A stretch of DNA of 64,000 nucleotides from the IMG/VR virus record IMGVR_UViG_3300033182_000484, positions 1 to 64,000 of that record. One strand, given 5' to 3'. Shown here piece by piece: positions 1-64,000 of the stretch. A model generated the notes under the pieces. That model saw only the letters and a program-made list of their open reading frames with translations, had not been told where the DNA came from and did no database searches. The translations under genes and the position numbers were made by a program. Position 1 is the first letter of the stretch, and each line of letters begins with the position of its first letter. Source of the DNA: a virus.

Positions 1-1
1 C

Positions 2-778
2 AAGATGAAGCAGGCGCGCAACTCGGGTGAGATCGCCGGGTTCGAGTGCGAGATCATCTACGAGAACGACCACGTCACGTTCCAGCGCGGGCTGAACCCG
101 GTGTTCGACATCGTGCCGAACTGGAACGACCCCGGCGAGCCGGTCGGCGTCTACGCCATCGCCCGGTTCAAGGATGGCACCCATCAGCTGAAGGTCATGG
201 GCAAGGGCCAGCTCGACGCGCGCGAGAAGCGGATCGGGCGGACGTTCGGCCCCTGGAAGACCGACAAGCCTGCCATGTGGCAGAAGACCGTCCTGCACGA
301 GCTGTGCAAGATGCTGCCGATGTCCGGCTCGGATCAGCGCCTGCAGCAGACGATCGAGCATGAGGACGACGTCGAGTCGTCCGGCATGGCCGACCATACG
401 GCGCTTCCCGCGCCGGACGAGGACGAGGATCCGAAGCCGAAGCGCCGCCCGGCGCGCAAGCGACAGACCAAAGCCGAGAAGGAAGCGGCAGCCCAGGCCG
501 CCGCCGAGGCCGAGGCCGCCGCCCAGGAGGCCGAGGCAGGAGAGGATCCTGAACCGACCGAGCAGCAGCGCACGTCACGCATGGACGCTGTCGCGGATGC
601 CCTTCACGCTGGCGGCGGCACGGTCGTCGATGTCGAGGCGGAGGAGGTAGACGAGGATGACGACATCCTCCCGGACGACGACGAAGACCTGACCGATGAC
701 GGCGACGACGACATCGATCCCGAGACCGGTGAGGTCCTGGACGATGACGATGACGACGAGCTGAACGACATCGACTGA
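2..778 (+). CDS. recT: RecT-family single-strand annealing protein (5'-truncated by window edge)
   Basis: The visible part carries the C-terminal half of a RecT domain: a YAIARFKDGTHQLKVM strand followed by PWKTDKPAMWQKTVLHELCKMLPMS, the segment in which RecT proteins have a W-x-T-D-x-x-x-M-x-x-K-T motif. RecT binds ssDNA left by a partner exonuclease and anneals it; a YqaJ exonuclease lies at 62,224-63,195. The reading frame is open to the window edge, so the true start lies outside. After the RecT core there is an unusual tail of about 140 residues: a Lys/Arg/Ala-rich helical linker, then a very acidic Asp/Glu end. Its TGA overlaps the ATG of the next gene, so translation is coupled. Confidence 0.85.
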   Translation, partial: KMKQARNSGEIAGFECEIIYENDHVTFQRGLNPVFDIVPNWNDPGEPVGVYAIARFKDGTHQLKVMGKGQLDAREKRIGRTFGPWKTDKPAMWQKTVLHELCKMLPMSGSDQRLQQTIEHEDDVESSGMADHTALPAPDEDEDPKPKRRPARKRQTKAEKEAAAQAAAEAEAAAQEAEAGEDPEPTEQQRTSRMDAVADALHAGGGTVVDVEAEEVDEDDDILPDDDEDLTDDGDDDIDPETGEVLDDDDDDELNDID

Positions 779-1218
779 TGGAAAGGTTCTGGTCGAAGGT
801 CGATAAGTCCAGGCCCGGCGGTTGCTGGGCCTGGACGGCGTCCTGCAACCGGCGAGGGTATGGTCAGTTCCGTGTAGCCGGAACGCTGAAGGCGGCCCAC
901 CGCGTTCTATGGGAACAGATGCACGGGCCGATCCCCGACGGCATGATTGTCTGTCATCACTGCGACAACCCCGGGTGCGTGAATCCCGATCACCTGTTTC
1001 TCGGGACGCACGCGGACAACATGGCAGACAAGGTCGCGAAGGGACGGCAGTCCCGACAATTAGGAGAGAGCCACCCGCGTGCCAAGCTGACCGATGCCGA
1101 CGTGCGGGCGATCCGATCCGCTGCGGGAACGGTTTCCGAGATAGCGAAAAAATTTGGCATCAGCAGGTCGAATGTATCGACCATCAGGCTGCGCCAAACC
1201 TGGGTTCACGTACAATGA
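778..1218 (+). CDS. HNH homing-type endonuclease, copy 1
   Basis: This 146-residue protein has the HNH_3 signature of free-standing phage homing endonucleases: CWAW near the N-terminus, then HGPIPDGM, CHHCDNPGCVNPDHLFLG and ADNMADKV. The C-terminal third looks like a helix-turn-helix (EIAKKFGISRSNVSTIRL) that would give target specificity. It starts on the overlapping TGATG of recT and its stop overlaps the ATG of the helicase, so it sits seamlessly in the operon. A clear paralogue is encoded on the minus strand at 53,890-54,327, suggesting spread of the element within the genome. The cleavage target is unknown. Confidence 0.85.
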   Translation: MERFWSKVDKSRPGGCWAWTASCNRRGYGQFRVAGTLKAAHRVLWEQMHGPIPDGMIVCHHCDNPGCVNPDHLFLGTHADNMADKVAKGRQSRQLGESHPRAKLTDADVRAIRSAAGTVSEIAKKFGISRSNVSTIRLRQTWVHVQ

Positions 1219-2681
1219 AGCTGAGGGATTATCAGGAGAGGCTGGTCTCTGACGTGCGCAGCGCATTTCGCCGCAATCGCCGCGTGCTGATGCAGCTGCC
1301 AACAGGCGGCGGCAAGACCTGCTGCTTCTCCTACATTGCGGCTGGACTGCAGCGCAAAAATAAGCGCGCCCTGGTGATCAGCCACCGCCACCAGATCGAC
1401 ACGCAGAACTCCCAGGAGTTCGAGAAGTGGGGTGTGTCACACGGACGGGTTCGCTCCGGCCTGCCAATGACCCCGTCCCCGATCCAGGTCGGCATGGTGG
1501 GCACCATCGTGAACCGTTTAGACCAACTGGATCCGCCCGATCTGCTGATCGTCGACGAGGCCCATCACAGCCCGGCAGGCCAGTGGGCAAAGATCCTCGG
1601 CGCGTTCCCCAAGGCGTTCGTTCTGGGCGTCACCGCCACGCCGCAGCGCCTGGATGGCAAGGGCCTGGACAGCCAGTACGACGAGCTGGTCCTGGGCCCC
1701 ACAACCTACGACCTGATCAAGCAGGGATACCTCGCCGACTACCGGGCGTTCGCGTCACCGCTCAGGGTCGATCTGTCGAACCTGAAGACCAGGGCGGGCG
1801 AGTACCGCACCGAGGAGCAGGCCGAGGCCATGACCCGGCACATCGTCATGAGCGAGGTCGTCGACCACTACGAGGAGCATCTGGCCGGGGCCCCGACGGT
1901 GGTGTTCTGCTCGACCGTGGCGCACGCCCAGGCACAGTGCGCCGAGTACCGATCGAGAGGCTGGCGCGCAGACGTGATCGAGGGCCGGTCGAAAGAGGAT
2001 GACCGGCGGCGCATGATCGACGATCTGGCGAACGGCAGGCTGCACGTCCTGCTGTCCTGCGAGGTGATCAGCGAGGGGTTCGACGTCCCGGTGATCCAGG
2101 GGGTTCAGGCCCTTCGCAAGACCAAGTCGCTGTCGCTGTACTTGCAGCAGGTCGGGCGGGCGCTCAGGCCGAAGGCCGACGGGTCCAAGGCCATCATCCT
2201 GGATCACGTCGCCAACACGCTGGAGCACGGCCTGCCGGACGCGCCGCGCGCCTGGACGTTGGAAGGCCACGCCAAGGGCGGCGAGGAGTCGCCGATCCGG
2301 TGCAACGAGTGCTTCAGGATGTTCTTCAAGAAATCCGACATCGCGGACTGTCAGAATCCGGCGTGCCCGGCCATCGCTCAGAAGGAGGCCGCCGAGCAGG
2401 AGGCCGCCGACGCGGCAGCCGAGAGCGCGCGCCTGACCGAGCTGTCGGAGAAAGAGCGCGAGCTGCGGAACAACCTGAACACCATGCACTACATGGATTT
2501 TGTTGACCTGATCCGAAAGGCCCCGATCGACGAGGCGCTGCGGCTGGCCCGCATGCGTCTGACGAAGAAGGGCAAGCCGTTCAAGGCGGGATGGGTCTAC
2601 CGGATCCGCGATGAACCGTCCCCAGGAATGTGGGGCCGCAAGCCGCGCCGTACGTACACCATGTCCGGGTGGCCAGACTGA
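1215..2681 (+). CDS. SF2 DEAD/DEAH-box helicase with C-terminal zinc motif
   Basis: A 488-residue superfamily 2 helicase. Seen: Q-motif-like LRDYQ at residues 3-7, Walker A PTGGGKT (29-35), DEAH (114-117), VTATPQR (motif III), SEGFDVP (motif V) and QQVGRALRP (motif VI). After the helicase core come CNEC and CQNPAC clusters that could bind zinc, then a charged coiled segment. The ATG at 1215 was chosen because it overlaps the preceding stop as ATGA and gives the family N-terminus; the frame is open further upstream but that part does not resemble the family. It likely unwinds DNA or remodels forks in phage replication/recombination, next to RecT and VRR-NUC. Confidence 0.9.
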   Translation: MKLRDYQERLVSDVRSAFRRNRRVLMQLPTGGGKTCCFSYIAAGLQRKNKRALVISHRHQIDTQNSQEFEKWGVSHGRVRSGLPMTPSPIQVGMVGTIVNRLDQLDPPDLLIVDEAHHSPAGQWAKILGAFPKAFVLGVTATPQRLDGKGLDSQYDELVLGPTTYDLIKQGYLADYRAFASPLRVDLSNLKTRAGEYRTEEQAEAMTRHIVMSEVVDHYEEHLAGAPTVVFCSTVAHAQAQCAEYRSRGWRADVIEGRSKEDDRRRMIDDLANGRLHVLLSCEVISEGFDVPVIQGVQALRKTKSLSLYLQQVGRALRPKADGSKAIILDHVANTLEHGLPDAPRAWTLEGHAKGGEESPIRCNECFRMFFKKSDIADCQNPACPAIAQKEAAEQEAADAAAESARLTELSEKERELRNNLNTMHYMDFVDLIRKAPIDEALRLARMRLTKKGKPFKAGWVYRIRDEPSPGMWGRKPRRTYTMSGWPD

Positions 2682-2691
2682 GGAGAGAGAC

Positions 2692-2910
2692 ATGCCGACA
2701 GACAACCAAACCCACCCCTACCCCGACTGGATCCACGGTGCCGTCATGGTCTGCACGACGGAGGAGCCTGCGGAGTATCGCAACCGGCAGATCGTGCAGC
2801 TCACCGAAGCGCAGGCGCACCCGGATCAGGTCGAGGGCTACGACCCGGACACCCCGGACGAGACGGACAAGCCGCGCCTGGGCGTGCCGCTGTCGAAGAT
2901 GCGGCTGTGA
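2692..2910 (+). CDS. Small acidic protein, unknown function
   Basis: A 72-residue protein preceded by a strong ribosome site (aggagagaga) directly after the helicase stop. It is rich in Pro, Asp and Glu, with no membrane segment or recognisable motif. Its end overlaps the GTG start of the VRR-NUC gene by four bases, so it belongs to the same translationally coupled replication operon. No family recognised. Confidence 0.7.
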   Translation: MPTDNQTHPYPDWIHGAVMVCTTEEPAEYRNRQIVQLTEAQAHPDQVEGYDPDTPDETDKPRLGVPLSKMRL

Positions 2911-3269
2911 CCGAATCGGAGAAATCGATCCAGAACCGGATCCTGGTCGAGCTGTCAGCCGCGCCGGACGTCCTGGTCTGGCGACAAAATGTTGGCATGG
3001 GAACGATGACGAACGCCGACGGGTCGACCCACAAGATGCAGTTTGGTGTGCCCGGCATGGCCGACATTGGTGGCATATGTTGTGGCATCGCGCTCCAGCT
3101 GGAGGTCAAGAGCGAGAAGGGCAAACAGACCAAGCAGCAGGCCAAGTGGCAAAAAGCTGTTGCCACGGTCGGCGGGATCTATAGCGTAGTTCGTTCTCCC
3201 AAGGATGCCTGGGAGGCGATAGAGGAGGCGAGATGGCGCGGGGCGGCCAATTCACAGACGGCGAAGTAA
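2907..3269 (+). CDS. VRR-NUC domain nuclease
   Basis: A 120-residue stand-alone VRR-NUC protein of the PD-(D/E)xK nuclease superfamily. The diagnostic order is visible: GVPGMADI (Asp53), then LQLEVKSEKGKQTKQQAKWQ with Glu66-x-Lys68 and the following Gln-rich helix. Phage VRR-NUC proteins are thought to cleave branched or flap DNA and usually sit beside helicases and primases, as here. It starts with GTG in a GTGA overlap with the previous gene and overlaps the next gene by 37 bases. Confidence 0.88.
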   Translation: MTESEKSIQNRILVELSAAPDVLVWRQNVGMGTMTNADGSTHKMQFGVPGMADIGGICCGIALQLEVKSEKGKQTKQQAKWQKAVATVGGIYSVVRSPKDAWEAIEEARWRGAANSQTAK

Positions 3270-6100
3270 AGGCGGCGTTCGAGGACCTGGACGCGCACAT
3301 CCTGCCGCACCTCGAAAGTCTGTGCGCCGAGCTGTTCCCAGCCGGGCACAAGCACGGCCACGAGTACGAGGTCGGCGACATCCACGGCAACCCAGGCAAG
3401 TCGTTCAAGGTCAACCTGGACAGCGGAGTGTTCAAGGATTTCGGATCCGGCGATGCCGCAGGGTCTGGATCCATCGCGCTCTACGCCAAGCACCACGGCA
3501 TGAAGATGCGCGAGGCCGCGATCGAGCTGGCCCGGAAGTTCGCATTCGACCACGCGTTCTTCGAGGGGGACATCGACAAGCAACGCCAGCGCGAGAGGAA
3601 ACAGAAGTCCAAGCCGAAGACCAACGGCAAGCAGCGCCCCACCACGATCAAGTACGAGGACCGCGACTGGAACTGGCTGATCCCGCCGTTTGGTGTCGAC
3701 CGCCCCGCCACCGACAACACGATGTACGAGTACATGACGCCGGACGGCCAGACGCTGCTCTATGTCGAGCGGACACCGAACAAGCAGTTCTACCCGTGGA
3801 TCTGGGCTGAGACCGTCGACGGTCAGCAGCGCAAGTGGATCCCGAAGCATCCTTTGTCCGGCACTCGCCCCCTCTACAATCTGCACCTGATCACCCAGCG
3901 CGAGAGCAAGCCGGTGCTGATCGTCGAGGGGGAGAAGGCCGCCGACGCCGCCCAGGACAAGCTGAACATGCCGGTGACCACGTCCATGGCGGGCAGCTCA
4001 GGCGGGCCCCACGCCGACTGGTCGCCGCTCAAGGGCCGCCGGGTGATCATCTGGCCGGACGCCGACGAGCCCGGCCTGAAGCACCAGGAGAAGGTCGCCA
4101 AGATCCTCCACGACCTGGGCTGCAAGATCTGGGTGATCAACACCGACGGGTTCGCGCTGGGCTATGACGCCGCTGACGTCGTCGCTGAGGGCCTGTCGCT
4201 GCCTCCGCTGATGAAGGAGCGCCAGGAGCGCTGGAGGCCGCCAGGACAGCGCCCTGAGAAGCCTAAGCCTATGGAGGCACCGCCCCACGGTCCCGACGAC
4301 GTCATCGACGCGATCCACAATGCCAATGCCCCGGCGGAGGACGACCCCAGTCGCAACCGCCTGGAGTGGTGGGAACCGCGCATCCTGGGAACGGTGGACA
4401 ACCACATCGCCGCGATCCCGTACAACGGATCGAACATCGAGCTGATGCAGTCACGCAAGCTGACGAAGGGCGATCTGCTGAACCTCGCACGCAAGGACAT
4501 GTACTGGTCGGTGACCCACGCAGGACCACCCAGGAACGATGGACAGGACCCGGAGCCGAACTGGGACGCCGCCATCAACGACCTGCAGGACGCCGCGCGC
4601 GCCATGAAGGAGTTCGAGCCGCACAACGTCCGCCGCAGGGGCGTCTGGCGCGAGCCGGACGGCACCCTGCTGTTCAACAGCGGCGATGCACTCTACGACG
4701 TCAGCGCGTACGAATATGGCGCGCCCAGGGATCCGATACCGCTGTCCAAGCATCGCGGCTACTACGCCTACATCGGCGGCCCGGATCTGGCCGAGTTCGT
4801 CGCGCCGCCGGGCGAGGGCCTGAGCGGGCAAGAAGCCACCCGGCTGGTCGACATCCTGAAGGAGGTGTCCTGGGTCCGGCCCCAGTCGGTCTACCTGCTC
4901 GCGGGGTGGCTGTTCGCGGCACCGCTCTGCGGCCTGCTCGACTGGCGGTCGCACATCTGGATCACCGGACCCCACGGATCCGGCAAGACGACGCTGTTGC
5001 AGCAGGTGATCATCCCGCTGCTGAACAACATGTGCCGGGCGTTCGAGGGCGGATCCACCGGCGCGGGCGTGCGCCAGGATCTCCGGTCCGACGGGCTGGC
5101 CGTGATCTACGACGAAGCGGAATCGGAGAAGGCGAAGCACCGGTCGAACTTCAAGTCGACCATGGAGCAGATCCTGGATCTGGCGCGCGTGGCATCGTCC
5201 AGCTCGGGCGGTCGCGTGGTCAAGGGCACCGGCACCCAGACCGGCGCGCTGTCGTACTTCCTGCACTCCATGTTCTGCTTCAGCTCGATCGTGATCGACA
5301 TCGAGAACGCCGCCGACGACAGCCGGGTGACACGCCTGGAGATCGTCAAGAACACTCGGCCCGATGCCGAGGACCAGTTTCAGAACCTGCGCGAGATGAT
5401 CCACAACACGATCAACGAGAAGTATTGCGCGCGGTTCCTCCGGCGCTGCATGGACGAGGCCCCGTGGATCCGCAAGAACGCCGAGGTGTTCTCCGAGATC
5501 CTGGCACGCATGCTTGCCGACAGGCGTTCAGCCGACCAGCTGGCAACCCTGATCGCCGGGTACTATGGTCTGGTGCGTGGCGGCGTGGTCAGCCGGAAGG
5601 CGGCCAAGGAGTTCTGCGAGGCGATGCCCTGGCACGAGGTGGTCAGCCACGAGACCGCAGCCGACGACGACGCCGCACTCTGGACGATCCTGGACTACAA
5701 GATCCGGGTCGACCTGCACGTCGGCACCAAGACGTTCGCCGTGCGGGAGTTGCTGTCGATGGCCGGGGGCGAGATGCTGGACCCAGACATCGGCTACAAG
5801 CTGGCACAGGACACGCTCAGGTCCTGGGACATCCGCTACGTCTCCAAGGTCGAGGCGCAGCACGAGGGCGGTATCCCGGCAGAGGGGTTCCTGATTGACC
5901 CGGTTGGCGCTGCCGCGTCGACAGCGCTACGAGATACGCGGTATGCGAACGCCGCGAGGAACCTGTTGGTCAGAAAGGGCGCGCTGTCCTGGAAGCCGAC
6001 GAAGGTCGCGCGCGGATCCGTCGCCAAGACGGTCCGCCCGCTGTTCGTGTCAATGGCACTGGTAACTGGAGAGACCGAAGATGAAACCTACCCCGAGTGA
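3233..6100 (+). CDS. TOPRIM primase-helicase (replicative)
   Basis: A 955-residue protein with three parts. Residues 1-100 resemble the template-binding region of phage primases but lack zinc-binding cysteines. Residues about 225-320 form a TOPRIM domain: VEGEKAAD with Glu232 and WPDADEPG with Asp276/Asp278. Residues about 490-860 carry a P-loop ATPase of the DUF927-like helicase type, with Walker A GPHGSGKTT (Lys585) and Walker B VIYDEAE (Asp627-Glu628). It likely primes and unwinds DNA at phage forks. The start at 3233 has a strong ribosome site (gaggaggcgag) although it overlaps the VRR-NUC end. No phage DNA polymerase is seen, so the host polymerase is probably recruited. Confidence 0.88.
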   Translation: MARGGQFTDGEVKAAFEDLDAHILPHLESLCAELFPAGHKHGHEYEVGDIHGNPGKSFKVNLDSGVFKDFGSGDAAGSGSIALYAKHHGMKMREAAIELARKFAFDHAFFEGDIDKQRQRERKQKSKPKTNGKQRPTTIKYEDRDWNWLIPPFGVDRPATDNTMYEYMTPDGQTLLYVERTPNKQFYPWIWAETVDGQQRKWIPKHPLSGTRPLYNLHLITQRESKPVLIVEGEKAADAAQDKLNMPVTTSMAGSSGGPHADWSPLKGRRVIIWPDADEPGLKHQEKVAKILHDLGCKIWVINTDGFALGYDAADVVAEGLSLPPLMKERQERWRPPGQRPEKPKPMEAPPHGPDDVIDAIHNANAPAEDDPSRNRLEWWEPRILGTVDNHIAAIPYNGSNIELMQSRKLTKGDLLNLARKDMYWSVTHAGPPRNDGQDPEPNWDAAINDLQDAARAMKEFEPHNVRRRGVWREPDGTLLFNSGDALYDVSAYEYGAPRDPIPLSKHRGYYAYIGGPDLAEFVAPPGEGLSGQEATRLVDILKEVSWVRPQSVYLLAGWLFAAPLCGLLDWRSHIWITGPHGSGKTTLLQQVIIPLLNNMCRAFEGGSTGAGVRQDLRSDGLAVIYDEAESEKAKHRSNFKSTMEQILDLARVASSSSGGRVVKGTGTQTGALSYFLHSMFCFSSIVIDIENAADDSRVTRLEIVKNTRPDAEDQFQNLREMIHNTINEKYCARFLRRCMDEAPWIRKNAEVFSEILARMLADRRSADQLATLIAGYYGLVRGGVVSRKAAKEFCEAMPWHEVVSHETAADDDAALWTILDYKIRVDLHVGTKTFAVRELLSMAGGEMLDPDIGYKLAQDTLRSWDIRYVSKVEAQHEGGIPAEGFLIDPVGAAASTALRDTRYANAARNLLVRKGALSWKPTKVARGSVAKTVRPLFVSMALVTGETEDETYPE

Positions 6101-6485
6101 CGACGCCTGGACCCTCTACGAGGGCGAGCAGATCTTGATCGCGCAGGCCACCAACGGCCTGACCATCCATGTCGGATCCGACCTGAACATCGGCGGCGGG
6201 CCGCGTGCCGTGTTCGTGGCCGAGAGCGACGACAAGGCCCGGTTCATCATGGGGCAGCTGCTGGCCAATGAGGCCTGGGGCACGGGCCCGGCGGCTGATG
6301 ACGAGGCCGACGAGGACACCGACGAGCAGGAGCCCGAGACCCCCGAGCCGGACGAGGAGCCCGAGGTCGAGGAGGACGACATCCTGGATGGCCTCGACGA
6401 TCTCGACGAGGACGAGGATGACGAAGACGACTACGACGACGATGACTGGGACGACGACGATGACGACGACATTGAAGATTCTTGA
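6081..6485 (+). CDS. Acidic-tailed small protein
   Basis: A 134-residue protein overlapping the primase end by 20 bases. Residues 1-70 look folded (strands around ILIAQATNGLTIHV and AVFVAE); the last about 65 residues are almost pure Asp/Glu. Such tails occur on SSB-like proteins and on DNA-mimic inhibitors; neither role can be assigned from sequence. The RecT in the same operon ends in a similar acidic tail, which suggests a common partner or function. Confidence 0.75.
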   Translation: MKPTPSDDAWTLYEGEQILIAQATNGLTIHVGSDLNIGGGPRAVFVAESDDKARFIMGQLLANEAWGTGPAADDEADEDTDEQEPETPEPDEEPEVEEDDILDGLDDLDEDEDDEDDYDDDDWDDDDDDDIEDS

Positions 6486-6750
6486 GCGCGGAACGTGGGG
6501 GTCGATCAAAGATCGATACAGCCACAGCGTGGGCCTGCAGCTTGACGACGACGCCCCGGTGATTGTCGCCAAGGATATCGAGGGCGACCCGCTCATGATT
6601 ACCTGGGGCGTCGAGGACGAGATCAAGCTCTGGCTTTTGAACGGGATGACGTACATCAATCTCGATGCCATGATGTGCGTGGATCTGCAGGAGCTGTGCG
6701 ACGAGGCTCACAAGTACAACCTGGAGCGCCGCGATGACGAAGAAGACTGA
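6460..6750 (+). CDS. Unknown protein overlapping the acidic gene
   Basis: A 96-residue protein whose ATG at 6460 lies inside the last codons of the acidic gene. The body is a mixed alpha/beta sequence with GVEDEIKLWLLNG and a short acidic end (RRDDEED). A TTG at 6472 is an alternative start. The following gene overlaps its end by 17 bases. No family recognised; order and coupling place it in the replication operon. Confidence 0.65.
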   Translation: MTTTLKILERGTWGSIKDRYSHSVGLQLDDDAPVIVAKDIEGDPLMITWGVEDEIKLWLLNGMTYINLDAMMCVDLQELCDEAHKYNLERRDDEED

Positions 6751-7339
6751 CGAGCAGATCCGCGCCGAGGTCGGCGAGTTCCTGGCGGCCTGGGACAACG
6801 CCGAGGGCTGCGAGGTCGTCGAGATCGGATCGGTCGGCCCGGCGGTCGAGCAGTGCAACCAGATCATCGTCATGGAGATCCTGCGCGAGGCGATGCACCG
6901 GGACATGAAGCGGTCCGGCATCATGCCCCCAGCGTTGTCGTTCCCCCAGGCGATGGAGACGACGAACTACCTGGGCGCGTCTGATGACCAGAAGACCAGG
7001 GCCGCCACCGAGGCGTGGCGGATCTGGATGGTGGGCCCCACCGATCGCGTGCGGGCCGCCAAGAAAGACGGCAAGCGGATCATCATGGTGCAACGCGCCT
7101 TCCCGCTCTGCCCACCGACCGGGCCGGTGGAGTCGATCCGTGAGTGGACGGAGGAGGTGCTGCGCGAGTGGGCCGACCTCCGCGCCACGATCGGCCCCGC
7201 CGGTCGCGGGTTGCCACCCGAGGAGGTGATGGCCCAACTGGCCCAGGTGTCCGGCAGGATGTCCCTGGTCCTGAAGCAGTACCTGGAGGCACTGGAGGCG
7301 CACGATGACAACGACGAGGATGATGTCGGTTCCGGCTGA
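6734..7339 (+). CDS. Unknown replication-operon protein
   Basis: A 201-residue, mainly alpha-helical protein with a central basic segment (RVRAAKKDGKRIIMVQRAF) and an acidic C-terminus (DDNDEDD). It overlaps both neighbours by 17 and 35 bases. No known domain recognised. Its position late in the replication operon suggests an accessory role there, but nothing in the sequence shows it. Confidence 0.7.
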   Translation: MTKKTDEQIRAEVGEFLAAWDNAEGCEVVEIGSVGPAVEQCNQIIVMEILREAMHRDMKRSGIMPPALSFPQAMETTNYLGASDDQKTRAATEAWRIWMVGPTDRVRAAKKDGKRIIMVQRAFPLCPPTGPVESIREWTEEVLREWADLRATIGPAGRGLPPEEVMAQLAQVSGRMSLVLKQYLEALEAHDDNDEDDVGSG

Positions 7340-7700
7340 CGACCGGAAGCAGGGAGGGTTCTGCGCGCTGGCACGGACCCATCCGCTGACCATGCAGGTC
7401 CTGGAGCTGCTGTGCCCCGACCTGCATGTCTACCCGATGCACGTCTACCGGTGCGGGCCGGACGAGACCGCACCCGGCGGCATGTTCATCCTGTTCCAGT
7501 GCGTGATGATGTCCCAGTCGCCGCACGACGAGGGCGCGGCGTTCAAGGTCGGCTACGAGCTGGGCAGCGAACGCCACAAGGAGATCCATGTCGCGGCCAC
7601 CGTCGCCCAGGCGGTGGAATCCAAGCGTCACGGCGGATCGCTGTTCAGCAGTCTGGCGGCGATGGCCGAGGACGGCGAGAGCGGACCGACGCTCCAATGA
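7305..7700 (+). CDS. Unknown protein, last gene of the left plus operon
   Basis: A 131-residue protein with a beta-rich centre (HVYPMHVYRCGPDETAPGG) and a helical end. It starts 35 bases inside the previous gene and ends four bases before a strong hairpin. No family recognised. Confidence 0.7.
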   Translation: MTTTRMMSVPADDRKQGGFCALARTHPLTMQVLELLCPDLHVYPMHVYRCGPDETAPGGMFILFQCVMMSQSPHDEGAAFKVGYELGSERHKEIHVAATVAQAVESKRHGGSLFSSLAAMAEDGESGPTLQ

Positions 7701-7703
7701 AAG

Positions 7704-7725
7704 AGGGGCCCTAATTAGGGCCCCT
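7704..7725. terminator. Bidirectional hairpin terminator between convergent operons
   Basis: A perfect 22-bp palindrome made of AGGGGCCCTAA followed by its reverse complement. It lies between the end of the plus-strand replication operon (7700) and the end of the first minus-strand gene (7731), the position expected of a terminator that serves both directions. There is no long T-run. Confidence 0.8.
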
Positions 7726-7730
7726 GAATT

Positions 7731-8000
7731 TCACGCCTCGGTGACGCTGTCGCGGTCGACCGACCAGCCGAATGATGCCCACCGATCATAGGTCGGCTCC
7801 CAGAACGGGGTGCTGCCGACGTGCATCAGGTAGATCGTCCGGCGGTGCCGCTTGACCTTCCCGTCGACCGTGTGGAACTCGGCCTCCGGGAGCTGACCCG
7901 CGCTCGCGGTATCAGCCGGGAAGCACCCGTCGTACCGGAGCATGTCGAACGGGAACTCGCCCCGACCCTCGACTGCGAACTTCGTCCACTTAGCATTCAT
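7731..8000 (-). CDS. Conserved small phage protein (GRGEFPFDMLRYD type)
   Basis: An 89-residue protein with the stretch GRGEFPFDMLRYDGCFP, which I recall from hypothetical proteins of several proteobacterial phages; the function is unknown. The start MNAKW was chosen for the ribosome site gaggagac 8 bases upstream; the frame is open further upstream. It is the last gene of a four-gene minus cluster driven from the divergent region near 8,850. Confidence 0.75.
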   Translation of the reverse strand: MNAKWTKFAVEGRGEFPFDMLRYDGCFPADTASAGQLPEAEFHTVDGKVKRHRRTIYLMHVGSTPFWEPTYDRWASFGWSVDRDSVTEA

Positions 8001-8208
8001 CGTCTGTCTCCTCTCGCTCGGTCGCGATCCACCAGGATCCGACCTTGTTGCCGTTGACGTCGTAGACTTCGTTGCCATAGTTCAGCACCCCGTCTTCGAG
8101 CTGCCGGTGAACCGAGGACATGATCAGGCGGATCGCGCCCTCGGGGTCCTCGACGATGGCGTCGTTGCCGCTGTCGACGTCGAGGTGGAATTGCACGCGG
8201 GTGATCAC
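7990..8208 (-). CDS. Small unknown protein
   Basis: A 72-residue protein, probably alpha/beta (ITRVQFHLDVDSG, then NKVGSWWIATERE). It overlaps the next gene's start by 11 bases and the previous gene's end by four (ATGA). No family recognised. Confidence 0.65.
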   Translation of the reverse strand: MITRVQFHLDVDSGNDAIVEDPEGAIRLIMSSVHRQLEDGVLNYGNEVYDVNGNKVGSWWIATEREETDDEC

Positions 8209-8408
8209 TGGGTCGCCTCCACGTTGATCTTGCGCTTCCAGAGTTTGAACAGGCTGACGCGCTGCTTGTCGTAACGGAACTCCCCGTTCTCCAGCTCGAC
8301 GTCCACGAAGGTGGTCCCGCGCGTCTTGACGATGCGGTACACGTTGTCCGGGCGCACGGCGTTGGTGCTGCGGACGAGGTCCCCGACTTTGAAACGATTG
8401 CGGCTCAT
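8205..8408 (-). CDS. Small SH3-like/KOW-type protein
   Basis: A 67-residue protein beginning MSRNRFKVGDLVRS, with five or six predicted strands (VYRIVKTRGTTFVDVELENGEF). This is the usual look of small phage SH3-barrel proteins that start with a K-V-G-D-x-V strand. A role in binding nucleic acid or protein is possible but not shown. Confidence 0.65.
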   Translation of the reverse strand: MSRNRFKVGDLVRSTNAVRPDNVYRIVKTRGTTFVDVELENGEFRYDKQRVSLFKLWKRKINVEATQ

Positions 8409-8413
8409 GATGA

Positions 8414-8596
8414 TCAAACCTTTCTGGTGTGCAGGTCGAGGTGCCCGGCCCTGGCGGACTTCACGTCCGAGAAGGGGTGCGTGATCTTGACGTGTCCGCT
8501 GGTCGTCACGGCGGTCACCGTAAAAACGACCCTCGGGTGCTGCCTGTGGGTGACCTTGTCGCCGACCAGGAACTTGGTTTTTTTCGCGAGTCTCAT
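8414..8596 (-). CDS. Small SH3-like protein
   Basis: A 60-residue protein with FLVGDKVTHRQHPRVVFTVTAVT, similar in style to the next gene downstream (a G-D-K-V strand and beta-rich body), so the two may be distant relatives. The start MRLAKK has a good ribosome site (gaggagatcgac); the frame is open upstream. Confidence 0.65.
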   Translation of the reverse strand: MRLAKKTKFLVGDKVTHRQHPRVVFTVTAVTTSGHVKITHPFSDVKSARAGHLDLHTRKV

Positions 8597-8625
8597 GTCG
8601 ATCTCCTCTCTGCTGGGGTGAAAAA

Positions 8626-8823
8626 TTAAGCGAGACAATCTTCAACGGTGTCCCAGGCGAAGTCGTCCAGGTCGCCAGACGGCTTCCACTCGGTCCAGTG
8701 ACCGTCGTCGACATCGATCCAGGTCTTCACGAAGAGAGCGGTGCCCCGGAACTGAGCCTTCGAGCCTTCGCCGCGAACCGTGTCGAGAACCTGTTTCTTG
8801 GTGGCGGGAACGAAGCGGGTCAT
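8626..8823 (-). CDS. Small unknown protein, first gene of the 8-kb minus cluster
   Basis: A 65-residue protein starting MTRFVPATKKQ. The internal start at 8823 is preferred over one at 8835 because ggagatcgac lies at the right distance. It is the promoter-proximal gene of the minus cluster; the promoter is at 8,850-8,877. No family recognised. Confidence 0.65.
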   Translation of the reverse strand: MTRFVPATKKQVLDTVRGEGSKAQFRGTALFVKTWIDVDDGHWTEWKPSGDLDDFAWDTVEDCLA

Positions 8824-8849
8824 GTCGATCTCCAATTCAATCTACGCAT

Positions 8850-8877
8850 ATTGTAGAGGATTGACGGATGGCGTCAA
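8850..8877 (-). promoter_or_regulatory. Minus-strand promoter TTGACG-N16-TACAAT
   Basis: Read on the minus strand: -35 TTGACG (8877-8872), 16-base spacer, -10 TACAAT (8855-8850), then ATGCGTAGATTGA and a ribosome site. The -10 and initial transcribed bases almost match the plus promoter at 44,403-44,431, which supports both calls. Confidence 0.8.
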
Positions 8878-8887
8878 CATCTTTTTT

Positions 8888-8900
8888 CACAATTTTTGTG
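8888..8900. promoter_or_regulatory. Palindrome CACAATTTTTGTG (second operator type)
   Basis: CACAA-TTT-TTGTG, with the 17-base context TTCACAATTTTTGTGCA, is repeated exactly at 44,378-44,394. In both places it ends 11 bases before the plus-strand -35 box and lies between divergent operons, as expected for an activator or repressor site. Confidence 0.65.
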
Positions 8901-8907
8901 CATTTTT

Positions 8908-8938
8908 TTGTGGACACAAAGACGACGCCGTGTATAAT
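8908..8938 (+). promoter_or_regulatory. Plus promoter with operator variant TTGTGGACACAA
   Basis: -35 TGGACA (8911-8916), 16-base spacer, -10 TATAAT (8933-8938). The near-palindrome TTGTGGACACAA (8908-8919), one base off the TGTGGCCACA operator core, covers the -35 box. It would drive the four plus genes from 8965. Confidence 0.75.
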
Positions 8939-8964
8939 GGCTGTAGATCAGATGGAGGCAACAG

Positions 8965-9213
8965 ATGGCACACGCGAAACACCAGAGCCCCTGCGAATGC
9001 TGCGGCGAGTACCGGGACGACACCATCCTCTGGAAGGACGACCCACGCGACAGCAACACTTGGATCGAGAGAACGTGCGACCACTGCCACGCGGTGGTCT
9101 GCGAAGACTGCGGCGAGAGAGAAGGCGGAGACGTCATCGGGAGCGCCATTACGATCGAGTGCTCGGACTGCTACCAGCAGCGGCGCATCCGGGAAACTAG
9201 GAGGGCATCATGA
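8965..9213 (+). CDS. Small zinc-finger protein
   Basis: An 82-residue protein with three Cys pairs (CECC near residue 10, CDHC, CEDC) and a later CSDC, enough for two zinc-binding knuckles. It is the first gene of the 8,965-9,984 operon, with ribosome site atggaggcaac. It probably acts as an adaptor or host-targeting miniprotein; the family is not recognised. Confidence 0.75.
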   Translation: MAHAKHQSPCECCGEYRDDTILWKDDPRDSNTWIERTCDHCHAVVCEDCGEREGGDVIGSAITIECSDCYQQRRIRETRRAS

Positions 9214-9509
9214 GTGAGTTGACCTTGGAAGCCTTGGACCGGATCTGGTCCGCACCGAAAGCAAAAGCGCCTACTCTTGCACAGTTGGGCGAGTTCATCC
9301 GTAACGAGTTTGGCTACCGCGTCGTTGTCAAAAAAATAGAGCGGGTCAATTTGCGGAGAGTGAGGACCGGCACCGTTCTGAAGGTGTACGACGGTGACCG
9401 CTTGATCTTTGAGCACGACTCTATCGAGCACGCGTATCGGCAAAACCGATGGGTTATCGAGTGGCTTTTGCGGCATTCTCAAACCAACCACGAAAGGAAA
9501 CAGTCATGA
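9210..9509 (+). CDS. Unknown small protein
   Basis: A 99-residue basic protein starting on the ATGA overlap with the preceding gene. It has an N-terminal helix and a strand-rich middle (VVVKKIERVNLRRVRTGTVLKVYDGDRLIF). No family recognised. Confidence 0.65.
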   Translation: MSELTLEALDRIWSAPKAKAPTLAQLGEFIRNEFGYRVVVKKIERVNLRRVRTGTVLKVYDGDRLIFEHDSIEHAYRQNRWVIEWLLRHSQTNHERKQS

Positions 9510-9745
9510 AACTCAACCTCAACCCGATCAGCTCCACGTCCGTGAGCGTGGACAACGTGACCCTGCACATCGACCGCCGCACCCGGATGGGTATCTTCGA
9601 CTACGGCAACATCACGGGCGAGTGGATGGAGCGCGATGCCTTGATCGACTTGATCCAGGCAGAGTTCAACGGCGTTGCTCAGGCTGTGTTCCTGGCGGCT
9701 GTCGTCAACGTGGATTCGCCATACTTCTCGGCGAACACCCAATGA
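9506..9745 (+). CDS. Unknown small protein
   Basis: A 79-residue protein starting MKLNLNPIS with ribosome site gaaaggaaa, ATGA-coupled to its neighbour. Beta-rich N-terminal half, helical C-terminal half. Similar small proteins are common in phage early regions; the function is unknown. Confidence 0.65.
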   Translation: MKLNLNPISSTSVSVDNVTLHIDRRTRMGIFDYGNITGEWMERDALIDLIQAEFNGVAQAVFLAAVVNVDSPYFSANTQ

Positions 9746-9984
9746 CCACTATCGTGCACGTCAACGCGCTGAACATTCGGCGCAACCTGAAGCGACCGGC
9801 GGGCAATCTCCTGCCGGTCGTTCGGGCCGAGTCTGACGGAGAAACCATCTACGGTGATCGTGCGGCGATCCTGGTGGATGGCGAGCCCGTAGCGTGGCTG
9901 ATCTACAGCCCAGACAAACCCCTGCCATGCGGGGCGCGGGTGTGGATCGAAACCGACCACGACGTCGTGGTGATGGAGGACTAG
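9742..9984 (+). CDS. Unknown small protein, end of the 9-kb plus operon
   Basis: An 80-residue, beta-rich protein ATGA-coupled to the previous gene. Its stop lies only four bases from the stop of the convergent minus gene at 9989, leaving no room for a conventional terminator. Confidence 0.65.
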   Translation: MTTIVHVNALNIRRNLKRPAGNLLPVVRAESDGETIYGDRAAILVDGEPVAWLIYSPDKPLPCGARVWIETDHDVVVMED

Positions 9985-9988
9985 ACGA

Positions 9989-10249
9989 TCACCGGTCGCA
10001 GAACGACCGCGCGTTCGCCGACGCGTCGTTGCAGAGGATCTTGAGCTGCCACTCGACGTCCTTGACCCACTTCGCGTGCTCGGTGAACGCCTCTCGGTTC
10101 AGCAGCGTCTCGATCGCTGTAAGCCGAGCCTCGTGGCTCTGCAGCTCGAACGTCGAACTGGCCCACCCGTAGACCGTCGTCACCGCTATGGCCGCCACAG
10201 GCACCCAGGCAAGCAGCTTCTCCCACAGCGGCTTCTTCTCGGTCGACAT
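9989..10249 (-). CDS. Membrane-anchored lysis-cassette protein (i-spanin or holin candidate)
   Basis: An 86-residue protein with one membrane segment (LLAWVPVAAIAVTTVYGWA, about residues 10-28), then a coiled-coil-prone region and a Cys-containing tail. Topology with a short cytoplasmic end and a periplasmic helix fits an inner-membrane spanin, but a holin is also possible. Its ATG overlaps the lipase stop (TGATG). It is the last gene of the late region. Confidence 0.6.
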   Translation of the reverse strand: MSTEKKPLWEKLLAWVPVAAIAVTTVYGWASSTFELQSHEARLTAIETLLNREAFTEHAKWVKDVEWQLKILCNDASANARSFCDR

Positions 10250-10980
10250 CACGCGGCCAGTCGCGGCATGAGCGCCAGCTCGTACTTGGCCATGGGGTGA
10301 TCCAGGAACCCGCGCGCGGTGACCCGGATCACCCCGAACCCGTGCGCCTTCCAGATCTCCGACACGACCGTCAGGCCGAACGGCGACCGCAGGATCTGTC
10401 CCTTGGATCCGATGAACCGCATGTCGCCGCCGTGGCGGAAGTTCATCGTCCAGAGCGGAACCCGCGCGACCGGATCCGCGAGGTTCACGTAGCGCCGCCA
10501 CGTGATCGGATCCAGGATGTGCACCAGGGTGCCGTCGCCGACACGCGGCTGCCCGAACGTCACCAGGGCGCGGACCGCGCCCTTCTGGGTGTAGTGGATC
10601 GACGCGGCGGCCAGGACCGCCAGAGCGCCACCCAGGCTGTGTCCGGTGAAGATCACCGGCAGCTTGGTCACCTCGATCAGCGCACTCAGCTGCTCCCAGA
10701 CTGGATCCAGCGCGGCCTTGAACCCGCGATGCACCTTCGCCGGGCCGAGCGTGTGTGCCTCGGTCTTGCGGAACCGAATGTCGGACCGGAGGTCTCGGAG
10801 GCTCGTGGGCTCTGTGCCCCGGAACGCGATCACCAGGGCGTCGTCATGGATGAACCCGTAGGCCTCGGTGCCCTGGGCATGGATGACGGCCACCTCCACG
10901 CCGGACGCCTCTCGGACCTCCGCTGGGTCCTTGTAGGCCAGCGCCGAGTAGCGGGCGAGGAGGTGGTCGTCGATCACCAT
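10249..10980 (-). CDS. Class-3 lipase (alpha/beta hydrolase)
   Basis: A 243-residue protein with the Lipase_3 pattern: VIAFRGTE (oxyanion-side strand), GHSLGGA with Ser115 as nucleophile, TFGQPRVGD, then NLADPVARVP (Asp169) and FRHGG (His183) completing a likely catalytic triad. No signal peptide is visible, so export would need membrane disruption. It lies in the lysis cassette, between a lipoprotein gene and a membrane-protein gene, so it may attack the membrane during lysis; the lysis role is inference. Confidence 0.85.
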   Translation of the reverse strand: MVIDDHLLARYSALAYKDPAEVREASGVEVAVIHAQGTEAYGFIHDDALVIAFRGTEPTSLRDLRSDIRFRKTEAHTLGPAKVHRGFKAALDPVWEQLSALIEVTKLPVIFTGHSLGGALAVLAAASIHYTQKGAVRALVTFGQPRVGDGTLVHILDPITWRRYVNLADPVARVPLWTMNFRHGGDMRFIGSKGQILRSPFGLTVVSEIWKAHGFGVIRVTARGFLDHPMAKYELALMPRLAA

Positions 10981-11204
10981 CAGTCAGGACAATACTGGTA
11001 GGTGCTGTCCTTGCGCAGGGCCTCGGCGACGTTGTCGGCCTTCTTCTTGCCGGACTCCGAGAGGCTCGGACAGATCAGCTCGGTCTTCACCGCGCGATAG
11101 GCCTCGATCACGATCGGGCCAGCGAAACCGACCACGGCAGCGGTGCCGCCGCCACAGCCGGTCAGGAGCGTCCCCGCGAGGACGATGGGGATCCAGCGTT
11201 TCAC
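10980..11204 (-). CDS. Small lipoprotein (o-spanin-like position)
   Basis: A 74-residue protein starting with GTG in a GTGA overlap with the M15 gene. The N-terminus MKRWIPIVLAGTLLTGCGGG is a clear lipoprotein signal with lipobox LTGC. The mature part is short, with two more cysteines. Position in the lysis cassette suggests an outer-membrane spanin partner of the 9,989-10,249 protein, but it lacks the proline-rich look of Rz1. Confidence 0.7.
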   Translation of the reverse strand: MKRWIPIVLAGTLLTGCGGGTAAVVGFAGPIVIEAYRAVKTELICPSLSESGKKKADNVAEALRKDSTYQYCPD

Positions 11205-11845
11205 TTCTTGCCTCCAGTCTTGTGCCGCGCCGGACGCTTCGCGGCGGGCTTCTTGGTGGCGGGCTTCGCCTTGGTCTTCGACTTGGCCGCCGGTTTCGGT
11301 TTCGGCGCGCGAACGGTGCGACCGCTCGGAGACGCCACCGTCGGCTGCGGTGTCGACGGGACGCGGTTGTCGTGCGGACGGTAGACGCCATTGTTGGCCA
11401 CCAGGACCTCGCGCCGGTTGTTCTCGACGCCCTGGACGATCGACGCGTGGATCCACCCGCTGTTCGGGTCGCCGCGCGTGTGATTCTCGAGGATGATCTG
11501 GTCGAAGATCGGAACGCCGCCGCTGATCATCCACTCGAACAGCTCGAAGTTGTCGACCTGGGGGATCTCGAAGTCGACGGCCTCGGCCAGCATGTGCTGA
11601 CTGGTCCCAGCGCCGCCGATCGTCTTGTTCAGTTCCGGGCAGCGATACCAGCTCGACGGAGTGATGGGGTAGCCGAACCGGTCGCGCGGATACTGCAGGA
11701 TGTGCTGCGCCACGCGGGTGGCGTTGGCCATGAGGCGCTTGGGCAGCGTGTTGTCGATACCCAGGCGCATTGCGGTGAGGGACTTCTCGGCCTCCCACAG
11801 GCTGAAGTTCCGGCTCAGTTGGACAGGGATCTTTGCTTCGGGCAT
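11201..11845 (-). CDS. M15-family peptidase endolysin with cationic tail
   Basis: A 214-residue protein with the M15 zinc-peptidase pattern: SSWYRCPELN, then SQH (His84), EAVDF (Asp91) and WIHAS (His133). Such enzymes cut the peptide part of peptidoglycan and serve as phage endolysins. The last about 55 residues are a Pro/Ala/Lys-rich histone-like tail, which might help it bind lipopolysaccharide or envelope. No signal peptide. The start MPEAKI was chosen for the ribosome site ggaggcgac; the operator palindrome at 11,863-11,874 lies just upstream. Confidence 0.85.
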   Translation of the reverse strand: MPEAKIPVQLSRNFSLWEAEKSLTAMRLGIDNTLPKRLMANATRVAQHILQYPRDRFGYPITPSSWYRCPELNKTIGGAGTSQHMLAEAVDFEIPQVDNFELFEWMISGGVPIFDQIILENHTRGDPNSGWIHASIVQGVENNRREVLVANNGVYRPHDNRVPSTPQPTVASPSGRTVRAPKPKPAAKSKTKAKPATKKPAAKRPARHKTGGKK

Positions 11846-11862
11846 GTCGCCTCCATGGTTTT

Positions 11863-11874
11863 GTGTGGCCACAC
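11863..11874 (-). promoter_or_regulatory. Operator palindrome GTGTGGCCACAC before the endolysin
   Basis: Contains the perfect core TGTGGCCACA (11864-11873), 18 bases upstream of the endolysin start. On the minus strand a weak promoter (TTGATC, 17-base spacer, TAGTGT) would place the palindrome at -10/+1. It is one of six perfect copies in the window. Confidence 0.65.
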
Positions 11875-11897
11875 ACTAACCCGTCACGCTCTCCAGA

Positions 11898-12362
11898 TCA
11901 ACGGATCTCGATATCAGCCGGGGGCAGCAGCACGGTGTAGTCCCGCCAGAGGCAGTGGTAGTTCACCTCCGTGTAGAAGGTGCCCCTCAGGGGCGGGATC
12001 TGCTTGGTCAGGTTTACCGGGAAGGTCGCCGTGGTCGTGCGCGGGACTTGATCCGTCGTCACCGGGATCTGGTTCGAGCCCTTGAACTTGGCCACCCCGT
12101 GACGGACGCCGTCGTTGTCCACGATCCATCGACTGATGATACCAACCTCACAGACGTGCCGCTTGACGGCCTCGACGCGATACATGATCCGTGTGCCACG
12201 AGGAACTGGGTTGTTCACCACCTGCGCGCCCAGGTAATTGACTGGCCGACCGATCGAATCCGACAGGCTGTACCAGAGCACCAACCCGGATCCGCACAGG
12301 ATGAAACCGAGGATGGCTGAGGCAACCAGGAACACCCAGCACCTAGTCATCATCACCGACAT
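11898..12362 (-). CDS. Membrane/periplasmic protein of the lysis region
   Basis: About 154 residues: a hydrophobic segment near the N-terminus (VFLVASAILGFILCGSGLVLWY) followed by a beta-rich, Cys-containing extracytoplasmic domain. The start is uncertain: GTG/ATG codons at 12,386, 12,362 and 12,353 are all possible, and a ribosome site (aagggaa) best fits the later ones. No family recognised. Confidence 0.65.
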   Translation of the reverse strand: MSVMMTRCWVFLVASAILGFILCGSGLVLWYSLSDSIGRPVNYLGAQVVNNPVPRGTRIMYRVEAVKRHVCEVGIISRWIVDNDGVRHGVAKFKGSNQIPVTTDQVPRTTTATFPVNLTKQIPPLRGTFYTEVNYHCLWRDYTVLLPPADIEIR

Positions 12363-12375
12363 TCCCTTGCTAGCT

Positions 12376-12636
12376 TTAGCCACCATAGGACGCGGGCCCC
12401 ACCATGTTGGCTGCGACGATGGCCGTGATCACGGATCCGGCAAGCAGCGCAGTTACACCATACACGAAAAGCTGCAGGGGTTTAATCCTGGCCTCGAACA
12501 CCTCCTTGTCGACGAAGGTCTCGGACCCTTGCGCCAGACGCGTGTCGATGTTTCCCAGACGCCGCTCCAGCTCGTCGAAGCGTGGGCCGATCGTGGCCTC
12601 CAGGACCGTCACCCGCCGATCAAGGTCTTCACTCAT
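12376..12636 (-). CDS. Holin-like XhlA-type protein
   Basis: An 86-residue protein with an N-terminal coiled coil (LDRRVTVLEATIGPRFDELERR) and one C-terminal membrane segment (FVYGVTALLAGSVITAIVAAN). This layout matches the XhlA/haemolysin-type accessory holins of phages. It overlaps the previous gene by four bases. Assignment is by topology and position only. Confidence 0.6.
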   Translation of the reverse strand: MSEDLDRRVTVLEATIGPRFDELERRLGNIDTRLAQGSETFVDKEVFEARIKPLQLFVYGVTALLAGSVITAIVAANMVGPASYGG

Positions 12637-12983
12637 CCTTTCAGTCCCTTTGGCGGTGCCGTTGGAATTTTCGGTTTCAGGTGCGGTCCGTACATGTCGC
12701 CCCTCGCGATCCAGCAGACCCAATCGTCGACCGTAAACCAAATCGACCATCGGCGCGTGTCCGGGTTGGCGGCGACAAACCACATATCGCCCTCCAGGTC
12801 GATCCCGGACCAATCCACGTCGGACCCTTCGCCCATAATCGCCGACGCAAGTGGGGTGCATTGAGCCGTGAGCTGCATGGTCGCGTAGCCGCCTGGGAAG
12901 GCTGGCGGGACGCGATCTCTCCCGGCGTACGCCGAGCTGGCACACAGGACGACGGTGAGGACGATTGCAATCAATCTGATCAT
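12633..12983 (-). CDS. Secreted small protein
   Basis: A 116-residue protein with a classical signal peptide (MIRLIAIVLTVVLCASSAYA, cleavage likely after AYA). The mature domain is Trp/Asp-rich with two or three cysteines. It lies at the head of the lysis cassette, so it probably acts in the periplasm, but no family was recognised. Confidence 0.7.
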   Translation of the reverse strand: MIRLIAIVLTVVLCASSAYAGRDRVPPAFPGGYATMQLTAQCTPLASAIMGEGSDVDWSGIDLEGDMWFVAANPDTRRWSIWFTVDDWVCWIARGDMYGPHLKPKIPTAPPKGLKG

Positions 12984-13036
12984 TGCTGCTTCCCTCCATA
13001 GTCCTGGTTGAACATATCATGGTGCGCAACTCAGCG

Positions 13037-15322
13037 CTACGGGGATATGTTGAGACGCCCGTAGGCTTCGTCGGCCATGCGGGACACTTCGTCAGCTGCG
13101 TCCTCGGCCCTCTCGCCCAGGTCTTCGATGCCCAGGCGCAGCAGGCGCGTCAGGGAATTACGGAAACCCTGAGACTCTGGCGAGTTCCTGGCGATCTCCT
13201 CCATCAGCTGCTTGTACACGGGCTTATTCATCTGGCCAGTCACGTAGCGCAGGCCGATGGTGGTCATGATGGCAGGCACCCCGCCGACCGCGCCGGATCC
13301 ACCACCGGCGATGCCGATGCCGACGATGCCCTTCAGAGCGCTGCGAACCCCGCCGAGCATCCCTCGCCGGGCGACAAACGTCGACAGGTCCGGCACGTCG
13401 GAGTTGGTGATCTTCGACGCGAAGTCCGCAAACAGCTCCAGGCGCTCGCGGTCGACACCGGCCAGACGGTACGCCGAGTTCATGGCATTCTCGGTGCCCT
13501 CGCGCACGCCGGTGTTGCCCAGGCCGGTCATCTCCAGGAACTTCTTCGAGTTGAAACCCTTGTCGGTGATCGACTGGTTGAACGCGTTCGTGACGTGCGT
13601 CTGGACCGCCTTGCGGTAGGCGCGCTTCCCGACGATGTCCAGCAGCTCCTTCTGGGCCTCGGCGGACTTGGTGTTGAACATCATGTCGAACACCTCGTCC
13701 TCGCGCCACTTCGGCTGCTTGAAGCTGCGCACGCCCGTGGAGAGGGCGTCCGGGTCGGTCCCCTTGATCGACTGCGCGGTCTTCGAATCGAAGATCCCCA
13801 TCATCCGGCTGTAGAAGTTGTCGGCCTTGGTCAGCGCTTCCAGCGCTTCGGCTCCCGGACCCTCCGGGTCGATCGCTCGCTGCGCCGCCTCGGCCTCCCC
13901 GGCCATCTTCAGGATGGCGTGCTGCAGCGTGGCCGCCGCCTTCTTGCCGCCCTTCGAGGCTTCCTTGGCCTTGGCTGCCGCCGCGTACAGAGATCCTTCG
14001 ATGGTCTCCAGCTGACGCAGCGACACGCGGTCACCGTACATGACCACCTCGTTGACGGCGTCGTTGTAGATCTTCCAGGCGTCCTTGAGGGCTTCGGGCA
14101 CCATGATCTCGCCCGTTTCCCTGTTGGTGGGGATCGCCTTGGTTGCCTCGTCCAGCGAGTCGATAGCGCGCAGCTGCAGGTTCTCCGTCGGGAAGATCTC
14201 CCCCGCCTCGTCGGCCAGCTGCCGGTACTCTGTGTACATGCGGTTGGCCTTGCCGGAGAACGCGGCGAACTTTTTCTTCGCCGCCTTGATCAGATGCTTG
14301 GATGCCTGGGGCTTGGTCAGTGTCGGACCCGCCATCACGAACAGGCGGTCCTTGGCGTTCAAAAACTCCTGGGCCAGCCGGTCGCGGCTCTTTGCCGCCG
14401 GGGTGCCGATGAACGGCATCACGCCGACGATCCGGTTGAACCCCTTGATTAGCGGGCGCTCGGTCACGTTCACGTTCGACAGGCCGACGCCGAACTTGTT
14501 CATGATGTCGGCGGCGTAGCGGCGCTGCTCCGGGCCCACGCCGGTGAACATGTCGATCGCCTTGCGCCCCACGCCGCGCCCCACGCGTCCCACGGTCGAC
14601 AGCGCGCCCGCGAACATGGCGTCGTTCTTGGCCTCTTCCATGCCCAGCTGGGCGGCCTCCAGGGCCCCCACGCGCTTGTAGGGCGTATCGGCCCCCATGT
14701 TCTTCAGCGCGTCCAGGCCGCCGTAGTAGCCGTAGACGCCGGATCCGGCACCCGCCGCACCCGCCGCGATCTGGCCGCCCGCGTTGATGATCGGCCCCCA
14801 GAACGGGACCGGGGAGAACGGACGCAGGTACGGCTCGACGGCCCGGTTGGCCGACGCGCCGCCGATCACCGCCGCGTGCAGCGCGCCGCCCGAATCCTTC
14901 GGGTGCAGCGACAGCAGCCTCTTGCGGAGCGCTCGCTTCCGGCGCTCGACGTCCTGGTTCTGCTCCCAGGCAGTGAACTCCGGCGTGCCTGGGGGCGGCG
15001 CACCGGCGATCGGAGCCTGCACTTCCGGCGGCGCGTACTCGTTCCCGGTGGTCGCGCGATCCAGGATGGCGGATCCAGCGGACAGCGCGTCCTTGACACC
15101 CTGGACGCCCTGGGTGATCGCCTCGCGGCCCTGGCGCTCCATCTGCTTGGCGTTGATCGTCGGGTTCGCGGCGACGTCCGGGTTCTCCGCAACGGCAGGC
15201 GCGTCACCGCCGGATCCGCGCATCTCCAGGTACGCGTCCTTCACGGTCTCGAACTCGGGCGTGCCCTGCTTGTCCTCGTTCTGGACAAGCCACTCCGCGT
15301 ATTTTTCGAGACGGTCGACCAT
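13037..15322 (-). CDS. Large internal virion / ejection protein
   Basis: A 761-residue protein. The first 35 residues (EWLVQNEDKQGTPEFETV) match a short motif often found at the start of podovirus internal virion proteins. A Gly/Ala-rich hydrophobic stretch follows near residues 165-195 and another near 680, with long helices between. Such proteins are ejected with the DNA and form a channel through the envelope. It lies with a second large protein (15,325-17,916), the usual ejection-protein arrangement. Confidence 0.7.
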   Translation of the reverse strand: MVDRLEKYAEWLVQNEDKQGTPEFETVKDAYLEMRGSGGDAPAVAENPDVAANPTINAKQMERQGREAITQGVQGVKDALSAGSAILDRATTGNEYAPPEVQAPIAGAPPPGTPEFTAWEQNQDVERRKRALRKRLLSLHPKDSGGALHAAVIGGASANRAVEPYLRPFSPVPFWGPIINAGGQIAAGAAGAGSGVYGYYGGLDALKNMGADTPYKRVGALEAAQLGMEEAKNDAMFAGALSTVGRVGRGVGRKAIDMFTGVGPEQRRYAADIMNKFGVGLSNVNVTERPLIKGFNRIVGVMPFIGTPAAKSRDRLAQEFLNAKDRLFVMAGPTLTKPQASKHLIKAAKKKFAAFSGKANRMYTEYRQLADEAGEIFPTENLQLRAIDSLDEATKAIPTNRETGEIMVPEALKDAWKIYNDAVNEVVMYGDRVSLRQLETIEGSLYAAAAKAKEASKGGKKAAATLQHAILKMAGEAEAAQRAIDPEGPGAEALEALTKADNFYSRMMGIFDSKTAQSIKGTDPDALSTGVRSFKQPKWREDEVFDMMFNTKSAEAQKELLDIVGKRAYRKAVQTHVTNAFNQSITDKGFNSKKFLEMTGLGNTGVREGTENAMNSAYRLAGVDRERLELFADFASKITNSDVPDLSTFVARRGMLGGVRSALKGIVGIGIAGGGSGAVGGVPAIMTTIGLRYVTGQMNKPVYKQLMEEIARNSPESQGFRNSLTRLLRLGIEDLGERAEDAADEVSRMADEAYGRLNISP

Positions 15323-15324
15323 GT

Positions 15325-17916
15325 CTAGCCTCCGATCCCCACGATCTTGTCAGCCTTCGAGACGTTGCTGGCCGCCGACGGGGTGCCGCCACCACGCAAG
15401 ATCTCGGCGACCTCCTGGTCGTAGGTGCCCTGCTCGATCTTCTTCAGCACCTCCTCGACCCGGGCCCGGATGCCCGCCGCCGACTTGATGCCCTGGAGTG
15501 ACACCTGATCCTTGATCAGCTGCTGCTGCTCCTTCAGTATCCGCGTCGTGCCGGTGACGGCCTTCTTATGCGCCATCATCAGCTCGAACAGCGTGTTCTC
15601 CAGGACCGGCACGGTCTTCAGGTTCTCGCCTCCACCGGCGGCCCTCGCCATGTCGTTCATGTAGCTCTGGCCGTCCTTGTAGCCGACCAGCCCCGCGACG
15701 TCGCCCAGCATCCCGGCGAACTCGGCACCCGCCGTGCGCAGCGCGCCTGTCAGGCCCAACTGATCATCGGTCAGCGCCGCGACCCGATTCCGCACGTTGT
15801 CGATCGTGCCCCGCAAGGCCTTCAGGCGCTGCTGGTTAGCACGGGCCTCGGCGGTCTTGGTCGGGGATACCGGTGTGAACGTCTCGGTGCCCGCAGGCAG
15901 CTCGCCCACCGGCACACGCTTGCCGTCCATGTTGACGTAGTCGTTGCCGCCCGCGTCAGTCATGACCGTGAAGGTCCGACCGTCCGGCAGCTGCACGTTC
16001 ATCGACCGCAGCTTCTCGCCCTTGGCCTTCGACGTCGACGCCTTGTTGATCGCGTCGGTCAGGGTCTGTTTCTTCTGGGCGTACTCCGGGTCCTCCGGGT
16101 CGAGCGCGGCGCGCTCCGCCATCATGCGGGATACGTTCGACAGCTTCTCGGGGTCGGACCCCTTCTCGATCAGGATCTGCTCCAGGACCTTCGCCTGCTC
16201 GCTGTCGGCACCGTACTGGCCGACCGCCGCCTGCCAGTCGCTGAACAGCTTGCCCTCGGACGACTGCGGCCCACCGTACTTGGCGCGCAGGGTCGCCACG
16301 GCCAGCTCGCGCTCGCTCTGGATCTTCCTAGCCGCCAGGGCCGACGCACGCGCCTCCTTGACGCCAGACGCGTAGTCCTTCTCCGCGCCCTTCAGGGCCA
16401 TCGCGAGGTTCGCCATCGGGCCACGGTTCACACCGTCCGGGCTGCCGCCGCCGAGCGCGAGCAGGTTGAGACCTGTGTTGTACGCGACGGAGTTGCCGGT
16501 GCTCGGGTTCACCCGACCAAACAGGTGCTTCAGCGCTCCGGCCACCGGGTTTCCAGGCGCAGCAGCGGGCGCTGGGGCCGCCGGTGGGGCTGCCGCAACT
16601 CCGAGGGCCCCGGCACCCATGCGGGTGTCCATCTGACGCCCGGGGACGCCCCTGGTGGTCGGGAGCGTGGCGTCGACGTCGGGGATTCCTGCGGACGCGG
16701 ACAGCGCGCCCAGCGCAGGCTCAACCGTCGTCGGCGGGGGCATCGGAATGAGCGGGCGCGGCTGCGGGAGCGGCGTCGGCGGCGCTCCCTGCATGAGTGA
16801 CGCCTTGGCCTGCTCCAGCTCCGGCGGGAGCGGGGCACCGGCCTCCTCGAACTCCTGGATCATGCGGATCGTCAGCTCCACATTGTCCGGCGCACCTCCA
16901 CCGGCCAACGGCAGGCGACCGCCGTGCTTCAGGCCCAGGCTGCTCAGGAACGAACTGCCGACCGTGCCACGACCCTTGCCGAGCCCGAGCCCGGCAACGG
17001 TCAGCGCGCCGCCCAGGGTCGACGACGCGATGTCGCGACCGGTGGGCTGGATCGTGGTCTGGCCCACCGGCAGGCCCGACACGACACTCGACCCGAAGTT
17101 CACGCGGCTCTCGGGATACCCGCGCACCTCGTTGAACAGGTCCATGCGGTCCTGGATCTGGCGGTTCTGGAACGCCTCCTGCTCGGCACCGGCCTGACGC
17201 AGCGCGCCCATCTTGCGGATCTGACGATCCAGCTCTGCATCCTCCAGGCGTGACGCCGTGGTGGACAGCGTACCGGCCAGGGTGCGGTTCTGGATGTCGA
17301 ACCGGCCCAGCCGCTCGCGTTCGCGCTCCAGCACGTCCTCGGACCGCTCGTAGGCGGACTTGTGCATGCCGGACGTCAGCAGGTCGCGGTCTCGCAGGTA
17401 GTCGGTCTCGGCCTGCGCCTCCATCATCAGTCCGCGCGACCCAGGCATACCGGCACGCAGCGCGGCGCGCCGCGCACGGCTGCGGTCAGCACCACGATCC
17501 GATGCGTCCAGCGTCTTCTGGATCCACCCCTCGACATAGGGGTTCATGCGTTCGTTGATCTCGTCCGTCGACAGGCCGGACATCGCCTTGTTGATGTTCT
17601 CCTGATTCCCGGCCACGTCCATGAGGGCACCAATGCGGTCGCCCATCCGCAGGCCCTGGCCAGTACCGATCTCGGCGGCCTTGCCGAACGACGCGAGGCG
17701 CATCGCGGACGGACCGGCGCTGCGCTGCGCGGTCCAGAACTGGCCGGGACGCTGCAGGATGTTCTGCGCGAGAGCACCCGTCTGACCGGCCAGAGGCTGA
17801 TACTCGGCGGGGAATTGGACCTGGGTCGAGGTCTTCTTCTCCTTGTCGCCGAACAGGCCACTCAGCGCGCCCAGCGCGCCGCCTGCAAGGATGGCTGTAC
17901 CTGCGGTGATTGCCAT
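15325..17916 (-). CDS. Large internal virion / ejection protein
   Basis: An 863-residue protein with a hydrophobic Gly/Ala-rich N-terminus (AGTAILAGGALGALSGLFG), a long Arg/Glu-rich helical region, and a Pro/Ala-rich linker in the middle (about residues 370-450). The KHGGRLPLAGGG element recurs in simpler form in the next gene (17,926-19,662), hinting at shared evolution. It is likely part of the ejectosome; no enzymatic motif was seen. Confidence 0.7.
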   Translation of the reverse strand: MAITAGTAILAGGALGALSGLFGDKEKKTSTQVQFPAEYQPLAGQTGALAQNILQRPGQFWTAQRSAGPSAMRLASFGKAAEIGTGQGLRMGDRIGALMDVAGNQENINKAMSGLSTDEINERMNPYVEGWIQKTLDASDRGADRSRARRAALRAGMPGSRGLMMEAQAETDYLRDRDLLTSGMHKSAYERSEDVLERERERLGRFDIQNRTLAGTLSTTASRLEDAELDRQIRKMGALRQAGAEQEAFQNRQIQDRMDLFNEVRGYPESRVNFGSSVVSGLPVGQTTIQPTGRDIASSTLGGALTVAGLGLGKGRGTVGSSFLSSLGLKHGGRLPLAGGGAPDNVELTIRMIQEFEEAGAPLPPELEQAKASLMQGAPPTPLPQPRPLIPMPPPTTVEPALGALSASAGIPDVDATLPTTRGVPGRQMDTRMGAGALGVAAAPPAAPAPAAAPGNPVAGALKHLFGRVNPSTGNSVAYNTGLNLLALGGGSPDGVNRGPMANLAMALKGAEKDYASGVKEARASALAARKIQSERELAVATLRAKYGGPQSSEGKLFSDWQAAVGQYGADSEQAKVLEQILIEKGSDPEKLSNVSRMMAERAALDPEDPEYAQKKQTLTDAINKASTSKAKGEKLRSMNVQLPDGRTFTVMTDAGGNDYVNMDGKRVPVGELPAGTETFTPVSPTKTAEARANQQRLKALRGTIDNVRNRVAALTDDQLGLTGALRTAGAEFAGMLGDVAGLVGYKDGQSYMNDMARAAGGGENLKTVPVLENTLFELMMAHKKAVTGTTRILKEQQQLIKDQVSLQGIKSAAGIRARVEEVLKKIEQGTYDQEVAEILRGGGTPSAASNVSKADKIVGIGG

Positions 17917-17925
17917 CGGTCCCTC

Positions 17926-19662
17926 CTATGCGTACGCGCTGCCGTGCGGCGGGGGCATTTGCATGCGCCTCATGATGCCCTGCTGGCGCGTTCCCATGAC
18001 CATGTTGTCGAGGACCCGGCCTCCCGCTTCGGAAGACCCATTGCCAAGATCGCTTACAACGTCTGACGGCACAACATATTCCTCGCGCGACAGGGATACG
18101 TTCTGCCTGCTGTCAGACATACCGTCGCCGGGGGCGGACACCATTCCGGGCTGAACCGGCGGGTCCACCCCCGGATCGGGCTGCCCCCCGACCGAGTAAG
18201 CGTTGCGGGCCCGGCGCAGCGCGCCGATGCGACCTCCGCGCCGCATCTTGTAGCCCATCGTCGCCGCGCCCTTCGAGATCAGATCGTTCAACGCGCCGCC
18301 GCCGAACCCGGCGGATGCCGCATTTGGCGGAGGCAAATTCTGCTGCGCGATCTCGGCCATGGTTGGCACGCGGTTGTTGAAACTCTCCACGTAGGTGTAC
18401 GGATCCCCCGCCTCCTCCGCGCCCCAGGCACGGCTTTCGCCGCTGCCGAACAGGTCGTAGTGCTCGCGGGCGTCCTTGAACTGGCCTGCGTCGATCGCCG
18501 CCGCCACGTCCGGGTTGTTCTTCAGGTACGCCTCCTCCGCCGTCAGCGCGGTGGGGTTCAGGCCGTACACCGTGTTGAGCTGGGCCGTCTGGGCCGTCGG
18601 GGTGCCCGGCACGGCACCGCTGCCCAGGATCTGATTGATCAGGGCTCGGATCTCCTCTTCGCTCAGGCCGCCGCCGAACGCTCCGCCGATGTCGACGTTG
18701 CCCGCACCGGCCTCGTCCGGGCCGACCGCGCCCTGGGCGTCGGTGGATGTATCGCCGAACCCGCCGCCGAAACCATCGTCACCGCCCGGGCCGCCGCCAG
18801 TGCCGCCGGAGTTTCCGCCGACCTTCAGCGGCAGCCGACCGCCCTGGGCCGCCATGACGCGGGTCATTGCGCCGTCGGATCGCGTGGGCGCGCCCCAGAC
18901 GCGGCCTTCTTTCCTGCCGAACTGCTCGTAGTGCTCCAGCGCGTCCATGCCGCTCTCCGCTACGTCTTTGTTCTGTTCGAGATACTGCGCCTTCCAGCGA
19001 TCGACGTCGGCGTTCTGACCGAACACCCGGCCTTCCTTCGCGCCGTAGTTCAGATAGTGCTCCAGCGCGTCCTGGCCCTTCATGCCGCGCAGGTCATCAT
19101 ACCGGTTCGCGTAGTCGCTGGCCGCCCGGTAGGTGTTGACGATGTTGGCTTCCCCCAGGCGCTTCAGGACGCCCGGCGACAGACGCGGTTCGGATCCCGG
19201 CCCCACGTCGTTGCCCTGGGCACCGCCGCCGAAGTTCGCCGGGTCGTTCGAGATCCCGGTGTCGTCGCCCACGAACCCGGTCGGGGTCGACACATCCATG
19301 CCTGCAGCTCGCGCCGCGCGCCCGGCAATGTCGCCCGCGACTGTCGCGCCCTGGATCCCGATCGGGCCGATGCCCACGCCGTAGCCGGATCCGTACACGC
19401 CGCCGAACGGGTTGACGCCCGCGCTGATCAGGCCGCCGATGACGTCGTCGATGTCCGCGCCCAGGCCTCCGGCACCGCCATACGCGCCCGGGGCCGCGCC
19501 GCCGAACTCACCGGCCACGCCCGCATCGCTCTCAGCGCCAGGGTTGCCCGGGGACGGGTTGTTAGGGTCGTCCGGGCCGCCGCCGAGGCCGCCTTCGTTG
19601 AACCCCTTGCGCTGGGCGGCATGACGCCGGAGCGCGCCGCCGAATCTGGTTTGGCTCATCAT
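17926..19662 (-). CDS. Gly-rich structural protein with DALEHY...EGRVWG repeats
   Basis: A 578-residue, Gly/Ala/Asp-rich protein. Three repeats have the form Y-L-x-x-N-x-D-V-A...A-x-E-H-Y-x-x-F-G-x-x-E-x-R-x-W-G, seen at NYGAKEGRVFG, DALEHYEQFGRKEGRVWG and HYDLFGSGESRAWG; similar repeats occur in alphaproteobacterial surface proteins. The C-terminus has MRRGGRIG and SLSREEYVVPSDVVSDLG, a segment I associate with virion proteins of short-tailed phages. It sits between the nozzle and ejection genes, so a virion role is likely. Confidence 0.65.
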   Translation of the reverse strand: MMSQTRFGGALRRHAAQRKGFNEGGLGGGPDDPNNPSPGNPGAESDAGVAGEFGGAAPGAYGGAGGLGADIDDVIGGLISAGVNPFGGVYGSGYGVGIGPIGIQGATVAGDIAGRAARAAGMDVSTPTGFVGDDTGISNDPANFGGGAQGNDVGPGSEPRLSPGVLKRLGEANIVNTYRAASDYANRYDDLRGMKGQDALEHYLNYGAKEGRVFGQNADVDRWKAQYLEQNKDVAESGMDALEHYEQFGRKEGRVWGAPTRSDGAMTRVMAAQGGRLPLKVGGNSGGTGGGPGGDDGFGGGFGDTSTDAQGAVGPDEAGAGNVDIGGAFGGGLSEEEIRALINQILGSGAVPGTPTAQTAQLNTVYGLNPTALTAEEAYLKNNPDVAAAIDAGQFKDAREHYDLFGSGESRAWGAEEAGDPYTYVESFNNRVPTMAEIAQQNLPPPNAASAGFGGGALNDLISKGAATMGYKMRRGGRIGALRRARNAYSVGGQPDPGVDPPVQPGMVSAPGDGMSDSRQNVSLSREEYVVPSDVVSDLGNGSSEAGGRVLDNMVMGTRQQGIMRRMQMPPPHGSAYA

Positions 19663-20018
19663 GACACTGTCGCTCCGTCCGTGACTCGCTTCCAGTTCGT
19701 CCCGTCGCTATACGCCGGGATCGCGCCTCCGGTCTCGTCCGTGCAGTAGACCATCGAGCACCCGCCATTGCGGGGCTTCGTCGCCTTGAACTTGGCGGGG
19801 TTCGTGGCGTTCAGCTGCGCCACCGTCGCGGGTGGCAGCAGCATCGGCTGATCCGTGGTGCGGACATTGTCCTGCAGCCCCTCGATCGCGTCCTCGGTCT
19901 GGCGGTGGAGATCCACAGCCCACTGATGCATGCGGGACATCCACTCCGTTACCTCGGGCGGGATGTCAGCCATCATCGGCGGTTCCGGCGGGTGGTTGGG
20001 GAAGCGGAACGCGGTCAT
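19659..20018 (-). CDS. Small structural protein
   Basis: A 119-residue protein with a helical N-terminal half and a C-terminus (GGCSMVYCTDETGGAIPAY, SDGTNWKRV) typical of phage tail-associated proteins that end in a short beta module. Its ATGA-type overlap with the nozzle gene supports a virion role. No specific family assigned. Confidence 0.65.
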   Translation of the reverse strand: MTAFRFPNHPPEPPMMADIPPEVTEWMSRMHQWAVDLHRQTEDAIEGLQDNVRTTDQPMLLPPATVAQLNATNPAKFKATKPRNGGCSMVYCTDETGGAIPAYSDGTNWKRVTDGATVS

Positions 20019-22354
20019 CGTTTGGCCCCCACGCCTCGGTCATAGCGGACATTCGCTAGACGCCAGTAGTCTTCGGATCCGGTCGACTCAATGCGCATCC
20101 CGAGCTGACGGCATTCGAACTCGGAGTCGATCACCGCCGAGTTGCTGGAGCTGTCCGGGTAGGACGTGTTGCGGACCGTGAACGGCCCCTTGGATTCCTC
20201 GGTGTTGTCCGGCCACTGCTTCGCCTTGAGTGTGACGTCGACCGCTGTGTTCGACCCCCTCTCCATGGACAGGACCATCTTCGAGACCTGCTGCAGGACC
20301 GCCCCGTCCGCGATGTCGATCGGGGCGTACTCCACGAAACGAGTGACAGCGCCGCCATTGTCTCCGAGGCCGTCTTCCTGGAAGTACAGCGACCCCGTCG
20401 GGCTGACCGCGAGCGGCTTGTCGAACACGATGTTGTCGATCCACACGGACCGATCCCAGGTCCCCGGCGACCAGCCCATGATGCCGCCGCCCTCCTGCAG
20501 ATCCCACCGGATGTAGGTGTCGCAGTCGCCGTCGGCGGTGGCTGGGAAGAACCACTCGACCGCGTGATAGAAGTTGTCGATCGTACCCCAGACCTTGGCT
20601 CCCTGGCCTTCCGCGAGCGTGTCTTCGAACCACTTCCGACACGGGCTCGGGACCTCCTGTGGGCCGCCTCCGGTGTAGATGTAGAACGACTTCTGCGGCG
20701 TGATCCAGTAGCTCGACCCGTCGTCGTCGATGACGGCGTTCGGGCCCAGGGCCCCGCACCCGGTTCCAACCTTCTTCTGCGCGTACAGGTCGTCCTGGTC
20801 TCGAGTATAGCGGAACGCGTGCAGCGACCGCTCGGTCCAGGCCAGAATGCCGTTCTTCGAGTTCTTCGCCACGACGAACGCGTTGCCGCCACCGATCGGA
20901 CCCAGGCTGCCAGATGTGTTCGACGCTGCCGGATACCAGCACTCGACGTTCACGCTGCAGGAGTGCCGCATCAGTGTCGGTCGGAAGTTGCTCTCGTCGT
21001 TCGTGCAGCCAAACGCCATCACGTTGTACTCGTCCGTGATGATCATGTAGCGCACCTGGGCGGGCGCGTTCTGGAGCGCCTGGGCGCGGCGCGAGGCGTT
21101 CGCGGTCCACTCGTAGATCGTGCCGTCGACCGGGTTCAGGTACGCGAAATCGATCCGATCATCGATCGCCCAGGTGCGCGCCTGGGGATAGGCCGACGGG
21201 CTCTCGGAGATCCCGAACGGGCCGGATCCATACCCACCCGCGCCAAACCCGGACCCAGCGGTGTTCTCCAGGCCGATCGTGATCTCGTAGTCAACGTCGA
21301 CGCTGGAACCGCCGCCGGTCGTGCCGGACTGGGCTCCGGTCGCGACCACGTCGATCGTGTAATTATTCGCGTCGGTGATGCCGGTGATCTTGTGCATCTT
21401 GGCGTACTCGTACCCCGGAGTCCCTCCTCCGGTGGCACTCGACGTGGCCTCGCTGACGTGCTCGATCAGGTAGTTGTCGTCGTCCTCGACGTGAACGCCG
21501 TAGGACCGCTCGACGCTATAGGTTGCTGACCCGCCGCCGCCGGTGGCGCTCGACGTTGCCTGAGACGTGTGCGCGATGACGTAAGTGTTGGCATCCGCGA
21601 CCTTCAGAACGTAGTCGCCCGACGGGGTGATGCCTCCGACCGCCGCCGACCCGGCGATTGTCACGACCTCGCCGTCCTCGTAGCCGTGGCTCGTGTGGGT
21701 GACGGTGATCATCACGCTGTCCGCCGTCACGACAAACGGATCCGTCGCGTAGGTGCCGGACGACGTCCCGCCGATCGTGATTCCTCCGACAGCCGTGGCG
21801 CTGCTGTAGCGAGCGATATCGCCGGTGCTCAGGCCATGACTTGTATGGGACACCACCACCAGACGGCGACCCGATATCGTCGTGAACGGGCTGGCCGACA
21901 GCGTACCATTGGCACCGCCGGGCGTCAGATTGTCGAATGTCGCGGATCCACGAATCAGAACGGTGTCGCCCTCGGCGGCCCCGTGCGCGGTATGCGCCAC
22001 GGACACGGACACGGTCTGCCCAGCCCCGCCGCCCGCTGTCGTCGTGAACGGATCCGTCCCCAGGGTCGCGTATGACCGGATCGGGGTGATGTTCCAGGCG
22101 CGTGACCCGCTATAGGCGTAGGCGCGCGTGTGGGTGCCCAGAACGCCCCATTTCCGTCCCGCTGACGTCGTGTAGACGTGCCCGCCCCGGCAGACCCCGT
22201 CGAGCGTGTCATCGCTCGCGGACGTCTCTCCTCCGCGCGCCTGGGGCCATCCACGGACCCAGCGGATCTTGTCCGCGTCCGTGGCGAACCCTCGGGCCGC
22301 GTAGGCCGGGTCGTCCTTCAGGACGCTTGCCCGATATGGAACCTCCCGCAGCAT
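20015..22354 (-). CDS. Tail nozzle / tail tubular protein B-like (P22 gp10-type)
   Basis: A 779-residue protein. The C-terminal half has the beta-rich, Trp/Gly-rich texture of nozzle proteins (RSLHAFRYTRDQDDLYAQK, SSYWITPQKSFYIYTGG, DYWRLANVRYDRG). The N-terminal half contains three copies of a module with HTSHG or HTAHG followed by G-D-x-V-x-I, resembling the FCCH-type beta inserts seen in phage tail proteins. It follows the gp4-like adaptor genes in the usual order for short-tailed phages. Confidence 0.75.
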   Translation of the reverse strand: MLREVPYRASVLKDDPAYAARGFATDADKIRWVRGWPQARGGETSASDDTLDGVCRGGHVYTTSAGRKWGVLGTHTRAYAYSGSRAWNITPIRSYATLGTDPFTTTAGGGAGQTVSVSVAHTAHGAAEGDTVLIRGSATFDNLTPGGANGTLSASPFTTISGRRLVVVSHTSHGLSTGDIARYSSATAVGGITIGGTSSGTYATDPFVVTADSVMITVTHTSHGYEDGEVVTIAGSAAVGGITPSGDYVLKVADANTYVIAHTSQATSSATGGGGSATYSVERSYGVHVEDDDNYLIEHVSEATSSATGGGTPGYEYAKMHKITGITDANNYTIDVVATGAQSGTTGGGSSVDVDYEITIGLENTAGSGFGAGGYGSGPFGISESPSAYPQARTWAIDDRIDFAYLNPVDGTIYEWTANASRRAQALQNAPAQVRYMIITDEYNVMAFGCTNDESNFRPTLMRHSCSVNVECWYPAASNTSGSLGPIGGGNAFVVAKNSKNGILAWTERSLHAFRYTRDQDDLYAQKKVGTGCGALGPNAVIDDDGSSYWITPQKSFYIYTGGGPQEVPSPCRKWFEDTLAEGQGAKVWGTIDNFYHAVEWFFPATADGDCDTYIRWDLQEGGGIMGWSPGTWDRSVWIDNIVFDKPLAVSPTGSLYFQEDGLGDNGGAVTRFVEYAPIDIADGAVLQQVSKMVLSMERGSNTAVDVTLKAKQWPDNTEESKGPFTVRNTSYPDSSSNSAVIDSEFECRQLGMRIESTGSEDYWRLANVRYDRGVGAKR

Positions 22355-22980
22355 CAGGTCTTGTTCCCGTCCATCTCAAGCGCGGTCTCGGTGTCGATCA
22401 CCTCGGCAATCGCCGTCTCGAACTGGCTTTCCCAGGCCGCCGACAGCGGCATCTCCGGGGTGATCGCCTTCTTGAACAGCGCCGCCTCGTAGAGGCAGGC
22501 CTTCAGGTACAGGTCGTAGTGGTTCGTCGTGATCCAGTTCGACTTGTTCGACGAGGTGGCCGTCAGGACTTGGCTGTACTCCATCGTGTAGGTGTCAGCC
22601 ACGGCAGGCGTCGGCACCACCAGGAACGTCCCCGCTGTGTCGGCCCCCCAGAACTTCGGCGTCCCGGTCGTGGCCTGCGTTGGCCAGTAGGTCCGCATAT
22701 ACGACTCCTGGCGATACTCCAGACGGACGTACTTGGAGGTGGTCGAGTCAATGAAGCTCCACTCCCGCATCGAAATGAAACCGGACGGCTTGGAGATCGT
22801 CCCGGAGCTGACCGTGAACGTGTTCGAGGTCTGCGTCTGGAACGGCTGCAGGCCCTTCAGTCGCCGAGCGATCCGATTGGACGCGTTCGCGATGATCTGG
22901 TCGCGCTCACCGGCCAGCTCGGCGGACTGGTTCTGCATCCAGGTCTGGATGTCGGAGATCAGATCATCATAGTCGGCCAT
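22354..22980 (-). CDS. Head-to-tail adaptor / tail tubular protein A-like
   Basis: A 208-residue protein with the pattern of phage adaptors: an N-terminal helix (DDLISDIQTWMQNQ), ASNRIARRLKGL, a beta-rich middle and C-terminal helices (LYLKACLYEAALFKK). It lies directly upstream of the nozzle gene, overlapping by one base, as the adaptor does in T7- and P22-like phages. Confidence 0.7.
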   Translation of the reverse strand: MADYDDLISDIQTWMQNQSAELAGERDQIIANASNRIARRLKGLQPFQTQTSNTFTVSSGTISKPSGFISMREWSFIDSTTSKYVRLEYRQESYMRTYWPTQATTGTPKFWGADTAGTFLVVPTPAVADTYTMEYSQVLTATSSNKSNWITTNHYDLYLKACLYEAALFKKAITPEMPLSAAWESQFETAIAEVIDTETALEMDGNKT

Positions 22981-22982
22981 GG

Positions 22983-23588
22983 CTACCTCACTCGGGTGGG
23001 CCAGCTCGGGGTGTAGGCGCGGCAGTCGGCGGGCGTGGTCAGCGCGTCGATCGCGACATAGGCGTCGTACTCAGCCGCCTCCATCTCGGAGATATAGCCC
23101 GACAGCGCGCTGTGGATCGCGGTGGCCAGGGCCTCGGAAGCCTCAACCGCCGCACCGGCGCGGGTCACGATCTTCTGGCTGCCGCCGCCTGCGGTCTTCT
23201 CCTTCAGGCGCGTGATCTGCCCCTGGCCGACGTCGTCCGCGCGGATCTGCGCACCGCCTGCGGCGGCCACGGTGATGCCCTGCTGGATTTCCATGTGGAA
23301 GCCACCAGTCACACGCGCCTTCGCCTCGGCCTTGGCTGCGTCTAGGACTGCCGCCTTCTGGGCTGCGGTGAGCGCCGTCTTCTTCCAGGCCGAGCCGTCC
23401 CAGGTCACCTTGTGGGTGTCCGGGTCGAAGTCGGGTCGGTCGTGACGCGTCACGCCGATCGACGCCCAGTCCTCGTCCGAGGTGGCGAGGCAGTCCGTGG
23501 CGGACTCGCCGTTGACCTTCTCGCGGAAACGCATCCGACGGGGCTGCGGCTCTCCAGGAAATAGATAGAAACCAGCTGCGTCAGCCAT
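22983..23588 (-). CDS. DUF4376-like tail-associated protein
   Basis: A 201-residue protein with a beta N-terminus, then an Ala-rich helical region (LTAAQKAAVLDAAKAEAKARV), and a C-terminal GFHMEIQQGITVAAAGGAQIRADD to ALSGYISEMEAAEYDAYVAI stretch that follows the DUF4376 layout found in tail-fibre-associated proteins. A fibre-linked role is inferred from this and from location. Confidence 0.6.
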   Translation of the reverse strand: MADAAGFYLFPGEPQPRRMRFREKVNGESATDCLATSDEDWASIGVTRHDRPDFDPDTHKVTWDGSAWKKTALTAAQKAAVLDAAKAEAKARVTGGFHMEIQQGITVAAAGGAQIRADDVGQGQITRLKEKTAGGGSQKIVTRAGAAVEASEALATAIHSALSGYISEMEAAEYDAYVAIDALTTPADCRAYTPSWPTRVR

Positions 23589-24343
23589 TACTTCTTCCTC
23601 CCAACCAAGTACCCGCCCGTCGAATTGACCGCGTACAGGCCGTTGTCTGCGGGGATGTGCAAATGTCCGGGCATGTTGAAAGTAGGGGTGCCGGTCGCCA
23701 CGTTCGTGGGGTCCGTCTTCAGGGTGGCCAGAACCGTCGTTCCGTCACTGTCCCGGATCTCCAGCTTGTCGTCAGTGCTGCCGGACCACGGGGATCGCGT
23801 GTAGCAGTACCACCAGCAATCGAACCCAGTGGTGTTCTGAGCGGGCGTCAGGGGCAGGGTCTGTGTCGTCCACCCACCATCATTCGCCGGAGCCTCGATG
23901 ATGTTGGGATTGAAGTACGTCCTCGCGTCTGCCAGGGAGATGTCGAGATAGTCGATACACCCCGAGACAGTTGGGGACAATCCACCAGACCCGGAAAACC
24001 TAGTGCTGGCCGGAAACCAGATATTGTGAAGGTTCGTGGCCAGAGACCCGTATGTCGCTGACGCGCCGCTCTCGACCCACACCAACCCGTTCTGAGACCC
24101 CCAGCCTTGAGCGACGTCGATCATCAGGCGGTGACTGTATGTCGTTGACCGGACTTGCGCCGACAGGATCACCATGCCATTCGTCACGGCCCCAACCGCG
24201 TCGAGGCTGCTCGCGTCGACATTGCTCAACGCGGAGTTCAACGGCTCCGCCGTGAAGTCAGCGAACGGAAGAACGCTGTTCGCGCGAGTCATGACGTCCA
24301 CATTGCCAATCCGAGGGAAGGGCGTGGTGCCAGCATACTGCAT
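23588..24343 (-). CDS. Putative tail fibre / receptor-binding component
   Basis: A 251-residue, Ser/Thr/Gly/Trp-rich beta protein with no Cys clusters or catalytic motif. It sits between DUF4376-like and fibre-like genes and is coupled to the former by a one-base overlap. The composition fits fibre or decoration proteins; the receptor is unknown. Confidence 0.55.
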   Translation of the reverse strand: MQYAGTTPFPRIGNVDVMTRANSVLPFADFTAEPLNSALSNVDASSLDAVGAVTNGMVILSAQVRSTTYSHRLMIDVAQGWGSQNGLVWVESGASATYGSLATNLHNIWFPASTRFSGSGGLSPTVSGCIDYLDISLADARTYFNPNIIEAPANDGGWTTQTLPLTPAQNTTGFDCWWYCYTRSPWSGSTDDKLEIRDSDGTTVLATLKTDPTNVATGTPTFNMPGHLHIPADNGLYAVNSTGGYLVGRKK

Positions 24344-24353
24344 AGCTCTCTCC

Positions 24354-24701
24354 TTACCCGGTGATCTCCATCACCGACAGAACCACCTCGGCATCCGACG
24401 CGGCGCTTGCCCGGGCGCGGATCGCATCGGACACGCCGAGGACCAACTTGCCCAGAACTGGGTTCACCGCCGACCCGCCCGCAAGGTTCGATTCCTTGAG
24501 GAGGTAGCGGATGGTGGTGCCGCCGTCGATATCGACGCCGAAGTCCACGTCCACGGCGTTGGTGCCGTCGACATTCGAAATGTTACAGCCGACCACGATG
24601 CCGCTCGTGGCGGTCGTCGGGCAGGTGTACACCAGAGCATTGGTCGTGGTGATAGCCTGGGTCGGCAGTGCCAGGGTGTGCTGAGTGAAAGTCTCGGCCA
24701 T
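24354..24701 (-). CDS. Small beta-structured virion protein
   Basis: A 115-residue, Thr/Ala/Val-rich protein with an all-beta look (ALVYTCPTTATSGIVVGCNISN, then LKESNLAGGSAVNP). Similar small proteins sit near fibre genes in many phages. No family assigned. Confidence 0.6.
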   Translation of the reverse strand: MAETFTQHTLALPTQAITTTNALVYTCPTTATSGIVVGCNISNVDGTNAVDVDFGVDIDGGTTIRYLLKESNLAGGSAVNPVLGKLVLGVSDAIRARASAASDAEVVLSVMEITG

Positions 24702-24710
24702 GATTTCCTC

Positions 24711-25484
24711 CTAGCCTAGAGCCATGATCTTGCCGATCGACGGGACATCGGCGTTCCGAGCGAGTTTCGTCCCGCCAGCCGTCGATCCGTCCATCACATG
24801 GACCGTGGACAGCGTGGTGTCGACCACCAGCTCTCGTGCCGATCCGGTGTACGCCTCGACGTTCGAGGTCGTGTCGCCACGCACCTGCACCGTGGTGCCG
24901 GTCGTGGTGTTCCCCCAGTCAGACGTGAGCGGGAGAATCGCTGCAGCGGCGACAGCCGCGTCCACATAGGCCGCGCTCGCCGCGTCGTTGGACCCGCCGG
25001 TCGGCGAACCCAGGTTGGTCAGCTTGTAGCCCGCCATCGACACGTTCGTGGTCGGCGCGCCGATGCTGGACAGGGTGTTGCCGCTCTCGATCAGGTACGT
25101 CTCGGACGCATCGGTCATTACCAGGACCCGCTGGTCCGCCGTCAGCGTGACGCCCGTGCCGGAGCTGTTCTTGAACGTGATCGTGTAGCCGTCGGTCGTG
25201 GCGTTCCAGAGGATCCACCACTTCTCCAGGTCCGGCGCGGTGATCGTGTGGTTCTCGCCCGGCGTGCCAGTGAACTTGATCATGCGCTGCCGGTACTCGT
25301 TCGAGGCGTACTGCGTCGTGGTCAGCGTCGTCGACGCGCCCGTGCAGGCCACCTCGACGTAGCCGTCCAGGCTCTCGTCGATGCTGTCCAGGGCCTCGTT
25401 CAGGTTCGTGTCGCCCCAGACCTCGTCGTTGGATCCGAGAGACTGCTTCCTGAACTTGTTCCTGGTTGTTGCGGAATCGGCCAT
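24711..25484 (-). CDS. Tail fibre-like protein
   Basis: A 257-residue protein with an N-terminal WGDTNLNEALDSIDESLDGY segment that recalls the attachment end of fibre or collar proteins, then a Thr/Ser/Gly-rich beta body. The start at 25484 has a perfect ribosome site (gggaggctgac); the frame is open upstream. Confidence 0.65.
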   Translation of the reverse strand: MADSATTRNKFRKQSLGSNDEVWGDTNLNEALDSIDESLDGYVEVACTGASTTLTTTQYASNEYRQRMIKFTGTPGENHTITAPDLEKWWILWNATTDGYTITFKNSSGTGVTLTADQRVLVMTDASETYLIESGNTLSSIGAPTTNVSMAGYKLTNLGSPTGGSNDAASAAYVDAAVAAAAILPLTSDWGNTTTGTTVQVRGDTTSNVEAYTGSARELVVDTTLSTVHVMDGSTAGGTKLARNADVPSIGKIMALG

Positions 25485-25485
25485 G

Positions 25486-26910
25486 TCAGCCTCCCATCGC
25501 CACGATGAACCCGGCGCTCTCGCCGCCGCCGCCAGCCGCTGTGTTGGACAGCTGCGTCTCGGTGCCATCCTCGCCCATCACGAACAGCTCGGCGCTGCCG
25601 GTCACGTCCTTGGAGTAGATCGAAACAGCGTTGGCTGGCTGGGTGCTTGGGGCCGTCCCATTTTCAATTACGAAATTTCGGACTGCCCCGGTTCCATGAT
25701 CGACACCGCCAAGCATCATATTGCCGGAACCATCCAGAGTCGCACGGGTGTTGGCTGCTACACCGAGATACATTTCCCTCGCGGTGTGTGCATACCGAAG
25801 ATATCCATCATCCTCGTCCGCATCGTCGCCGAAATTAATGCCGCCGATCTTGTCGTTCGGCGTGATGATCGAGAAATAGGCGTCTTCGTTGTTGTTCAAC
25901 AACATCCACGTCTGACCATCGAGCGTCGGGATGGTGGTGCCACCATCATCGCCCCGGAGATGCCACTTGGCGGCGGCGGTCGTGTGGCCCTGAACATAGG
26001 TACTGGAGCCGGTCATGATGACATTACCGGCGAGGGTGGCGTTCTGCGAACTGTCGATCGTGATCGCCGCCGTCGCCGCCGTCGCCAGGATCATCGTGCG
26101 GGTGCTGTGATTGTAGTTCAGGTATCCGTCGTAGGACGCTGTGCCCGTCGTCTCCGCGTCCGCGAAGTGGATCGCCCCTGCCGTCGTCGCGTGGATGGTG
26201 ATGCCGCCGTTCGCGTCCGCGCCTACCACCACCAAATCGTTGGCCGCTGCGTTCCAATTACCCGGCGAGGTCGTCCCCAGGCCATGCGGGCCCGTTCCGC
26301 TCGTACGGATGAAGCTGTTGCCGGTGAGGGACGTGACTGTCGCCGCCGCCGCGCTCGATGCGCCAATCGTTGTGCCGTCGATCGTGCCGCCGTTGATGTC
26401 GACCGTCGTCACCGTGCCTAGGTCCGCCCAAGTCGCGCCCGCCGCCGTCGGCGACGTCGTGATGATCGGCGACGTCAGGGTCTTGGCGGACAGCGTCTGG
26501 GTGTCGGTGGTGCCGACGAACGATCCCGTGATGCCGTGTGCGCCCGACGTCGGGTTGTCCACCTCGGCACCGTGCGCGAGATTCGAAATCGTGTTGTTGT
26601 CGCCGTCGATCGTCTTGTTGGTCAGCGTCTGCGTGTCCGTGGTGCCGACCACCGACCCAGTCACGCCGTGCACGCCGCTCGACGGATTGTCGACCTCGGA
26701 TCCGTGCGCGAGATTCGTGATCGTGTTCACGTCGGCGTCGATCGTGCTGTTCGTGATGGTGACCCCATCCAGCGCCGACACGGCGGTGATTAGCTGGTTC
26801 GCCGTCGCGTTGCCGGTGACGGTCTCGGTCTGCACCAGAACCTTGTCCGTCGCCGAAACCGACGTCAGGTTCTCGAAGTCTCCGATGCGTTTCGCGGGTC
26901 CGACTGTCAT
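25486..26910 (-). CDS. Repeat-containing tail fibre protein
   Basis: A 474-residue, Thr/Asn/Gly-rich protein typical of fibre shafts. Near the N-terminus a 44-residue unit is repeated twice: NLAHGSEVDNPSSGVHG and NLAHGAEVDNPTSGAHG, each continuing into VGTTDTQTL; in DNA the units are 132 bases apart. The last residues (GFIVAMGG) resemble the end of the preceding fibre protein (GKIMALG), suggesting a shared C-terminal cap. Confidence 0.7.
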   Translation of the reverse strand: MTVGPAKRIGDFENLTSVSATDKVLVQTETVTGNATANQLITAVSALDGVTITNSTIDADVNTITNLAHGSEVDNPSSGVHGVTGSVVGTTDTQTLTNKTIDGDNNTISNLAHGAEVDNPTSGAHGITGSFVGTTDTQTLSAKTLTSPIITTSPTAAGATWADLGTVTTVDINGGTIDGTTIGASSAAAATVTSLTGNSFIRTSGTGPHGLGTTSPGNWNAAANDLVVVGADANGGITIHATTAGAIHFADAETTGTASYDGYLNYNHSTRTMILATAATAAITIDSSQNATLAGNVIMTGSSTYVQGHTTAAAKWHLRGDDGGTTIPTLDGQTWMLLNNNEDAYFSIITPNDKIGGINFGDDADEDDGYLRYAHTAREMYLGVAANTRATLDGSGNMMLGGVDHGTGAVRNFVIENGTAPSTQPANAVSIYSKDVTGSAELFVMGEDGTETQLSNTAAGGGGESAGFIVAMGG

Positions 26911-26914
26911 CGCA

Positions 26915-27223
26915 TCACTCCGTCAGATACCACTCGTTGCCGTCCTCGTCCCGACCCAGGATGTTGTGATCGTACGCGCCGAGGATCATCGTGCCGTCCG
27001 TCTCGGCGGATCGCACCAGTGCCTCGTCCGGGCGGGCGTTGCGGATCACGTAGTTCTCGGTCTGGCGCGCCGCCTTGCGGTACGGATCCAGCTCGTCATT
27101 GCAGGGCGGGCAGACCAGCATACCGGGGCTGTTGCCGTCCGGCTTCAGGACGTCGTGCGGCACCTTGAACCGGCACCGGTCACAGATCGCAATCCGCGTC
27201 GTCGTCGAGAGGTACTTAGGCAT
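26915..27223 (-). CDS. Zinc-ribbon structural-region protein
   Basis: A 102-residue protein with CDRC and CPPC pairs about 25 residues apart (a zinc ribbon), followed by a linker and NILGRDEDGNEWYLTE. Overlaps the adaptor gene by eight bases. Similar small proteins occur beside adaptors in short-tailed phages; the role is not known. Confidence 0.7.
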   Translation of the reverse strand: MPKYLSTTTRIAICDRCRFKVPHDVLKPDGNSPGMLVCPPCNDELDPYRKAARQTENYVIRNARPDEALVRSAETDGTMILGAYDHNILGRDEDGNEWYLTE

Positions 27224-28286
27224 TGTACACTCCGATCTGCGGGATCAGGTACGTCGGCGAGTCGTCGCGCTCCTCGTCGGCGGCCTCGCCGAACAGGGAC
27301 ACGGCCTCGATCTTGTTGTTCTGGTGACGCGTCAGGCGGTCCGGGGTCATGTCCCCAGGCAGCTCCGGCATCATCGCCACCGCGAGCGCGTACCGCAGCG
27401 CCATGCGCCACCGGTCCGGCACGTCGATGTCCAGGGTCATGTCGGTGCCCACGTCCTGGATCTGGGCGTGCCGCCAGACCACCAGCTGATGCAGCGTGTT
27501 CTGGGCTGTCGGGTTGATCCACATGCGCGCCTGATCGCGCTGCCGGTCCAGCCAATACTGGTTCGGCTGCCCCTGGCCCTCCTTCGACGGCAGGTTCACG
27601 AACGTGTCGCGGTTCGTCCTGGTCAGCGGCGTCTCTGCCTGATCGCGTCCGAACACGATCTGCCGCGCCACGATCGTCCCGGTGGACGTCTCGCGCACCC
27701 GGAAATACTGCGCCGACTGCGGCTCGTCGATGTCCTTCCAGGTCCACTCACGGTCGGTGTACGTCGCGCTATCGATGTCCAGGATCGTGCGCCACGTCGA
27801 CCCGTCGTCGGAGATTTCGAGAATCAGGTCCAGCGTGCCGGTCGACCCAGACAGGTAGCCGAACGTCGTGATCAGGACGGCGGATCCGAAATTGTACGAC
27901 ACGTTCCCGCCGCTCGACGTCTGGGTCAGGACCGTCGTCGTGTCGCTGTCGAACGCGTTTGCGACCGTGCCACCCGCCGAGGATGCGGGCGTGCCGCCGC
28001 TCTGGAGCGTCAGGGTGCGGTGGTTGACGTTCAGGACGTCGATGGTGCCCTCGGGCAGCGTGACGTACTGAGCGCCCGGATACAGGCCCTGGACGATCTT
28101 CTCGACCCGCCAGAGGTTGATGCCCTTGTTCGACCAGGACTTCAGTAGCTCGTCGAGCGCCTGGAAGGCGACGTCCAGCATCTCGGCGTTCAGCATCTGC
28201 GGCGTGATGCCACAGAGCCGGAACGACCGATCGAAGATCTCCTGGACCTTCAGCGTGGATGTTGAAACGGTCCCAGATGTGGCCAT
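27216..28286 (-). CDS. P22 gp4-like tail accessory factor with discoidin-like insert
   Basis: A 356-residue protein. The N-terminus (VQEIFDRSFRLCGI ... ALDELLKSWSNKGINLWR) and the C-terminal part (LRYALAVAMMPELPGDM) match the helical frame of gp4-like head-to-tail connectors. Between them, roughly residues 95-215, is an inserted beta module: ASSAGGTVANAFDSDTTT, LDLILEISDDGSTWRTI and QYFRVRETSTG are typical of discoidin/F5-8C carbohydrate-binding folds. The insert may decorate the particle surface. Confidence 0.7.
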   Translation of the reverse strand: MATSGTVSTSTLKVQEIFDRSFRLCGITPQMLNAEMLDVAFQALDELLKSWSNKGINLWRVEKIVQGLYPGAQYVTLPEGTIDVLNVNHRTLTLQSGGTPASSAGGTVANAFDSDTTTVLTQTSSGGNVSYNFGSAVLITTFGYLSGSTGTLDLILEISDDGSTWRTILDIDSATYTDREWTWKDIDEPQSAQYFRVRETSTGTIVARQIVFGRDQAETPLTRTNRDTFVNLPSKEGQGQPNQYWLDRQRDQARMWINPTAQNTLHQLVVWRHAQIQDVGTDMTLDIDVPDRWRMALRYALAVAMMPELPGDMTPDRLTRHQNNKIEAVSLFGEAADEERDDSPTYLIPQIGVYNA

Positions 28287-28289
28287 GGA

Positions 28290-28514
28290 TCACCCATCGT
28301 ACGGTGGATCCCCGTCGGCCACGCCATCCGGCGCAGGCTCCTTATCGGAGGTTTGCTGCTGCTTCCAGGTTTCGTTCTGAACCTGCGTCTGGGAAGCGAT
28401 TTTCCCGATGAGGCCGTTCGCCTCACGCCACGGACGCATGCTCAGAGTTTCGAGCACATAATCCACCTCTTCCCGAGATAGATCAAGATCGTACTTGGAC
28501 GGGCCTTCACTCAC
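28290..28514 (-). CDS. Small unknown virion-region protein
   Basis: A 74-residue acidic protein starting with GTG in a GTGA overlap with the next gene. It has a helical N-terminus (LSREEVDYVLETLSMRPWREANGLIGKIASQ) and a Pro/Asp-rich end. In related gene orders such proteins sit between capsid and adaptor genes; the role is unknown. Confidence 0.65.
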   Translation of the reverse strand: MSEGPSKYDLDLSREEVDYVLETLSMRPWREANGLIGKIASQTQVQNETWKQQQTSDKEPAPDGVADGDPPYDG

Positions 28515-28846
28515 ACGCCAACTCCCGCCTGGACGATGGTCAGCTTCACGCCGCTGGCCCCGGTTCCGCCGCTGGTCACGTTCAGGCGGACGGCACGGCA
28601 CGGTTCCGTGAGCTGCCCCTGAATGTCGCCAGTTGCCCCCACCAGGGTTGCGTCGTGACAGCTGAACCACGTCATCCCGGACTGATCCGTCACGAACGGG
28701 TTGTCCAGGCTGACCTGCACGGTCGCGGCGATGTCCTGGGTCGCGGTGATGGCGCAGCCCAGGTTGAACCCCGCGCCCAGATTGATATCCACCGGAACGA
28801 TGGTGCTCGTGGTGTTCTCGGTGACAGTGACGCTAGTTACCTGCAT
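28511..28846 (-). CDS. Beta-rich small virion protein
   Basis: A 111-residue protein (MQVTSVTVTENTTS...) of beta-sandwich type, rich in Thr/Val/Gly. Start chosen for ribosome site gaggagatccg. Likely a head decoration or fibre-associated protein by composition and place. Confidence 0.6.
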   Translation of the reverse strand: MQVTSVTVTENTTSTIVPVDINLGAGFNLGCAITATQDIAATVQVSLDNPFVTDQSGMTWFSCHDATLVGATGDIQGQLTEPCRAVRLNVTSGGTGASGVKLTIVQAGVGV

Positions 28847-29570
28847 CTCGGATCTCCTCGATCGTCTTGCCGCCATAGCCATACAGCTCGCGGCGGTCGC
28901 TCCAGCTATCGAGCAGGACGCACCGTCCCGCTGTCACGACTTTGATGCCCTTGGCCGAGGCGAACCCCAGCCAATACTCGGTGCACGCACGTCCCGCCTC
29001 TCCGGCGTTCTGGTTCGGGTACGCGTAGTCGCAGCCGAACATCCAGATCTCGGGGCGCTTCTCGTAGACCGCCAGCGCCACGGCATAGGCCACCGTGCTG
29101 TTGAGGTACGGCAGGGTCACCATGCCCAGCACCTCTTCGAGCGGGAACGCCACCGAGCTGGGGAACCGCTTGTCCGGCACCCCGGTGTAGATCGGCACGT
29201 CCAGCTCCTGGTAGCGCTTGGCCATCGTCGGATCCGGGGGGACGACGACGTCCTCCTTGGTCTCGTGGTAGCCGGACAGGGTGCCTGCGGGAATCGTGAA
29301 CCCGTCGAGGTAGTCGCCGAGCGGATCGATATGGAACGCTCGATCGCAGCGAATCACCGTCGACATCGTGTTGATTGCCCAGATCTCGTGGTTCGCGATC
29401 AGCGGCCTGTTCGCGTCCAGGAGGTTCATGTGCATGTAGCTGACGTGGGAGTTCCCCATCGCGACGATGCACACGGGGCGAGGTGTGGACGGCACAGCCG
29501 CCCCCCGTTTCCGGGGGGCGGCCTTAGCCATCTTCCGACCTGGGGTCGGCTTACGCTTGGTCGACGCCAT
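28833..29570 (-). CDS. DUF115/MptE-like putative glycosyltransferase
   Basis: A 245-residue protein. After a very basic N-terminal leader (about 35 residues) it has the Rossmann-like pattern of the DUF115/MptE-like family common in phages: VCIVAMGNS, EIWAINTMSTVIRCDRAFHID, LNSTVAYAVALAV, IWMFGCDYAYPN, ACTEYWLGFA and GIKVV. Such proteins are thought to modify sugars. It is placed among virion genes, so it may glycosylate the particle or host surface. An upstream start at 29,594 is possible. Confidence 0.65.
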   Translation of the reverse strand: MASTKRKPTPGRKMAKAAPRKRGAAVPSTPRPVCIVAMGNSHVSYMHMNLLDANRPLIANHEIWAINTMSTVIRCDRAFHIDPLGDYLDGFTIPAGTLSGYHETKEDVVVPPDPTMAKRYQELDVPIYTGVPDKRFPSSVAFPLEEVLGMVTLPYLNSTVAYAVALAVYEKRPEIWMFGCDYAYPNQNAGEAGRACTEYWLGFASAKGIKVVTAGRCVLLDSWSDRRELYGYGGKTIEEIRDAGN

Positions 29571-30267
29571 ACAGCATGTCCTTGCTGGATGCATCGACGA
29601 TCATGGTCAGGGTGACATAGGTCGACCCGTCCATGGCCGTCTGCGGGTCGATCGTACCACGGGTGTCGCCCTTGGTCGCGGTCGCGGTGCCGGTGACACC
29701 AACCACGAGGGTTCCGCCCGTGACGGACAGACCGTTTTCGGTGTGCCCGGCGCACTTGCCGAGATCGTCGAGCAGATACGGCAGGCCGAGGACGTCGGCA
29801 GTGCCGATATCGATCGCCGCGCCACCGGTCGTGGTGGCACCGGCGTTCGCGACACCCGACACCGTCAGGAACGCCTTCTTGCCGGTCACGGTGCCGGTCG
29901 GGCCGACAATCGCTTCCGTCACGGCGTGACCGTACTTGTCGGTCCCGCTGATGGTGAAGGTCACGCCCGAGTTGTCCGCCGTTGCCGTGATGGACACGGC
30001 GCGGGGGACGTCGAACGTCGCCACGCTCGTCGAGACCAGGGCCCCGTTGAGCGTGAGAGTTCCCGCCGTCGACGTGGAGTAGGAGCCGTTGCAGACCCCG
30101 TCCGCGTCGAGGGTATCCGGGGCACCGAGCTGCACGACCACCGCCACAGCGGTTTCGTCATGCACCTGGACGCCCTTGTCGTGGCGACCAGCCGGGTTCC
30201 CGGAGTCGAGGATGTTTCGACCGTAGTAGGCGCTGCCGATCTGAAGGCCGTCTGTGAAGTGGGTCAT
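29551..30267 (-). CDS. Beta-rich head-associated protein
   Basis: A 238-residue Thr/Gly/Val-rich protein with Ig-like strands (SVATFDVPRAVSITATADNSGVTFTISGTD). It directly follows the major capsid gene and its terminator-like hairpin. Likely a decoration or head-fibre protein; no family assigned. Confidence 0.6.
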   Translation of the reverse strand: MTHFTDGLQIGSAYYGRNILDSGNPAGRHDKGVQVHDETAVAVVVQLGAPDTLDADGVCNGSYSTSTAGTLTLNGALVSTSVATFDVPRAVSITATADNSGVTFTISGTDKYGHAVTEAIVGPTGTVTGKKAFLTVSGVANAGATTTGGAAIDIGTADVLGLPYLLDDLGKCAGHTENGLSVTGGTLVVGVTGTATATKGDTRGTIDPQTAMDGSTYVTLTMIVDASSKDMLYGVDQA

Positions 30268-30285
30268 ATCTGACCTCCCTTGCTA

Positions 30286-30306
30286 GGGGGCGGCTAGGCC
30301 GCCCCC
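30286..30306 (-). terminator. GC-rich hairpin after the major capsid gene
   Basis: GGGGGCGGC, loop TAG, GCCGCCCCC: a nine-base perfect stem 15 bases after the capsid stop. It would lower expression of downstream minor structural genes relative to capsid. No T-run follows, so partial termination or RNA stabilisation are both possible. Confidence 0.65.
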
Positions 30307-30321
30307 GTTACGGTCTCCGAG

Positions 30322-31236
30322 CTAGACGCCCGCCGTGCCCCACACGCAGCGCGGATCGGTCCATCCGGGGATGTACCGCTCGGTGCACTTGTAGCGCATG
30401 GAGTCGGTTTCGAAGTCGCCTTCCATGGACTTGTCCATCGGGCGGCGCATGGCCAGACGAAGGCCCTTGGGCGCATCGGTCTGGACCCACCACGCGGTGG
30501 ACGATGTCAGGCGGGTGAGCGTGGTCGCGCCCTTGCGGAGCAGACCCATCGACCGAACCGGGTTGATGTCGTTGTCCGAAGTGCCCGGGCGGAGGGCCGT
30601 CTTGAGGATGGTTTCCGCCTGGAACATGTTGTCGGGCGAGACGATCAGCTGCTCCGGCACCAACCGGATCTTCAGACCGTTGTTGTTCACGGCCTTTCGG
30701 ATCTGGATCAGCATCTGCTCGACCGACGTCTGCGAGAGGTTCGCCGCCGTGGTCAGCTGGTTGCTGAAGGTGCTGTTCTTGATCGGATGCGCGGTGTTCA
30801 CCAGGGACACACCGTCGCCGCCGACGTAGGAGCTGTTGAACGCTCGGTTGAGGATGTTCGCGCAGAGCGTTTCCTTGGTCTCAATCATCGACTGAGACAG
30901 GTGCTCCGAGAACGTCCGTCCGATCGAGATGTGGTCGCCGTCCTCGACCAGCACCCGCGTCAGAGCGAATGCGAGGCCGTAGACACGGTACACGTACCGC
31001 GCCAAGAACAGCACGCCACCGGCATCGTAGGTCACCGGAGTGCCGTCAGGCAGCTCGGGTGCCGATCCGAAACCGTACATGACCGGCTCTTCATGGTAGT
31101 TCCTCGGCGTGCCTCGGAACTGCTTGAACACCGCCTTCCACTCATCCCCCCGCTGGGAGTAGATGCCGTCGAAGGCCTCGTTCATGATCGGTTCAACGAT
31201 GGACTTGAACCGAGTCGATGTCATCGGGGTTGCCAT
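30322..31236 (-). CDS. Major capsid protein
   Basis: A 304-residue protein of the Mu gpT-like HK97-fold family: RFKSIVEPIMNEAFDGIY at the N-terminus, VNTAHPIKNSTFSNQLTTAANLS in the middle, LRPGTSDNDINPVRSMGLL and STAWWVQTDA near the C-terminus. Position after scaffold and before a hairpin, between conserved head genes, fits the most highly expressed structural gene. Confidence 0.82.
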   Translation of the reverse strand: MATPMTSTRFKSIVEPIMNEAFDGIYSQRGDEWKAVFKQFRGTPRNYHEEPVMYGFGSAPELPDGTPVTYDAGGVLFLARYVYRVYGLAFALTRVLVEDGDHISIGRTFSEHLSQSMIETKETLCANILNRAFNSSYVGGDGVSLVNTAHPIKNSTFSNQLTTAANLSQTSVEQMLIQIRKAVNNNGLKIRLVPEQLIVSPDNMFQAETILKTALRPGTSDNDINPVRSMGLLRKGATTLTRLTSSTAWWVQTDAPKGLRLAMRRPMDKSMEGDFETDSMRYKCTERYIPGWTDPRCVWGTAGV

Positions 31237-31251
31237 TGTTCAGTCCTCCCC

Positions 31252-31830
31252 CTAGATGGCCGCGACGTCAGCGGTATAGGTGTGCTCGCTGATCCGCACG
31301 TAAACGCGGGTGTAGGTGTTACCCCACTCCTCGTTCACGTCGTTGGAGAGATCCACGATGCGGAACCCGGCGTTGCCAGCCGCACCCACGAGGGTGGACG
31401 ACAACGTGCAGGACGACAGACCGGTGTCCGTCGAGCCGTTCGTGGCGTTCGAGTGGTCAGCCTGATCACCGATGCTCGTGCGAGCAAGGCTGCCATCACA
31501 CTCGACCTCGTAGATGATCGACTGGTCGGTGTAGATGTAGCAGTAGATGTCGGTGTTCGACTTGGTGGTGGTCGAGGCGGGCCAATGCGCGCTCACGACC
31601 TGTCGACCAGCGGTGTCGGTGTACTCGCATCCGGCGAAAACGCCGAGGATGCGGTTACCGGCAGTCGCCGGAACGATCAGGCCTGCGGTGCCCATCTCGA
31701 TCGGCTGGTTGCAGTAAATGGTCGTACCGTACCCAGACGCGAGACCGCCCTTCATGATCTCGTGCTGGACGGGACGACCCGATTCGGTCCGCACGGGGCG
31801 GAAGCCGAAAGGAGCGGCAGTATCTGCCAT
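31252..31830 (-). CDS. Head decoration-like structural protein
   Basis: A 192-residue beta-rich protein starting MADTAAPFGFRPV, an N-terminal motif that recurs in virion proteins of marine and alphaproteobacterial podoviruses. It lies just upstream of the capsid gene. Likely a capsid-binding decoration protein. Confidence 0.65.
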   Translation of the reverse strand: MADTAAPFGFRPVRTESGRPVQHEIMKGGLASGYGTTIYCNQPIEMGTAGLIVPATAGNRILGVFAGCEYTDTAGRQVVSAHWPASTTTKSNTDIYCYIYTDQSIIYEVECDGSLARTSIGDQADHSNATNGSTDTGLSSCTLSSTLVGAAGNAGFRIVDLSNDVNEEWGNTYTRVYVRISEHTYTADVAAI

Positions 31831-31841
31831 GATAGGTCTCC

Positions 31842-32504
31842 CTAGGTTTCGAACGTCGGTTTCTTGGGCACTCTGCCCAGCTCCCGGATCGCCGATCCCA
31901 CCATGACGTTCGAACCGTGTTCGGAGAGCTGCTCCTCCATCGAGCCGACATCCTGGCGGATGGCTTGTTCGGCATCGATCGGCTCATTGTGATGCATGTG
32001 CATCATGTAAGCCTCGTAGACGTCCTGCGGAATCTTGAACAGGACCATCTCTCGGATCTGCACTCCGTTCGCGAACTGGCCTTCCTTGATCTTCCCGTAC
32101 TCGAACTCGGGACCGACTTCGTCGGCGGTGACCAATTGGTAGCCCATCCGCATCCGGTTCTGGATGGAGTCCTGGACGTTGGTGGTGCTCAACCAACACA
32201 GGTGCCATCCGTCAATTTTCGGTGGTTCCGGCAGGATGTCGAAGTTCATCGGGGAGACCAGCGTGCCAGTGTTCTCGTCCTTGGCTCGCCTGGGATCGTC
32301 CCCCCTTCGTTTTCCCGCCTTTCGGGACGACCGGGGGTCGTCAGCTGTACGCTCTCGCCTTGCTGCGCGCCGTCCGGCCTTCTTGGGCTTTGCGTTGAGG
32401 GGTGTCAGGTCCTCGTCGCCGCCGCCAGTAGCGCGCTGTTGCGGGGGGAGGCCGTCGTCATCGTCGAAGACCGCCCCGATAGCGTTGGCTTTAGGTTCGC
32501 TCAT
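31842..32504 (-). CDS. Virion protein with basic disordered N-terminus
   Basis: A 220-residue protein: about 80 residues rich in Arg/Lys/Asp, then a folded part (WHLCWLSTTNVQDSIQNRMRMGYQLV) whose wording recurs in structural proteins beside phage scaffolds. Start at 32504 has ribosome site aaggagacg. Role unknown; probably a minor head protein. Confidence 0.65.
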   Translation of the reverse strand: MSEPKANAIGAVFDDDDGLPPQQRATGGGDEDLTPLNAKPKKAGRRAARRERTADDPRSSRKAGKRRGDDPRRAKDENTGTLVSPMNFDILPEPPKIDGWHLCWLSTTNVQDSIQNRMRMGYQLVTADEVGPEFEYGKIKEGQFANGVQIREMVLFKIPQDVYEAYMMHMHHNEPIDAEQAIRQDVGSMEEQLSEHGSNVMVGSAIRELGRVPKKPTFET

Positions 32505-32518
32505 TTTCCGTCTCCTTG

Positions 32519-33658
32519 TCAACCGGTCGCCCGACCGGCGCTGTCGCGGTAGCGCTGGATCATCTCCTTGCGCTTCTCCTTGTCGTCCCACATGCCGAGG
32601 TTCTGCAGCTCGCGGATGTACTCCCTCGGGATGCCGTTCAGGTCGTCGGAACCGGATCCGGTGCCGCGATCATCGCCGCCGCCACCGGCGTTCGGAGAGC
32701 GCCGACCACGGTTGTTCTTCGGGCGAGCGGCGGGCGGCGGATCGTCGCCCTCCTCGTCGTCCTCCTCGTCGTCATTGACGTCGATGACGTCGCGCCTGCC
32801 CGACTTCGGGAACCGGTCCGGCAGCATCTTGGCTGCCCGCGACCTCAGCTCGACCCAGTATTCCTCCTTGGCCGGATCGAATCCGTCGTTGGCCACGGCC
32901 CCGTCCAGGGCGTCCAGGATCATGCTGTCCTGGTCCGTGCCGCCGACCGTGTACCAGGACTTGTTCTCCTCCATGAACGCCTCGGCGTTGCGCCTGACCG
33001 CGTCGTCGACCTTCGCCTGCGGCTGGCCGCCGCCCTTGGTCAGGTTCTCCTTGTGCTGCTTCAGCTGACGCTCCTGGTCGCGGAAGTCCGCCCACTCCTC
33101 CTGGGCCTGGGCGGCTGCCTCCAGGTCCCCGTCCTCGCGGGCCTGCTCCTGGCGCTGCAGCGCGATCTGCTTGTTCTGGCCAGCGGTCTCGATCGCCTGA
33201 TCCAGGCGCGCCATGTCGGCCTTGCCAGCCCGGTTCTCCAGCTCGTAGAGGCGGGCGTTGGTCTCAGCAATCTGCCGGGCCTGCTGATCGATCAAGCGGC
33301 GGTCGCTTTCGCGTGCCGCAGTACGGCGCTCCTTCTTGCGCTGACGCTCGGCCTTCCGGCGCTCGCGCTTCTCCTCGGGCGTCTCGTCCTCGCGATCCCT
33401 GGAGCGCTTCTTGCCTGGGTCTCGAGACTCACCCTCCTCGCCCTCGACCTCGTCGATGTCGTCGGCGAGCTGGTCGTCGCTGCGGAGCTGTTGCGGCTCG
33501 TCGTCGAACAGGTCCTCGTCATCATCGGCCTCGACCGTGTCGTCGGCGTCGGACGCGCTGACGGTGTCGTCGCCATCCTCGTTCAGGGGGACCAGATCCT
33601 CGTCGTCGCCTGCCGCGAGATCATCGAGCCCGCCCACCATGAATGTTTGTCCGGCCAT
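32519..33658 (-). CDS. Capsid scaffolding protein
   Basis: A 379-residue, highly charged helical protein directly upstream of the head genes. An acidic N-terminal third is followed by Arg/Lys/Glu coiled coils (EKRERRKAERQRKKERR, then LYELENRAGKADMARLDQAI) and a C-terminal helix (REYIRELQNLGMWDD) that could bind capsid. Composition, length and position are those of P22-type scaffolds. Confidence 0.78.
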   Translation of the reverse strand: MAGQTFMVGGLDDLAAGDDEDLVPLNEDGDDTVSASDADDTVEADDDEDLFDDEPQQLRSDDQLADDIDEVEGEEGESRDPGKKRSRDREDETPEEKRERRKAERQRKKERRTAARESDRRLIDQQARQIAETNARLYELENRAGKADMARLDQAIETAGQNKQIALQRQEQAREDGDLEAAAQAQEEWADFRDQERQLKQHKENLTKGGGQPQAKVDDAVRRNAEAFMEENKSWYTVGGTDQDSMILDALDGAVANDGFDPAKEEYWVELRSRAAKMLPDRFPKSGRRDVIDVNDDEEDDEEGDDPPPAARPKNNRGRRSPNAGGGGDDRGTGSGSDDLNGIPREYIRELQNLGMWDDKEKRKEMIQRYRDSAGRATG

Positions 33659-33668
33659 GTCGCGCCTC

Positions 33669-34121
33669 CTATTCGATCATGTGGTCGAGCGGGTTCCCGT
33701 GAACCTTCCCGATCACGTCGGTGTCCTGGAAGATCACGAACAGCGCTTCCTTGCCGTTCCGCTTGATCTCCCACTTGTCGCCGCCGTACTGCGGCACGCG
33801 GATGTAGTCGCCCTCGGCCACCCAGGCCCCCTCGGCCCAGGGCTCCAGGGTGTTGCGGTCACGGTAGGCGACCGGGCCCATGGAAATGATCTTGCCGAGC
33901 TGCACTCGCCACTTGTCCAGTTCCTGGGTCTCGTCAGGCTTGATAATGCCCCCGGCGGTCTTCTCCTTCGGCAGCGCGAGCTGAACCAGCACGCGGTCGC
34001 CGAACGGGGTGACGCCAGGGTCGATGTCAGGGAAGTGCTCGGCGAGAATCGCCCCGGCGACCTTGGTCTTGCCGCTCAGGCGCACGCCCTTGTTCTTCCT
34101 AGAAGTTGTCGCGCCGCTCAT
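33669..34121 (-). CDS. GroES-like co-chaperonin
   Basis: A 150-residue protein with the Cpn10 fold pattern: VTPFGDRVLVQLALP, then KTAGGIIKPDETQE in the mobile-loop/roof region, GKIISMGPVA, EGDYIRVPQYGG and FVIFQDTDVIGKV at the end. Host GroES is about 95 residues; the extra 40 residues at the N-terminus are Lys-rich. It lies between scaffold and portal, so it probably replaces host GroES in folding the capsid protein, as T4 gp31 does. The start was chosen for the ribosome site ggagagagaag. Confidence 0.8.
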   Translation of the reverse strand: MSGATTSRKNKGVRLSGKTKVAGAILAEHFPDIDPGVTPFGDRVLVQLALPKEKTAGGIIKPDETQELDKWRVQLGKIISMGPVAYRDRNTLEPWAEGAWVAEGDYIRVPQYGGDKWEIKRNGKEALFVIFQDTDVIGKVHGNPLDHMIE

Positions 34122-34293
34122 CGTCTTCTCTCTCCAGGTTGTCCATCTGCTCCAGCACCCAATCAAGGCCCTGGCAGAATCCGACACGAACGGGCTGCTC
34201 GATGCGGTCGTAGGCCTTGTGCAGGCCCTGCTCTCGCTCTCGTAGCTCGTTCTCTACCTGTGATCTGAGAAGATCCAGTAGGTCTCTGCTCAA
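34099..34293 (-). CDS. Small helical protein beside the portal gene
   Basis: A 64-residue, highly charged helical protein (LLDLLRSQVENELREREQGLHKAYD) overlapping the chaperonin gene by 23 bases and starting two bases after the portal stop. Could be a head-assembly helper; no family recognised. Confidence 0.65.
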   Translation of the reverse strand: MSRDLLDLLRSQVENELREREQGLHKAYDRIEQPVRVGFCQGLDWVLEQMDNLEREDDERRDNF

Positions 34294-34295
34294 AC

Positions 34296-36941
34296 TTAGT
34301 CTCCGGGCTGTCTGGTGCTAAAGGACGATCCGTCCTTCAAGTTACCGCTGCCCGAGTTGCCTCCCCGGTTCCGCTCTCGCGAAATGGTCAATGCCGTCTG
34401 GTTGTCGTCGTCGTTCATCTCGACAGCCGCGTCGAGTTTCGCGTCTTCGACAGCCTCGCGGCTCTCTCGATCGGCGGCGGCGTCCGCGCCCGCCTGGGCG
34501 ACACGCTGCCGTTCGATGTCGATCCGTTCGTCCTCCTGATCGATCTTCGCTTCGTCGATCTCGGCCTGCTGGGCCGCGTTCTCTGCGTCCGTGGCCGCCT
34601 TGCGTTCGCTCTCCTCGCGTTGCAGGGCGATCTTCTCCTGGCGCTCGCGATCCTTGCTCTCGACCTCCTGCAGGGCGGCCTGCGCCTGCGCCTGCACCAG
34701 CTCGGTGCCATCGGACGGGCTGACGGTCTCCAGCAGGTTCATGGCGGCCTCGATCACCGGCAGGACGACCTGCGCCTGCTCGGCGGCCATGCCGTCGAAC
34801 TGCTGATGCACCTGGGCCTGCATCGCGGACATCTGGTCGGTGCCCTCGGTGGCCTTGGCCATCACCTCCGGCGGGAACTGCGTCATCGCGGCCATGGCCT
34901 TGGTCATCGTCGCCTCGTACCACATCAGCAGGTGGTCCTTGATGTGCTCGATCATGCCCGGGATCAGCTTGGACGCGAACATCTTGGACGCGCCGAACAG
35001 CGGGTTCGCCAGGAACGACAGGTGGACGCGCAGGTGGGCCTCGTGGATCTGGTCCGGGAACGCCTGCTGCATGTCGCCGAGCGCCAGCGCCACGTTCTCC
35101 TTCACCGGATCCGTCGGCTCGGGCTTCGGACGCTTCGGCAGCAGCTCCTCGGGGTTCGGCACCTTCAGGTGCTGCAGGAACCGGCGTGCGATAGCCTCGC
35201 GGTCCCAGTTCAGATCCGGGAACAGCTCCAGGGCCACGCGGGTGACCTCCTGCAGCACGACGAGGCGCTGGGTTTCGGAGAAGATGTTCGGATCCGACAC
35301 CGGCTGGATGTCGGTCGGGCCCTCGTAGTCGGACCGGCGCGCGATATCCAGGCCGGTCTCGCCGTAGGCGCGCTCCTCGTCCAGGTAGTCGCGGTTCATC
35401 CGCGCCAGGATCTTCAGGGTCAGCGCCATCGACCGGTGCATGCGGCCCATGATCGACGACGTCACCTTGGATCCGCTCTCCAGGAGCGCCATGGCCGTGC
35501 CGACCGGCATGTTGTTCCCGGCCTCGGCGATCTTCTCCTCGGACGTCGTCACCACGCCCTTGCCAACATCGGTCAGGAACCCGAGCAGCTGGTACAGCAC
35601 CATGTTCGGCTGCGGGTACGGCAGCGGCATGGCCAGCTTGCGGATGTCGTCGATGCCGGACGAGGCCGACACCTCGACGTTCTCGGTCGGGTTCACCCGC
35701 TCGGTGTCACCGCTGTTGCGGCCACCCTTCATGCGGACCAGACCCGGGAAGTTCGCGATGTGCGCGCTGTTCAGCAGGCTGCGGAGCGCGCCGGTGAGCG
35801 CGCCGGAAATGGATCCGATCAGGTGTGGGAACCCGACGGCGTAGGGGCCCTTCCACGGGATGAAGTTCCAGTCGACCACCCAGTCGACCTCTTCGATCTC
35901 GCCGTACTGCGTGACCGCCTGCTCGTCCCAGTTCCGGTAGATCGCCAGGATCTTCCGCTCCAGGACGTCGACGGCGATGATGTACGGCACGTCGCCGACA
36001 CTCTCGCCGTCTTCGGTCATCGCGAGCGGGTCTTCTCCGTCCAGGTCCTTCCAGACGTACATCTGGTAGATCCGGCGCTCGCCGTCCTCGTTGTTCCCGC
36101 TCGCCTCGACGCCCTGGATCTTGTCCTGGGCCTGCTGGGCATCGGAATCGGTGGGCTCGTTCTGCGGCGCGACGTCCGGGTCGATCACGTCGGCGTACAT
36201 GCCGCCACGGATCCGCTCCTTCACGACGGACGCGCTCAGGTCCCAGACAATCGTCCGGCGGCGCGCGGCCTTGAACCCGGACGCGGCGTACGGGAGCCAC
36301 ATGCGGTCGACCGGCACGAACTCGCACCTGGGGCCGCCGTTCTCCCAGAAGTGGATCATGTACTGCGACCCGCCCAGGCCGAGCTGGATCGACATCTGCT
36401 CGTGCGCGTCGATGAACCCGGGCGACTGGGTGGTGATCTGGTAGTTGAGGTGCTTGCGCTTGCGGTCCGCCGCCTCGGTGCGCTCCTCGTTCGCGTCGTC
36501 GATCATCTTGACGCGGACAGGGCCGTCCGGCGGGAACAGCTCCTTCATCATCATCGCGCCGAAGTCGACCGCCGCCTCGGCGATCAGCGGATGGACGACC
36601 TCGCTCGCGCCTTCGAACGCCGGACCGCCCGGGGCATCTTTCCCGAGCCCGGTCCGGCGCAGCCCCTCGGCATACTGGTCATCGCGCTTCTTGGTGGATT
36701 CTTTGTCGCGCTCGGCGTCCTCGATCAGCTTCGCGGCCAGCGCGTCCAGGAACCCTTCGTCCAGGAACCGCACGAGGTTGACCCCGAACTCTTCCAGCTC
36801 CGGGGCCGGGCCCTCGTCGCCCGCATCCCCCTCGACCTCGAAGATCTCGTCTAGGAGCTGCGCGTCCTCGTCCGACATCTCCTCGTCGATCGGAACGATG
36901 TTGGTCGGGCCGCCGATGTCGAACTCTTGTTCCAGCGCCAT
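34296..36941 (-). CDS. Large portal protein
   Basis: An 881-residue protein in the size class of P22-like portals with C-terminal barrel. Seen: an acidic N-terminus, KESTKKRDDQYAEGLRRTGL, VHPLIAEAAVDFGAMMMKELFPP, a DWNFIPWKGPYAVGFPHLIG segment and ALLESGSKVTSSIMGRMHRSM, all recurrent in this portal family; the last about 200 residues are a Glu/Lys/Ala coiled coil ending in a low-complexity tail. Next to GroES-like, scaffold and terminase genes. Confidence 0.85.
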   Translation of the reverse strand: MALEQEFDIGGPTNIVPIDEEMSDEDAQLLDEIFEVEGDAGDEGPAPELEEFGVNLVRFLDEGFLDALAAKLIEDAERDKESTKKRDDQYAEGLRRTGLGKDAPGGPAFEGASEVVHPLIAEAAVDFGAMMMKELFPPDGPVRVKMIDDANEERTEAADRKRKHLNYQITTQSPGFIDAHEQMSIQLGLGGSQYMIHFWENGGPRCEFVPVDRMWLPYAASGFKAARRRTIVWDLSASVVKERIRGGMYADVIDPDVAPQNEPTDSDAQQAQDKIQGVEASGNNEDGERRIYQMYVWKDLDGEDPLAMTEDGESVGDVPYIIAVDVLERKILAIYRNWDEQAVTQYGEIEEVDWVVDWNFIPWKGPYAVGFPHLIGSISGALTGALRSLLNSAHIANFPGLVRMKGGRNSGDTERVNPTENVEVSASSGIDDIRKLAMPLPYPQPNMVLYQLLGFLTDVGKGVVTTSEEKIAEAGNNMPVGTAMALLESGSKVTSSIMGRMHRSMALTLKILARMNRDYLDEERAYGETGLDIARRSDYEGPTDIQPVSDPNIFSETQRLVVLQEVTRVALELFPDLNWDREAIARRFLQHLKVPNPEELLPKRPKPEPTDPVKENVALALGDMQQAFPDQIHEAHLRVHLSFLANPLFGASKMFASKLIPGMIEHIKDHLLMWYEATMTKAMAAMTQFPPEVMAKATEGTDQMSAMQAQVHQQFDGMAAEQAQVVLPVIEAAMNLLETVSPSDGTELVQAQAQAALQEVESKDRERQEKIALQREESERKAATDAENAAQQAEIDEAKIDQEDERIDIERQRVAQAGADAAADRESREAVEDAKLDAAVEMNDDDNQTALTISRERNRGGNSGSGNLKDGSSFSTRQPGD

Positions 36942-36942
36942 G

Positions 36943-39459
36943 TCAGAAGTCCCTCATTCCAGGCATTGGCCTGTACGCTGGAGCGGGACGTCGGCGGGGG
37001 CTTACCGTGCCCCCGCGATATAGGTCTCCTGGGCCGTCAGCACCCGACCGTGCTGCGCTTGCTCCTGGTCCGCCACCCCCAAGCGCCGAAGCTCTTCCCG
37101 CAACATGCGAGCTGAGGGGCTGTCCGAACCGCTCCGCTGGATTGACTTTTGCAGTCTCGCCTCCAGCCGCTCCCGGTAGGAAATCGTCATAGCTCTCCTT
37201 CCCGGCGACCAGCGTGTCAAAATGCGTCAATTCGGAATGAATGACGCCGTCAAGGCCGCCTACGGCATCGGCGATCCTATCAAACAGCTCTTCTTTCTCC
37301 AACATCAAACCTTGCAGGACCTCCGGGTCAGCCATGGCGGCTCTCGCGCCCTCGTCGAACCGGGAATCGATCTCCGGGATCCACTGCATGCGCAGGCCGA
37401 CGTAGCCTTCCGGGTCCGCGCCGCCCGCTGACTTCACGTCGTGGCGCAGGTCGACGGTCAACGTGAGGCCGTCGGCCCCTTCGTCGTTGATCGTCTGAAT
37501 GATTTCCTTCGCCTCCTCCAGATCCTTCGGTGTGCGAAATGCCACAGACAGGCCTGGGCGGGCATTCGGGTTGTTCATGACCTCGTGCGACGGCACGATT
37601 CGCGACACGAACGCGTCGGTCTGCCCGGCGTCCTTGGCCATCTGGAACACCCGCTGGGTGAACTGGTTCGCATCGAACTGCGACGGGTCCGCCACCACCT
37701 CGACGTCGAATGCTCGCTCGGCATCACCGGCGTACAGGCCCTGGGTCGGCTGGACCTTCACCACGTTCACGCCTGGGGTGCGGGTCAGGCCGTCCAGCAG
37801 CTCCTCGCGCGCGACCTCCTGGGCCGCGTCGGTCGGCACGGTGTCCTGAGTGATCGAGATCCCGGCCTGCCACGCGGACTGCGGGTTGGCGTCCAGCTGC
37901 TGCTCGAACGATCCGCCCTCGCCCTCCTTGGACGTCCAGTTGTTCTCGGTCCAGTGTTCCTTCTCGCGGAACCACATCATCGCCTGAACGTCGTCCTGGC
38001 CGAGCATTTCGCCCTCGCGCAGCCCGGCGGCCTCGCGGAACGCCGGATCCGCGTTCAGCCGGTCGGTCAGATCCGCGATGGCCTTCTGGCCGAACCCGAA
38101 CTCGCCGGTAGCATCGAACCGGCCTGCCTCGGCGGCCTCGCGCGTCACGTTGCCGGTCACGGCCTGCTCCATGCGCGGGGGCACCCGCTTGCCACCGGCT
38201 AGCCGCTGCATCATGCGCGCGGCCCAAACATCGATCGTCGGCTGCGTCGAGAACCCGCCCAGGTTCCCGGCGAAGTTCTTGGTCTTCGGCTTGCTGCCAG
38301 CCTGAGGCGTGCGCCACACGCCGGAGGCCAGCAGCGAATCCATGATGGGCATCGTGTTGATGCCGAACTTGGTGCCGTTCTCCTTGCGGATGATCGGATA
38401 GTTCTCGGGATCCTGCTCGTGGCGCTTCATGTACTCCTTCGGCCCGATTCCGTCCTCCTTCGCCTTGGCGTACTTCGCCAAGGTGTCGTCGAACTCGCCC
38501 TTGGAGAATCGGCGCATGGCCTGATTCGCCAGCGCCCAGTTTTCCTTCACGTTGGTCTGCGCGGAGCTGGCCCCCAGGGTGTCGACCAGGAGATCGCCCA
38601 GGCCGCCGTACTCTTCACGGAACCGGTGCCGGACGTTCTTGTACCAGCCCGCCTGCCGGAAGATCGTCAGCGCATTCGGGTCGCCCCTGCGCGCGCGCTC
38701 GGCCAGCTCATGGAACTCGGTGTGGGCCTTCTTGGCGACCTTGTCCGGCGTCGACAGCTTGTTGAACCCGTAGGCCGCCTTCTTCCACTCCAGCTTGCCG
38801 TCCTTCACCCGGGGCTCGGACATCGGCATCCACCCGTCAGACACGGGGTGGGCCTTCTTGGCGTTCTGGATATCGGCTGAGAACTTCTTCCGCTTTGCCT
38901 TGTCGGTCGTCGCAGCATTGATCACTGCGCGCTCCTCGGGCGTGACCCTCGCGGTCTTCACGGTCGATCGAGCACCGCGCTTGACGTTCATCGTGTGACC
39001 GGCACTCGCGATGTCATCGACGATCGACGGGTTCAGGACATCGTCCACCGCCTTCGCCCCGGCGCGCAGGAACCGCTTGCCGCCCTTCACCAGGACACTC
39101 GGTGCGCCCGCGACGGTCGCGCCCACGCCGATGCTGTTGATCAGATCTGGGTTCGCGAGCCAGTCGTCAATGGCGGCCCCGCCGCCGACGTAGGGCACGA
39201 AGTCCGCAACGCCCACCTCTCCGGGCAAGCCGGATCCCGGTCCCCCTGCCATGGTCTGGGCCGCGTTGCCTGGGAGGCCGGACAGGGCGCTGGTCAGCGC
39301 CCCTCGTGCGGTGGTCGGCGCTGCCGTCGCTGCAGCCGGAGCTGGCGCGGCGCGCGCGGCGAGATAATTCGGATCGGACGGAGACGGCATCACGGACGCG
39401 CGCACGGCGGCGTCGATGTCGGCTGGAATTGGCGCATATGACGGACGGCTGCGTGCCAT
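36943..39459 (-). CDS. Large protein between portal and terminase
   Basis: An 838-residue protein with Ala/Pro-rich N-terminus, a helical middle (WYKNVRHRFREEYGGLGDLLVDTLGASSAQTNVKENW split over about 35 residues) and a Gly/Arg/Pro-rich end that looks disordered. Large proteins of this kind between portal and terminase occur in some short-tailed phages and may be virion-associated. A GTG at 39,471 is an alternative start; the ATG has gtgagg at good spacing. Its last 190 bases overlap a second ORF (37,002-37,190). Confidence 0.65.
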   Translation of the reverse strand: MARSRPSYAPIPADIDAAVRASVMPSPSDPNYLAARAAPAPAAATAAPTTARGALTSALSGLPGNAAQTMAGGPGSGLPGEVGVADFVPYVGGGAAIDDWLANPDLINSIGVGATVAGAPSVLVKGGKRFLRAGAKAVDDVLNPSIVDDIASAGHTMNVKRGARSTVKTARVTPEERAVINAATTDKAKRKKFSADIQNAKKAHPVSDGWMPMSEPRVKDGKLEWKKAAYGFNKLSTPDKVAKKAHTEFHELAERARRGDPNALTIFRQAGWYKNVRHRFREEYGGLGDLLVDTLGASSAQTNVKENWALANQAMRRFSKGEFDDTLAKYAKAKEDGIGPKEYMKRHEQDPENYPIIRKENGTKFGINTMPIMDSLLASGVWRTPQAGSKPKTKNFAGNLGGFSTQPTIDVWAARMMQRLAGGKRVPPRMEQAVTGNVTREAAEAGRFDATGEFGFGQKAIADLTDRLNADPAFREAAGLREGEMLGQDDVQAMMWFREKEHWTENNWTSKEGEGGSFEQQLDANPQSAWQAGISITQDTVPTDAAQEVAREELLDGLTRTPGVNVVKVQPTQGLYAGDAERAFDVEVVADPSQFDANQFTQRVFQMAKDAGQTDAFVSRIVPSHEVMNNPNARPGLSVAFRTPKDLEEAKEIIQTINDEGADGLTLTVDLRHDVKSAGGADPEGYVGLRMQWIPEIDSRFDEGARAAMADPEVLQGLMLEKEELFDRIADAVGGLDGVIHSELTHFDTLVAGKESYDDFLPGAAGGETAKVNPAERFGQPLSSHVAGRASALGGGGPGASAARSGADGPGDLYRGGTVSPRRRPAPAYRPMPGMRDF
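37002..37190 (-). CDS. Embedded 62-residue helical ORF
   Basis: Same strand, different frame, inside the end of the 838-residue gene. It starts with ATG after a near-perfect ribosome site (aaggagagct) and encodes a natural-looking, charged helical protein (YRERLEARLQKSIQRSGSD, MLREELRRLGVADQEQ). The host frame in this stretch is Gly/Ala/Arg/Pro-rich and poorly structured, which supports the embedded gene being real. It ends 60 bases before the portal start. Confidence 0.55.
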   Translation of the reverse strand: MTISYRERLEARLQKSIQRSGSDSPSARMLREELRRLGVADQEQAQHGRVLTAQETYIAGAR

Positions 39460-39538
39460 GCTTCGCCTCACGTTCTAGCCCAGTGTCGCCTCCAGCACTA
39501 GATCGTGGTCACGAAGATGCCCGCGACACCGTGATCCG

Positions 39539-41170
39539 TCAAGCCGCTCGTCGCTTGCGTGACGGGTCGTGGTCGTCCTTGTTCGGGTCTTTCTTGCCCT
39601 CGTCGTGGATCAGCCAGCCGTCCAGAACCAGCTGATGCAGGCCTTGGCAGAACGCGTCGACGTAGTCGTCGTGAGCTATGCTCCCCTCGAACTTGAAGCT
39701 GCACAGCTGCGAGATCAGGTCGTCGGCCCAGTCGACGATGTGCCCCTTGCGGGTCGTGCTCTCGGGCACCCAGACCTTGCCGTTCTCGGCGTACACCGAC
39801 ATGGCGTTCGCGCGCGACGTCTTGCCGCGTCGACCTGGGTTGTAGGCTTTGACCGGCAGCCCGGCGAGGTTCAGCTCCTGCTTCACCGCGATCCCGGATC
39901 CCTTGTCCTCGACCAGCACCATATCCGCCCGGCGGCCACCCGGCTGATATGCCTGGGGCCCGTACATCGGGTTGCGCAGGTCGTGAATCTCGAGGTCGGG
40001 TTTCACCGTCGGCCCCTCCTGGCCGAACGGATCCTCCAGCTCCCAGGCCGCGCCGTACTGGGTGTTGTACTCGGTCCGCATCCGCTTGCGCAGGGTCGGG
40101 TAATCCATGTGATCGGACCACGCGTCGATCACCATCGCGTTGTAGACCGGCACGTCGCCCCGGTTGTCGATCCAGATCCCCAGCGTGACGGCTGCGGTCG
40201 GGTCGTTCTTGGTCTCGTCGGTGAACGCGGTGTCGTACGACTGGACGATGAACTCGAAGTAGGGGAACGGCTTCCCGGCAGGCCAGAGCTGGAACCAATC
40301 GCGCTCGTAGATCCCGTCCTCGGCGTCCTTCGGCTCCTGCATGTACAGGCTCGCCCAGGCACGCTTGCCGGAGTTCCGCTTGATCCGGTCGAGGGCGTCC
40401 AGCGGGAACGCCTCCGGCCACAGCGCATCGCCGGGCTTCTTGCCCAGGTACTTCGCCGCCTCGGCGTTCAGGATGGCGGGCATGCACAGCACGAACCACT
40501 GGTCGCCGCCGTTCTTCTCCTCCTGGAGCAGGAACGCGGACAGGTCGTCCTCGTGCATGCGGTGATTGATCAGCACGATCTTCCCGCCGGGCTGCAGCCG
40601 GTTGTAGACCGTGCCCTGATACCAGAGCTGGACCTTGCGGCGCTGGGTCGGTGATTCGGCGTCGTCCATGGATCCGAACGGATCGTCGATCATGAAGATG
40701 TCGGCACCGCGACCGATCGGTCGACCGCCCACGCCGGTGGCGAAGTAGGTGCCGCCCTGGTCGGTCTTCCAGAGGTTCTTCGCGGTGGTGTCCTCGGACA
40801 GGTGCACGTTGGGGAACACCTGATGATACTCCGGCGACCAGATGATGTTTCGGACTTCGCCGCCGAACTCCTGGGCGAGCGGCATGGTCGCCGAGGCGCT
40901 GATGAAGTGCAGGGTCGGATCGTGCCCGAGCGCGAACGCGGGGAACCGGCGGGATGCCAGCTCGGACTTCCCGTGCCTGGGGCACGTCAGGATCATCAGG
41001 CGATCGATCTTGCCGTGGATCACGGCCTCAAGCGTCCGGGCGATGGCCCGGTGATGGATCGCGGTCCTGTACCTGGGGAACGTGTACTCAGTGAAGGGTA
41101 TCAGTTTTTGGGACGCTCGGCGTCTTAGGTCTTCCCTGAGCACGATCTCCGTCAGGCTGTCCATGTCCAT
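39539..41170 (-). CDS. terL: Terminase large subunit
   Basis: About 543 residues. ATPase: CPRHGKSEL (Walker A, residues 63-71) and ADIFMIDDP (Walker B). Nuclease: VQSYDTAF, MVLVEDKGSG and AHDDYVDAF supply the acidic residues of the RNase H-like fold. It packages DNA through the portal. The ATG at 41170 is preferred; a TTG at 41197 with ggag upstream would add nine residues and lengthen the overlap with the small subunit. Confidence 0.9.
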   Translation of the reverse strand: MDMDSLTEIVLREDLRRRASQKLIPFTEYTFPRYRTAIHHRAIARTLEAVIHGKIDRLMILTCPRHGKSELASRRFPAFALGHDPTLHFISASATMPLAQEFGGEVRNIIWSPEYHQVFPNVHLSEDTTAKNLWKTDQGGTYFATGVGGRPIGRGADIFMIDDPFGSMDDAESPTQRRKVQLWYQGTVYNRLQPGGKIVLINHRMHEDDLSAFLLQEEKNGGDQWFVLCMPAILNAEAAKYLGKKPGDALWPEAFPLDALDRIKRNSGKRAWASLYMQEPKDAEDGIYERDWFQLWPAGKPFPYFEFIVQSYDTAFTDETKNDPTAAVTLGIWIDNRGDVPVYNAMVIDAWSDHMDYPTLRKRMRTEYNTQYGAAWELEDPFGQEGPTVKPDLEIHDLRNPMYGPQAYQPGGRRADMVLVEDKGSGIAVKQELNLAGLPVKAYNPGRRGKTSRANAMSVYAENGKVWVPESTTRKGHIVDWADDLISQLCSFKFEGSIAHDDYVDAFCQGLHQLVLDGWLIHDEGKKDPNKDDHDPSRKRRAA

Positions 41171-41501
41171 GCCCGGGGGCAGTGGCAGACTTGACAAGGT
41201 TCACCAGCTCCTTCAGGTCGGCGTCGGAGATATCCTTCAGCGGGGTCGCGGCCACATTGCTGTTCAGCACCTCTTTGGGGATGAACTTGGCGATCGTGCC
41301 AAGCATTCGGTTCGGGTTCTTGACCAGCTCACCCGCGATCAACTGCGACAGCGGACGGCCCTCGTCGGCGATCTGCTTGAACGCGGCGGTCGCCTCGCGG
41401 CGCACGAACTCGGCGGGGCTCTCGCCCTCGTTCGGGACGTGGTCCGGGGCCTCCGGCGGAATGCTGCCGTCGTCCTTCGCGAGTTTCCGGCGTCTGATCA
41501 T
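41088..41501 (-). CDS. terS: Putative terminase small subunit
   Basis: A 137-residue basic protein directly before the large subunit, overlapping it in another frame by at least 83 bases. The central helices (EFVRREATAAFKQIADEGRPLSQL, then NRMLGTIAKFIPKEV) and the following LKELVNLVKSA resemble small terminase subunits in this neighbourhood. Assignment rests mainly on context. Confidence 0.65.
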   Translation of the reverse strand: MIRRRKLAKDDGSIPPEAPDHVPNEGESPAEFVRREATAAFKQIADEGRPLSQLIAGELVKNPNRMLGTIAKFIPKEVLNSNVAATPLKDISDADLKELVNLVKSATAPGHGHGQPDGDRAQGRPKTPSVPKTDTLH

Positions 41502-41525
41502 GCCCCGAAGATGCGGGCGGATCCG

Positions 41526-41547
41526 TCAGAAATCAATTGATTTCTGA
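41526..41547. repeat. Perfect 22-bp palindrome before terS
   Basis: TCAGAAATCAA followed directly by its reverse complement. It sits 25 bases upstream of the terminase small-subunit start. It could be a terminator/attenuator separating the RHH gene pair from the terminase operon, or a protein-binding site linked to packaging. Confidence 0.8.
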
Positions 41548-41744
41548 TCCGGCGGCGGGCATGTACGGGGGGCTGGAGCTGCCTCCCCAGCACCTTGAGA
41601 GCCGTCCGAGACCTCGTGTTTCGGGCGGCTTTCTGCTTTCTCGTAGCAGGTCAGATGCAGGTCCTCGCCGGTGCCGAGCGTGACGAATCGGTCCGCCTGA
41701 TAATCGATCGGGAGATCGCACGCGGCGCAGGTCGAGCGGCGCAT
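41526..41744 (-). CDS. Small Cys-containing protein before terS
   Basis: A 72-residue protein with CAAC at the N-terminus and a later Cys (HLTCYEK), a half zinc knuckle, then a Pro/Ala-rich tail. Its ATG overlaps the stop of the RHH gene (TGATG). The 22-bp palindrome at 41,526-41,547 includes its last codons and stop. Confidence 0.6.
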   Translation of the reverse strand: MRRSTCAACDLPIDYQADRFVTLGTGEDLHLTCYEKAESRPKHEVSDGSQGAGEAAPAPRTCPPPDQKSIDF

Positions 41745-41902
41745 CAGTCCATCCCCAGCTGCTCCTTCAGGAGCTGCCGAACGAGGTCGCTCGTGGTCAT
41801 GCCCTGGGCCGCCGCGTAGTTGTCGGCTGCCTCCTTGAGTGCCGGGTCGATCCGAAGTTTCAAGATCGCCGACATCGGTTCTGGTAGCTGTTCATCATCC
41901 AT
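41744..41902 (-). CDS. Ribbon-helix-helix (CopG/Arc-type) regulator
   Basis: A 52-residue protein. Translation of the minus strand gives MDDEQLPEPM, then SAILKLRIDPALKEAADNY (ribbon and first helix) and AAAQGMTTSDLVRQLLKEQL (second helix), the classic RHH layout of small phage/plasmid repressors that bind palindromes as dimers. No ribosome site is visible before the ATG, so it may be translated leaderless. It is divergent from the operon at 42,001, with three copies of the TGTGGCCACA-type operator between them, and leads the minus-strand late region. Strong candidate for the operator-binding protein. Confidence 0.8.
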   Translation of the reverse strand: MDDEQLPEPMSAILKLRIDPALKEAADNYAAAQGMTTSDLVRQLLKEQLGMD

Positions 41903-41909
41903 GTTTCAG

Positions 41910-41919
41910 TGTTGCCACA
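41910..41919. promoter_or_regulatory. Operator variant TGTTGCCACA (site 1 of 3)
   Basis: One mismatch from TGTGGCCACA. It lies eight bases upstream of the RHH start codon, so binding here would directly block RHH expression (autoregulation). Confidence 0.65.
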
Positions 41920-41929
41920 GCTCGATCTC

Positions 41930-41939
41930 TGTGTCCACA
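41930..41939. promoter_or_regulatory. Operator variant TGTGTCCACA (site 2 of 3)
   Basis: One mismatch from the consensus; its reverse complement TGTGGACACA is the variant found at 8,909-8,918. Centre is 20 bases from site 1 and 23 from site 3. Confidence 0.65.
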
Positions 41940-41945
41940 AAGTTG

Positions 41946-41973
41946 TTGACATTGTGGCCACAACCTCTACAAT
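41946..41973 (+). promoter_or_regulatory. Plus promoter with operator TTGTGGCCACAA in its spacer (site 3 of 3)
   Basis: -35 TTGACA (41946-41951), 16-base spacer, -10 TACAAT (41968-41973). The 12-bp palindrome TTGTGGCCACAA (41952-41963) fills the spacer directly after the -35 box, so a bound protein would exclude RNA polymerase. Drives the plus operon from 42,001. Confidence 0.8.
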
Positions 41974-42000
41974 CTGAGTAACTGCAACGGAGGCGAAACC

Positions 42001-42207
42001 ATGCAGACCCAGACCGACTTTCTGATCGACAACCAGCGCACCATCTTCGCGGTGATCCCCGTGTCCGACGAGGGCCGCGCGTGGATCGACGAGCACGTCG
42101 CCGACGATGCGCTGTGGTTCGGCAAGAGCCTGATCGTCGAGCACCGGTTCATCGAATCGCTCGTCGACGGCTTCCAGAGCGACGGCCTCACCTTCGAGGC
42201 CGCGTAA
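42001..42207 (+). CDS. Small early protein
   Basis: A 68-residue protein beginning MQTQTDFLIDNQRTIFAVIPVSDEG split into two strands, then a helix and FIESLVDGFQSDGLTFEA. Similar 65-70-residue proteins are frequent at the start of phage early operons. Ribosome site ggaggcgaaacc. Function unknown. Confidence 0.7.
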   Translation: MQTQTDFLIDNQRTIFAVIPVSDEGRAWIDEHVADDALWFGKSLIVEHRFIESLVDGFQSDGLTFEAA

Positions 42208-42236
42208 ACCGCAACCCCACAACCCAGGAGGCGAAA

Positions 42237-42836
42237 ATGGGAACTCGCGGATGCATCGGTGTCGTCGTCGACGGCACGTTCAAAGGATCGTACAACCACT
42301 ATGACAGCTACCCGGAAGAGCTGGGTGTCAGCATGGTCAAGCAGGCCAGGACGATCGCCAAGGATATCAACAAATACCGCGACCTCGCGCGCAAGGTGCG
42401 GATGGTCGAGGATGGATCCAAGCTGACGGCGGAGGATCACGAGAAGTACGCCCACCTGCGCGGCGATCAGTCCGACTGCCTCGGCGAGTCGGGACACAAC
42501 CCGGACGAGGAGTGGTACTCGTTCCTCCGCGACATGCAGGGCGAGCTGGTCAAGTCCCTCGAAGCTGGCGTCATGCTGGATGGGTCGAAATTCCCGAACG
42601 ACAGCCTGTTCTGCGAGTACGCCTACGCGATCAACTTCGACGACAATCTGATCGAGATGTACGAGGGCTTCCAGAAAGACCCCGACAAGATCGAGGGCCG
42701 GTTTAAGGATGCTCCGGCAGACAGGTCAGGGTACTACGGCTGCACCCTGGTCGGATCCTTCCCGCTCGAAGCCATCCCGGACGACTGGCAGGCCCAGGCG
42801 TTCCCGCCGGACGAGGATGAAGACGAGGCCGCCTGA
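42237..42836 (+). CDS. MGTRG-type conserved phage protein
   Basis: A 199-residue protein beginning MGTRGCIGVVVDGTFKGSYN with HYDSYPEELG following, the hallmark of a family widespread in phages of many hosts whose function is unknown. The fold start looks like an Ntn-hydrolase-type strand arrangement (residues after Met1 are exposed), but this is only a hint. Ribosome site aggaggcgaaa. Confidence 0.75.
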   Translation: MGTRGCIGVVVDGTFKGSYNHYDSYPEELGVSMVKQARTIAKDINKYRDLARKVRMVEDGSKLTAEDHEKYAHLRGDQSDCLGESGHNPDEEWYSFLRDMQGELVKSLEAGVMLDGSKFPNDSLFCEYAYAINFDDNLIEMYEGFQKDPDKIEGRFKDAPADRSGYYGCTLVGSFPLEAIPDDWQAQAFPPDEDEDEAA

Positions 42837-43033
42837 TGGTCGTCGGCTACCTCGTCCTGTGTCTCGCTGGGTACTGCACTCCGCCACTACCCAGCGAGCA
42901 CACCTACCCCGATCTCCTGGCCTGCTCCACCCACCAGATGTCCCTGGTCGCGCGCCTGCCGCTCGGCTGGGGCGTCAAGGACATGTGGTGCGAGCAGGTG
43001 CCCCCGAAACCCGAACCGAGGCCCCAGTCATGA
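42836..43033 (+). CDS. Small hydrophobic/Cys protein
   Basis: A 65-residue protein with hydrophobic start (VVGYLVLCLAGYC), two or three cysteines and a Pro-rich end. May be exported. TGATG-coupled to the previous gene and ATGA-coupled to the next. Confidence 0.55.
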   Translation: MVVGYLVLCLAGYCTPPLPSEHTYPDLLACSTHQMSLVARLPLGWGVKDMWCEQVPPKPEPRPQS

Positions 43034-43233
43034 AGATCTGGTTCCGCAAATTCCTGATCCGCCTGGGGTGGCGGCGCTGCCGTCACTGCAACGCGGTGCG
43101 GCGTCCGGTGTGGGCGTTGGTCGTGCGGCCCGTCACGTCGTCGTCCACGGATGGCACGATCCCCCCGGAACCGCACGTCGGCGTCACAATGTACCGCTGG
43201 ATGTGCCCGGCCTGCTGGAGGACCCATGACTGA
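43030..43233 (+). CDS. Small zinc-ribbon protein
   Basis: A 67-residue basic protein with CRHC near residue 18 and CPAC near the end, a two-knuckle zinc ribbon (MYRWMCPACWRTHD). ATGA-coupled. Role unknown. Confidence 0.65.
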   Translation: MKIWFRKFLIRLGWRRCRHCNAVRRPVWALVVRPVTSSSTDGTIPPEPHVGVTMYRWMCPACWRTHD

Positions 43234-43420
43234 CTTCGACCAGATCAGCCGGGACTACACCCGCTACGTCGCCCGCGAGGTGATCGGTCCGTGCTTCATG
43301 GACTATCGCGCCATCTTCGGATCCACGCTCCGCGACAATCCGTTCCAGGACGTCCTGCCGAGCGAGAGCCTGATCATCGGCGTCTACCCGTTCCCGCGCG
43401 AACCCAACCAGCGCGGCTAG
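43226..43420 (+). CDS. Small unknown protein, end of the 42-kb operon
   Basis: A 64-residue protein (MTDFDQISRDYTRYVAREVIG) overlapping the previous gene by eight bases. No family recognised. A strong terminator follows 27 bases later. Confidence 0.6.
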   Translation: MTDFDQISRDYTRYVAREVIGPCFMDYRAIFGSTLRDNPFQDVLPSESLIIGVYPFPREPNQRG

Positions 43421-43446
43421 TCCGGCGAGGCAGCGCCGGACGCACT

Positions 43447-43476
43447 GAGGGCCCCAGGATCGCTCCTGGGGCCCTC
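43447..43476. terminator. Strong bidirectional hairpin terminator
   Basis: GAGGGCCCCAGGA, loop TCGC, TCCTGGGGCCCTC: a 13-base perfect stem between convergent genes ending at 43,420 (plus) and 43,486 (minus). Confidence 0.85.
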
Positions 43477-43485
43477 TTGCGTTGG

Positions 43486-43701
43486 TCAGCTGCTCGGGCT
43501 GTCGTACGGGGGCAACCCCTTTGCCAGCGCCGCGCAGGCGTGCGCCATCACGCGCGGGATCGGCGTCTCGCCCCGCAGCCAGTTGCGGATCGTGTTGCGA
43601 TGGACGCCCAGCTCGTTGGCCGCAGCCGTGTCGCTCCAGGCCATCTCCTCCAGGAACGCCTCCAGGTCGGCAGGCGTCATGGATCCAGGCACGCGGGTCA
43701 T
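43486..43701 (-). CDS. XRE/Cro-type HTH regulator
   Basis: A 71-residue protein whose centre, SDTAAANELGVHRNTIRNWLRGET, is a helix-turn-helix of the Cro/XRE type; the last part forms the following helices. Size and isolated position, last in a minus operon driven from the 44.35-kb promoter with an operator in its spacer, suggest a Cro-like early regulator. It is the alternative candidate for binding the genome-wide operators. Confidence 0.8.
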   Translation of the reverse strand: MTRVPGSMTPADLEAFLEEMAWSDTAAANELGVHRNTIRNWLRGETPIPRVMAHACAALAKGLPPYDSPSS

Positions 43702-43931
43702 AACGCTTTCCTTTCTGCCTTGTCGGCTCTGGCGTTCAGGTTGTCGACGGCCTTTTCCAGCACCTCGCGCCTGTAGTTGCCGAGCGTCGTCGGCAGGCCG
43801 CGAGTCGTGACCGTCATGCGGAACGTCCCGTTCCCGTTGCTATCCACAATGACCCGACCAGGGCCATGCACGCGCGCGTGCGCGTCATGGTACGCCTGGA
43901 TCAGGTCCAGGGTGGTTTCATACTTCGACAT
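43698..43931 (-). CDS. Small unknown protein
   Basis: A 77-residue protein starting MSKYETTLDLIQAYHDAH, with a beta-hairpin-like middle (GRVIVDSNGNGTFRMTV) and a C-terminal helix. ATG at 43931 was chosen for the aggaggcagtg ribosome site; a GTG three bases upstream is possible. Confidence 0.65.
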   Translation of the reverse strand: MSKYETTLDLIQAYHDAHARVHGPGRVIVDSNGNGTFRMTVTTRGLPTTLGNYRREVLEKAVDNLNARADKAERKAL

Positions 43932-44038
43932 CACTGCCTCCTGTGCTTGCTCTTGCGGGTGTACTTGGTGCGGTCCCGGACCACCTGGGGCCGGATCCGC
44001 CGCACGGCCTTCGCGACCGGATTACGCTTGCTCGACAT
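43931..44038 (-). CDS. 35-residue very basic protein
   Basis: Encodes MSSKRNPVAKAVRRIRPQVV followed by a Lys/Arg/Thr-rich end (about 40 percent Lys+Arg). It overlaps the stop of the upstream gene by 17 bases and the next start by one, so it fits the operon without gaps. Probably binds nucleic acid; no family recognised. Confidence 0.6.
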   Translation of the reverse strand: MSSKRNPVAKAVRRIRPQVVRDRTKYTRKSKHRRQ

Positions 44039-44315
44039 CCAACTTCTCCCTCTCGGCGATGGCGTCCACCAGGACACCGTTCAGCCGCTCGACTTCCAAC
44101 ATCCGGCGGCAGTGCATCTCGACCCGGGTCTCCTCGGGCTGGTGCGGGCTCGTCAGCCACTGCTGGGCCGACGCCGTCACCTGCTCGATCGACTTGCGGG
44201 TCCGCTCGATCTTCAGATCCAGGTTCCGCAGCTGCGTCTCGCGGGACCAGATCGGACGACGGCCACGCAGAGTGTCGTAGCGCAGTTCGTCAGCAGCGGT
44301 GAAATTCCAAGCCAT
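44022..44315 (-). CDS. Unknown helical protein
   Basis: A 97-residue, Arg/Glu-rich helical protein (LRNLDLKIERTRKSIEQVT). First gene of the 43.5-44.3-kb minus operon; ribosome site gaggaggcgatc, promoter at 44,343-44,370. Function unknown. Confidence 0.65.
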   Translation of the reverse strand: MAWNFTAADELRYDTLRGRRPIWSRETQLRNLDLKIERTRKSIEQVTASAQQWLTSPHQPEETRVEMHCRRMLEVERLNGVLVDAIAEREKLDVEQA

Positions 44316-44342
44316 GATCGCCTCCTCGTTTGATCTCCAGGC

Positions 44343-44370
44343 ATTCTACATGAACGTGGCCACATGTCCA
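44343..44370 (-). promoter_or_regulatory. Minus promoter with operator in its spacer
   Basis: Minus strand: -35 TGGACA (44370-44365), 16-base spacer, -10 TAGAAT (44348-44343). The spacer begins with TGTGGCCACG, one mismatch from the operator consensus, the same geometry as at 41,946-41,973. Drives the operon that ends with the XRE gene. Confidence 0.75.
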
Positions 44371-44379
44371 GAACTATTT

Positions 44380-44392
44380 CACAATTTTTGTG
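44380..44392. promoter_or_regulatory. Palindrome CACAATTTTTGTG (second copy)
   Basis: Identical to 8,888-8,900, with the same 11-base step from its end to the plus -35 box. Found only at these two divergent promoter regions. Confidence 0.65.
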
Positions 44393-44402
44393 CACTTTGT
44401 TG

Positions 44403-44431
44403 TTGACGTCCTCGGGGTGCATCTCTACAAT
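44403..44431 (+). promoter_or_regulatory. Plus promoter TTGACG-N17-TACAAT
   Basis: -35 TTGACG (44403-44408), 17-base spacer, -10 TACAAT (44426-44431), then GTGCGTAGATTGA and ttggaggcgacc before the ATG at 44,458. Nearly the same downstream bases follow the minus promoter at 8,850. Confidence 0.82.
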
Positions 44432-44457
44432 GTGCGTAGATTGATTGGAGGCGACCA

Positions 44458-45345
44458 ATGACCCAGTATTTCTCCCGTGACGGCGTCGAGCTGAAAGACA
44501 GCAACGTCGGCCTGCTGCGCGGCGGCAACATCCAGGTGCTCTGGAACACCGCCGACGGCACCACCATCCAGTATCTGTGGGATCGTCCCTGCAGCCGTTG
44601 CGGCGGCGCGGGCGGTGCCGACAAGTGGGCGCACACCGGCTGGAAGTGCTTCGACTGCGGTGGCAGCGGCAAGCACATCCACGGCGCGAAGAAGCTGAAA
44701 GGCTACAGCGCCGAGAAGCTGGAGCAGCTGAACGCCACGCAGGCGAAGCGCCGCGAGAAGGCCGCCGCGAAGCGTGAGGCCGATGCTGCCGCCGCCAAGC
44801 GCGCCGCCGAGGCCGCCCTGGCCGAGCGCCTGGAAGACGACGCCCTGCTGCGGCAGATCCGCGACCACGCCGACCAGGACGGCATCCTGGCCGACTTCTG
44901 GACCCAGGTGTCCGAGCGCAACCGCGAGCTGACCGACCGGCAGCGCGAGTTCGCCCGCACCCTGATCGAGCGTGTGCGCGAGAACGCGATCAAGGCGAAG
45001 GCGAAGGCCGAGGCCGAGGCCGCCATCGAGCGCCTGAACGCCGAGGGCGGTCACGTCGGATCCATCGGCGACCGGATCGAGATCGACGGCGTCGTCGAAG
45101 ACGTCATCGCGTTCCGCAGCCACTTCACCTACAGCTACGGCGACAGCGGCGAGCGCCGCATTATCAAGATCCGCCAGGGTGCCGACCTGCTCGTGTGGTT
45201 CACGAGCCCCTGCGGCATCTACAAGGACCACATCGGTCAGCCGATCACCGGCAAGGGCACCGTCAAGAACCACGACGAGCGCGACGGCGTCCCCCAGACC
45301 GTTCTCACCCGCTGCAAGCTGCAGCTCACCGAGGTGGCGGCCTAG
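44458..45345 (+). CDS. DnaJ-type zinc-finger, coiled-coil phage protein
   Basis: A 295-residue protein. Residues 44-70 hold a DnaJ-like zinc finger (CSRCGGAGG ... CFDCGGSG). Residues about 85-200 are an Ala/Lys/Glu coiled coil; the last about 90 residues are beta-rich. Proteins with this finger and spacing occur in phages of diverse hosts, including actinobacteriophages, without known function. First gene of the 44.4-46.2-kb plus operon. Confidence 0.75.
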   Translation: MTQYFSRDGVELKDSNVGLLRGGNIQVLWNTADGTTIQYLWDRPCSRCGGAGGADKWAHTGWKCFDCGGSGKHIHGAKKLKGYSAEKLEQLNATQAKRREKAAAKREADAAAAKRAAEAALAERLEDDALLRQIRDHADQDGILADFWTQVSERNRELTDRQREFARTLIERVRENAIKAKAKAEAEAAIERLNAEGGHVGSIGDRIEIDGVVEDVIAFRSHFTYSYGDSGERRIIKIRQGADLLVWFTSPCGIYKDHIGQPITGKGTVKNHDERDGVPQTVLTRCKLQLTEVAA

Positions 45346-45362
45346 GCCGCCCCCACCACCCT

Positions 45363-45401
45363 CACAGTGAGATAGATTTTTTTCAGATCTATCTCACTGT
45401 G
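45363..45401 (+). promoter_or_regulatory. Intergenic 15-bp-stem hairpin
   Basis: CACAGTGAGATAGAT, nine-base loop starting TTTTTT, then ATCTATCTCACTGTG. Perfect and AT-rich, unlike the GC-rich terminators elsewhere, and directly before the ribosome site of the gene at 45,421. More likely an RNase III processing site, translation switch or operator than a terminator. Confidence 0.7.
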
Positions 45402-45420
45402 GATCCAGGAGGCGAACACC

Positions 45421-45888
45421 ATGGACAACAACACCATTCACTTCGTTGCGGCCAACGATGCGCCGGTCGAGACGTTCCTGCCCGACGGCCTGGAGCAGCC
45501 GGTCGTCAAGAACCCGCACTTGCCCATCTGCGGCCCGCTCGCGCTTGCCGTCGCCATCGGCGTCCCTGTCGAGGAGATGCTGGACGTCTACCGCGACCTC
45601 TTCAAGCTCGGCCCACGGTGGAAAGGCAGGACCCGCACCAACCAGCACGAAGCCGTCCTGAACGCCCTCGGCGTCGAGTGGACGCACCACGACCGCAAGG
45701 CGCGGGGCACGCTCGGCAAGTGGTTCGAGAACCATGGCGTCAAGGGCCGCACCTATCTGATCCGCACCGGCGGCCACCTCCAGGTCGTTCGCGACGGGTG
45801 GCGCTGCGATCAGAGCGGCTGGATGCCGGTCTGGTCCGATCGCTGCAAGCGCAAGCGGGTCACCCACGTCTACGAAGTCTTCATCTGA
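45421..45888 (+). CDS. Putative papain-like cysteine peptidase-fold phage protein
   Basis: A 155-residue protein with NPHLPICGPLALAVAIG, where the Cys-Gly-Pro starts a helix, and GGHLQVVRDGWRCD, where His lies on a strand; this Cys...His order matches small papain-like/C39-type predicted peptidases found in phages. A helix (GTLGKWFENHGVKGRTYLI) lies between them. The third catalytic residue could not be assigned. Ribosome site aggaggcgaac directly after the hairpin. Confidence 0.6.
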   Translation: MDNNTIHFVAANDAPVETFLPDGLEQPVVKNPHLPICGPLALAVAIGVPVEEMLDVYRDLFKLGPRWKGRTRTNQHEAVLNALGVEWTHHDRKARGTLGKWFENHGVKGRTYLIRTGGHLQVVRDGWRCDQSGWMPVWSDRCKRKRVTHVYEVFI

Positions 45889-45899
45889 AAGGAACGATC

Positions 45900-46166
45900 A
45901 TGATTTACTGGACAACCACCAAAGAGGCCGCCGAGGCCAAGGCCGCCAAGATCGCCGAGACAATGACCGGCGTCGAGTTCGAGAACACCAAGGTCTACAC
46001 CCGCTTCGTCGCCGAGCCATACCCCGACGGATCGTCGTTCGGCGGGATCACCCGGGACCGCGACGGCAACGTCACCTGGGCCGCCAAGTGGGGCGTCGTC
46101 GGCAAGTGGCGCTACCGCGACCGCCCCGACCTCCCGGAGTTCGGCGGCGCGTTCATGTCCGCCTGA
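45900..46166 (+). CDS. Small unknown protein, end of the 44-kb operon
   Basis: An 88-residue protein (MIYWTTTKEAAEAKAAKIAE...) with an Ala-rich helix then a Trp/Gly-rich strand region. Ribosome site aaaggaacg. No family recognised. Confidence 0.65.
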   Translation: MIYWTTTKEAAEAKAAKIAETMTGVEFENTKVYTRFVAEPYPDGSSFGGITRDRDGNVTWAAKWGVVGKWRYRDRPDLPEFGGAFMSA

Positions 46167-46175
46167 AACGCGCGA

Positions 46176-46201
46176 GGCCCGGCACGCTTCTGTGCCGGGC
46201 C
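46176..46201. terminator. Hairpin terminator after the 44-kb operon
   Basis: GGCCCGGCAC, six-base loop, GTGCCGGGCC: 10-base perfect stem nine bases after the operon's last stop. Confidence 0.8.
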
Positions 46202-46230
46202 CGTCCGTGCCAACTTCTGGGTGCATGAGG

Positions 46231-46347
46231 GGTTAGCGTTGGTCGGGAAATCAGGAGGGGATGCCGCCGCTACCTGCAGCCGGTCGCCGGAGGCGAATCC
46301 GATCCTTGGAGGGGATCATAACGACCGGGGCCCGACCAACGCTAACC
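46231..46347. ncRNA. Candidate structured RNA / element bounded by 17-bp inverted repeats
   Basis: GGTTAGCGTTGGTCGGG (46231-46247) pairs perfectly with its complement at 46331-46347. Nested inside are CCGGTCG/CGACCGG (46280-46286 with 46322-46328) and GATCC/GGATC (46301-46305 with 46313-46317). The layout, a long closing stem with branched inner helices, looks like a folded RNA, but a mobile element or compound terminator between the convergent operons is also possible. It abuts the 3' end of the GcrA gene. Confidence 0.5.
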
Positions 46348-46824
46348 TCACATGCCCATCGTCAGCCTCCCTTTTCTCATGGCGCGCTTGATCTTGCGAC
46401 GTCGCGCGGCGGCCTGCGATGGCGTCAAATATGCCCGAGCGTGGTGCTCGGCGCAATACGTTGATCGCTCCCCGCCATCCTTGGTCGTGACCTTCTCGCC
46501 GCAGTAGTACGCGTTCGCCGGATCCTGGAGCGGGTCGCCCTCGATCCAGCAGCACCGGCTCGGCGGCGGCGGATCGTTCTTCAGCTCGTAGGGCCGCCTG
46601 CCAGGGCGATACGGTTGGGCCACCCTGACGCCGCCCAGGGCCGCGCCAGCGAGCGATGCGGGCCTCTTCCGGCTCGGCAGCCCCAGGCGCGCCTTCCGGC
46701 CCACCACGGCGTTCCTGGACGTCTCCATCACCACGCCGATCTGGGTGATGCTCAGGCCCTGCTCCCACAGGTCCTTCAGCAGCTGGTCGCGCTCCGGCGT
46801 CCAGGGACGGATCGTCTCGGACAT
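46348..46824 (-). CDS. gcrA: GcrA-like cell-cycle regulator
   Basis: A 158-residue protein with the GcrA N-terminal HTH pattern (WTPERDQLLKDLWEQGLSITQIGVV broken by a turn, then TSRNAVVGRKARLGLPSR) and the C-terminal Cys/His part (CCWIEGDP, YYCGEK, YCAEHHARAYL) that in host GcrA binds sigma-70. Host GcrA activates promoters carrying GANTC sites methylated by CcrM in Alphaproteobacteria. A phage copy could steer host transcription or the cell cycle. Start 46824 gives TGATG overlap with the upstream gene and follows ggggaggcg. Confidence 0.85.
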   Translation of the reverse strand: MSETIRPWTPERDQLLKDLWEQGLSITQIGVVMETSRNAVVGRKARLGLPSRKRPASLAGAALGGVRVAQPYRPGRRPYELKNDPPPPSRCCWIEGDPLQDPANAYYCGEKVTTKDGGERSTYCAEHHARAYLTPSQAAARRRKIKRAMRKGRLTMGM

Positions 46825-47819
46825 CACCGCCTCCCCAACATCTTGGCCATGATCGCGGCCTTCTGTTTCGTCTCCATGTCGCGCTTGGCATCCTCGGGCC
46901 CGTACGACCCCTCGCCGCGCTGGAACGGCGTGCCGCTCGGCTTGGTGCTGTCGACGCTGAAATACCGCACCGACCCGGTGCCGGTGGCCACCGCGTCCCT
47001 GGCCACGGCGTCGAGCCGGTCGCGGTACATCTTCGTCAGCTGCTTCTGCAGGCCCTCGATCATCCGGCCATGGCTGACGCCTGGGCCCTCCTTCTGCAGC
47101 TCCGCCTGCACCGTGTCGAGGATGTAGTCGACCTTCTGGCCGTGCTGCCGCGCGCCGACCTCGCCGAACACCGGCACCTCGCCCGTGTAGCCCGGGCCCG
47201 TGTGCTCTGGATCCGGCGTGTCGATCTTGATCGTGGATCCGTCGCCCAGGACCAGCTTGCTGTTGTCGGGCTCGACCCTGGCCGCACCCGTCCGCAGCAC
47301 GTCAGGTCGCAGCAGCTTGCCGCCGAATCCCGCCCACTGATTCTGCTCGCGCATGGCCGCCTGGAACCGGCCCTTGGCCGACACGGACATGCCGGTGATG
47401 TCGAACATGGCCGGGCGCTCACGCATGGCCGCACGCTGCATCAGACGCGCGCCAGCCTGCAGAGGCTGGGTGACGCACGGCGGCTCGTCGCCATCCTCGA
47501 TCCGCTCCCGGACCATGCCGCAGGTCTCGCAGCGGTCGGTGTAGATCGAATACGCCCGGCACGGCCTGACGATCCGGTCACCGACCGGCGCGACGGTCAG
47601 CGCCGAGTCCAGCTCATAGGAGCGAACCCTGCCCCTCTCGGTGGTGCGGAATGAGAGCCGGGTCGTCTCGATGACGCTCCCGATGCTCCCCCTCGGCGGT
47701 GGGGCCGAGCTGGGGGATATCGCCTCGAAAATGTTCATTAGCCAGTCGCTCGGCAGCCCGTTCGGGACGCCAGTGACCCCAGCCATCGCCTGAACCATCC
47801 CGGCCCGAGTGATCGCCAT
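46824..47819 (-). CDS. Unknown 331-residue protein
   Basis: No family recognised. It has CETCG and a later Cys (PPCVT) that might bind metal, a central basic helical region, and a helical C-terminus (GRMIEGLQKQLTKMYRDRLDAV). The start MAITRAGM has a clear ribosome site (ggaggcggaag), although it lies 206 bases inside the preceding methyltransferase frame. Confidence 0.65.
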   Translation of the reverse strand: MAITRAGMVQAMAGVTGVPNGLPSDWLMNIFEAISPSSAPPPRGSIGSVIETTRLSFRTTERGRVRSYELDSALTVAPVGDRIVRPCRAYSIYTDRCETCGMVRERIEDGDEPPCVTQPLQAGARLMQRAAMRERPAMFDITGMSVSAKGRFQAAMREQNQWAGFGGKLLRPDVLRTGAARVEPDNSKLVLGDGSTIKIDTPDPEHTGPGYTGEVPVFGEVGARQHGQKVDYILDTVQAELQKEGPGVSHGRMIEGLQKQLTKMYRDRLDAVARDAVATGTGSVRYFSVDSTKPSGTPFQRGEGSYGPEDAKRDMETKQKAAIMAKMLGRR

Positions 47820-48444
47820 CTTCCGCCTCCTTCTCGATGTGCATCAGCCCCAGGCGCGGCGTGAACGGGTTCCAGTCCCAGATGTACCACGCGTGGTGCG
47901 TCGTCGAATTATCCTTGGATCCGGCCTTGCCTGCAAACCATTCGATCCGTCGGCACAGCGTCAGCTTGCACTTCCAGGCCGGATGCCGGTCGAGCAGGTC
48001 CTGGCGACCGCTCGCGCAATCCCACTCGTGCGGCAACAGCATGGCGACCATCGACGACGGCCACGCCATGTCGAGCGCGCGCCGGACAAACCGCTCGCTG
48101 TTTGTGTACGGCGGGTTCGTCACGATCGACCGCGCGTTCACGATGCCGTCGGGCTGCAGGCCATTCAGCTGTCTGTTGAAGATGTCCCAGAACTCGACGC
48201 TCGGGTTGTCCGGCGCGACGTCGGTGGCGCGCACCATCCGCAGCGAACCCCAGGGCTTGCCGTTCTGACGGCTGACCCACTCGGCCTGCAGCAGGGCCGC
48301 CATCTGCCCGTCGGCTGCGCACGGCTCCCAGATCGGCCAGCGGAGTTTCCAGTTGCGGATCAGCGCCATCGTCACCCAGGCAGGCGTCAGGTACTTGTCC
48401 TTGGCGATCCGGTTGTACTGCGGGGCGTAGCGGGGCATCACCAT
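47614..48444 (-). CDS. DNA methyltransferase-like protein (NPPY)
   Basis: About 276 residues with WEPCAADGQMA (degenerate SAM-binding motif I, residues 39-49) and IVTNPPYTNSERF (catalytic NPPY, 110-113), as in N6-adenine/N4-cytosine methyltransferases of phages. TTHHAWYIWDWNP near residue 200 is typical of this group. The last about 65 residues, which overlap the next gene, look unlike the family and may be read-through of a lost stop. No partner restriction enzyme is seen. Confidence 0.75.
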   Translation of the reverse strand: MVMPRYAPQYNRIAKDKYLTPAWVTMALIRNWKLRWPIWEPCAADGQMAALLQAEWVSRQNGKPWGSLRMVRATDVAPDNPSVEFWDIFNRQLNGLQPDGIVNARSIVTNPPYTNSERFVRRALDMAWPSSMVAMLLPHEWDCASGRQDLLDRHPAWKCKLTLCRRIEWFAGKAGSKDNSTTHHAWYIWDWNPFTPRLGLMHIEKEAEDGDHSGRDGSGDGWGHWRPERAAERLANEHFRGDIPQLGPTAEGEHRERHRDDPALIPHHREGQGSLL

Positions 48445-48641
48445 CACAGATCCGCCTCATGCTTGAACTCACCGCACCAGTCGCTCGCGGGGATGTAATC
48501 CCGATACCCAGTTCCTTTCGGGAACCGCTTACAGAACACGTACGGGCCCTCGGCGGCGAAGTCAGGATCCCACATCGGATTCGTCTCGACATCCTCGCGG
48601 AAGTAGCAGTAGCCGCAGGCCTCACCTCGACGCCCGGCCAT
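48444..48641 (-). CDS. Small Cys-rich phage protein
   Basis: A 65-residue protein with CGYCYF, FCKRFP and WCGEF, a four-cysteine pattern shared by many small phage proteins (C-x2-C ... C-x-R-x-P ... C-G-E-F). Probably a zinc knuckle. One-base overlap with the upstream stop (TAATG). Confidence 0.75.
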   Translation of the reverse strand: MAGRRGEACGYCYFREDVETNPMWDPDFAAEGPYVFCKRFPKGTGYRDYIPASDWCGEFKHEADL

Positions 48642-48949
48642 TAGGCCAGCACCTTGTACGGCTTCCCGCCGTGCGGCGGTTCCATCGTTCTGCATCCCTT
48701 GAACTCCCCTTCCATGATCTCGATCACGCGCCAGTTCCGCCCGTAGACCTCGACCTTGATCTTTCCCGCGCGCCGCAGCTCGTCGATCACTGACGACACG
48801 GCACCGAACCCGTAGCTGCGTCGAAACTGCTCCTGGGTCGGACAGCGCTCGCCATTCCTCGCGCAGTGGCACAGCGCCTTGAATACCAGCAGCGGGGACG
48901 CGCGCGGCACAATCGCCGGGTTCACGTCGATGATGTCGCGGACGCTCAT
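48641..48949 (-). CDS. Winged-helix DNA-binding protein
   Basis: A 102-residue protein with helix-turn-helix PTQEQFRRSYGFGAVSSVID, then ELRRAGKIKVEVYGRNWRVI, which fits recognition helix and wing. Likely a small phage transcriptional regulator. Overlaps both neighbours by one to four bases. Confidence 0.7.
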   Translation of the reverse strand: MSVRDIIDVNPAIVPRASPLLVFKALCHCARNGERCPTQEQFRRSYGFGAVSSVIDELRRAGKIKVEVYGRNWRVIEIMEGEFKGCRTMEPPHGGKPYKVLA

Positions 48950-49122
48950 TTCAGGTCATCCGCCAGCGCCTCCAGCACCGCCTCAGCCTGCGGCCTGCGC
49001 GCCTCCCACAGGTAGTACGACTGGCCCGCCGGAATGATCGCACCGATCCCGACGCGCACCTCGTCCGGGTCCAGGCCATCGGCCTCAATCATCGCCCGGC
49101 ATACTCGTTCAACTCGATCCAT
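48946..49122 (-). CDS. Small unknown protein
   Basis: A 58-residue protein (MDRVERVCRAMIEADGLDPD...). The R-A-x-x-x-A-D-G-x-D-P-D wording is common in small phage proteins of Alphaproteobacteria. Start chosen for the ggaggcgaag ribosome site. Confidence 0.65.
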   Translation of the reverse strand: MDRVERVCRAMIEADGLDPDEVRVGIGAIIPAGQSYYLWEARRPQAEAVLEALADDLK

Positions 49123-49330
49123 CTTCGCCTCCCATTGCCGCGATCGCACGCTCCCAATTCCCGCGAGTGATCTCGACATTGTGCTGTTCTGGAATGTCAC
49201 CAGACCGGTTTACCGTCGAGATGATCACGGAACACTCGCCGCTGCCGTCGAGCGTCCAGAACTCCACCGACCACCCAGGCACCTCTAGGTCGTCGAACTT
49301 GACTTCGATTTCCTCTGATAGATCCGGCAT
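49109..49330 (-). CDS. Small acidic protein
   Basis: A 73-residue beta-rich acidic protein (MPDLSEEIEVKFDDLEVPGW...). Ribosome site ggaggcgaag. Overlaps the next gene by 14 bases. No family recognised. Confidence 0.65.
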   Translation of the reverse strand: MPDLSEEIEVKFDDLEVPGWSVEFWTLDGSGECSVIISTVNRSGDIPEQHNVEITRGNWERAIAAMGGEDGSS

Positions 49331-49349
49331 CTTCGCCTCCCTAGGAAAC

Positions 49350-49379
49350 GGGGCGCGGCACCCGTCGGCACCGCGCCCC
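49350..49379 (-). terminator. GC-rich hairpin after the DUF2303 operon
   Basis: GGGGCGCGG and CCGCGCCCC form a nine-base stem with a 12-base loop, 49 bases past the DUF2303 stop and 20 bases before the next start. No T-run. Confidence 0.65.
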
Positions 49380-49427
49380 TGCGTCCTGCGTCTGATCAAC
49401 CGCCTGTCACGGCGGCCCAGTCACGCC

Positions 49428-50366
49428 TTACGGACGGACGGCGCTGGCCTCCCGGGCCAACCCCTCGACCAACAGCAGATCCGGCAGCTGCGTGCGGACC
49501 TTCTCCATCTCCAGATCCATGGCCTCTCGGACGAACTGTCGCTGACGCCACATGGACAGGAAGAACTTCACCTGACCACCCGCGACCCGGTACTGCAGCC
49601 GCATCGGAATCAGGAACCGGTCGCCCGCGTCGAACACCGGGATCGCGATCAGGAACATCTGCGGCACCTTGATGCGCTTGCCCTTCGACGACGTGTTGTG
49701 CGACTCGGCGAACTGGATGCCGCCCTCGCCGCTGTCCAGGTTGAACCGGGTCGCGGTCATCTGCGACACGTCGACCTGGATATCGCGGGACAGCTGCAGC
49801 ATCTCCGACCGCGTGGCCAGCCTGCCGCCGGTGTCCTCCAGGAACTCGACCACCGACGCGGGGAACTCCTGATCCTTCGGGTTCACGATCTCCGGCAGGT
49901 GATCGTCCAGGAACACGCCGAGCTGGTCCTGGGTGACGCCATCCCCGCCCTGGATGTCGGTCCAGTCCTGCATCTCCTCGGAGCGCGGGAACTCGTACTG
50001 CACCCGGTGATCGCCGAACCCAGGCACGGATCCGTCGACGTGGTCGTTGATGATCGCGATCAGCTCCTCGCCGTCGCGGTTCAGATACAGCACCGTCTCC
50101 AGCAGCTGCTGCCGCGTCACGACGTCGATGAACGACTGGATCGTGTTCGTGTCGAACGAGCCGGACACGCGGACGGGCCTGTCCCGCCACTGGTCAAACT
50201 TCGCGGTCAGGTCCTCGACCCGGCGACCCTCCGGCACCGACAGGAACGTCGGGCGCGTCAGATTGGTCGCCACGTCCTCGTCGGTGATGCCGATCTGCTC
50301 GACCTTGTTGACCCGCTCGGACCAATTCAGAGCGGCGTGCACGTCGCCTACTTTTTCGTCACTCAT
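49428..50366 (-). CDS. DUF2303 family protein
   Basis: A 312-residue protein matching DUF2303 in order: ETVLYLNRDGEELIAIINDHVDG (near 90), GFGDHRVQYEFPRSEEMQDW, QLGVFLDDHLPEIVNP, IKVPQMFLIAIPVFDAGDRF and LIPMRLQYRVAGGQVKF. The family is common in phage early regions beside recombination genes; molecular function is unknown. It is expressed with the 50,376 gene behind an operator and leader hairpin. Confidence 0.82.
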   Translation of the reverse strand: MSDEKVGDVHAALNWSERVNKVEQIGITDEDVATNLTRPTFLSVPEGRRVEDLTAKFDQWRDRPVRVSGSFDTNTIQSFIDVVTRQQLLETVLYLNRDGEELIAIINDHVDGSVPGFGDHRVQYEFPRSEEMQDWTDIQGGDGVTQDQLGVFLDDHLPEIVNPKDQEFPASVVEFLEDTGGRLATRSEMLQLSRDIQVDVSQMTATRFNLDSGEGGIQFAESHNTSSKGKRIKVPQMFLIAIPVFDAGDRFLIPMRLQYRVAGGQVKFFLSMWRQRQFVREAMDLEMEKVRTQLPDLLLVEGLAREASAVRP

Positions 50367-50375
50367 GTTCGCCTC

Positions 50376-50789
50376 CTACTCGTCGGAAATGGTGCGGACG
50401 GTGCCGTCATCCCGAACGCCCTGCGCGAACATGCGCTGCTGCTTCGGGTTGGCGGTCGTCATCTGGTTGCGCTTGTTGGCCCAGAACGTCGTCGTCCGGC
50501 GCGGGCCCTGCGGCAGCTTCAGCGTCTTCTTCGGGATCACCCGCAGCTCGCCGCCGTCCAGCTGCACCTCGATCGACAGATCGAGTTTCGCCTTGGGCTT
50601 GCCGCCATGGTCGATGACGAAGTTCGACAGGGTCTCGACGATCGACGTCAGGTCCTCGGTCAGCTCGTGGTGCAGCTCCCCGTCCTCAAGATTCTGCACG
50701 AACAGCGCGAACGTCCGCAGCGTGCCGGGATCCGGCTCGTTGTGGTCGCTCTCGACTGTCTGGGTTTTCTGGTCTTCAGCTGGGCTCAT
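50376..50789 (-). CDS. Unknown partner of the DUF2303 gene
   Basis: A 137-residue protein, acidic at the N-terminus, with a basic C-terminal half (KKTLKLPQGPRRTTTFWANKRNQ). Start MSPAEDQ chosen for aggaggcgaaa. Often such proteins travel with DUF2303; the role is unknown. Confidence 0.65.
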   Translation of the reverse strand: MSPAEDQKTQTVESDHNEPDPGTLRTFALFVQNLEDGELHHELTEDLTSIVETLSNFVIDHGGKPKAKLDLSIEVQLDGGELRVIPKKTLKLPQGPRRTTTFWANKRNQMTTANPKQQRMFAQGVRDDGTVRTISDE

Positions 50790-50812
50790 TTTCGCCTCCT
50801 CAGCGATTGGAA

Positions 50813-50848
50813 GCGGGGGCGCGTAGACTGGTCTCGGAGCGCCCCCGC
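50813..50848 (-). promoter_or_regulatory. Leader hairpin before the DUF2303 operon
   Basis: GCGGGGGCGC and GCGCCCCCGC form a 10-base stem around a 16-base loop inside the roughly 180-base leader between the 50.98-kb promoter/operator and the first start codon. Possible attenuator. Confidence 0.6.
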
Positions 50849-50971
50849 CGGTATGGTCTCTCAATGGAAGCAGCCAGTATCGGGCTTCGATCCGGGTGCA
50901 TTACCACCCGCGCCCCATGGACACCTCCCTCAGTTGGCGTGCTTTCGGGCTAGTCCCTAATCGCACAAGGA

Positions 50972-51009
50972 TGTGGCCACATCGCATCATGGATCGGCCA
51001 CGGTGTCAA
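50972..51009 (-). promoter_or_regulatory. Minus promoter with operator TGTGGCCACA at its -10
   Basis: Minus strand: -35 TTGACA (51009-51004), 17-base spacer, weak -10 TGCGAT (50986-50981), and the perfect operator TGTGGCCACA (50981-50972) starting at the last -10 base. Would control the 50,376-49,428 operon. Confidence 0.7.
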
Positions 51010-51015
51010 GCGAGG

Positions 51016-51693
51016 TCAGAAGCCAACGTACAGCTCCCAGTCGGTTGCGATCAGGTCTTCCATCGTCGGGCCCCACACGCCCAGGTCACGGTTCGGGTGC
51101 CGCATGTCGATGTGCGCCATGTACGACACCTCCGTGCCCTCGGTGAAGACCCCGTTCAGCGGCGGGCGGTTCACCTTGAACGACGACCCGGCGACGAAGT
51201 AGATGAACGCCTCGTCGACCCAGGCCTTCCGCCGGACGCAGTCACCGTCCCGCAGGTGCTTCAGCGCCCAGCCGAAATCCGTCACCTCGATCGACGTCGC
51301 CGTGGTCTTGTACGGCTCCAGCCAGCTCGCCCAGTTCCATTGGGTGTCCTGGCCGTCGGACGCGAGCATCGCGTCCAGGCGCGCGTAGACCCAGTAGTCG
51401 GTGGACGGATTCAGCACGCTCTCGCCGGGTCGAACGAAGCCCGGGAACAGCCGCCACCACACCGGCACCATGGGCGGGACGCTCGCACAGAACTCGCGCC
51501 ACCACTCCTGGCAGGCCTGCGCCATCGCGCAGGCCTCATTCAGCGTGCCTGGGGCGCTGGCCTTCACGGTCGCGTACGACCGCCCCGTCGCGTCGTTGAT
51601 GCCCCGCCTCGACGGGTTCGGCATCACCGGGTTCCGGTGCATGATCAGCATGTGCAGGTCTTCGATGGTGGTCGGGTCGCCGTAGTCGTTCAT
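51016..51693 (-). CDS. Tad2-like (DUF2829) anti-Thoeris candidate with N-terminal extension
   Basis: A 225-residue protein. Residues about 139-223 match DUF2829/Tad2 closely: FGWALKHLRDGDCVRRKAW, then IYFVAGSSFKVNRPPLNG, FTEGTEVSYMAHIDMR and DLIATDWELY. Tad2 proteins are phage sponges that bind the cyclic ADP-ribose-type signal of Thoeris immunity. The first about 135 residues (Trp/Pro-rich, helical) are an extra domain not part of ordinary 85-90-residue Tad2 and not recognised. Ribosome site ggaggcgaag. Confidence 0.85.
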   Translation of the reverse strand: MNDYGDPTTIEDLHMLIMHRNPVMPNPSRRGINDATGRSYATVKASAPGTLNEACAMAQACQEWWREFCASVPPMVPVWWRLFPGFVRPGESVLNPSTDYWVYARLDAMLASDGQDTQWNWASWLEPYKTTATSIEVTDFGWALKHLRDGDCVRRKAWVDEAFIYFVAGSSFKVNRPPLNGVFTEGTEVSYMAHIDMRHPNRDLGVWGPTMEDLIATDWELYVGF

Positions 51694-51710
51694 CTTCGCC
51701 TCCTTCGGTT

Positions 51711-52115
51711 TCATGTCGAGCACACGCCATGGTCCTGCCCCAGCGGCTTGAAGTTCACCATCAGCAGGCCACGCGGGATCGCGTCCATGCCGCCGTCCGG
51801 CACGTCGACGATCTCGGGTCTCTCGTCGCTGAAGAACGCGATCGAACTCTGCGTGCGGCTCCAGGTGCCATCCTTCTTGCGCGGCACGCCGTACCAGCTG
51901 ATGCCGCCGTACCGTCCTGGACGCACGTCGGCCCCGACCAGCAGGTGCTGCGCGCCGCGATACATCACGACGTTGCCCACCTCCAGGTCGGCCAGCTCGT
52001 AGATCAGCGCGCGGTCGATGTCTTCCAGCTCTTCGATCGCGGCTCGGTATCCGTCGACGGTGTCGCGGATCTTGTTCAGGTAGTCCTGGGTCTCTGCCCG
52101 TTCTTCGGGTGTCAT
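51711..52115 (-). CDS. Unknown protein with SH3-like region
   Basis: A 134-residue protein: N-terminal coiled coil (EERAETQDYLNKIRDTVDGY), then LEVGNVVMYRGAQHLLVGADV, a beta segment. It is paired with the Tad2-like gene (17-base gap), so a linked function is possible. Ribosome site ggaggcgaac. Confidence 0.65.
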   Translation of the reverse strand: MTPEERAETQDYLNKIRDTVDGYRAAIEELEDIDRALIYELADLEVGNVVMYRGAQHLLVGADVRPGRYGGISWYGVPRKKDGTWSRTQSSIAFFSDERPEIVDVPDGGMDAIPRGLLMVNFKPLGQDHGVCST

Positions 52116-52135
52116 GTTCGCCTCCTATGGTGGGC

Positions 52136-52172
52136 CGGGGGTGGACGCAGCTTGCATCCTTGCCCACCCCCG
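52136..52172 (-). promoter_or_regulatory. GC-rich hairpin before the Tad2 gene pair
   Basis: CGGGGGTGG and CCACCCCCG form a nine-base stem with a 19-base loop in the space between the beta-helix gene and the 51.7-52.1-kb gene. It could end the upstream transcript or act in the leader of the downstream pair. The rest of this 128-base gap shows nothing else. Confidence 0.6.
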
Positions 52173-52243
52173 CCCTGACGATCACCGGAATGCCACCGGC
52201 GGTGAAATACCGAGCCCGCGCGGACCCAGTACGATCGTCGTCT

Positions 52244-53152
52244 CTACGGGCCCTTGCGGAACGACCCGACGTTGGCCTCCCACTTGTTGTGGGTCACGCC
52301 GGTGTCCTGCTCCCAGAACCCAAGCTGCATCGTCGGCGCGGTGTTCCCGACGATCGTCGAGTGTGTCGCGCCATTGGTCACCACGAAATGATCGCCGTCT
52401 CGTGTGGCCACGTCAACCCCCACGTTGTGCGCCACGACGTGATGCGCTCCGCCGAGCATGTGCGCCCCCACCCAGATCGCGTTCGGATTCGCCGTCGAGT
52501 GCCGGTAGATCGTCGCCGCGACCGCGTGCACCTGATGCGCTCCCTCGGCGCGCCAGCCACGCACTCGGCAGGCCATGTGACCGCCGATGAACTGGCAGCC
52601 GACCTGGGGGTAGGACTGGCTGTCCATGCGCCAACCGTAGTTGCAGGCGATGGCGTCATGCCCGATGAACTTGATGCCCTCGGTCTTGCCCCGGGTCGTG
52701 ATGTCCCGGTTGAAGTGCTGGGTCTCGCCGCCGCGCACCGTGCCGCCGACACAGTCCTCGAAGTCATAGCCGCGCCCGTTGAACCCGGTCTTGTCGCCGA
52801 CCATGAACACGTTCGAGATCTCGGGCCGGAATCGACCGACCATGTGCAGGGCCTTGTGGTGCCACTCGCTGCCGGACGTCACGTACTCGACGTTGCGGAT
52901 CGTGTCGCCCTTGCCCTCCTGCCAGTTCCAGTCGCCGATCACGCGCAGGCCCTCGTCGCGCTGCCGCGTCGGCGTCACGCTGAGATCCGCGATCTCGATC
53001 CGGGGCATGCGGTTCCCGCGCCAGGGGGTCATGGCGCGCAGGTCGAACTCCCGGGACGGGAGCCAGTCGATGCCAGCGCCGCGTCCGACGACGCGGACGA
53101 CGTTGCCCCAGGTCTCGACGTCAACCCGGTGCCCGGGCATGTGGTGGGTCAT
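52244..53152 (-). CDS. Right-handed beta-helix protein
   Basis: A 302-residue protein with Gly/Asn/Val/His-rich repeats spaced like beta-helix turns (GCQFIGGHMACRVRGWRAEG, HHVVAHNVGVDVATRDGDHF, NGATHSTIVGNTA). The fold is typical of tailspikes and polysaccharide lyases. It lies among early genes, 11 kb from the virion block, so it may be a late-acquired spike or an intracellular beta-helix. Start at 53152 follows gaggagcacgcc. Confidence 0.65.
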   Translation of the reverse strand: MTHHMPGHRVDVETWGNVVRVVGRGAGIDWLPSREFDLRAMTPWRGNRMPRIEIADLSVTPTRQRDEGLRVIGDWNWQEGKGDTIRNVEYVTSGSEWHHKALHMVGRFRPEISNVFMVGDKTGFNGRGYDFEDCVGGTVRGGETQHFNRDITTRGKTEGIKFIGHDAIACNYGWRMDSQSYPQVGCQFIGGHMACRVRGWRAEGAHQVHAVAATIYRHSTANPNAIWVGAHMLGGAHHVVAHNVGVDVATRDGDHFVVTNGATHSTIVGNTAPTMQLGFWEQDTGVTHNKWEANVGSFRKGP

Positions 53153-53277
53153 GGCGTGCTCCTCATGAGTGCGTGAACGATTGCTTCCGCGATGCTGGTG
53201 CCGTCGTCGCCGACCTCGGCGTTCAGCGCAATCACCAAGATGATCGCCAGCCAGAACCCGTCCCATCCGCTGCTCAT
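53149..53277 (-). CDS. 42-residue single-span membrane protein
   Basis: Encodes MSSGWDGFWLAIILVIALNA then an acidic end (EVGDDGTSIAEAIVH). One membrane span. ATGA-coupled on both sides. Could be a membrane-acting small early protein. Confidence 0.6.
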   Translation of the reverse strand: MSSGWDGFWLAIILVIALNAEVGDDGTSIAEAIVHALMRSTP

Positions 53278-53573
53278 GTCCGCGCCTCCTCCAGCTCGCC
53301 GTCGGGGTCGTCCGCCGGGAACTCCACCGCCATCGGCCTGTTCAGCGACCGGTTGATGATGTCGTGCTCGCGCAAGTCGCGCGCCACTCGCTCCCACCTC
53401 GACGAGTACAGAAGGACCATGGGCACGGCGACCGTCCCGGGCTCCACGTCGGGCCCGTGGCCCACCTGCTCGTCCGGGTTCAGGCCCTTCAGCTTGCAGT
53501 ACACCCGAGCGTTGGCCTCGTACGCTTCGATGGCGGGAAGGCGCGGATTGTACGGGTCGCGTGCCACCGCCAT
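53274..53573 (-). CDS. Unknown small protein
   Basis: A 99-residue protein (MAVARDPYNPRLPAIEAYEA...) with VAVPMVLLYSSRWERVARDLR in the middle and an acidic end. ATG at 53573 overlaps the upstream stop (TGATG). No family recognised. Confidence 0.65.
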   Translation of the reverse strand: MAVARDPYNPRLPAIEAYEANARVYCKLKGLNPDEQVGHGPDVEPGTVAVPMVLLYSSRWERVARDLREHDIINRSLNRPMAVEFPADDPDGELEEART

Positions 53574-53893
53574 CACCACATCTCCTTGCCGACCGGGCCC
53601 GGGCGCATCTCCTGCTGGTCTTCCTCAGCGCAGACGTACGTCGCCTGGAACACGCTGTCGGAGCACGGGTACAGCTCGCCCTCGACGCCCCGGATGATCC
53701 AGTCGCCCTCGCGCGCGCCGTCGATGGATCCGCGATCATGGCGCAGGATGACGTGCGACTTCGGGTGCGTCTCGACGTTGGCGTACCCCTGGTCGATCGC
53801 GTCGATGAACCACTGCGGCCACCGGTGCTGCTCCAGCGGCCACTGGAATGCGTCGATCGTCACGGGCTTCTTGGTGTAGCGTCCTAGGGTCAT
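53573..53893 (-). CDS. Conserved phage protein (KKPVTIDAFQW...GDWIIRGVEGELYPC)
   Basis: A 106-residue protein with TKKPVTIDAFQW at the start and GDWIIRGVEGELYPCSD near the end, a small family very widespread in phages and prophages. Function unknown; the beta-rich fold with conserved Trp/Cys suggests ligand binding. Confidence 0.8.
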   Translation of the reverse strand: MTLGRYTKKPVTIDAFQWPLEQHRWPQWFIDAIDQGYANVETHPKSHVILRHDRGSIDGAREGDWIIRGVEGELYPCSDSVFQATYVCAEEDQQEMRPGPVGKEMW

Positions 53894-54327
53894 GGGATGT
53901 GCCTCCATCGTTTCCGGTTTTTGATTTCTGAAATGGCTGTCTGGCTTACGCCATAATCACGCGCTATCGCACGCTGGGATCGCGGGTCGGACCGGATGGA
54001 TCGGACCTGATCCTCCGCCAGCTTCGACGTCCCCACCCCCTCGCCAAGAACCTTCACGAAAGGCTGCCGCCCTTTCGACACCATGTCCGCCATATTGTCC
54101 GCTTGCGTCCCGAGGAACAGGTGATCGGGATTCACGCAGCCGGGATTGTCGCAGGTGTGGAGAACGAGCATTCCGTCAGGGATTGGGCCGTGGGTGAGTT
54201 CCCAGGCAACGCGGTGGGACCGAAGGCGGCGCACGCCCACGCTAAATCTCCCGTACCCTTTGTGCTTGAAACCTGTCCACTCCCAGCAATCGCCAGACTT
54301 GTCGACTTTGTTCCAGAAGCGGTCCAT
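53890..54327 (-). CDS. HNH homing-type endonuclease, copy 2
   Basis: A 145-residue paralogue of the 778-1,218 gene: FWNKVDKS, CWEWTG, HGPIPDGM, CDNPGCVNPDHLFLG and ADNMADMVSKGRQ are shared, and the C-terminal HTH (AIARDYGVSQTAISEIKN) diverges as expected if it sets target choice. It overlaps its neighbours by one and four bases, so it is fully embedded in the operon. Confidence 0.85.
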   Translation of the reverse strand: MDRFWNKVDKSGDCWEWTGFKHKGYGRFSVGVRRLRSHRVAWELTHGPIPDGMLVLHTCDNPGCVNPDHLFLGTQADNMADMVSKGRQPFVKVLGEGVGTSKLAEDQVRSIRSDPRSQRAIARDYGVSQTAISEIKNRKRWRHIP

Positions 54328-54557
54328 CAGCGTTCCTTCGGTGGAGGCAGATCGTCCTGTTGATCCCCCACCTCTATCACCTCTTCAAAAGTATTCCAAG
54401 GCCCCACAATCACCGGGGCCGTCGCCGCCGGTGCGTCTCGTCGTCGGTTCCGAGGCCCAGGCGCGCTCGCGCCCCGGCGCTTCGGGCAGGTCGGGCGGTG
54501 GCAGTGCCGCGTCCCGTTGTACCTGGGGTTGCGGCAGCTGGGGCAGTCGCCGGTCAT
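54327..54557 (-). CDS. Small zinc-knuckle basic protein
   Basis: A 76-residue protein with CPSC and HCHRPTC near the N-terminus and an Arg/Pro/Ala-rich linker. Start MTGDCPSC chosen because it fits the ATGA overlap with the upstream gene. Confidence 0.65.
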   Translation of the reverse strand: MTGDCPSCRNPRYNGTRHCHRPTCPKRRGASAPGPRNRRRDAPAATAPVIVGPWNTFEEVIEVGDQQDDLPPPKER

Positions 54558-54751
54558 CGGCTGCTCCGCCGGATGTGTTTGTGATACCACTCGTTCAACT
54601 TCGCCGCGACGTCATCGCAGGGCGCGGAGATCCTGACGTGGTAGTGGTTGTGAGCCGTGACACTCACGATGCACTCGTCGCCACTATCGATCAGGTGCGT
54701 CACCTGCAGCGGGTTCAGCCACGCACCGAACACTAGGATCAGGATCTTCAT
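54554..54751 (-). CDS. Small protein with hydrophobic N-terminus
   Basis: A 65-residue protein (MKILILVFGAWLNPLQVTHL...) then a His/Cys-containing basic part. The start could be a short signal or a buried strand. Coupled on both sides. Unknown. Confidence 0.6.
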   Translation of the reverse strand: MKILILVFGAWLNPLQVTHLIDSGDECIVSVTAHNHYHVRISAPCDDVAAKLNEWYHKHIRRSSR

Positions 54752-55002
54752 TCCGGCACCTCCAGCGTGCGCCTCCAGCTGTCCGCGTCTTCCGGCGAGA
54801 TCTCAGCCACGTCGCCGCCGTGCCACAGCAGGTGGATCAGCAGCCACTGATGCTCGTGCAGCTCCAGCTCCTCGCCCGCATCCACCTTCTCGTGGATCCA
54901 GTGAACGTACTCGTCCAAGTGCTCGACGCACAGCTGGGCGCTCTCCATCTTGCGGTTCGCCCATCGGACCAGCGCCTTCTTTTTGACCGGGTTCTCTCTC
55001 AT
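54748..55002 (-). CDS. Helical small protein
   Basis: An 84-residue helical protein rich in His/Glu/Trp (VHWIHEKVDAGEELELHEHQ). ATGA overlaps on both sides. Unknown function. Confidence 0.65.
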   Translation of the reverse strand: MRENPVKKKALVRWANRKMESAQLCVEHLDEYVHWIHEKVDAGEELELHEHQWLLIHLLWHGGDVAEISPEDADSWRRTLEVPE

Positions 55003-55298
55003 GGCGTCTCGTTTCCAGGCCCAGTGTAGTCCGCGTTCGTGTACGGATCCGTGTCGATCGTCGCCTCGATCCGATGGTGCACCGACTTGACCTTCGCGTG
55101 TAGCACCGCGATGTCCGCCACGATCCTCGGCACCGCGATGCCCGGCAGATCCTCAGTAAACATCGTCACCTGGACGCCGAGCATCGAGCCCTCGACGATC
55201 GCACGGTTCAGCACCTCGATCGTCGTCGCGATCTCCTGAGCCTTGGCGTGCGCCTTCACGAAGCGGTGGTCGTTGTCGCCGAGCTGTGCGTCACCCAT
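54999..55298 (-). CDS. Small unknown protein
   Basis: A 99-residue protein starting MGDAQLGDNDHRFVKAHAKA, helical, with a Thr/Asn/Pro-rich end. Overlaps the upstream gene by eight bases. No family recognised. Confidence 0.65.
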   Translation of the reverse strand: MGDAQLGDNDHRFVKAHAKAQEIATTIEVLNRAIVEGSMLGVQVTMFTEDLPGIAVPRIVADIAVLHAKVKSVHHRIEATIDTDPYTNADYTGPGNETP

Positions 55299-55500
55299 TG
55301 GCCTGCTCCGCCTCATGCCGCCGCTGCTCGATGGCATCGCCGAGGGTCTTGTACAGGATCTTCAGCATGTCCAGGTCGGAGCGCCGGGTGCTGATGTGCA
55401 TGGCGGTGATCCTGTCGCTGTTCGCCTGCTCTACCGTGATCACGCGGTCGTTCGGCTCGTAGGCCACGCCGACGGACCGCAGGGGTTGTCCGTTGTTCAT
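55291..55500 (-). CDS. Small unknown protein after an operator-controlled leader
   Basis: A 69-residue protein (MNNGQPLRSVGVAYEPNDRV...). First gene behind the operator at 55,605 and a leader hairpin. Ribosome site ggaggcgaac. Confidence 0.65.
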   Translation of the reverse strand: MNNGQPLRSVGVAYEPNDRVITVEQANSDRITAMHISTRRSDLDMLKILYKTLGDAIEQRRHEAEQANG

Positions 55501-55519
55501 GTTCGCCTCCGTGTAGGTG

Positions 55520-55572
55520 CCGGGCAGGGCGGCCTGGGGGGCGGTCGTCGGCACGACGATGACCCTGCCCGG
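55520..55572 (-). promoter_or_regulatory. Leader hairpin behind the 55.6-kb operator
   Basis: CCGGGCAGGG and CCCTGCCCGG form a 10-base stem around a 33-base loop between operator and first start codon, as in the DUF2303 leader. Confidence 0.6.
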
Positions 55573-55604
55573 CGGGTCGGCCCACGCGCATGGGCCGCGC
55601 TCAG

Positions 55605-55632
55605 TGTGGCCACATGCGTGGTCGCGTGTCAA
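55605..55632 (-). promoter_or_regulatory. TTGACA box and perfect operator TGTGGCCACA
   Basis: Minus strand: TTGACA (55632-55627), formed over the stop codon of the upstream gene, then 12 bases, then TGTGGCCACA (55614-55605). No good -10 is visible, so the promoter is tentative; the operator itself is exact. Confidence 0.6.
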
Positions 55633-55916
55633 CCGTCATAGCCGCGCTCCTCCTCGTAGTCGATCGGCACGACCTTGACCTCGAACACGCCCCCCATGGC
55701 CAGGGCAGCGCTCGCGAGCCCGTCGAGGTCGACAACCGTTCCGTCGACCAGACCGGTGATCAGGCCGGGGAACCACCCAGGCGGCAGGCCCAGACGCTCC
55801 CCGATGGCCGCGTCGGTCATCCGGGTCTCGACCTGCATCCGCAGCAGCTCGCTCGCGAGCTGGCGCTGACACCGGGTCACGGCCCAGGCCTTCCAGGCTT
55901 CAGTCAGCTGTGTCAT
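55629..55916 (-). CDS. HTH-like small protein
   Basis: A 95-residue protein: MTDAAIGERLGLPPGWFPGL resembles a helix-turn-helix of the XRE type, followed by helices (DLDGLASAALAMG) and a final strand (VFEVKVVPI). Likely a DNA-binding regulator. Start MTQLTEAWK fits the overlap with the upstream gene. Confidence 0.6.
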   Translation of the reverse strand: MTQLTEAWKAWAVTRCQRQLASELLRMQVETRMTDAAIGERLGLPPGWFPGLITGLVDGTVVDLDGLASAALAMGGVFEVKVVPIDYEEERGYDG

Positions 55917-56620
55917 CCGCCTGCTCCGTCCGGGTTGCCCACCGCCTTGCGCACGTCGCCCTCGGAGAGGGTCGTGCACATACCGCCGTCCGGGTGCTCG
56001 ACGCGCAGGTGCCGCCCGTCCGGCAGGTGCACGCCAGCGTGCGCGTCGGCCATACTCCCGCCAACCGGGCCGCCGTACATCACCACCGGCGGATTGTCCC
56101 GCATGTGCTGCCGGTGGTTCAGGTCGTCGAGCACCGGGCCGATCCGGTTCAGGATCTCCTGGACCTTCTTGCCGGACAGGGCGTCACCCCGCCCGTGCAC
56201 CTTCAGGACCCGCTGCACCTCGGCCAGGGCGTCGTGCGCCCGCGTGCGCTCGTAGGTCAGCATCTGGATGTCGTGGAGCGCGCGGGTCCAAGGGCTGTCG
56301 GGCGGGCCGGTCTCGGTGGCCAGCGGAGCCTTCACGCGCTCCTGGGCCTGCTCCTGCATCTTGGCGTTGTGCTCCCTCTGCACCTCAGCCCAGGGACGCC
56401 AGATCATCGCGCCATGGGCCCCGTGCATCTCGACCAGCTTGAAGACCACCACCTGATCCGTGCTGTATCCGTGCGCCGCTTCGGCGACCACCTTGCTGAA
56501 GATCCGCGCCTTCACCATCCCCGGTGCCTGCAGGATCTCGGTGATCTGGGCCCAGGGGGATTCGCCGCGCAGCTCCACCCTGATGTTGTCCCCGACCGCG
56601 TAGTTCTTATCCGTTGCCAT
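55913..56620 (-). CDS. Unknown 235-residue protein
   Basis: An N-terminal beta region (YAVGDNIRVELRGESPWAQI), a helical middle and a His/Gly-rich end (MYGGPVGGSMADAHAGVHLP). No family recognised. Ribosome site gaggcgaag after the upstream gene. Confidence 0.65.
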   Translation of the reverse strand: MATDKNYAVGDNIRVELRGESPWAQITEILQAPGMVKARIFSKVVAEAAHGYSTDQVVVFKLVEMHGAHGAMIWRPWAEVQREHNAKMQEQAQERVKAPLATETGPPDSPWTRALHDIQMLTYERTRAHDALAEVQRVLKVHGRGDALSGKKVQEILNRIGPVLDDLNHRQHMRDNPPVVMYGGPVGGSMADAHAGVHLPDGRHLRVEHPDGGMCTTLSEGDVRKAVGNPDGAGG

Positions 56621-56630
56621 CTTCGCCTCC

Positions 56631-56852
56631 TCAGTCTGGGTACTTGCGGTTAGGCCACGCCTCCATGGCCTCCGCCAGGACACGCGCCTCTCGCACCTTC
56701 TCCGCAGGCGCGCCCTTCATCTCAGCCAGCCGCGCCCAGTGACGCACGGTCATGGGCGCAAGCCTGTCCTGGGCACGCAGCACGAACACCGGTTCGTCGT
56801 CTGCGGCCTTGGCGATGCAGCCGCTTTCAAGCTCAACGCTCTTGATTGCCAT
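56631..56852 (-). CDS. Small helical protein behind an operator
   Basis: A 73-residue protein (MAIKSVELESGCIAKAADDE...) with helices and a basic end. The perfect operator (56,869-56,878) is 16 bases upstream of its start, just before the ribosome site ggaggcgaag. Confidence 0.65.
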   Translation of the reverse strand: MAIKSVELESGCIAKAADDEPVFVLRAQDRLAPMTVRHWARLAEMKGAPAEKVREARVLAEAMEAWPNRKYPD

Positions 56853-57129
56853 CTTCGCCTCCTGTGTTTGTGGCCACATGATCCTGCAGCGCCTGGGCGA
56901 GCGCTGTCAAGGGATCGATCTTCGGGTTCACGTCCGTCGCGTTCAGCATGACGTGCGTGCGGCGGATCACCGGCAGCTCGCGCACGAGGTGCGGCGGCCC
57001 GTCGAATGCATCCAGCAGCGCCTCGACGGCAAGCCTGGGCACCTGCATCATCTCCCAGGTCCCGCCGTACTCGGGTGTGGCGCGCAGGCCTCGGCCCTCG
57101 CGCATCTCGTCGAAGATCTCGTCAGCCAT
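56833..57129 (-). CDS. Small unknown protein
   Basis: A 98-residue protein (MADEIFDEMREGRGLRATPE...). Its start resembles that of the 57,350 gene (MSDELFAEMRAAPVRL), suggesting distant duplication. Its last codons contain an operator copy and overlap the next gene by 20 bases. Confidence 0.65.
   Translation of the reverse strand: MADEIFDEMREGRGLRATPEYGGTWEMMQVPRLAVEALLDAFDGPPHLVRELPVIRRTHVMLNATDVNPKIDPLTALAQALQDHVATNTGGEDGNQER
56869..56910 (-). promoter_or_regulatory. TTGACA box and perfect operator inside a gene end
   Basis: Minus strand: TTGACA (56910-56905), 18-base spacer, CAGGAT as weak -10, then operator TGTGGCCACA (56878-56869). It lies within the last codons of the 56,833 gene and before the 56,631-56,852 gene. 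Confidence 0.6.
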
Positions 57130-57141
57130 GTTGGTTCCTCC

Positions 57142-57357
57142 TCAGGTTAGGTGCTCGTGAAATTCCCCACCAATCTCGGTCCATGACTTGTTCACAACGA
57201 CGTCGAATTGCCAGTCGTCGTACTCGGATCGCAGCTCTTCGAGCCTGTCTCCGTCGGCATCGTCGTCTCGTTCCTCGATATCGCCGTTGTCCATGTTCCA
57301 GACTGTGACATCGTGCTTGGTGACCACCTTGGCAAATCGCCCCTTCGAATCACGCAT
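57142..57357 (-). CDS. Small acidic protein (MRDSKGRF start)
   Basis: A 71-residue protein: MRDSKGRFAKV start, common in phage miniproteins, then a very acidic middle (DNGDIEERDDDADGDRLEEL) and a final strand. Function unknown. Confidence 0.65.
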   Translation of the reverse strand: MRDSKGRFAKVVTKHDVTVWNMDNGDIEERDDDADGDRLEELRSEYDDWQFDVVVNKSWTEIGGEFHEHLT

Positions 57358-57616
57358 CGTCTTCCTCCCAGAACTTGCACGCCGGATCGGTCGTGCGAAT
57401 GTCGGATCCACGCCCGTGCGTCCAGGCCGATTCGTTCTTGCCGCACTTCTGGTAGATCTTGCCGTGGTACTGCAGACGCACGCGGTGCGCGCAGGTCTTG
57501 CACGTCTCGCCCTCGGGCCCGGATCCAGGTGCCCAGGCATGGCCGCGCGGCTGGGTGCCGCGCGGCTTCAGCCGGACCGGCGCGGCGCGCATCTCGGCGA
57601 ATAGCTCGTCGCTCAT
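57350..57616 (-). CDS. Small zinc protein (CKTC ... DPACKFW)
   Basis: An 88-residue protein with CKTCAHR, KCGKN and DIRTTDPACKFW. This four-cysteine layout ending in C-K-F-x is a known small phage family. Function unknown. Confidence 0.75.
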   Translation of the reverse strand: MSDELFAEMRAAPVRLKPRGTQPRGHAWAPGSGPEGETCKTCAHRVRLQYHGKIYQKCGKNESAWTHGRGSDIRTTDPACKFWEEDDA

Positions 57617-58113
57617 CGCCGCTCTCCCGTTCCATCACACACCGTGCAGCTCTCGCGCTCGCCCTGGAGCCCGGTGCCGTAGCAGCTCGGGCAGCCGTCG
57701 ATGTCGACGTCCAGCGCATTGCACTTCACGAGGAGCGCGTGCTCCACGCCCCTTGCGATCTGGTTGCACTCCTCCTGGGGGCGCACCTGGGTGCGGATCG
57801 CGCGGACGTGCTCCAGGACTTCTTGCATCGTGTCCGCCAGCCGCCCGATGGTCACGTCCAGCTTCTCGATCAGCTCGTTGGTGTAGGCGTTGCCCCAGGA
57901 CGCCCCAGCGGCCTCCTGGCGGGCGTAGCCGCGTGTCTCCAGTGGATCCGGCACCGACGGGCCGGGCGACAGCGGCTCGGTCAGCATGCCCGTGTCCTCG
58001 TCGTAGCCGATGCCCATGTCGAACGTGTCACGCGCGAGCATCGGGCAACCGTCCCTCAGACAGGCCACCACAGTTCCCTGGGTGCCGCACTTGGCGCATG
58101 TGGTGCCACTCAT
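57613..58113 (-). CDS. Zinc-finger protein with DnaJ-like C-terminus
   Basis: A 166-residue protein: N-terminal CAKCGTQG with later Cys (ACLRDGCPM), a long helix (NELIEKLDVTIGRLADTMQE), and C-terminal CPSCYGTG ... CTVCDGTG, half of a DnaJ zinc finger. Possibly an adaptor to nucleic acid or host protein. Confidence 0.7.
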   Translation of the reverse strand: MSGTTCAKCGTQGTVVACLRDGCPMLARDTFDMGIGYDEDTGMLTEPLSPGPSVPDPLETRGYARQEAAGASWGNAYTNELIEKLDVTIGRLADTMQEVLEHVRAIRTQVRPQEECNQIARGVEHALLVKCNALDVDIDGCPSCYGTGLQGERESCTVCDGTGERR

Positions 58114-58394
58114 GACACCACCCCCGCGCTCTCCAGGGCCGCCCAGGCGCGCTCGCGGATCGGACCGGCGGGCACCAGCCCCTGCTCCAGGATCTCCTCC
58201 AGGCACGCGGCCAGCTCGGGAGAGGCGGCAATCAGGCCTGCAGACGGGTCGTGCGCTACCGACGCCACAAGCAGCCCATCAGCTGAGTACACGCGCCGCC
58301 ACATCGCCCCAGCCTCCGTGACGACCCGTGTGGCCGCGCTCTTCCACGGCCCTGGCGTGAACTTGATTTCGGTTAAGTCGTTGTTCTTGCTCAT
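58110..58394 (-). CDS. TPGPW-type small phage protein
   Basis: A 94-residue protein with FTPGPWKS near the start and LIAASPELAACLEEIL later, as in a family of about 90-residue phage/prophage proteins (ending A-x-P-E-L-L-x-A-x-x-x-x-L). Function unknown. First gene downstream of the repeat-rich region. Confidence 0.75.
   Translation of the reverse strand: MSKNNDLTEIKFTPGPWKSAATRVVTEAGAMWRRVYSADGLLVASVAHDPSAGLIAASPELAACLEEILEQGLVPAGPIRERAWAALESAGVVS
58371..58383. repeat. Direct repeat GGTTAAGTCGTTG, left copy
   Basis: Exact partner at 58,773-58,785; a CTAAGTCGTTG copy lies at 58,439-58,449 and GTTAAGTC at 58,493-58,500. The left copy lies in the first codons of the 58,110 gene. The exact pair brackets most of the iteron region. 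Confidence 0.7.
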
Positions 58395-58673
58395 ATTGCG
58401 CCTCCGATCTGGCCCCTCTGGGCACTGTGATTTCTGGCCTAAGTCGTTGATATTGTTACGCTTTTTCCATTTATCAAGCGCTTCCTTGATCAGTTAAGTC
58501 CATGTTTTCATTTACCTTTTCAGCTTCATCAATGACTTACGAGGTTTTTGTAACCGTTGTAACGGGGTTGTAACGGACACATTGTAACACCCTAACCCAT
58601 TGATATACCTTATATATATATATAATAGTTACAAAAGTTACATATTATATATATATAGTACGCGTCTGCGTCT

Positions 58674-58712
58674 CTCTATACCCCCCTCCCTCCTTTTCTC
58701 TATACCCCCCTC
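58674..58712. repeat. 15-bp direct repeat CTCTATACCCCCCTC in a pyrimidine tract
   Basis: Copies start at 58674 and 58698, 24 bases apart, within a stretch of almost only C and T on the plus strand. May form unusual DNA structure. Confidence 0.7.
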
Positions 58713-58758
58713 TCTATTTTTCCTCCTCTATAGGTGTGCCTCAGAAAGTTGTAACATA

Positions 58759-58768
58759 TGTGGCCACA
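58759..58768. promoter_or_regulatory. Perfect operator TGTGGCCACA in the repeat region
   Basis: Exact copy of the operator, flanked by iteron repeats. On the minus strand TATGTT directly after it could be a -10, but no good -35 was found. Confidence 0.6.
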
Positions 58769-58772
58769 ATGG

Positions 58773-58785
58773 GGTTAAGTCGTTG
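58773..58785. repeat. Direct repeat GGTTAAGTCGTTG, right copy
   Basis: Exact partner of 58,371-58,383, 402 bases apart. Confidence 0.7.
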
Positions 58786-58874
58786 GCGCATAAGGGTAAA
58801 AACCGTTACAAATGGCCCGTTACAAGGCCGTTACACTCTGCCCGAGAGGGCCATTTGTAACGGAATAGGGAAGG

Positions 58875-59324
58875 TCACTCCGTCGGGTAGCGGTCATTAA
58901 ACCGCTTCCAGGAGCGCTGGGTGAGCCCGTCACGCTCGTCCTGGGCTGTCCGCTTGGTGGCCTTGACCGCCTTCGCGTACTCCCGATCGAGGTTCAGCTT
59001 GTCCATGACCAGCCGCTGTTTCAGGGTCGCCAGATCCTCATCGCACTTGTCGGTGATGTCCCGCAGGCGCGCGTTCAGCTTCTGCTCGAACCCAGGCAGG
59101 GCGTGGTCGCGCTTGGCCTTCAACTCGGCCTTGCGCTCCCTCTCCTGCTGGGCGGCCTTCCTGCGCGGCTGCTTGGGCTGCAGTGTGCCGCGCTCACCGG
59201 CCAGCTTGCGGTACTGCATGCGGATCTCGGGATCGAGCATGGCGACCGCGCGCGTCTGCTCGGCGGGATCCTCGATCGCCTGGATGCGCTCGTAGACTTC
59301 TTCAATGTTGGCGTCAGCGTTCAT
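58875..59324 (-). CDS. Coiled-coil protein next to the repeat region
   Basis: A 149-residue, strongly helical, Lys/Arg/Glu-rich protein (MNADANIEEVYERIQAIEDP ... EQKLNARLRDITDKCDEDL). It ends four bases from the first iteron-rich bases, so it is a candidate for binding them, although no HTH was recognised. Start chosen for ribosome site ggaggaacc. Confidence 0.65.
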   Translation of the reverse strand: MNADANIEEVYERIQAIEDPAEQTRAVAMLDPEIRMQYRKLAGERGTLQPKQPRRKAAQQERERKAELKAKRDHALPGFEQKLNARLRDITDKCDEDLATLKQRLVMDKLNLDREYAKAVKATKRTAQDERDGLTQRSWKRFNDRYPTE

Positions 59325-59577
59325 GGGTTCCTCCGTGGTAAAGCGAAGCTGAGGGTTCGCGTGGATTGGGACCGGCAGGGTCCGCAATGGTGATTTTGTT
59401 GCCGCCTACGAAGTCGGTCGCGGCCAGGGTTAAACGATAGCTTTCTCCGTGGCACCTGAGAACGACGCGCTCGGTCTCGCGGACCCGATCGAAGCCTTGC
59501 CGCCAGATCACGCGCGGCGGGACCTTGCAGCGGGCGCAGTGGAACGGCGGCAGGATGGGGTAGCGGTCATCGGTCAT
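59314..59577 (-). CDS. Small CxxC protein
   Basis: An 87-residue protein with CARC near residue 15, a beta-rich body (TERVVLRCHGESYRLTL) and one more Cys. Overlaps the next gene by 11 bases. Unknown. Confidence 0.65.
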   Translation of the reverse strand: MTDDRYPILPPFHCARCKVPPRVIWRQGFDRVRETERVVLRCHGESYRLTLAATDFVGGNKITIADPAGPNPREPSASLYHGGTHER

Positions 59578-59990
59578 AGCAGCCACCCCAGGGCCCTGGC
59601 CACGGCACAGCCGAGGATGGCGATCCCGGCACCGAACAGCGCGCCGCCGACCCACCGCCAGTCGACCCGGCGGGGTGGCTGCGGATCCGGCTCGGGGTCC
59701 TTGACGGTCGGGAACTCCTTCATCCACCAGCGGCCCTTGGGCCCGCACCGTTCTTGGTCGTTGCGGACGGTTTCACACAGCTCCTTGACTATGCGGCTGT
59801 CCACCAGGGACCTAGACAGCTTGTAGTGGATGCACCAGTGGTACGACTGACCGGGGCGACACATCGTCCCCATGGTCTCGAACGTCTCCTGCTCGTAGTG
59901 GAACCGGCACCGGGTGCAGGGCTTGGCGTACTTGCGCTCCTCCTCCTCGCGCTCCAGGCGCGACTGGGCGGCTTCAGGTGACTTAGGCAT
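59574..59990 (-). CDS. Zinc/cysteine protein with C-terminal membrane anchor
   Basis: A 138-residue protein: CTRC, later single cysteines (TMCRPG, WCIHY, CGPKG), then a C-terminal membrane span (GALFGAGIAILGCAVARAL). Tail-anchored topology is likely, with the Cys-rich domain in the cytoplasm. Confidence 0.65.
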   Translation of the reverse strand: MPKSPEAAQSRLEREEEERKYAKPCTRCRFHYEQETFETMGTMCRPGQSYHWCIHYKLSRSLVDSRIVKELCETVRNDQERCGPKGRWWMKEFPTVKDPEPDPQPPRRVDWRWVGGALFGAGIAILGCAVARALGWLL

Positions 59991-60237
59991 CGGACACCTC
60001 CGCGAACGGCTCACCGGTGTGTGGATCCAGGTACGGGGCGTCGTCGGGCACGTAGATCACCTCCACCTGCGCTGGCAGCTCGGCCTCGATCCGAACGGCG
60101 AGGTAGAACTGCCCGGTGAAGCGATGCTCCGACCAGTCGATGTCTTTGTGATACCCGACCGACGAGAGTGTGGCCCACCTAACGCCGTCGACGAGACGCA
60201 CGGAGCGATAGACCTTGTCCGCATCCAGGATGTTCAT
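59983..60237 (-). CDS. Small beta-rich protein
   Basis: An 84-residue protein (MNILDADKVYRSVRLVDGVR...) with strands (FYLAVRIEAELPAQVEVIYV) and an acidic end. ATGA-coupled upstream. Unknown. Confidence 0.65.
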   Translation of the reverse strand: MNILDADKVYRSVRLVDGVRWATLSSVGYHKDIDWSEHRFTGQFYLAVRIEAELPAQVEVIYVPDDAPYLDPHTGEPFAEVSDA

Positions 60238-60926
60238 GCGATCACCCCCAGCTCCAGGACGCGGCGCATGATGTCGCGCAGGCGGTCGGTCTCGGCGACC
60301 GGATCCTCGCCGGGCTCGATGATGTTGCTGATGCCCAGCTTGCTGTCGCGGTGGTTGACCGTGACGCGCGTGGATCCGTCGTCCAGCTGCGTGATCAGGT
60401 CGAACAGCGGATCGGGGATCGGCTCGATCCAGGGCGCACACAGCTGCCGGATCCGCGCGAACCGCTCCCGCTCTCCAACAGCTATATCCTCGGCCAGCTC
60501 GTGGATCCGGTACAGCGCATCGCGTGCGGCCTTCAGGGCGTCGGCGGTGTCGTCCAGGTTGACGACGCCCTCGCCCGCGCCGCCATCCAGGAACTTGCCG
60601 CAGATCTCCCACATGTTCTGGAAGTCCTGAAGGGTGGCGACCTCGTTGGTTGGGGGGATAGGTCCATCCGACGCCATGGCAAGCCTGTCGATCGCCTCGA
60701 TTATCCTGGCGATATCACGCAGGCGGGCCTCGCGGTCCCTGAGGAGATCAAGCGTCGGCTGCTCCACCGAGGTGAGCCCGTCCGACCGCTCCAGCGCCGC
60801 GCGGTCCGCCTGGGTGACCTTCCGCGATTGCCACGGGCAGCCGAGCTGGCCGCACCGGTCGACGTCGTCACTGGTCAGGTTGTTCTTGCCGCAGGCCATG
60901 CACCTGGGGCTCCTGGGGTCATTCAT
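60234..60926 (-). CDS. Zinc-knuckle/helical protein
   Basis: A 230-residue protein with CMACGKNN and CGQLGCPW at the N-terminus (one zinc site), then long helices (LLRDREARLRDIARIIEAID) and a final region with FDLITQLDDGSTRVTVN. No family recognised. Confidence 0.65.
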   Translation of the reverse strand: MNDPRSPRCMACGKNNLTSDDVDRCGQLGCPWQSRKVTQADRAALERSDGLTSVEQPTLDLLRDREARLRDIARIIEAIDRLAMASDGPIPPTNEVATLQDFQNMWEICGKFLDGGAGEGVVNLDDTADALKAARDALYRIHELAEDIAVGERERFARIRQLCAPWIEPIPDPLFDLITQLDDGSTRVTVNHRDSKLGISNIIEPGEDPVAETDRLRDIMRRVLELGVIA

Positions 60927-61365
60927 CTTCGCCTCCCATGAGTTGTCTGACGTCCTCCAGGATCTCCGACATGGAGCTATCCTCGGAGAGTATCTTGCGC
61001 ACCGGCTTGGTCGGTGCCTTCACCCGGAACCGTGGCCGCGAATGCATCGCCTCGGACTGGGTGAACAGGTGGAGCAGCGCCTTGACCCGCTCGGGCCCGA
61101 GCTGCCGCTCGAGAATCAGCGTCCAGTTCTGCAGCTGCAGGTGCGTGCGCTGCCGCTCGTGCACGGCGGCCTCGGCCTGGGACCGCTGCAGCTCCAGGGC
61201 GCGCGAGGAGCGCTCCAGGGCGTCGTAGCGTGCGCAGATCTCCATCAGGCTGCCCATGAGGATCCGGCGGATCTGGGTGGCATCCTCGATCTCCTGGGAC
61301 GCGCGGGCGATCCACTCAGTGGCGTGCTTGGTGTCGGCTCTCGGTCGCTCGCGATGCCAGCTCAT
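60919..61365 (-). CDS. Coiled-coil protein
   Basis: A 148-residue helical protein (AHATEWIARASQ-type start, then LERSSRALELQRSQAEAAVH). The end (SMSEILEDVRQLMGGEDE) is acidic. ATGA-coupled to a tiny membrane-protein gene. Unknown. Confidence 0.6.
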   Translation of the reverse strand: MSWHRERPRADTKHATEWIARASQEIEDATQIRRILMGSLMEICARYDALERSSRALELQRSQAEAAVHERQRTHLQLQNWTLILERQLGPERVKALLHLFTQSEAMHSRPRFRVKAPTKPVRKILSEDSSMSEILEDVRQLMGGEDE

Positions 61366-61487
61366 AGCAGGTGCTCCAGGATGCCGGGCCCGTGCTCGTA
61401 CAGGAGAACGGTGGCGGTGCCCGCGCTCAGGACGCCGGTGGCGACCAGCAGCAGCAGGGCGAGGTACATCCAGTCTTGCCTGTCCAT
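61362..61487 (-). CDS. 41-residue single-span membrane protein
   Basis: The minus strand encodes MDRQDWMYLALLLLVATGVL and then SAGTATVLLYEHGPGILEHLL; residues 7-28 form one membrane span. Good ribosome site (gaggaggagacg) and ATGA overlap with the next gene. Possibly a superinfection-exclusion or membrane-signalling miniprotein, but no evidence beyond topology. Confidence 0.65.
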   Translation of the reverse strand: MDRQDWMYLALLLLVATGVLSAGTATVLLYEHGPGILEHLL

Positions 61488-61615
61488 CGTCTCCTCCTCG
61501 TTCAGTGTGGCGGTGTGGTGAGATTTCCCGGACATTCCGCGTTGCCAGGACCAACGGGTTTACTTCGCCTGGGGGACGATGTCTGGGCCTCTCAGCCTGG
61601 GGGCCGTCCGTCCAG

Positions 61616-61645
61616 GTATAAGATCTCACCGTTTTAGGACCGCAA
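61616..61645 (-). promoter_or_regulatory. Weak minus promoter in the 61.5-61.8-kb gap
   Basis: Minus strand: TTGCGG (61645-61640), 18-base spacer, TTATAC (61621-61616). ATCTCACC next to it pairs with GGTGAGAT at 61,517-61,524. The 294-base gap (61,488-61,781) shows no further gene. Confidence 0.45.
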
Positions 61646-61781
61646 GGATCCAGGCGTCGTCCGCCTGAGGCTCATTCCCCAGGCCTCGGAACGGTGGCGC
61701 TCCTTCTCGCCGGTCCGCTCTTTGCACCTGGATCCAGACCGCCTGCCGGTCCCGAAAGGAATAGGTCCTCCCCTGCATCAG

Positions 61782-62120
61782 TTAGCCGTCGGCGTCAGCG
61801 CCTTCGACGGACACGCCCGACATCCAGCTCGCCAAGGACGCCGCGTCATCGTAGCGGTGTTTCTTCGTCAGCGCCTGGATATAGGCGTCGATGGCCTGCC
61901 CCGCGATCTCGGGGATCTCGACCTTGTCATCCTCGCGCCGCGTGTAGGACAGATCACCGGCTGCGATCTGGTGGGCGTGGACCTTAGTGGTCTTGCCCTC
62001 GTCCATCTTCACCGTGCCGAGGGTGCCGTCGCCGATCAGGGAAATGATGGTCCCCGGATCCGTCTGGGCACGCTTCGCGGCCTCCTCAATCGTCAGCAGC
62101 TGTCCATTTCCATTCGTCAT
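61782..62120 (-). CDS. Excisionase/MerR-like small HTH protein
   Basis: A 112-residue protein whose start, LLTIEEAAKRAQTDPGTIISLIGDG, resembles the winged HTH of excisionase-type proteins (T-x-x-E-A-A-x-x-x-x-x-x-x-x-x-I). The C-terminal half is helical. No integrase is seen, so an excisionase role is unlikely; a transcription factor is more likely. Confidence 0.65.
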   Translation of the reverse strand: MTNGNGQLLTIEEAAKRAQTDPGTIISLIGDGTLGTVKMDEGKTTKVHAHQIAAGDLSYTRREDDKVEIPEIAGQAIDAYIQALTKKHRYDDAASLASWMSGVSVEGADADG

Positions 62121-62223
62121 AATCGCCCCCTAGGTTGGTGGGGGACGGCGTTGCGGGTATCTAATCCGCTGCCGCCCCCCGAACGCTGGCCCCACTCCGT
62201 TGGAGGTGCCAGCAGCCGCTCGG

Positions 62224-63195
62224 TCAGTCGTCTTTCTTGGCCGCCTCTTTGGCCTTCTTGTTCGGATAGGCCAGGGCGTTGCGCCGCGCCTTGATGGTCT
62301 TCTGGGGCACGACCTTCTCAGGCTCGATGGTCTCGGGCTTCTGCTCGGAGTTGAACGATCCGAACGAGCAGACCAGCTTGTCCGCGTTCTTGGCCATGCC
62401 CAGGAGGGCCAGCTTGGCCTCATCCTTCATGTTCTCGCCCTGCTTCACCAGGAGCGCGCCGCGCTGATACTTCTCCATCTGGTCGCACGCCGCCGCGTCC
62501 AGGCCGCCATCCTTGGTCAGGTCCAGGACCTCGCGCCGGTTCGGGACCAGCCACGCGTGCTGGGCCGCCGCCAGATCTCCGGCATCGGTCGCGGGCTCGA
62601 CGTCGTTGGCGACCTGATCCCAGAACTGGGCGATCACGGTCTTGAGCGCCGCCTGGATCTTCTCGTGCGGCGGGCACTTGATCAGGTGGGCGTCGTTGCC
62701 GCCGATCAGCACGCCCAGGTATCCGTACGGGCTGCCACTGACCATCATCTGGTGCTGCACCTGGATGTCGATATGGACGGGCGGGACGATCACGCCGTTG
62801 CGCCGGTCCCACTCCTCCAGGAACACGAAGCTGTCGACGTTCTTGATCTCGAACGGGACGAACCCATCCTCGCCGCAGTCGACGGTGTAGTCGAGAGACG
62901 CCCCGGCCCCAGGCACGTTGTCGTTGGTCAGATAGTGCCGGGCCTTCTTGACGCGGAGGTGGTGCTGCTTCGCGAGCCCCATGGCGATCGTCGCTTCCAT
63001 GTGGGTGCCCCAGAACACGCGCTCGTCGGACAGCTCCTCCTCGGGGATCGTGCCGCGCTTGCGGTGGTAGAGGCTGAACGGGGTGGCGTACTTGCACACG
63101 CCGAGCAGGGCCTCGGATTCGGACGCGCCGACATGCTCGGACCGGAGCCCGTGCCAGACGTCTTCGTTCGGCAGTTCGTGAGAGATGGCAGTCAT
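62224..63195 (-). CDS. YqaJ-family (RecE/lambda-type) exonuclease
   Basis: A 323-residue protein with the YqaJ order: GASESEALLG, HMEATIAMGLA (Glu67), ASLDYTVD (Asp102), VPFEIKNV (Glu116-x-Lys118) and HIDIQVQHQMMVSG (Gln cluster near 145). It chews 5' ends so the RecT protein can anneal; the annealing protein is at the other end of the window. The C-terminus is Lys-rich. Confidence 0.9.
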   Translation of the reverse strand: MTAISHELPNEDVWHGLRSEHVGASESEALLGVCKYATPFSLYHRKRGTIPEEELSDERVFWGTHMEATIAMGLAKQHHLRVKKARHYLTNDNVPGAGASLDYTVDCGEDGFVPFEIKNVDSFVFLEEWDRRNGVIVPPVHIDIQVQHQMMVSGSPYGYLGVLIGGNDAHLIKCPPHEKIQAALKTVIAQFWDQVANDVEPATDAGDLAAAQHAWLVPNRREVLDLTKDGGLDAAACDQMEKYQRGALLVKQGENMKDEAKLALLGMAKNADKLVCSFGSFNSEQKPETIEPEKVVPQKTIKARRNALAYPNKKAKEAAKKDD

Positions 63196-63207
63196 AGGTT
63201 TCGCCTC

Positions 63208-63465
63208 CTAGTGGATCAGCCGGAACCACTCCGACCACGCGGCCAGCTCTTTCAGGCTGGTCGAGTGCCCGGACGGCTCCTGGCGGGAGTAGTGAACGAT
63301 GCGCCGGAAATACTCCGGCGGGATGCTCTCGCGGTGGAGCCACCCGTAGACCGTCGAGTACGGCAGGCGCAGGTGCGCGGCCAGATACGCCACGCCGATG
63401 TCCTGCAGGATCTCGCCGTGACTGAGCGGGGCCTTGGTCGGCTCGGTGTACGGGGTGACGGTCAT
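63208..63465 (-). CDS. Cro/YdaS-like HTH protein
   Basis: An 85-residue protein. IGVAYLAAHLRLPYSTVYGW, with LHRESIPPEYFRRIVHYSR after it, is a helix-turn-helix of the Cro/YdaS type. Likely a small early regulator next to the recombination gene. Start MTVTPYTEP fits the ctccgg leader weakly; further upstream the frame is open but unlike a protein. Confidence 0.7.
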   Translation of the reverse strand: MTVTPYTEPTKAPLSHGEILQDIGVAYLAAHLRLPYSTVYGWLHRESIPPEYFRRIVHYSRQEPSGHSTSLKELAAWSEWFRLIH

Positions 63466-63481
63466 GGGGCCTCCGGGTGGA

Positions 63482-63501
63482 GGGCGGGCCGGAGCCCGCC
63501 C
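63482..63501 (-). terminator. GC-rich hairpin
   Basis: GGGCGGGC, loop CGGA, GCCCGCCC: eight-base stem in the 76-base gap between two minus genes. No T-run. Confidence 0.6.
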
Positions 63502-63541
63502 GGTTGGGGTTAGACGATGGACGTCTTCGAGAAGGACAGGA

Positions 63542-63724
63542 TCACCGATCTTGCGATCGATCCACTTCACGCCACTTCACGTACCTGGGGCGCGTCTCGC
63601 CCTTGAAGAACCGGTCGAGCTGCCGGATCTGGTCGTCGGTCAGGTTATGGCCCAGTGGGCACAGGTTGTCGTCACCGCTGGTGCGGAGCTGCTCTCGGAT
63701 GTCGGCGATTTTCTGAGCGTCCAT
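63542..63724 (-). CDS. Small unknown protein
   Basis: A 60-residue protein (MDAQKIADIREQLRTSGDDN...) with one His/Cys-containing turn (LCPLGHNLTDDQI). Start chosen for ggaggaagacc. Unknown. Confidence 0.6.
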   Translation of the reverse strand: MDAQKIADIREQLRTSGDDNLCPLGHNLTDDQIRQLDRFFKGETRPRYVKWREVDRSQDR

Positions 63725-63746
63725 GGTCTTCCTCCTTTCGCTAGGT

Positions 63747-63999
63747 CTAGGCGTCGTAGACACCCAAGGTTCCGGCGTCGATCCACTCGGCGTACAGGCC
63801 GTTCGCCGCGAGGGTGTCAACCACGTCGGTCCGAACTCCGAACGGGTTCTCGATCTTCCCGTCGTCGTTCACGTACTCTTTCAGGTACTCCTGGTAGTAG
63901 TCCGCGACCGGCATCCCGTTCGCGTCGAAATCTTCGCCGCTGATGATGAAGTGGGAGTTCCAGCCGTTGCCGTTGTCGACCATCTTGATGCCCTTCTTC
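63747..63999 (-). CDS. Small protein, 5' end beyond the window
   Basis: At least 78 residues (MVDNGNGWNSHFIISGEDFD...). The frame continues to the window edge (KKGIK before the first Met) and no clear ribosome site precedes that Met, so the gene is probably truncated here. Acidic, alpha/beta. No family recognised. Confidence 0.6.
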   Translation of the reverse strand, partial: KKGIKMVDNGNGWNSHFIISGEDFDANGMPVADYYQEYLKEYVNDDGKIENPFGVRTDVVDTLAANGLYAEWIDAGTLGVYDA

Positions 64000-64000
64000 T

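Follow-up and report, generated by a model that had tools for sequence, protein, structure and literature searches.

Ribbon-helix-helix (RHH) repressors are widespread, yet it is seldom possible to predict their operators from sequence. The locus considered here, a 52-residue RHH gene facing a divergent operon across 98 bp, raises the question of which DNA so small a protein reads, and whether it does so only beside its own gene or across the phage genome. The window analyzed, a stretch of 64,000 nucleotides, is nearly the whole of a 64,680-bp viral record, the last 680 bases of which lie beyond it. The same region, at about 76% DNA identity, is found in two relatives, the viral contigs L007 and L008. 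The locus comprises:

41744..41902, minus strand: putative RHH repressor gene, 52 aa, beta-strand I13-L-K15-L-R17, Pfam RHH_1
41908..41937, minus strand: candidate RHH promoter TGGACA-N18-AACACT, weak (8/12 consensus matches), spacing kept in L007
41910..41919, no strand: operator 1 (predicted), TGTTGCCACA, overlapping the candidate -10 of the RHH promoter
41930..41939, no strand: operator 2 (predicted), TGTGTCCACA, overlapping the candidate -35 (TGGACA) of the RHH promoter
41946..41973, plus strand: plus promoter TTGACA(41946-41951)-N16-TACAAT(41968-41973), driving the operon from 42001; L007 version TTGACG-N16-TATAGT
41953..41962, no strand: operator 3 (predicted), a perfect TGTGGCCACA, in the plus-promoter spacer
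42001..42207, plus strand: first gene of the divergent operon, no assigned function, 68 aa, 71% identity in L007

As the original prediction held, the minus strand carries an open reading frame for a 52-residue protein that passes the Pfam RHH_1 cut-off (a profile match, 22.0 vs 20.5 bits), and three palindromes with TGTGGCCACA-like cores, centered 20 and 23 bp apart, separate this gene from the operon at 42001; the first is 8 bp away from the start codon of the RHH gene, and the third sits within the TTGACA-N16-TACAAT spacer of the plus promoter. The L007 and L008 homologue of the protein is 67% identical, with an identical I-L-K-L-R-I-D strand. An AlphaFold model of moderate confidence (pLDDT 74) places helices at residues 20-32 and 37-49 and leaves the beta-strand unformed in the monomer; its fold matches were led by solved RHH proteins, at E-values that were not significant. 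Named phage records held neither a homologue nor similar DNA, and an alignment search with the protein returned the two known close relatives and nothing further.

The three-palindrome array is retained in L007 and L008. In L007, the intergenic region likewise measures 98 bp and keeps the -35/N16/-10 layout, and 27 of 30 operator positions are conserved relative to the window vs 21 of 54 elsewhere in the spacer, the latter figure leaving out the 14 nt adjoining the plus start codon (Fisher p = 3e-6). Because operators 1 and 2 lie on the candidate RHH promoter and operator 3 on the divergent promoter, the protein is predicted to repress both. Three RHH dimers would occupy 41910-41962, two on the protein's own promoter and one on that of the divergent operon, each inserting a two-stranded beta-sheet into the major groove of the 10-bp TGTGGCCACA, with base contacts made by K15 and R17. 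An mRNA from the candidate RHH promoter would be nearly leaderless.

Copies of the palindrome also lie far from this array. TGTGGCCACA is the commonest 10-bp palindrome of the window, and its presence is not due to chance, since six exact copies were found against 0.02-0.07 expected (order-3 and order-1 models). The 680 bases beyond the window add two exact copies (64094 and 64169), bringing the record total to eight, and about 12 sites are present in the 64,680 bp when one mismatch is allowed and the copy at 52403, inside a gene and regarded as chance, is left out. The distant sites within the window are:

8909..8918, no strand: TGTGGACACA, on the -35 of TGGACA-N16-TATAAT (plus strand)
11864..11873, no strand: exact, 19 bp upstream of the endolysin-like gene 11201-11845 (minus strand)
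44355..44364, no strand: CGTGGCCACA, in the spacer of TGGACA-N16-TAGAAT (minus strand); L007 5633
50972..50981, no strand: exact, directly past the -10 of TTGACA-N17-TGCGAT (minus strand); L007 3659
55605..55614, no strand: exact, on TTGACA-N18-CACACT (minus strand)
56869..56878, no strand: exact, directly past TTGACA-N18-CAGGAT and ahead of the Shine-Dalgarno of 56631-56852 (minus strand)
58759..58768, no strand: exact, in the long non-coding stretch 58395-58874

Seven of the 12 sites overlap a promoter (at least 9/12 consensus matches), compared to 9.7% of random non-coding positions (binomial p 4e-5), while the promoter scan at 58759 and 64169 yielded no good promoter. One conserved element thus recurs at many intergenic or promoter positions of this phage, and its targets include a divergent recE/recT region, an HTH-gene operon (site 44355 lies upstream of 44022-44315 and of the HTH gene 43486-43701), an endolysin-like gene, and several small-gene operons. 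Three distant positions are matched in L007, namely the two marked in the list and L007 561, which lies near the counterpart of the 56 kb operon.

Taken together, we estimate a probability of roughly 0.8 that the 52-aa protein is a minimal RHH autorepressor which also represses promoters phage-wide through TGTGGCCACA. The autoregulatory array, divergent promoter, and shared distant sites of the original prediction are well supported, the distant sites being the main point. The same protein would also occupy some nine more sites, located on promoters of early, middle, and lysis genes. As 52 residues leave no room for a ligand domain, control would presumably operate through concentration: autorepression would keep the repressor level low, and replicated genome copies could titrate it.

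An independent view of the palindrome came from a scan of viral contigs that took no account of proteins and asked only for a pair of TGTGGCCACA copies separated by 8-38 bp. Twelve of the 16 loci retrieved have an adjoining small RHH or RHH-like gene whose strand reads K-x-R, several of these being near copies such that about five families are independent, and one, L175, having been read by eye; among the other four, L171, L172, and L176 are repeats within long ORFs, and L168 is without explanation. A second scan with another spacing added one more clear case, L214, plus its truncated copy L217. K-x-R was found at 0 of 29 loci for the control palindrome TGGTGCACCA (p 6e-8 against the 12 of 16 for TGTGGCCACA) and at 0 of 56 for the control palindrome TGTAATTACA, and it was absent from about 47 background bacterial RHH proteins, which were taken by profile regardless of operators. 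Across ten aligned sequences, the others being 12-67% identical to the window protein (12-37% apart from the L007 homologue), K15 and R17 were the only invariant columns, an invariance that provides indirect support for an RHH dimer contacting DNA through these two strand residues.

The companion genes were recognized on different grounds. L214 matches a profile built from the background RHH proteins, and this profile detects three companion genes only, two of these weakly, so that the companion families rest on position and strand pattern, to which Pfam NikA-like matches are added for L170 and L174. No Pfam RHH match was obtained for the two largest families (RKFRAP and MKVRVT), which are labeled RHH-like by strand pattern, size, and position only; the RKFRAP model is of low quality (pLDDT 61) and matched no RHH fold, and this family was not found in named phages or plasmids. 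A related RHH family from enteric loci, QFKMRIDPALKE, with an F-K-M-R strand, carries two upstream TAGGTGGCC copies (L003-L005, L115, L128-L163) that are invariant in 28 distinct aligned copies, bar TAAAGTGGCC in one L115 copy, and Klebsiella phage P12620-1 encodes a 60% identical protein listed as hypothetical. Eleven other viral records, ranging up to 119 kb, have all their exact TGTGGCCACA copies clustered beside the K-x-R gene, which points to local autoregulation there and phage-wide action here.

A possible chemical basis for this pairing comes from RelB, in which strand residues N5 and R7 contact bases and the operator hexads read [A/T]TGT[A/C]A (PMC2812701). In the window protein these two positions align with K and R, and the hexad is TTGTGG; the difference would be accounted for if lysine prefers G and asparagine prefers A. 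Conversely, this would place N-x-R genes beside TGTAATTACA, a prediction that failed, with Q-x-R, H-x-R, and T-x-R RHH genes seen instead, and a single-promoter pattern, TTGACANTGTGGCCACA, was dropped after giving 25 matches in viral contigs, near chance by estimate. Separately, two ACTGGTGCACCAGT copies in L187, from about 4358, adjoin an RHH-like gene whose strand is of the T-x-R type (KATIRIP), possibly a second strand-operator pairing. We lean toward a general rule in which a K-x-R RHH strand reads TGTGGCCACA, serving local autoregulation in at least five divergent phage families and, here, a genome-wide regulon under a 52-aa ligand-free repressor that may sense copy number by titration. 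As the DNA motif alone retrieved small genes with two common strand residues, this amounts to a testable sequence-to-operator rule. No report of TGTGGCCACA as an RHH operator was found in the open-licence literature; what appears new is the phage-wide regulon together with the link between K-x-R strands and TGTGGCCACA.

Two alternatives depart from our reading of the RHH protein. TGTGGCCACA could instead be bound by the HTH protein 43486-43701 or by some other regulator of phage or host origin, leaving the RHH gene as just one target: HTH repressors often have phage-wide operators, and this Cro-like HTH gene sits in the operon carrying site 44355. However, the densest TGTGGCCACA cluster is at the RHH gene, and in unrelated phages, picked out solely by the DNA motif, this motif adjoins K-x-R RHH-like genes. 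In addition, all information in the combined site profile falls on exactly 10 contiguous positions, with none beyond them; such an uninterrupted 10-mer fits a single RHH dimer better than an HTH dimer, whose half-sites are typically spaced. We consider an HTH binder improbable, the more so because a different repeat, TTCACAATTTTTGTGCA, is a better candidate operator for the HTH protein 43486-43701. This 17-bp element occurs exactly at 8886-8902 and 44378-44394 (0.02 expected with up to 3 mismatches); both copies are close to RHH sites, and L007 has TCACAACGATTGTGA near its matching site. The RHH protein might also be an antitoxin of the RelB/DinJ type, paired with a toxin and regulating its own expression through an ordinary operator, given that DinJ proteins are its closest solved relatives (E 0.02) and that its Pfam RelB score falls just below the cut-off. 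Yet the next ORF, 41526-41744, matches no toxin or other family and lacks a counterpart in L007, the 52-aa protein stops 3 residues past helix 2 with no toxin-binding C-terminal tail, and dispersed operators would be unexpected for such a pair; the toxin-antitoxin reading was rejected, and we regard it as highly improbable.

If the RHH protein is indeed the phage-wide repressor, its role in the infection cycle can be read in two ways. As the lysogeny (immunity) repressor of a temperate phage, it would occupy every site in the prophage, silence lytic genes there, and give superinfection immunity, a role for which phage-wide operators on early promoters have precedents in the mycobacteriophage stoperator repressors (PMC9283540) and SPbeta MrpR (PMC10516654). 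This role seems doubtful, as the record, which may be incomplete, contains no tyrosine or serine recombinase match, the array is predicted to repress the repressor's own gene, and a light search revealed no prophage copy. The same lack of an integrase is consistent with a lytic-only timing factor that turns down early promoters and is titrated by replicated genomes before late expression, as are the probable autorepression, the absence of a ligand domain, the roughly 12 sites per genome, and the location of sites at recE/recT and endolysin genes. We give this timing role about an even chance, considering that some sites may activate rather than repress.

Two elements of the original prediction are not supported. 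The array had been likened to lambda OR; as regards a bistable switch of that type, only one repressor gene flanks the array, and neither a second protein competing for the same sites nor a recombinase match was found. The RHH gene had also been placed at the head of the late region, with which it is co-directional; between it and the terminase genes lie a conserved hairpin and a 22-bp palindrome, which leave its leadership of the late operon unsupported. The hairpin, at 41601-41640, is also present in L007 with a changed sequence and could separate RHH from the late operon. The perfect palindrome, TCAGAAATCAATTGATTTCTGA at 41526-41547, lies just upstream of the terminase genes, has its core kept in L007, and could be a terminator, packaging, or operator site.

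Elsewhere in the window, 46348-46827 (minus strand) encodes a GcrA-like cell-cycle regulator (Pfam 65 bits, conserved in L007), which suggests an alphaproteobacterial host, and the product of 51016-51693 (minus strand) has at its C-terminus a Tad2-like domain (Thoeris anti-defence; 52 bits vs a cut-off of 25).

Overall, this phage appears to offer one of the smallest possible phage-wide repressors. It provides a simple setting in which to study how timing, immunity, or the sensing of copy number is controlled by an autorepressor that takes no ligand and has about a dozen sites. P22 Arc and Mnt are small phage RHH repressors acting beside their own genes, so the contrast initially drawn, of a switch like Arc/Mnt but built on an RHH protein, does not hold, Arc and Mnt being RHH proteins themselves. 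The difference from immI, where two repressors control an antirepressor gene, is instead that one RHH repressor stands at the array here and that the sites are phage-wide. The lambda OR array is shared by two mutually antagonistic repressors, whereas a single repressor gene is present here and the nearby HTH gene has another candidate operator. Escherichia coli RelB/DinJ and relO resemble this system in having an RHH domain whose strand is followed by R-I-D and 12-bp palindromic half-sites, but here there is no toxin partner or tail, the sites are many and dispersed, and the operator core is GGCC rather than an A/T-rich center. Viral RHH regulators with several sites are known from archaeal viruses: SIRV1 SvtR, a repressor of its own gene, also binds at three further sites in the virus, and AFV6 AvtR has eight potential sites (PMC5569661). 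In contrast, the present case involves a bacterial phage, sigma70-type promoters, and about 12 sites with a short perfect palindrome of another motif. In logic the system resembles the L5-type stoperator repressors and SPbeta MrpR with its SPBRE element, where one phage repressor acts on a conserved element repeated genome-wide (PMC9283540, PMC10516654). The L5-type repressor binds an asymmetric site as a two-domain monomer, and MrpR is a tyrosine-recombinase-like protein, whereas here the same phage-wide logic would be built on an RHH protein, with sites that are symmetric and placed on promoters.
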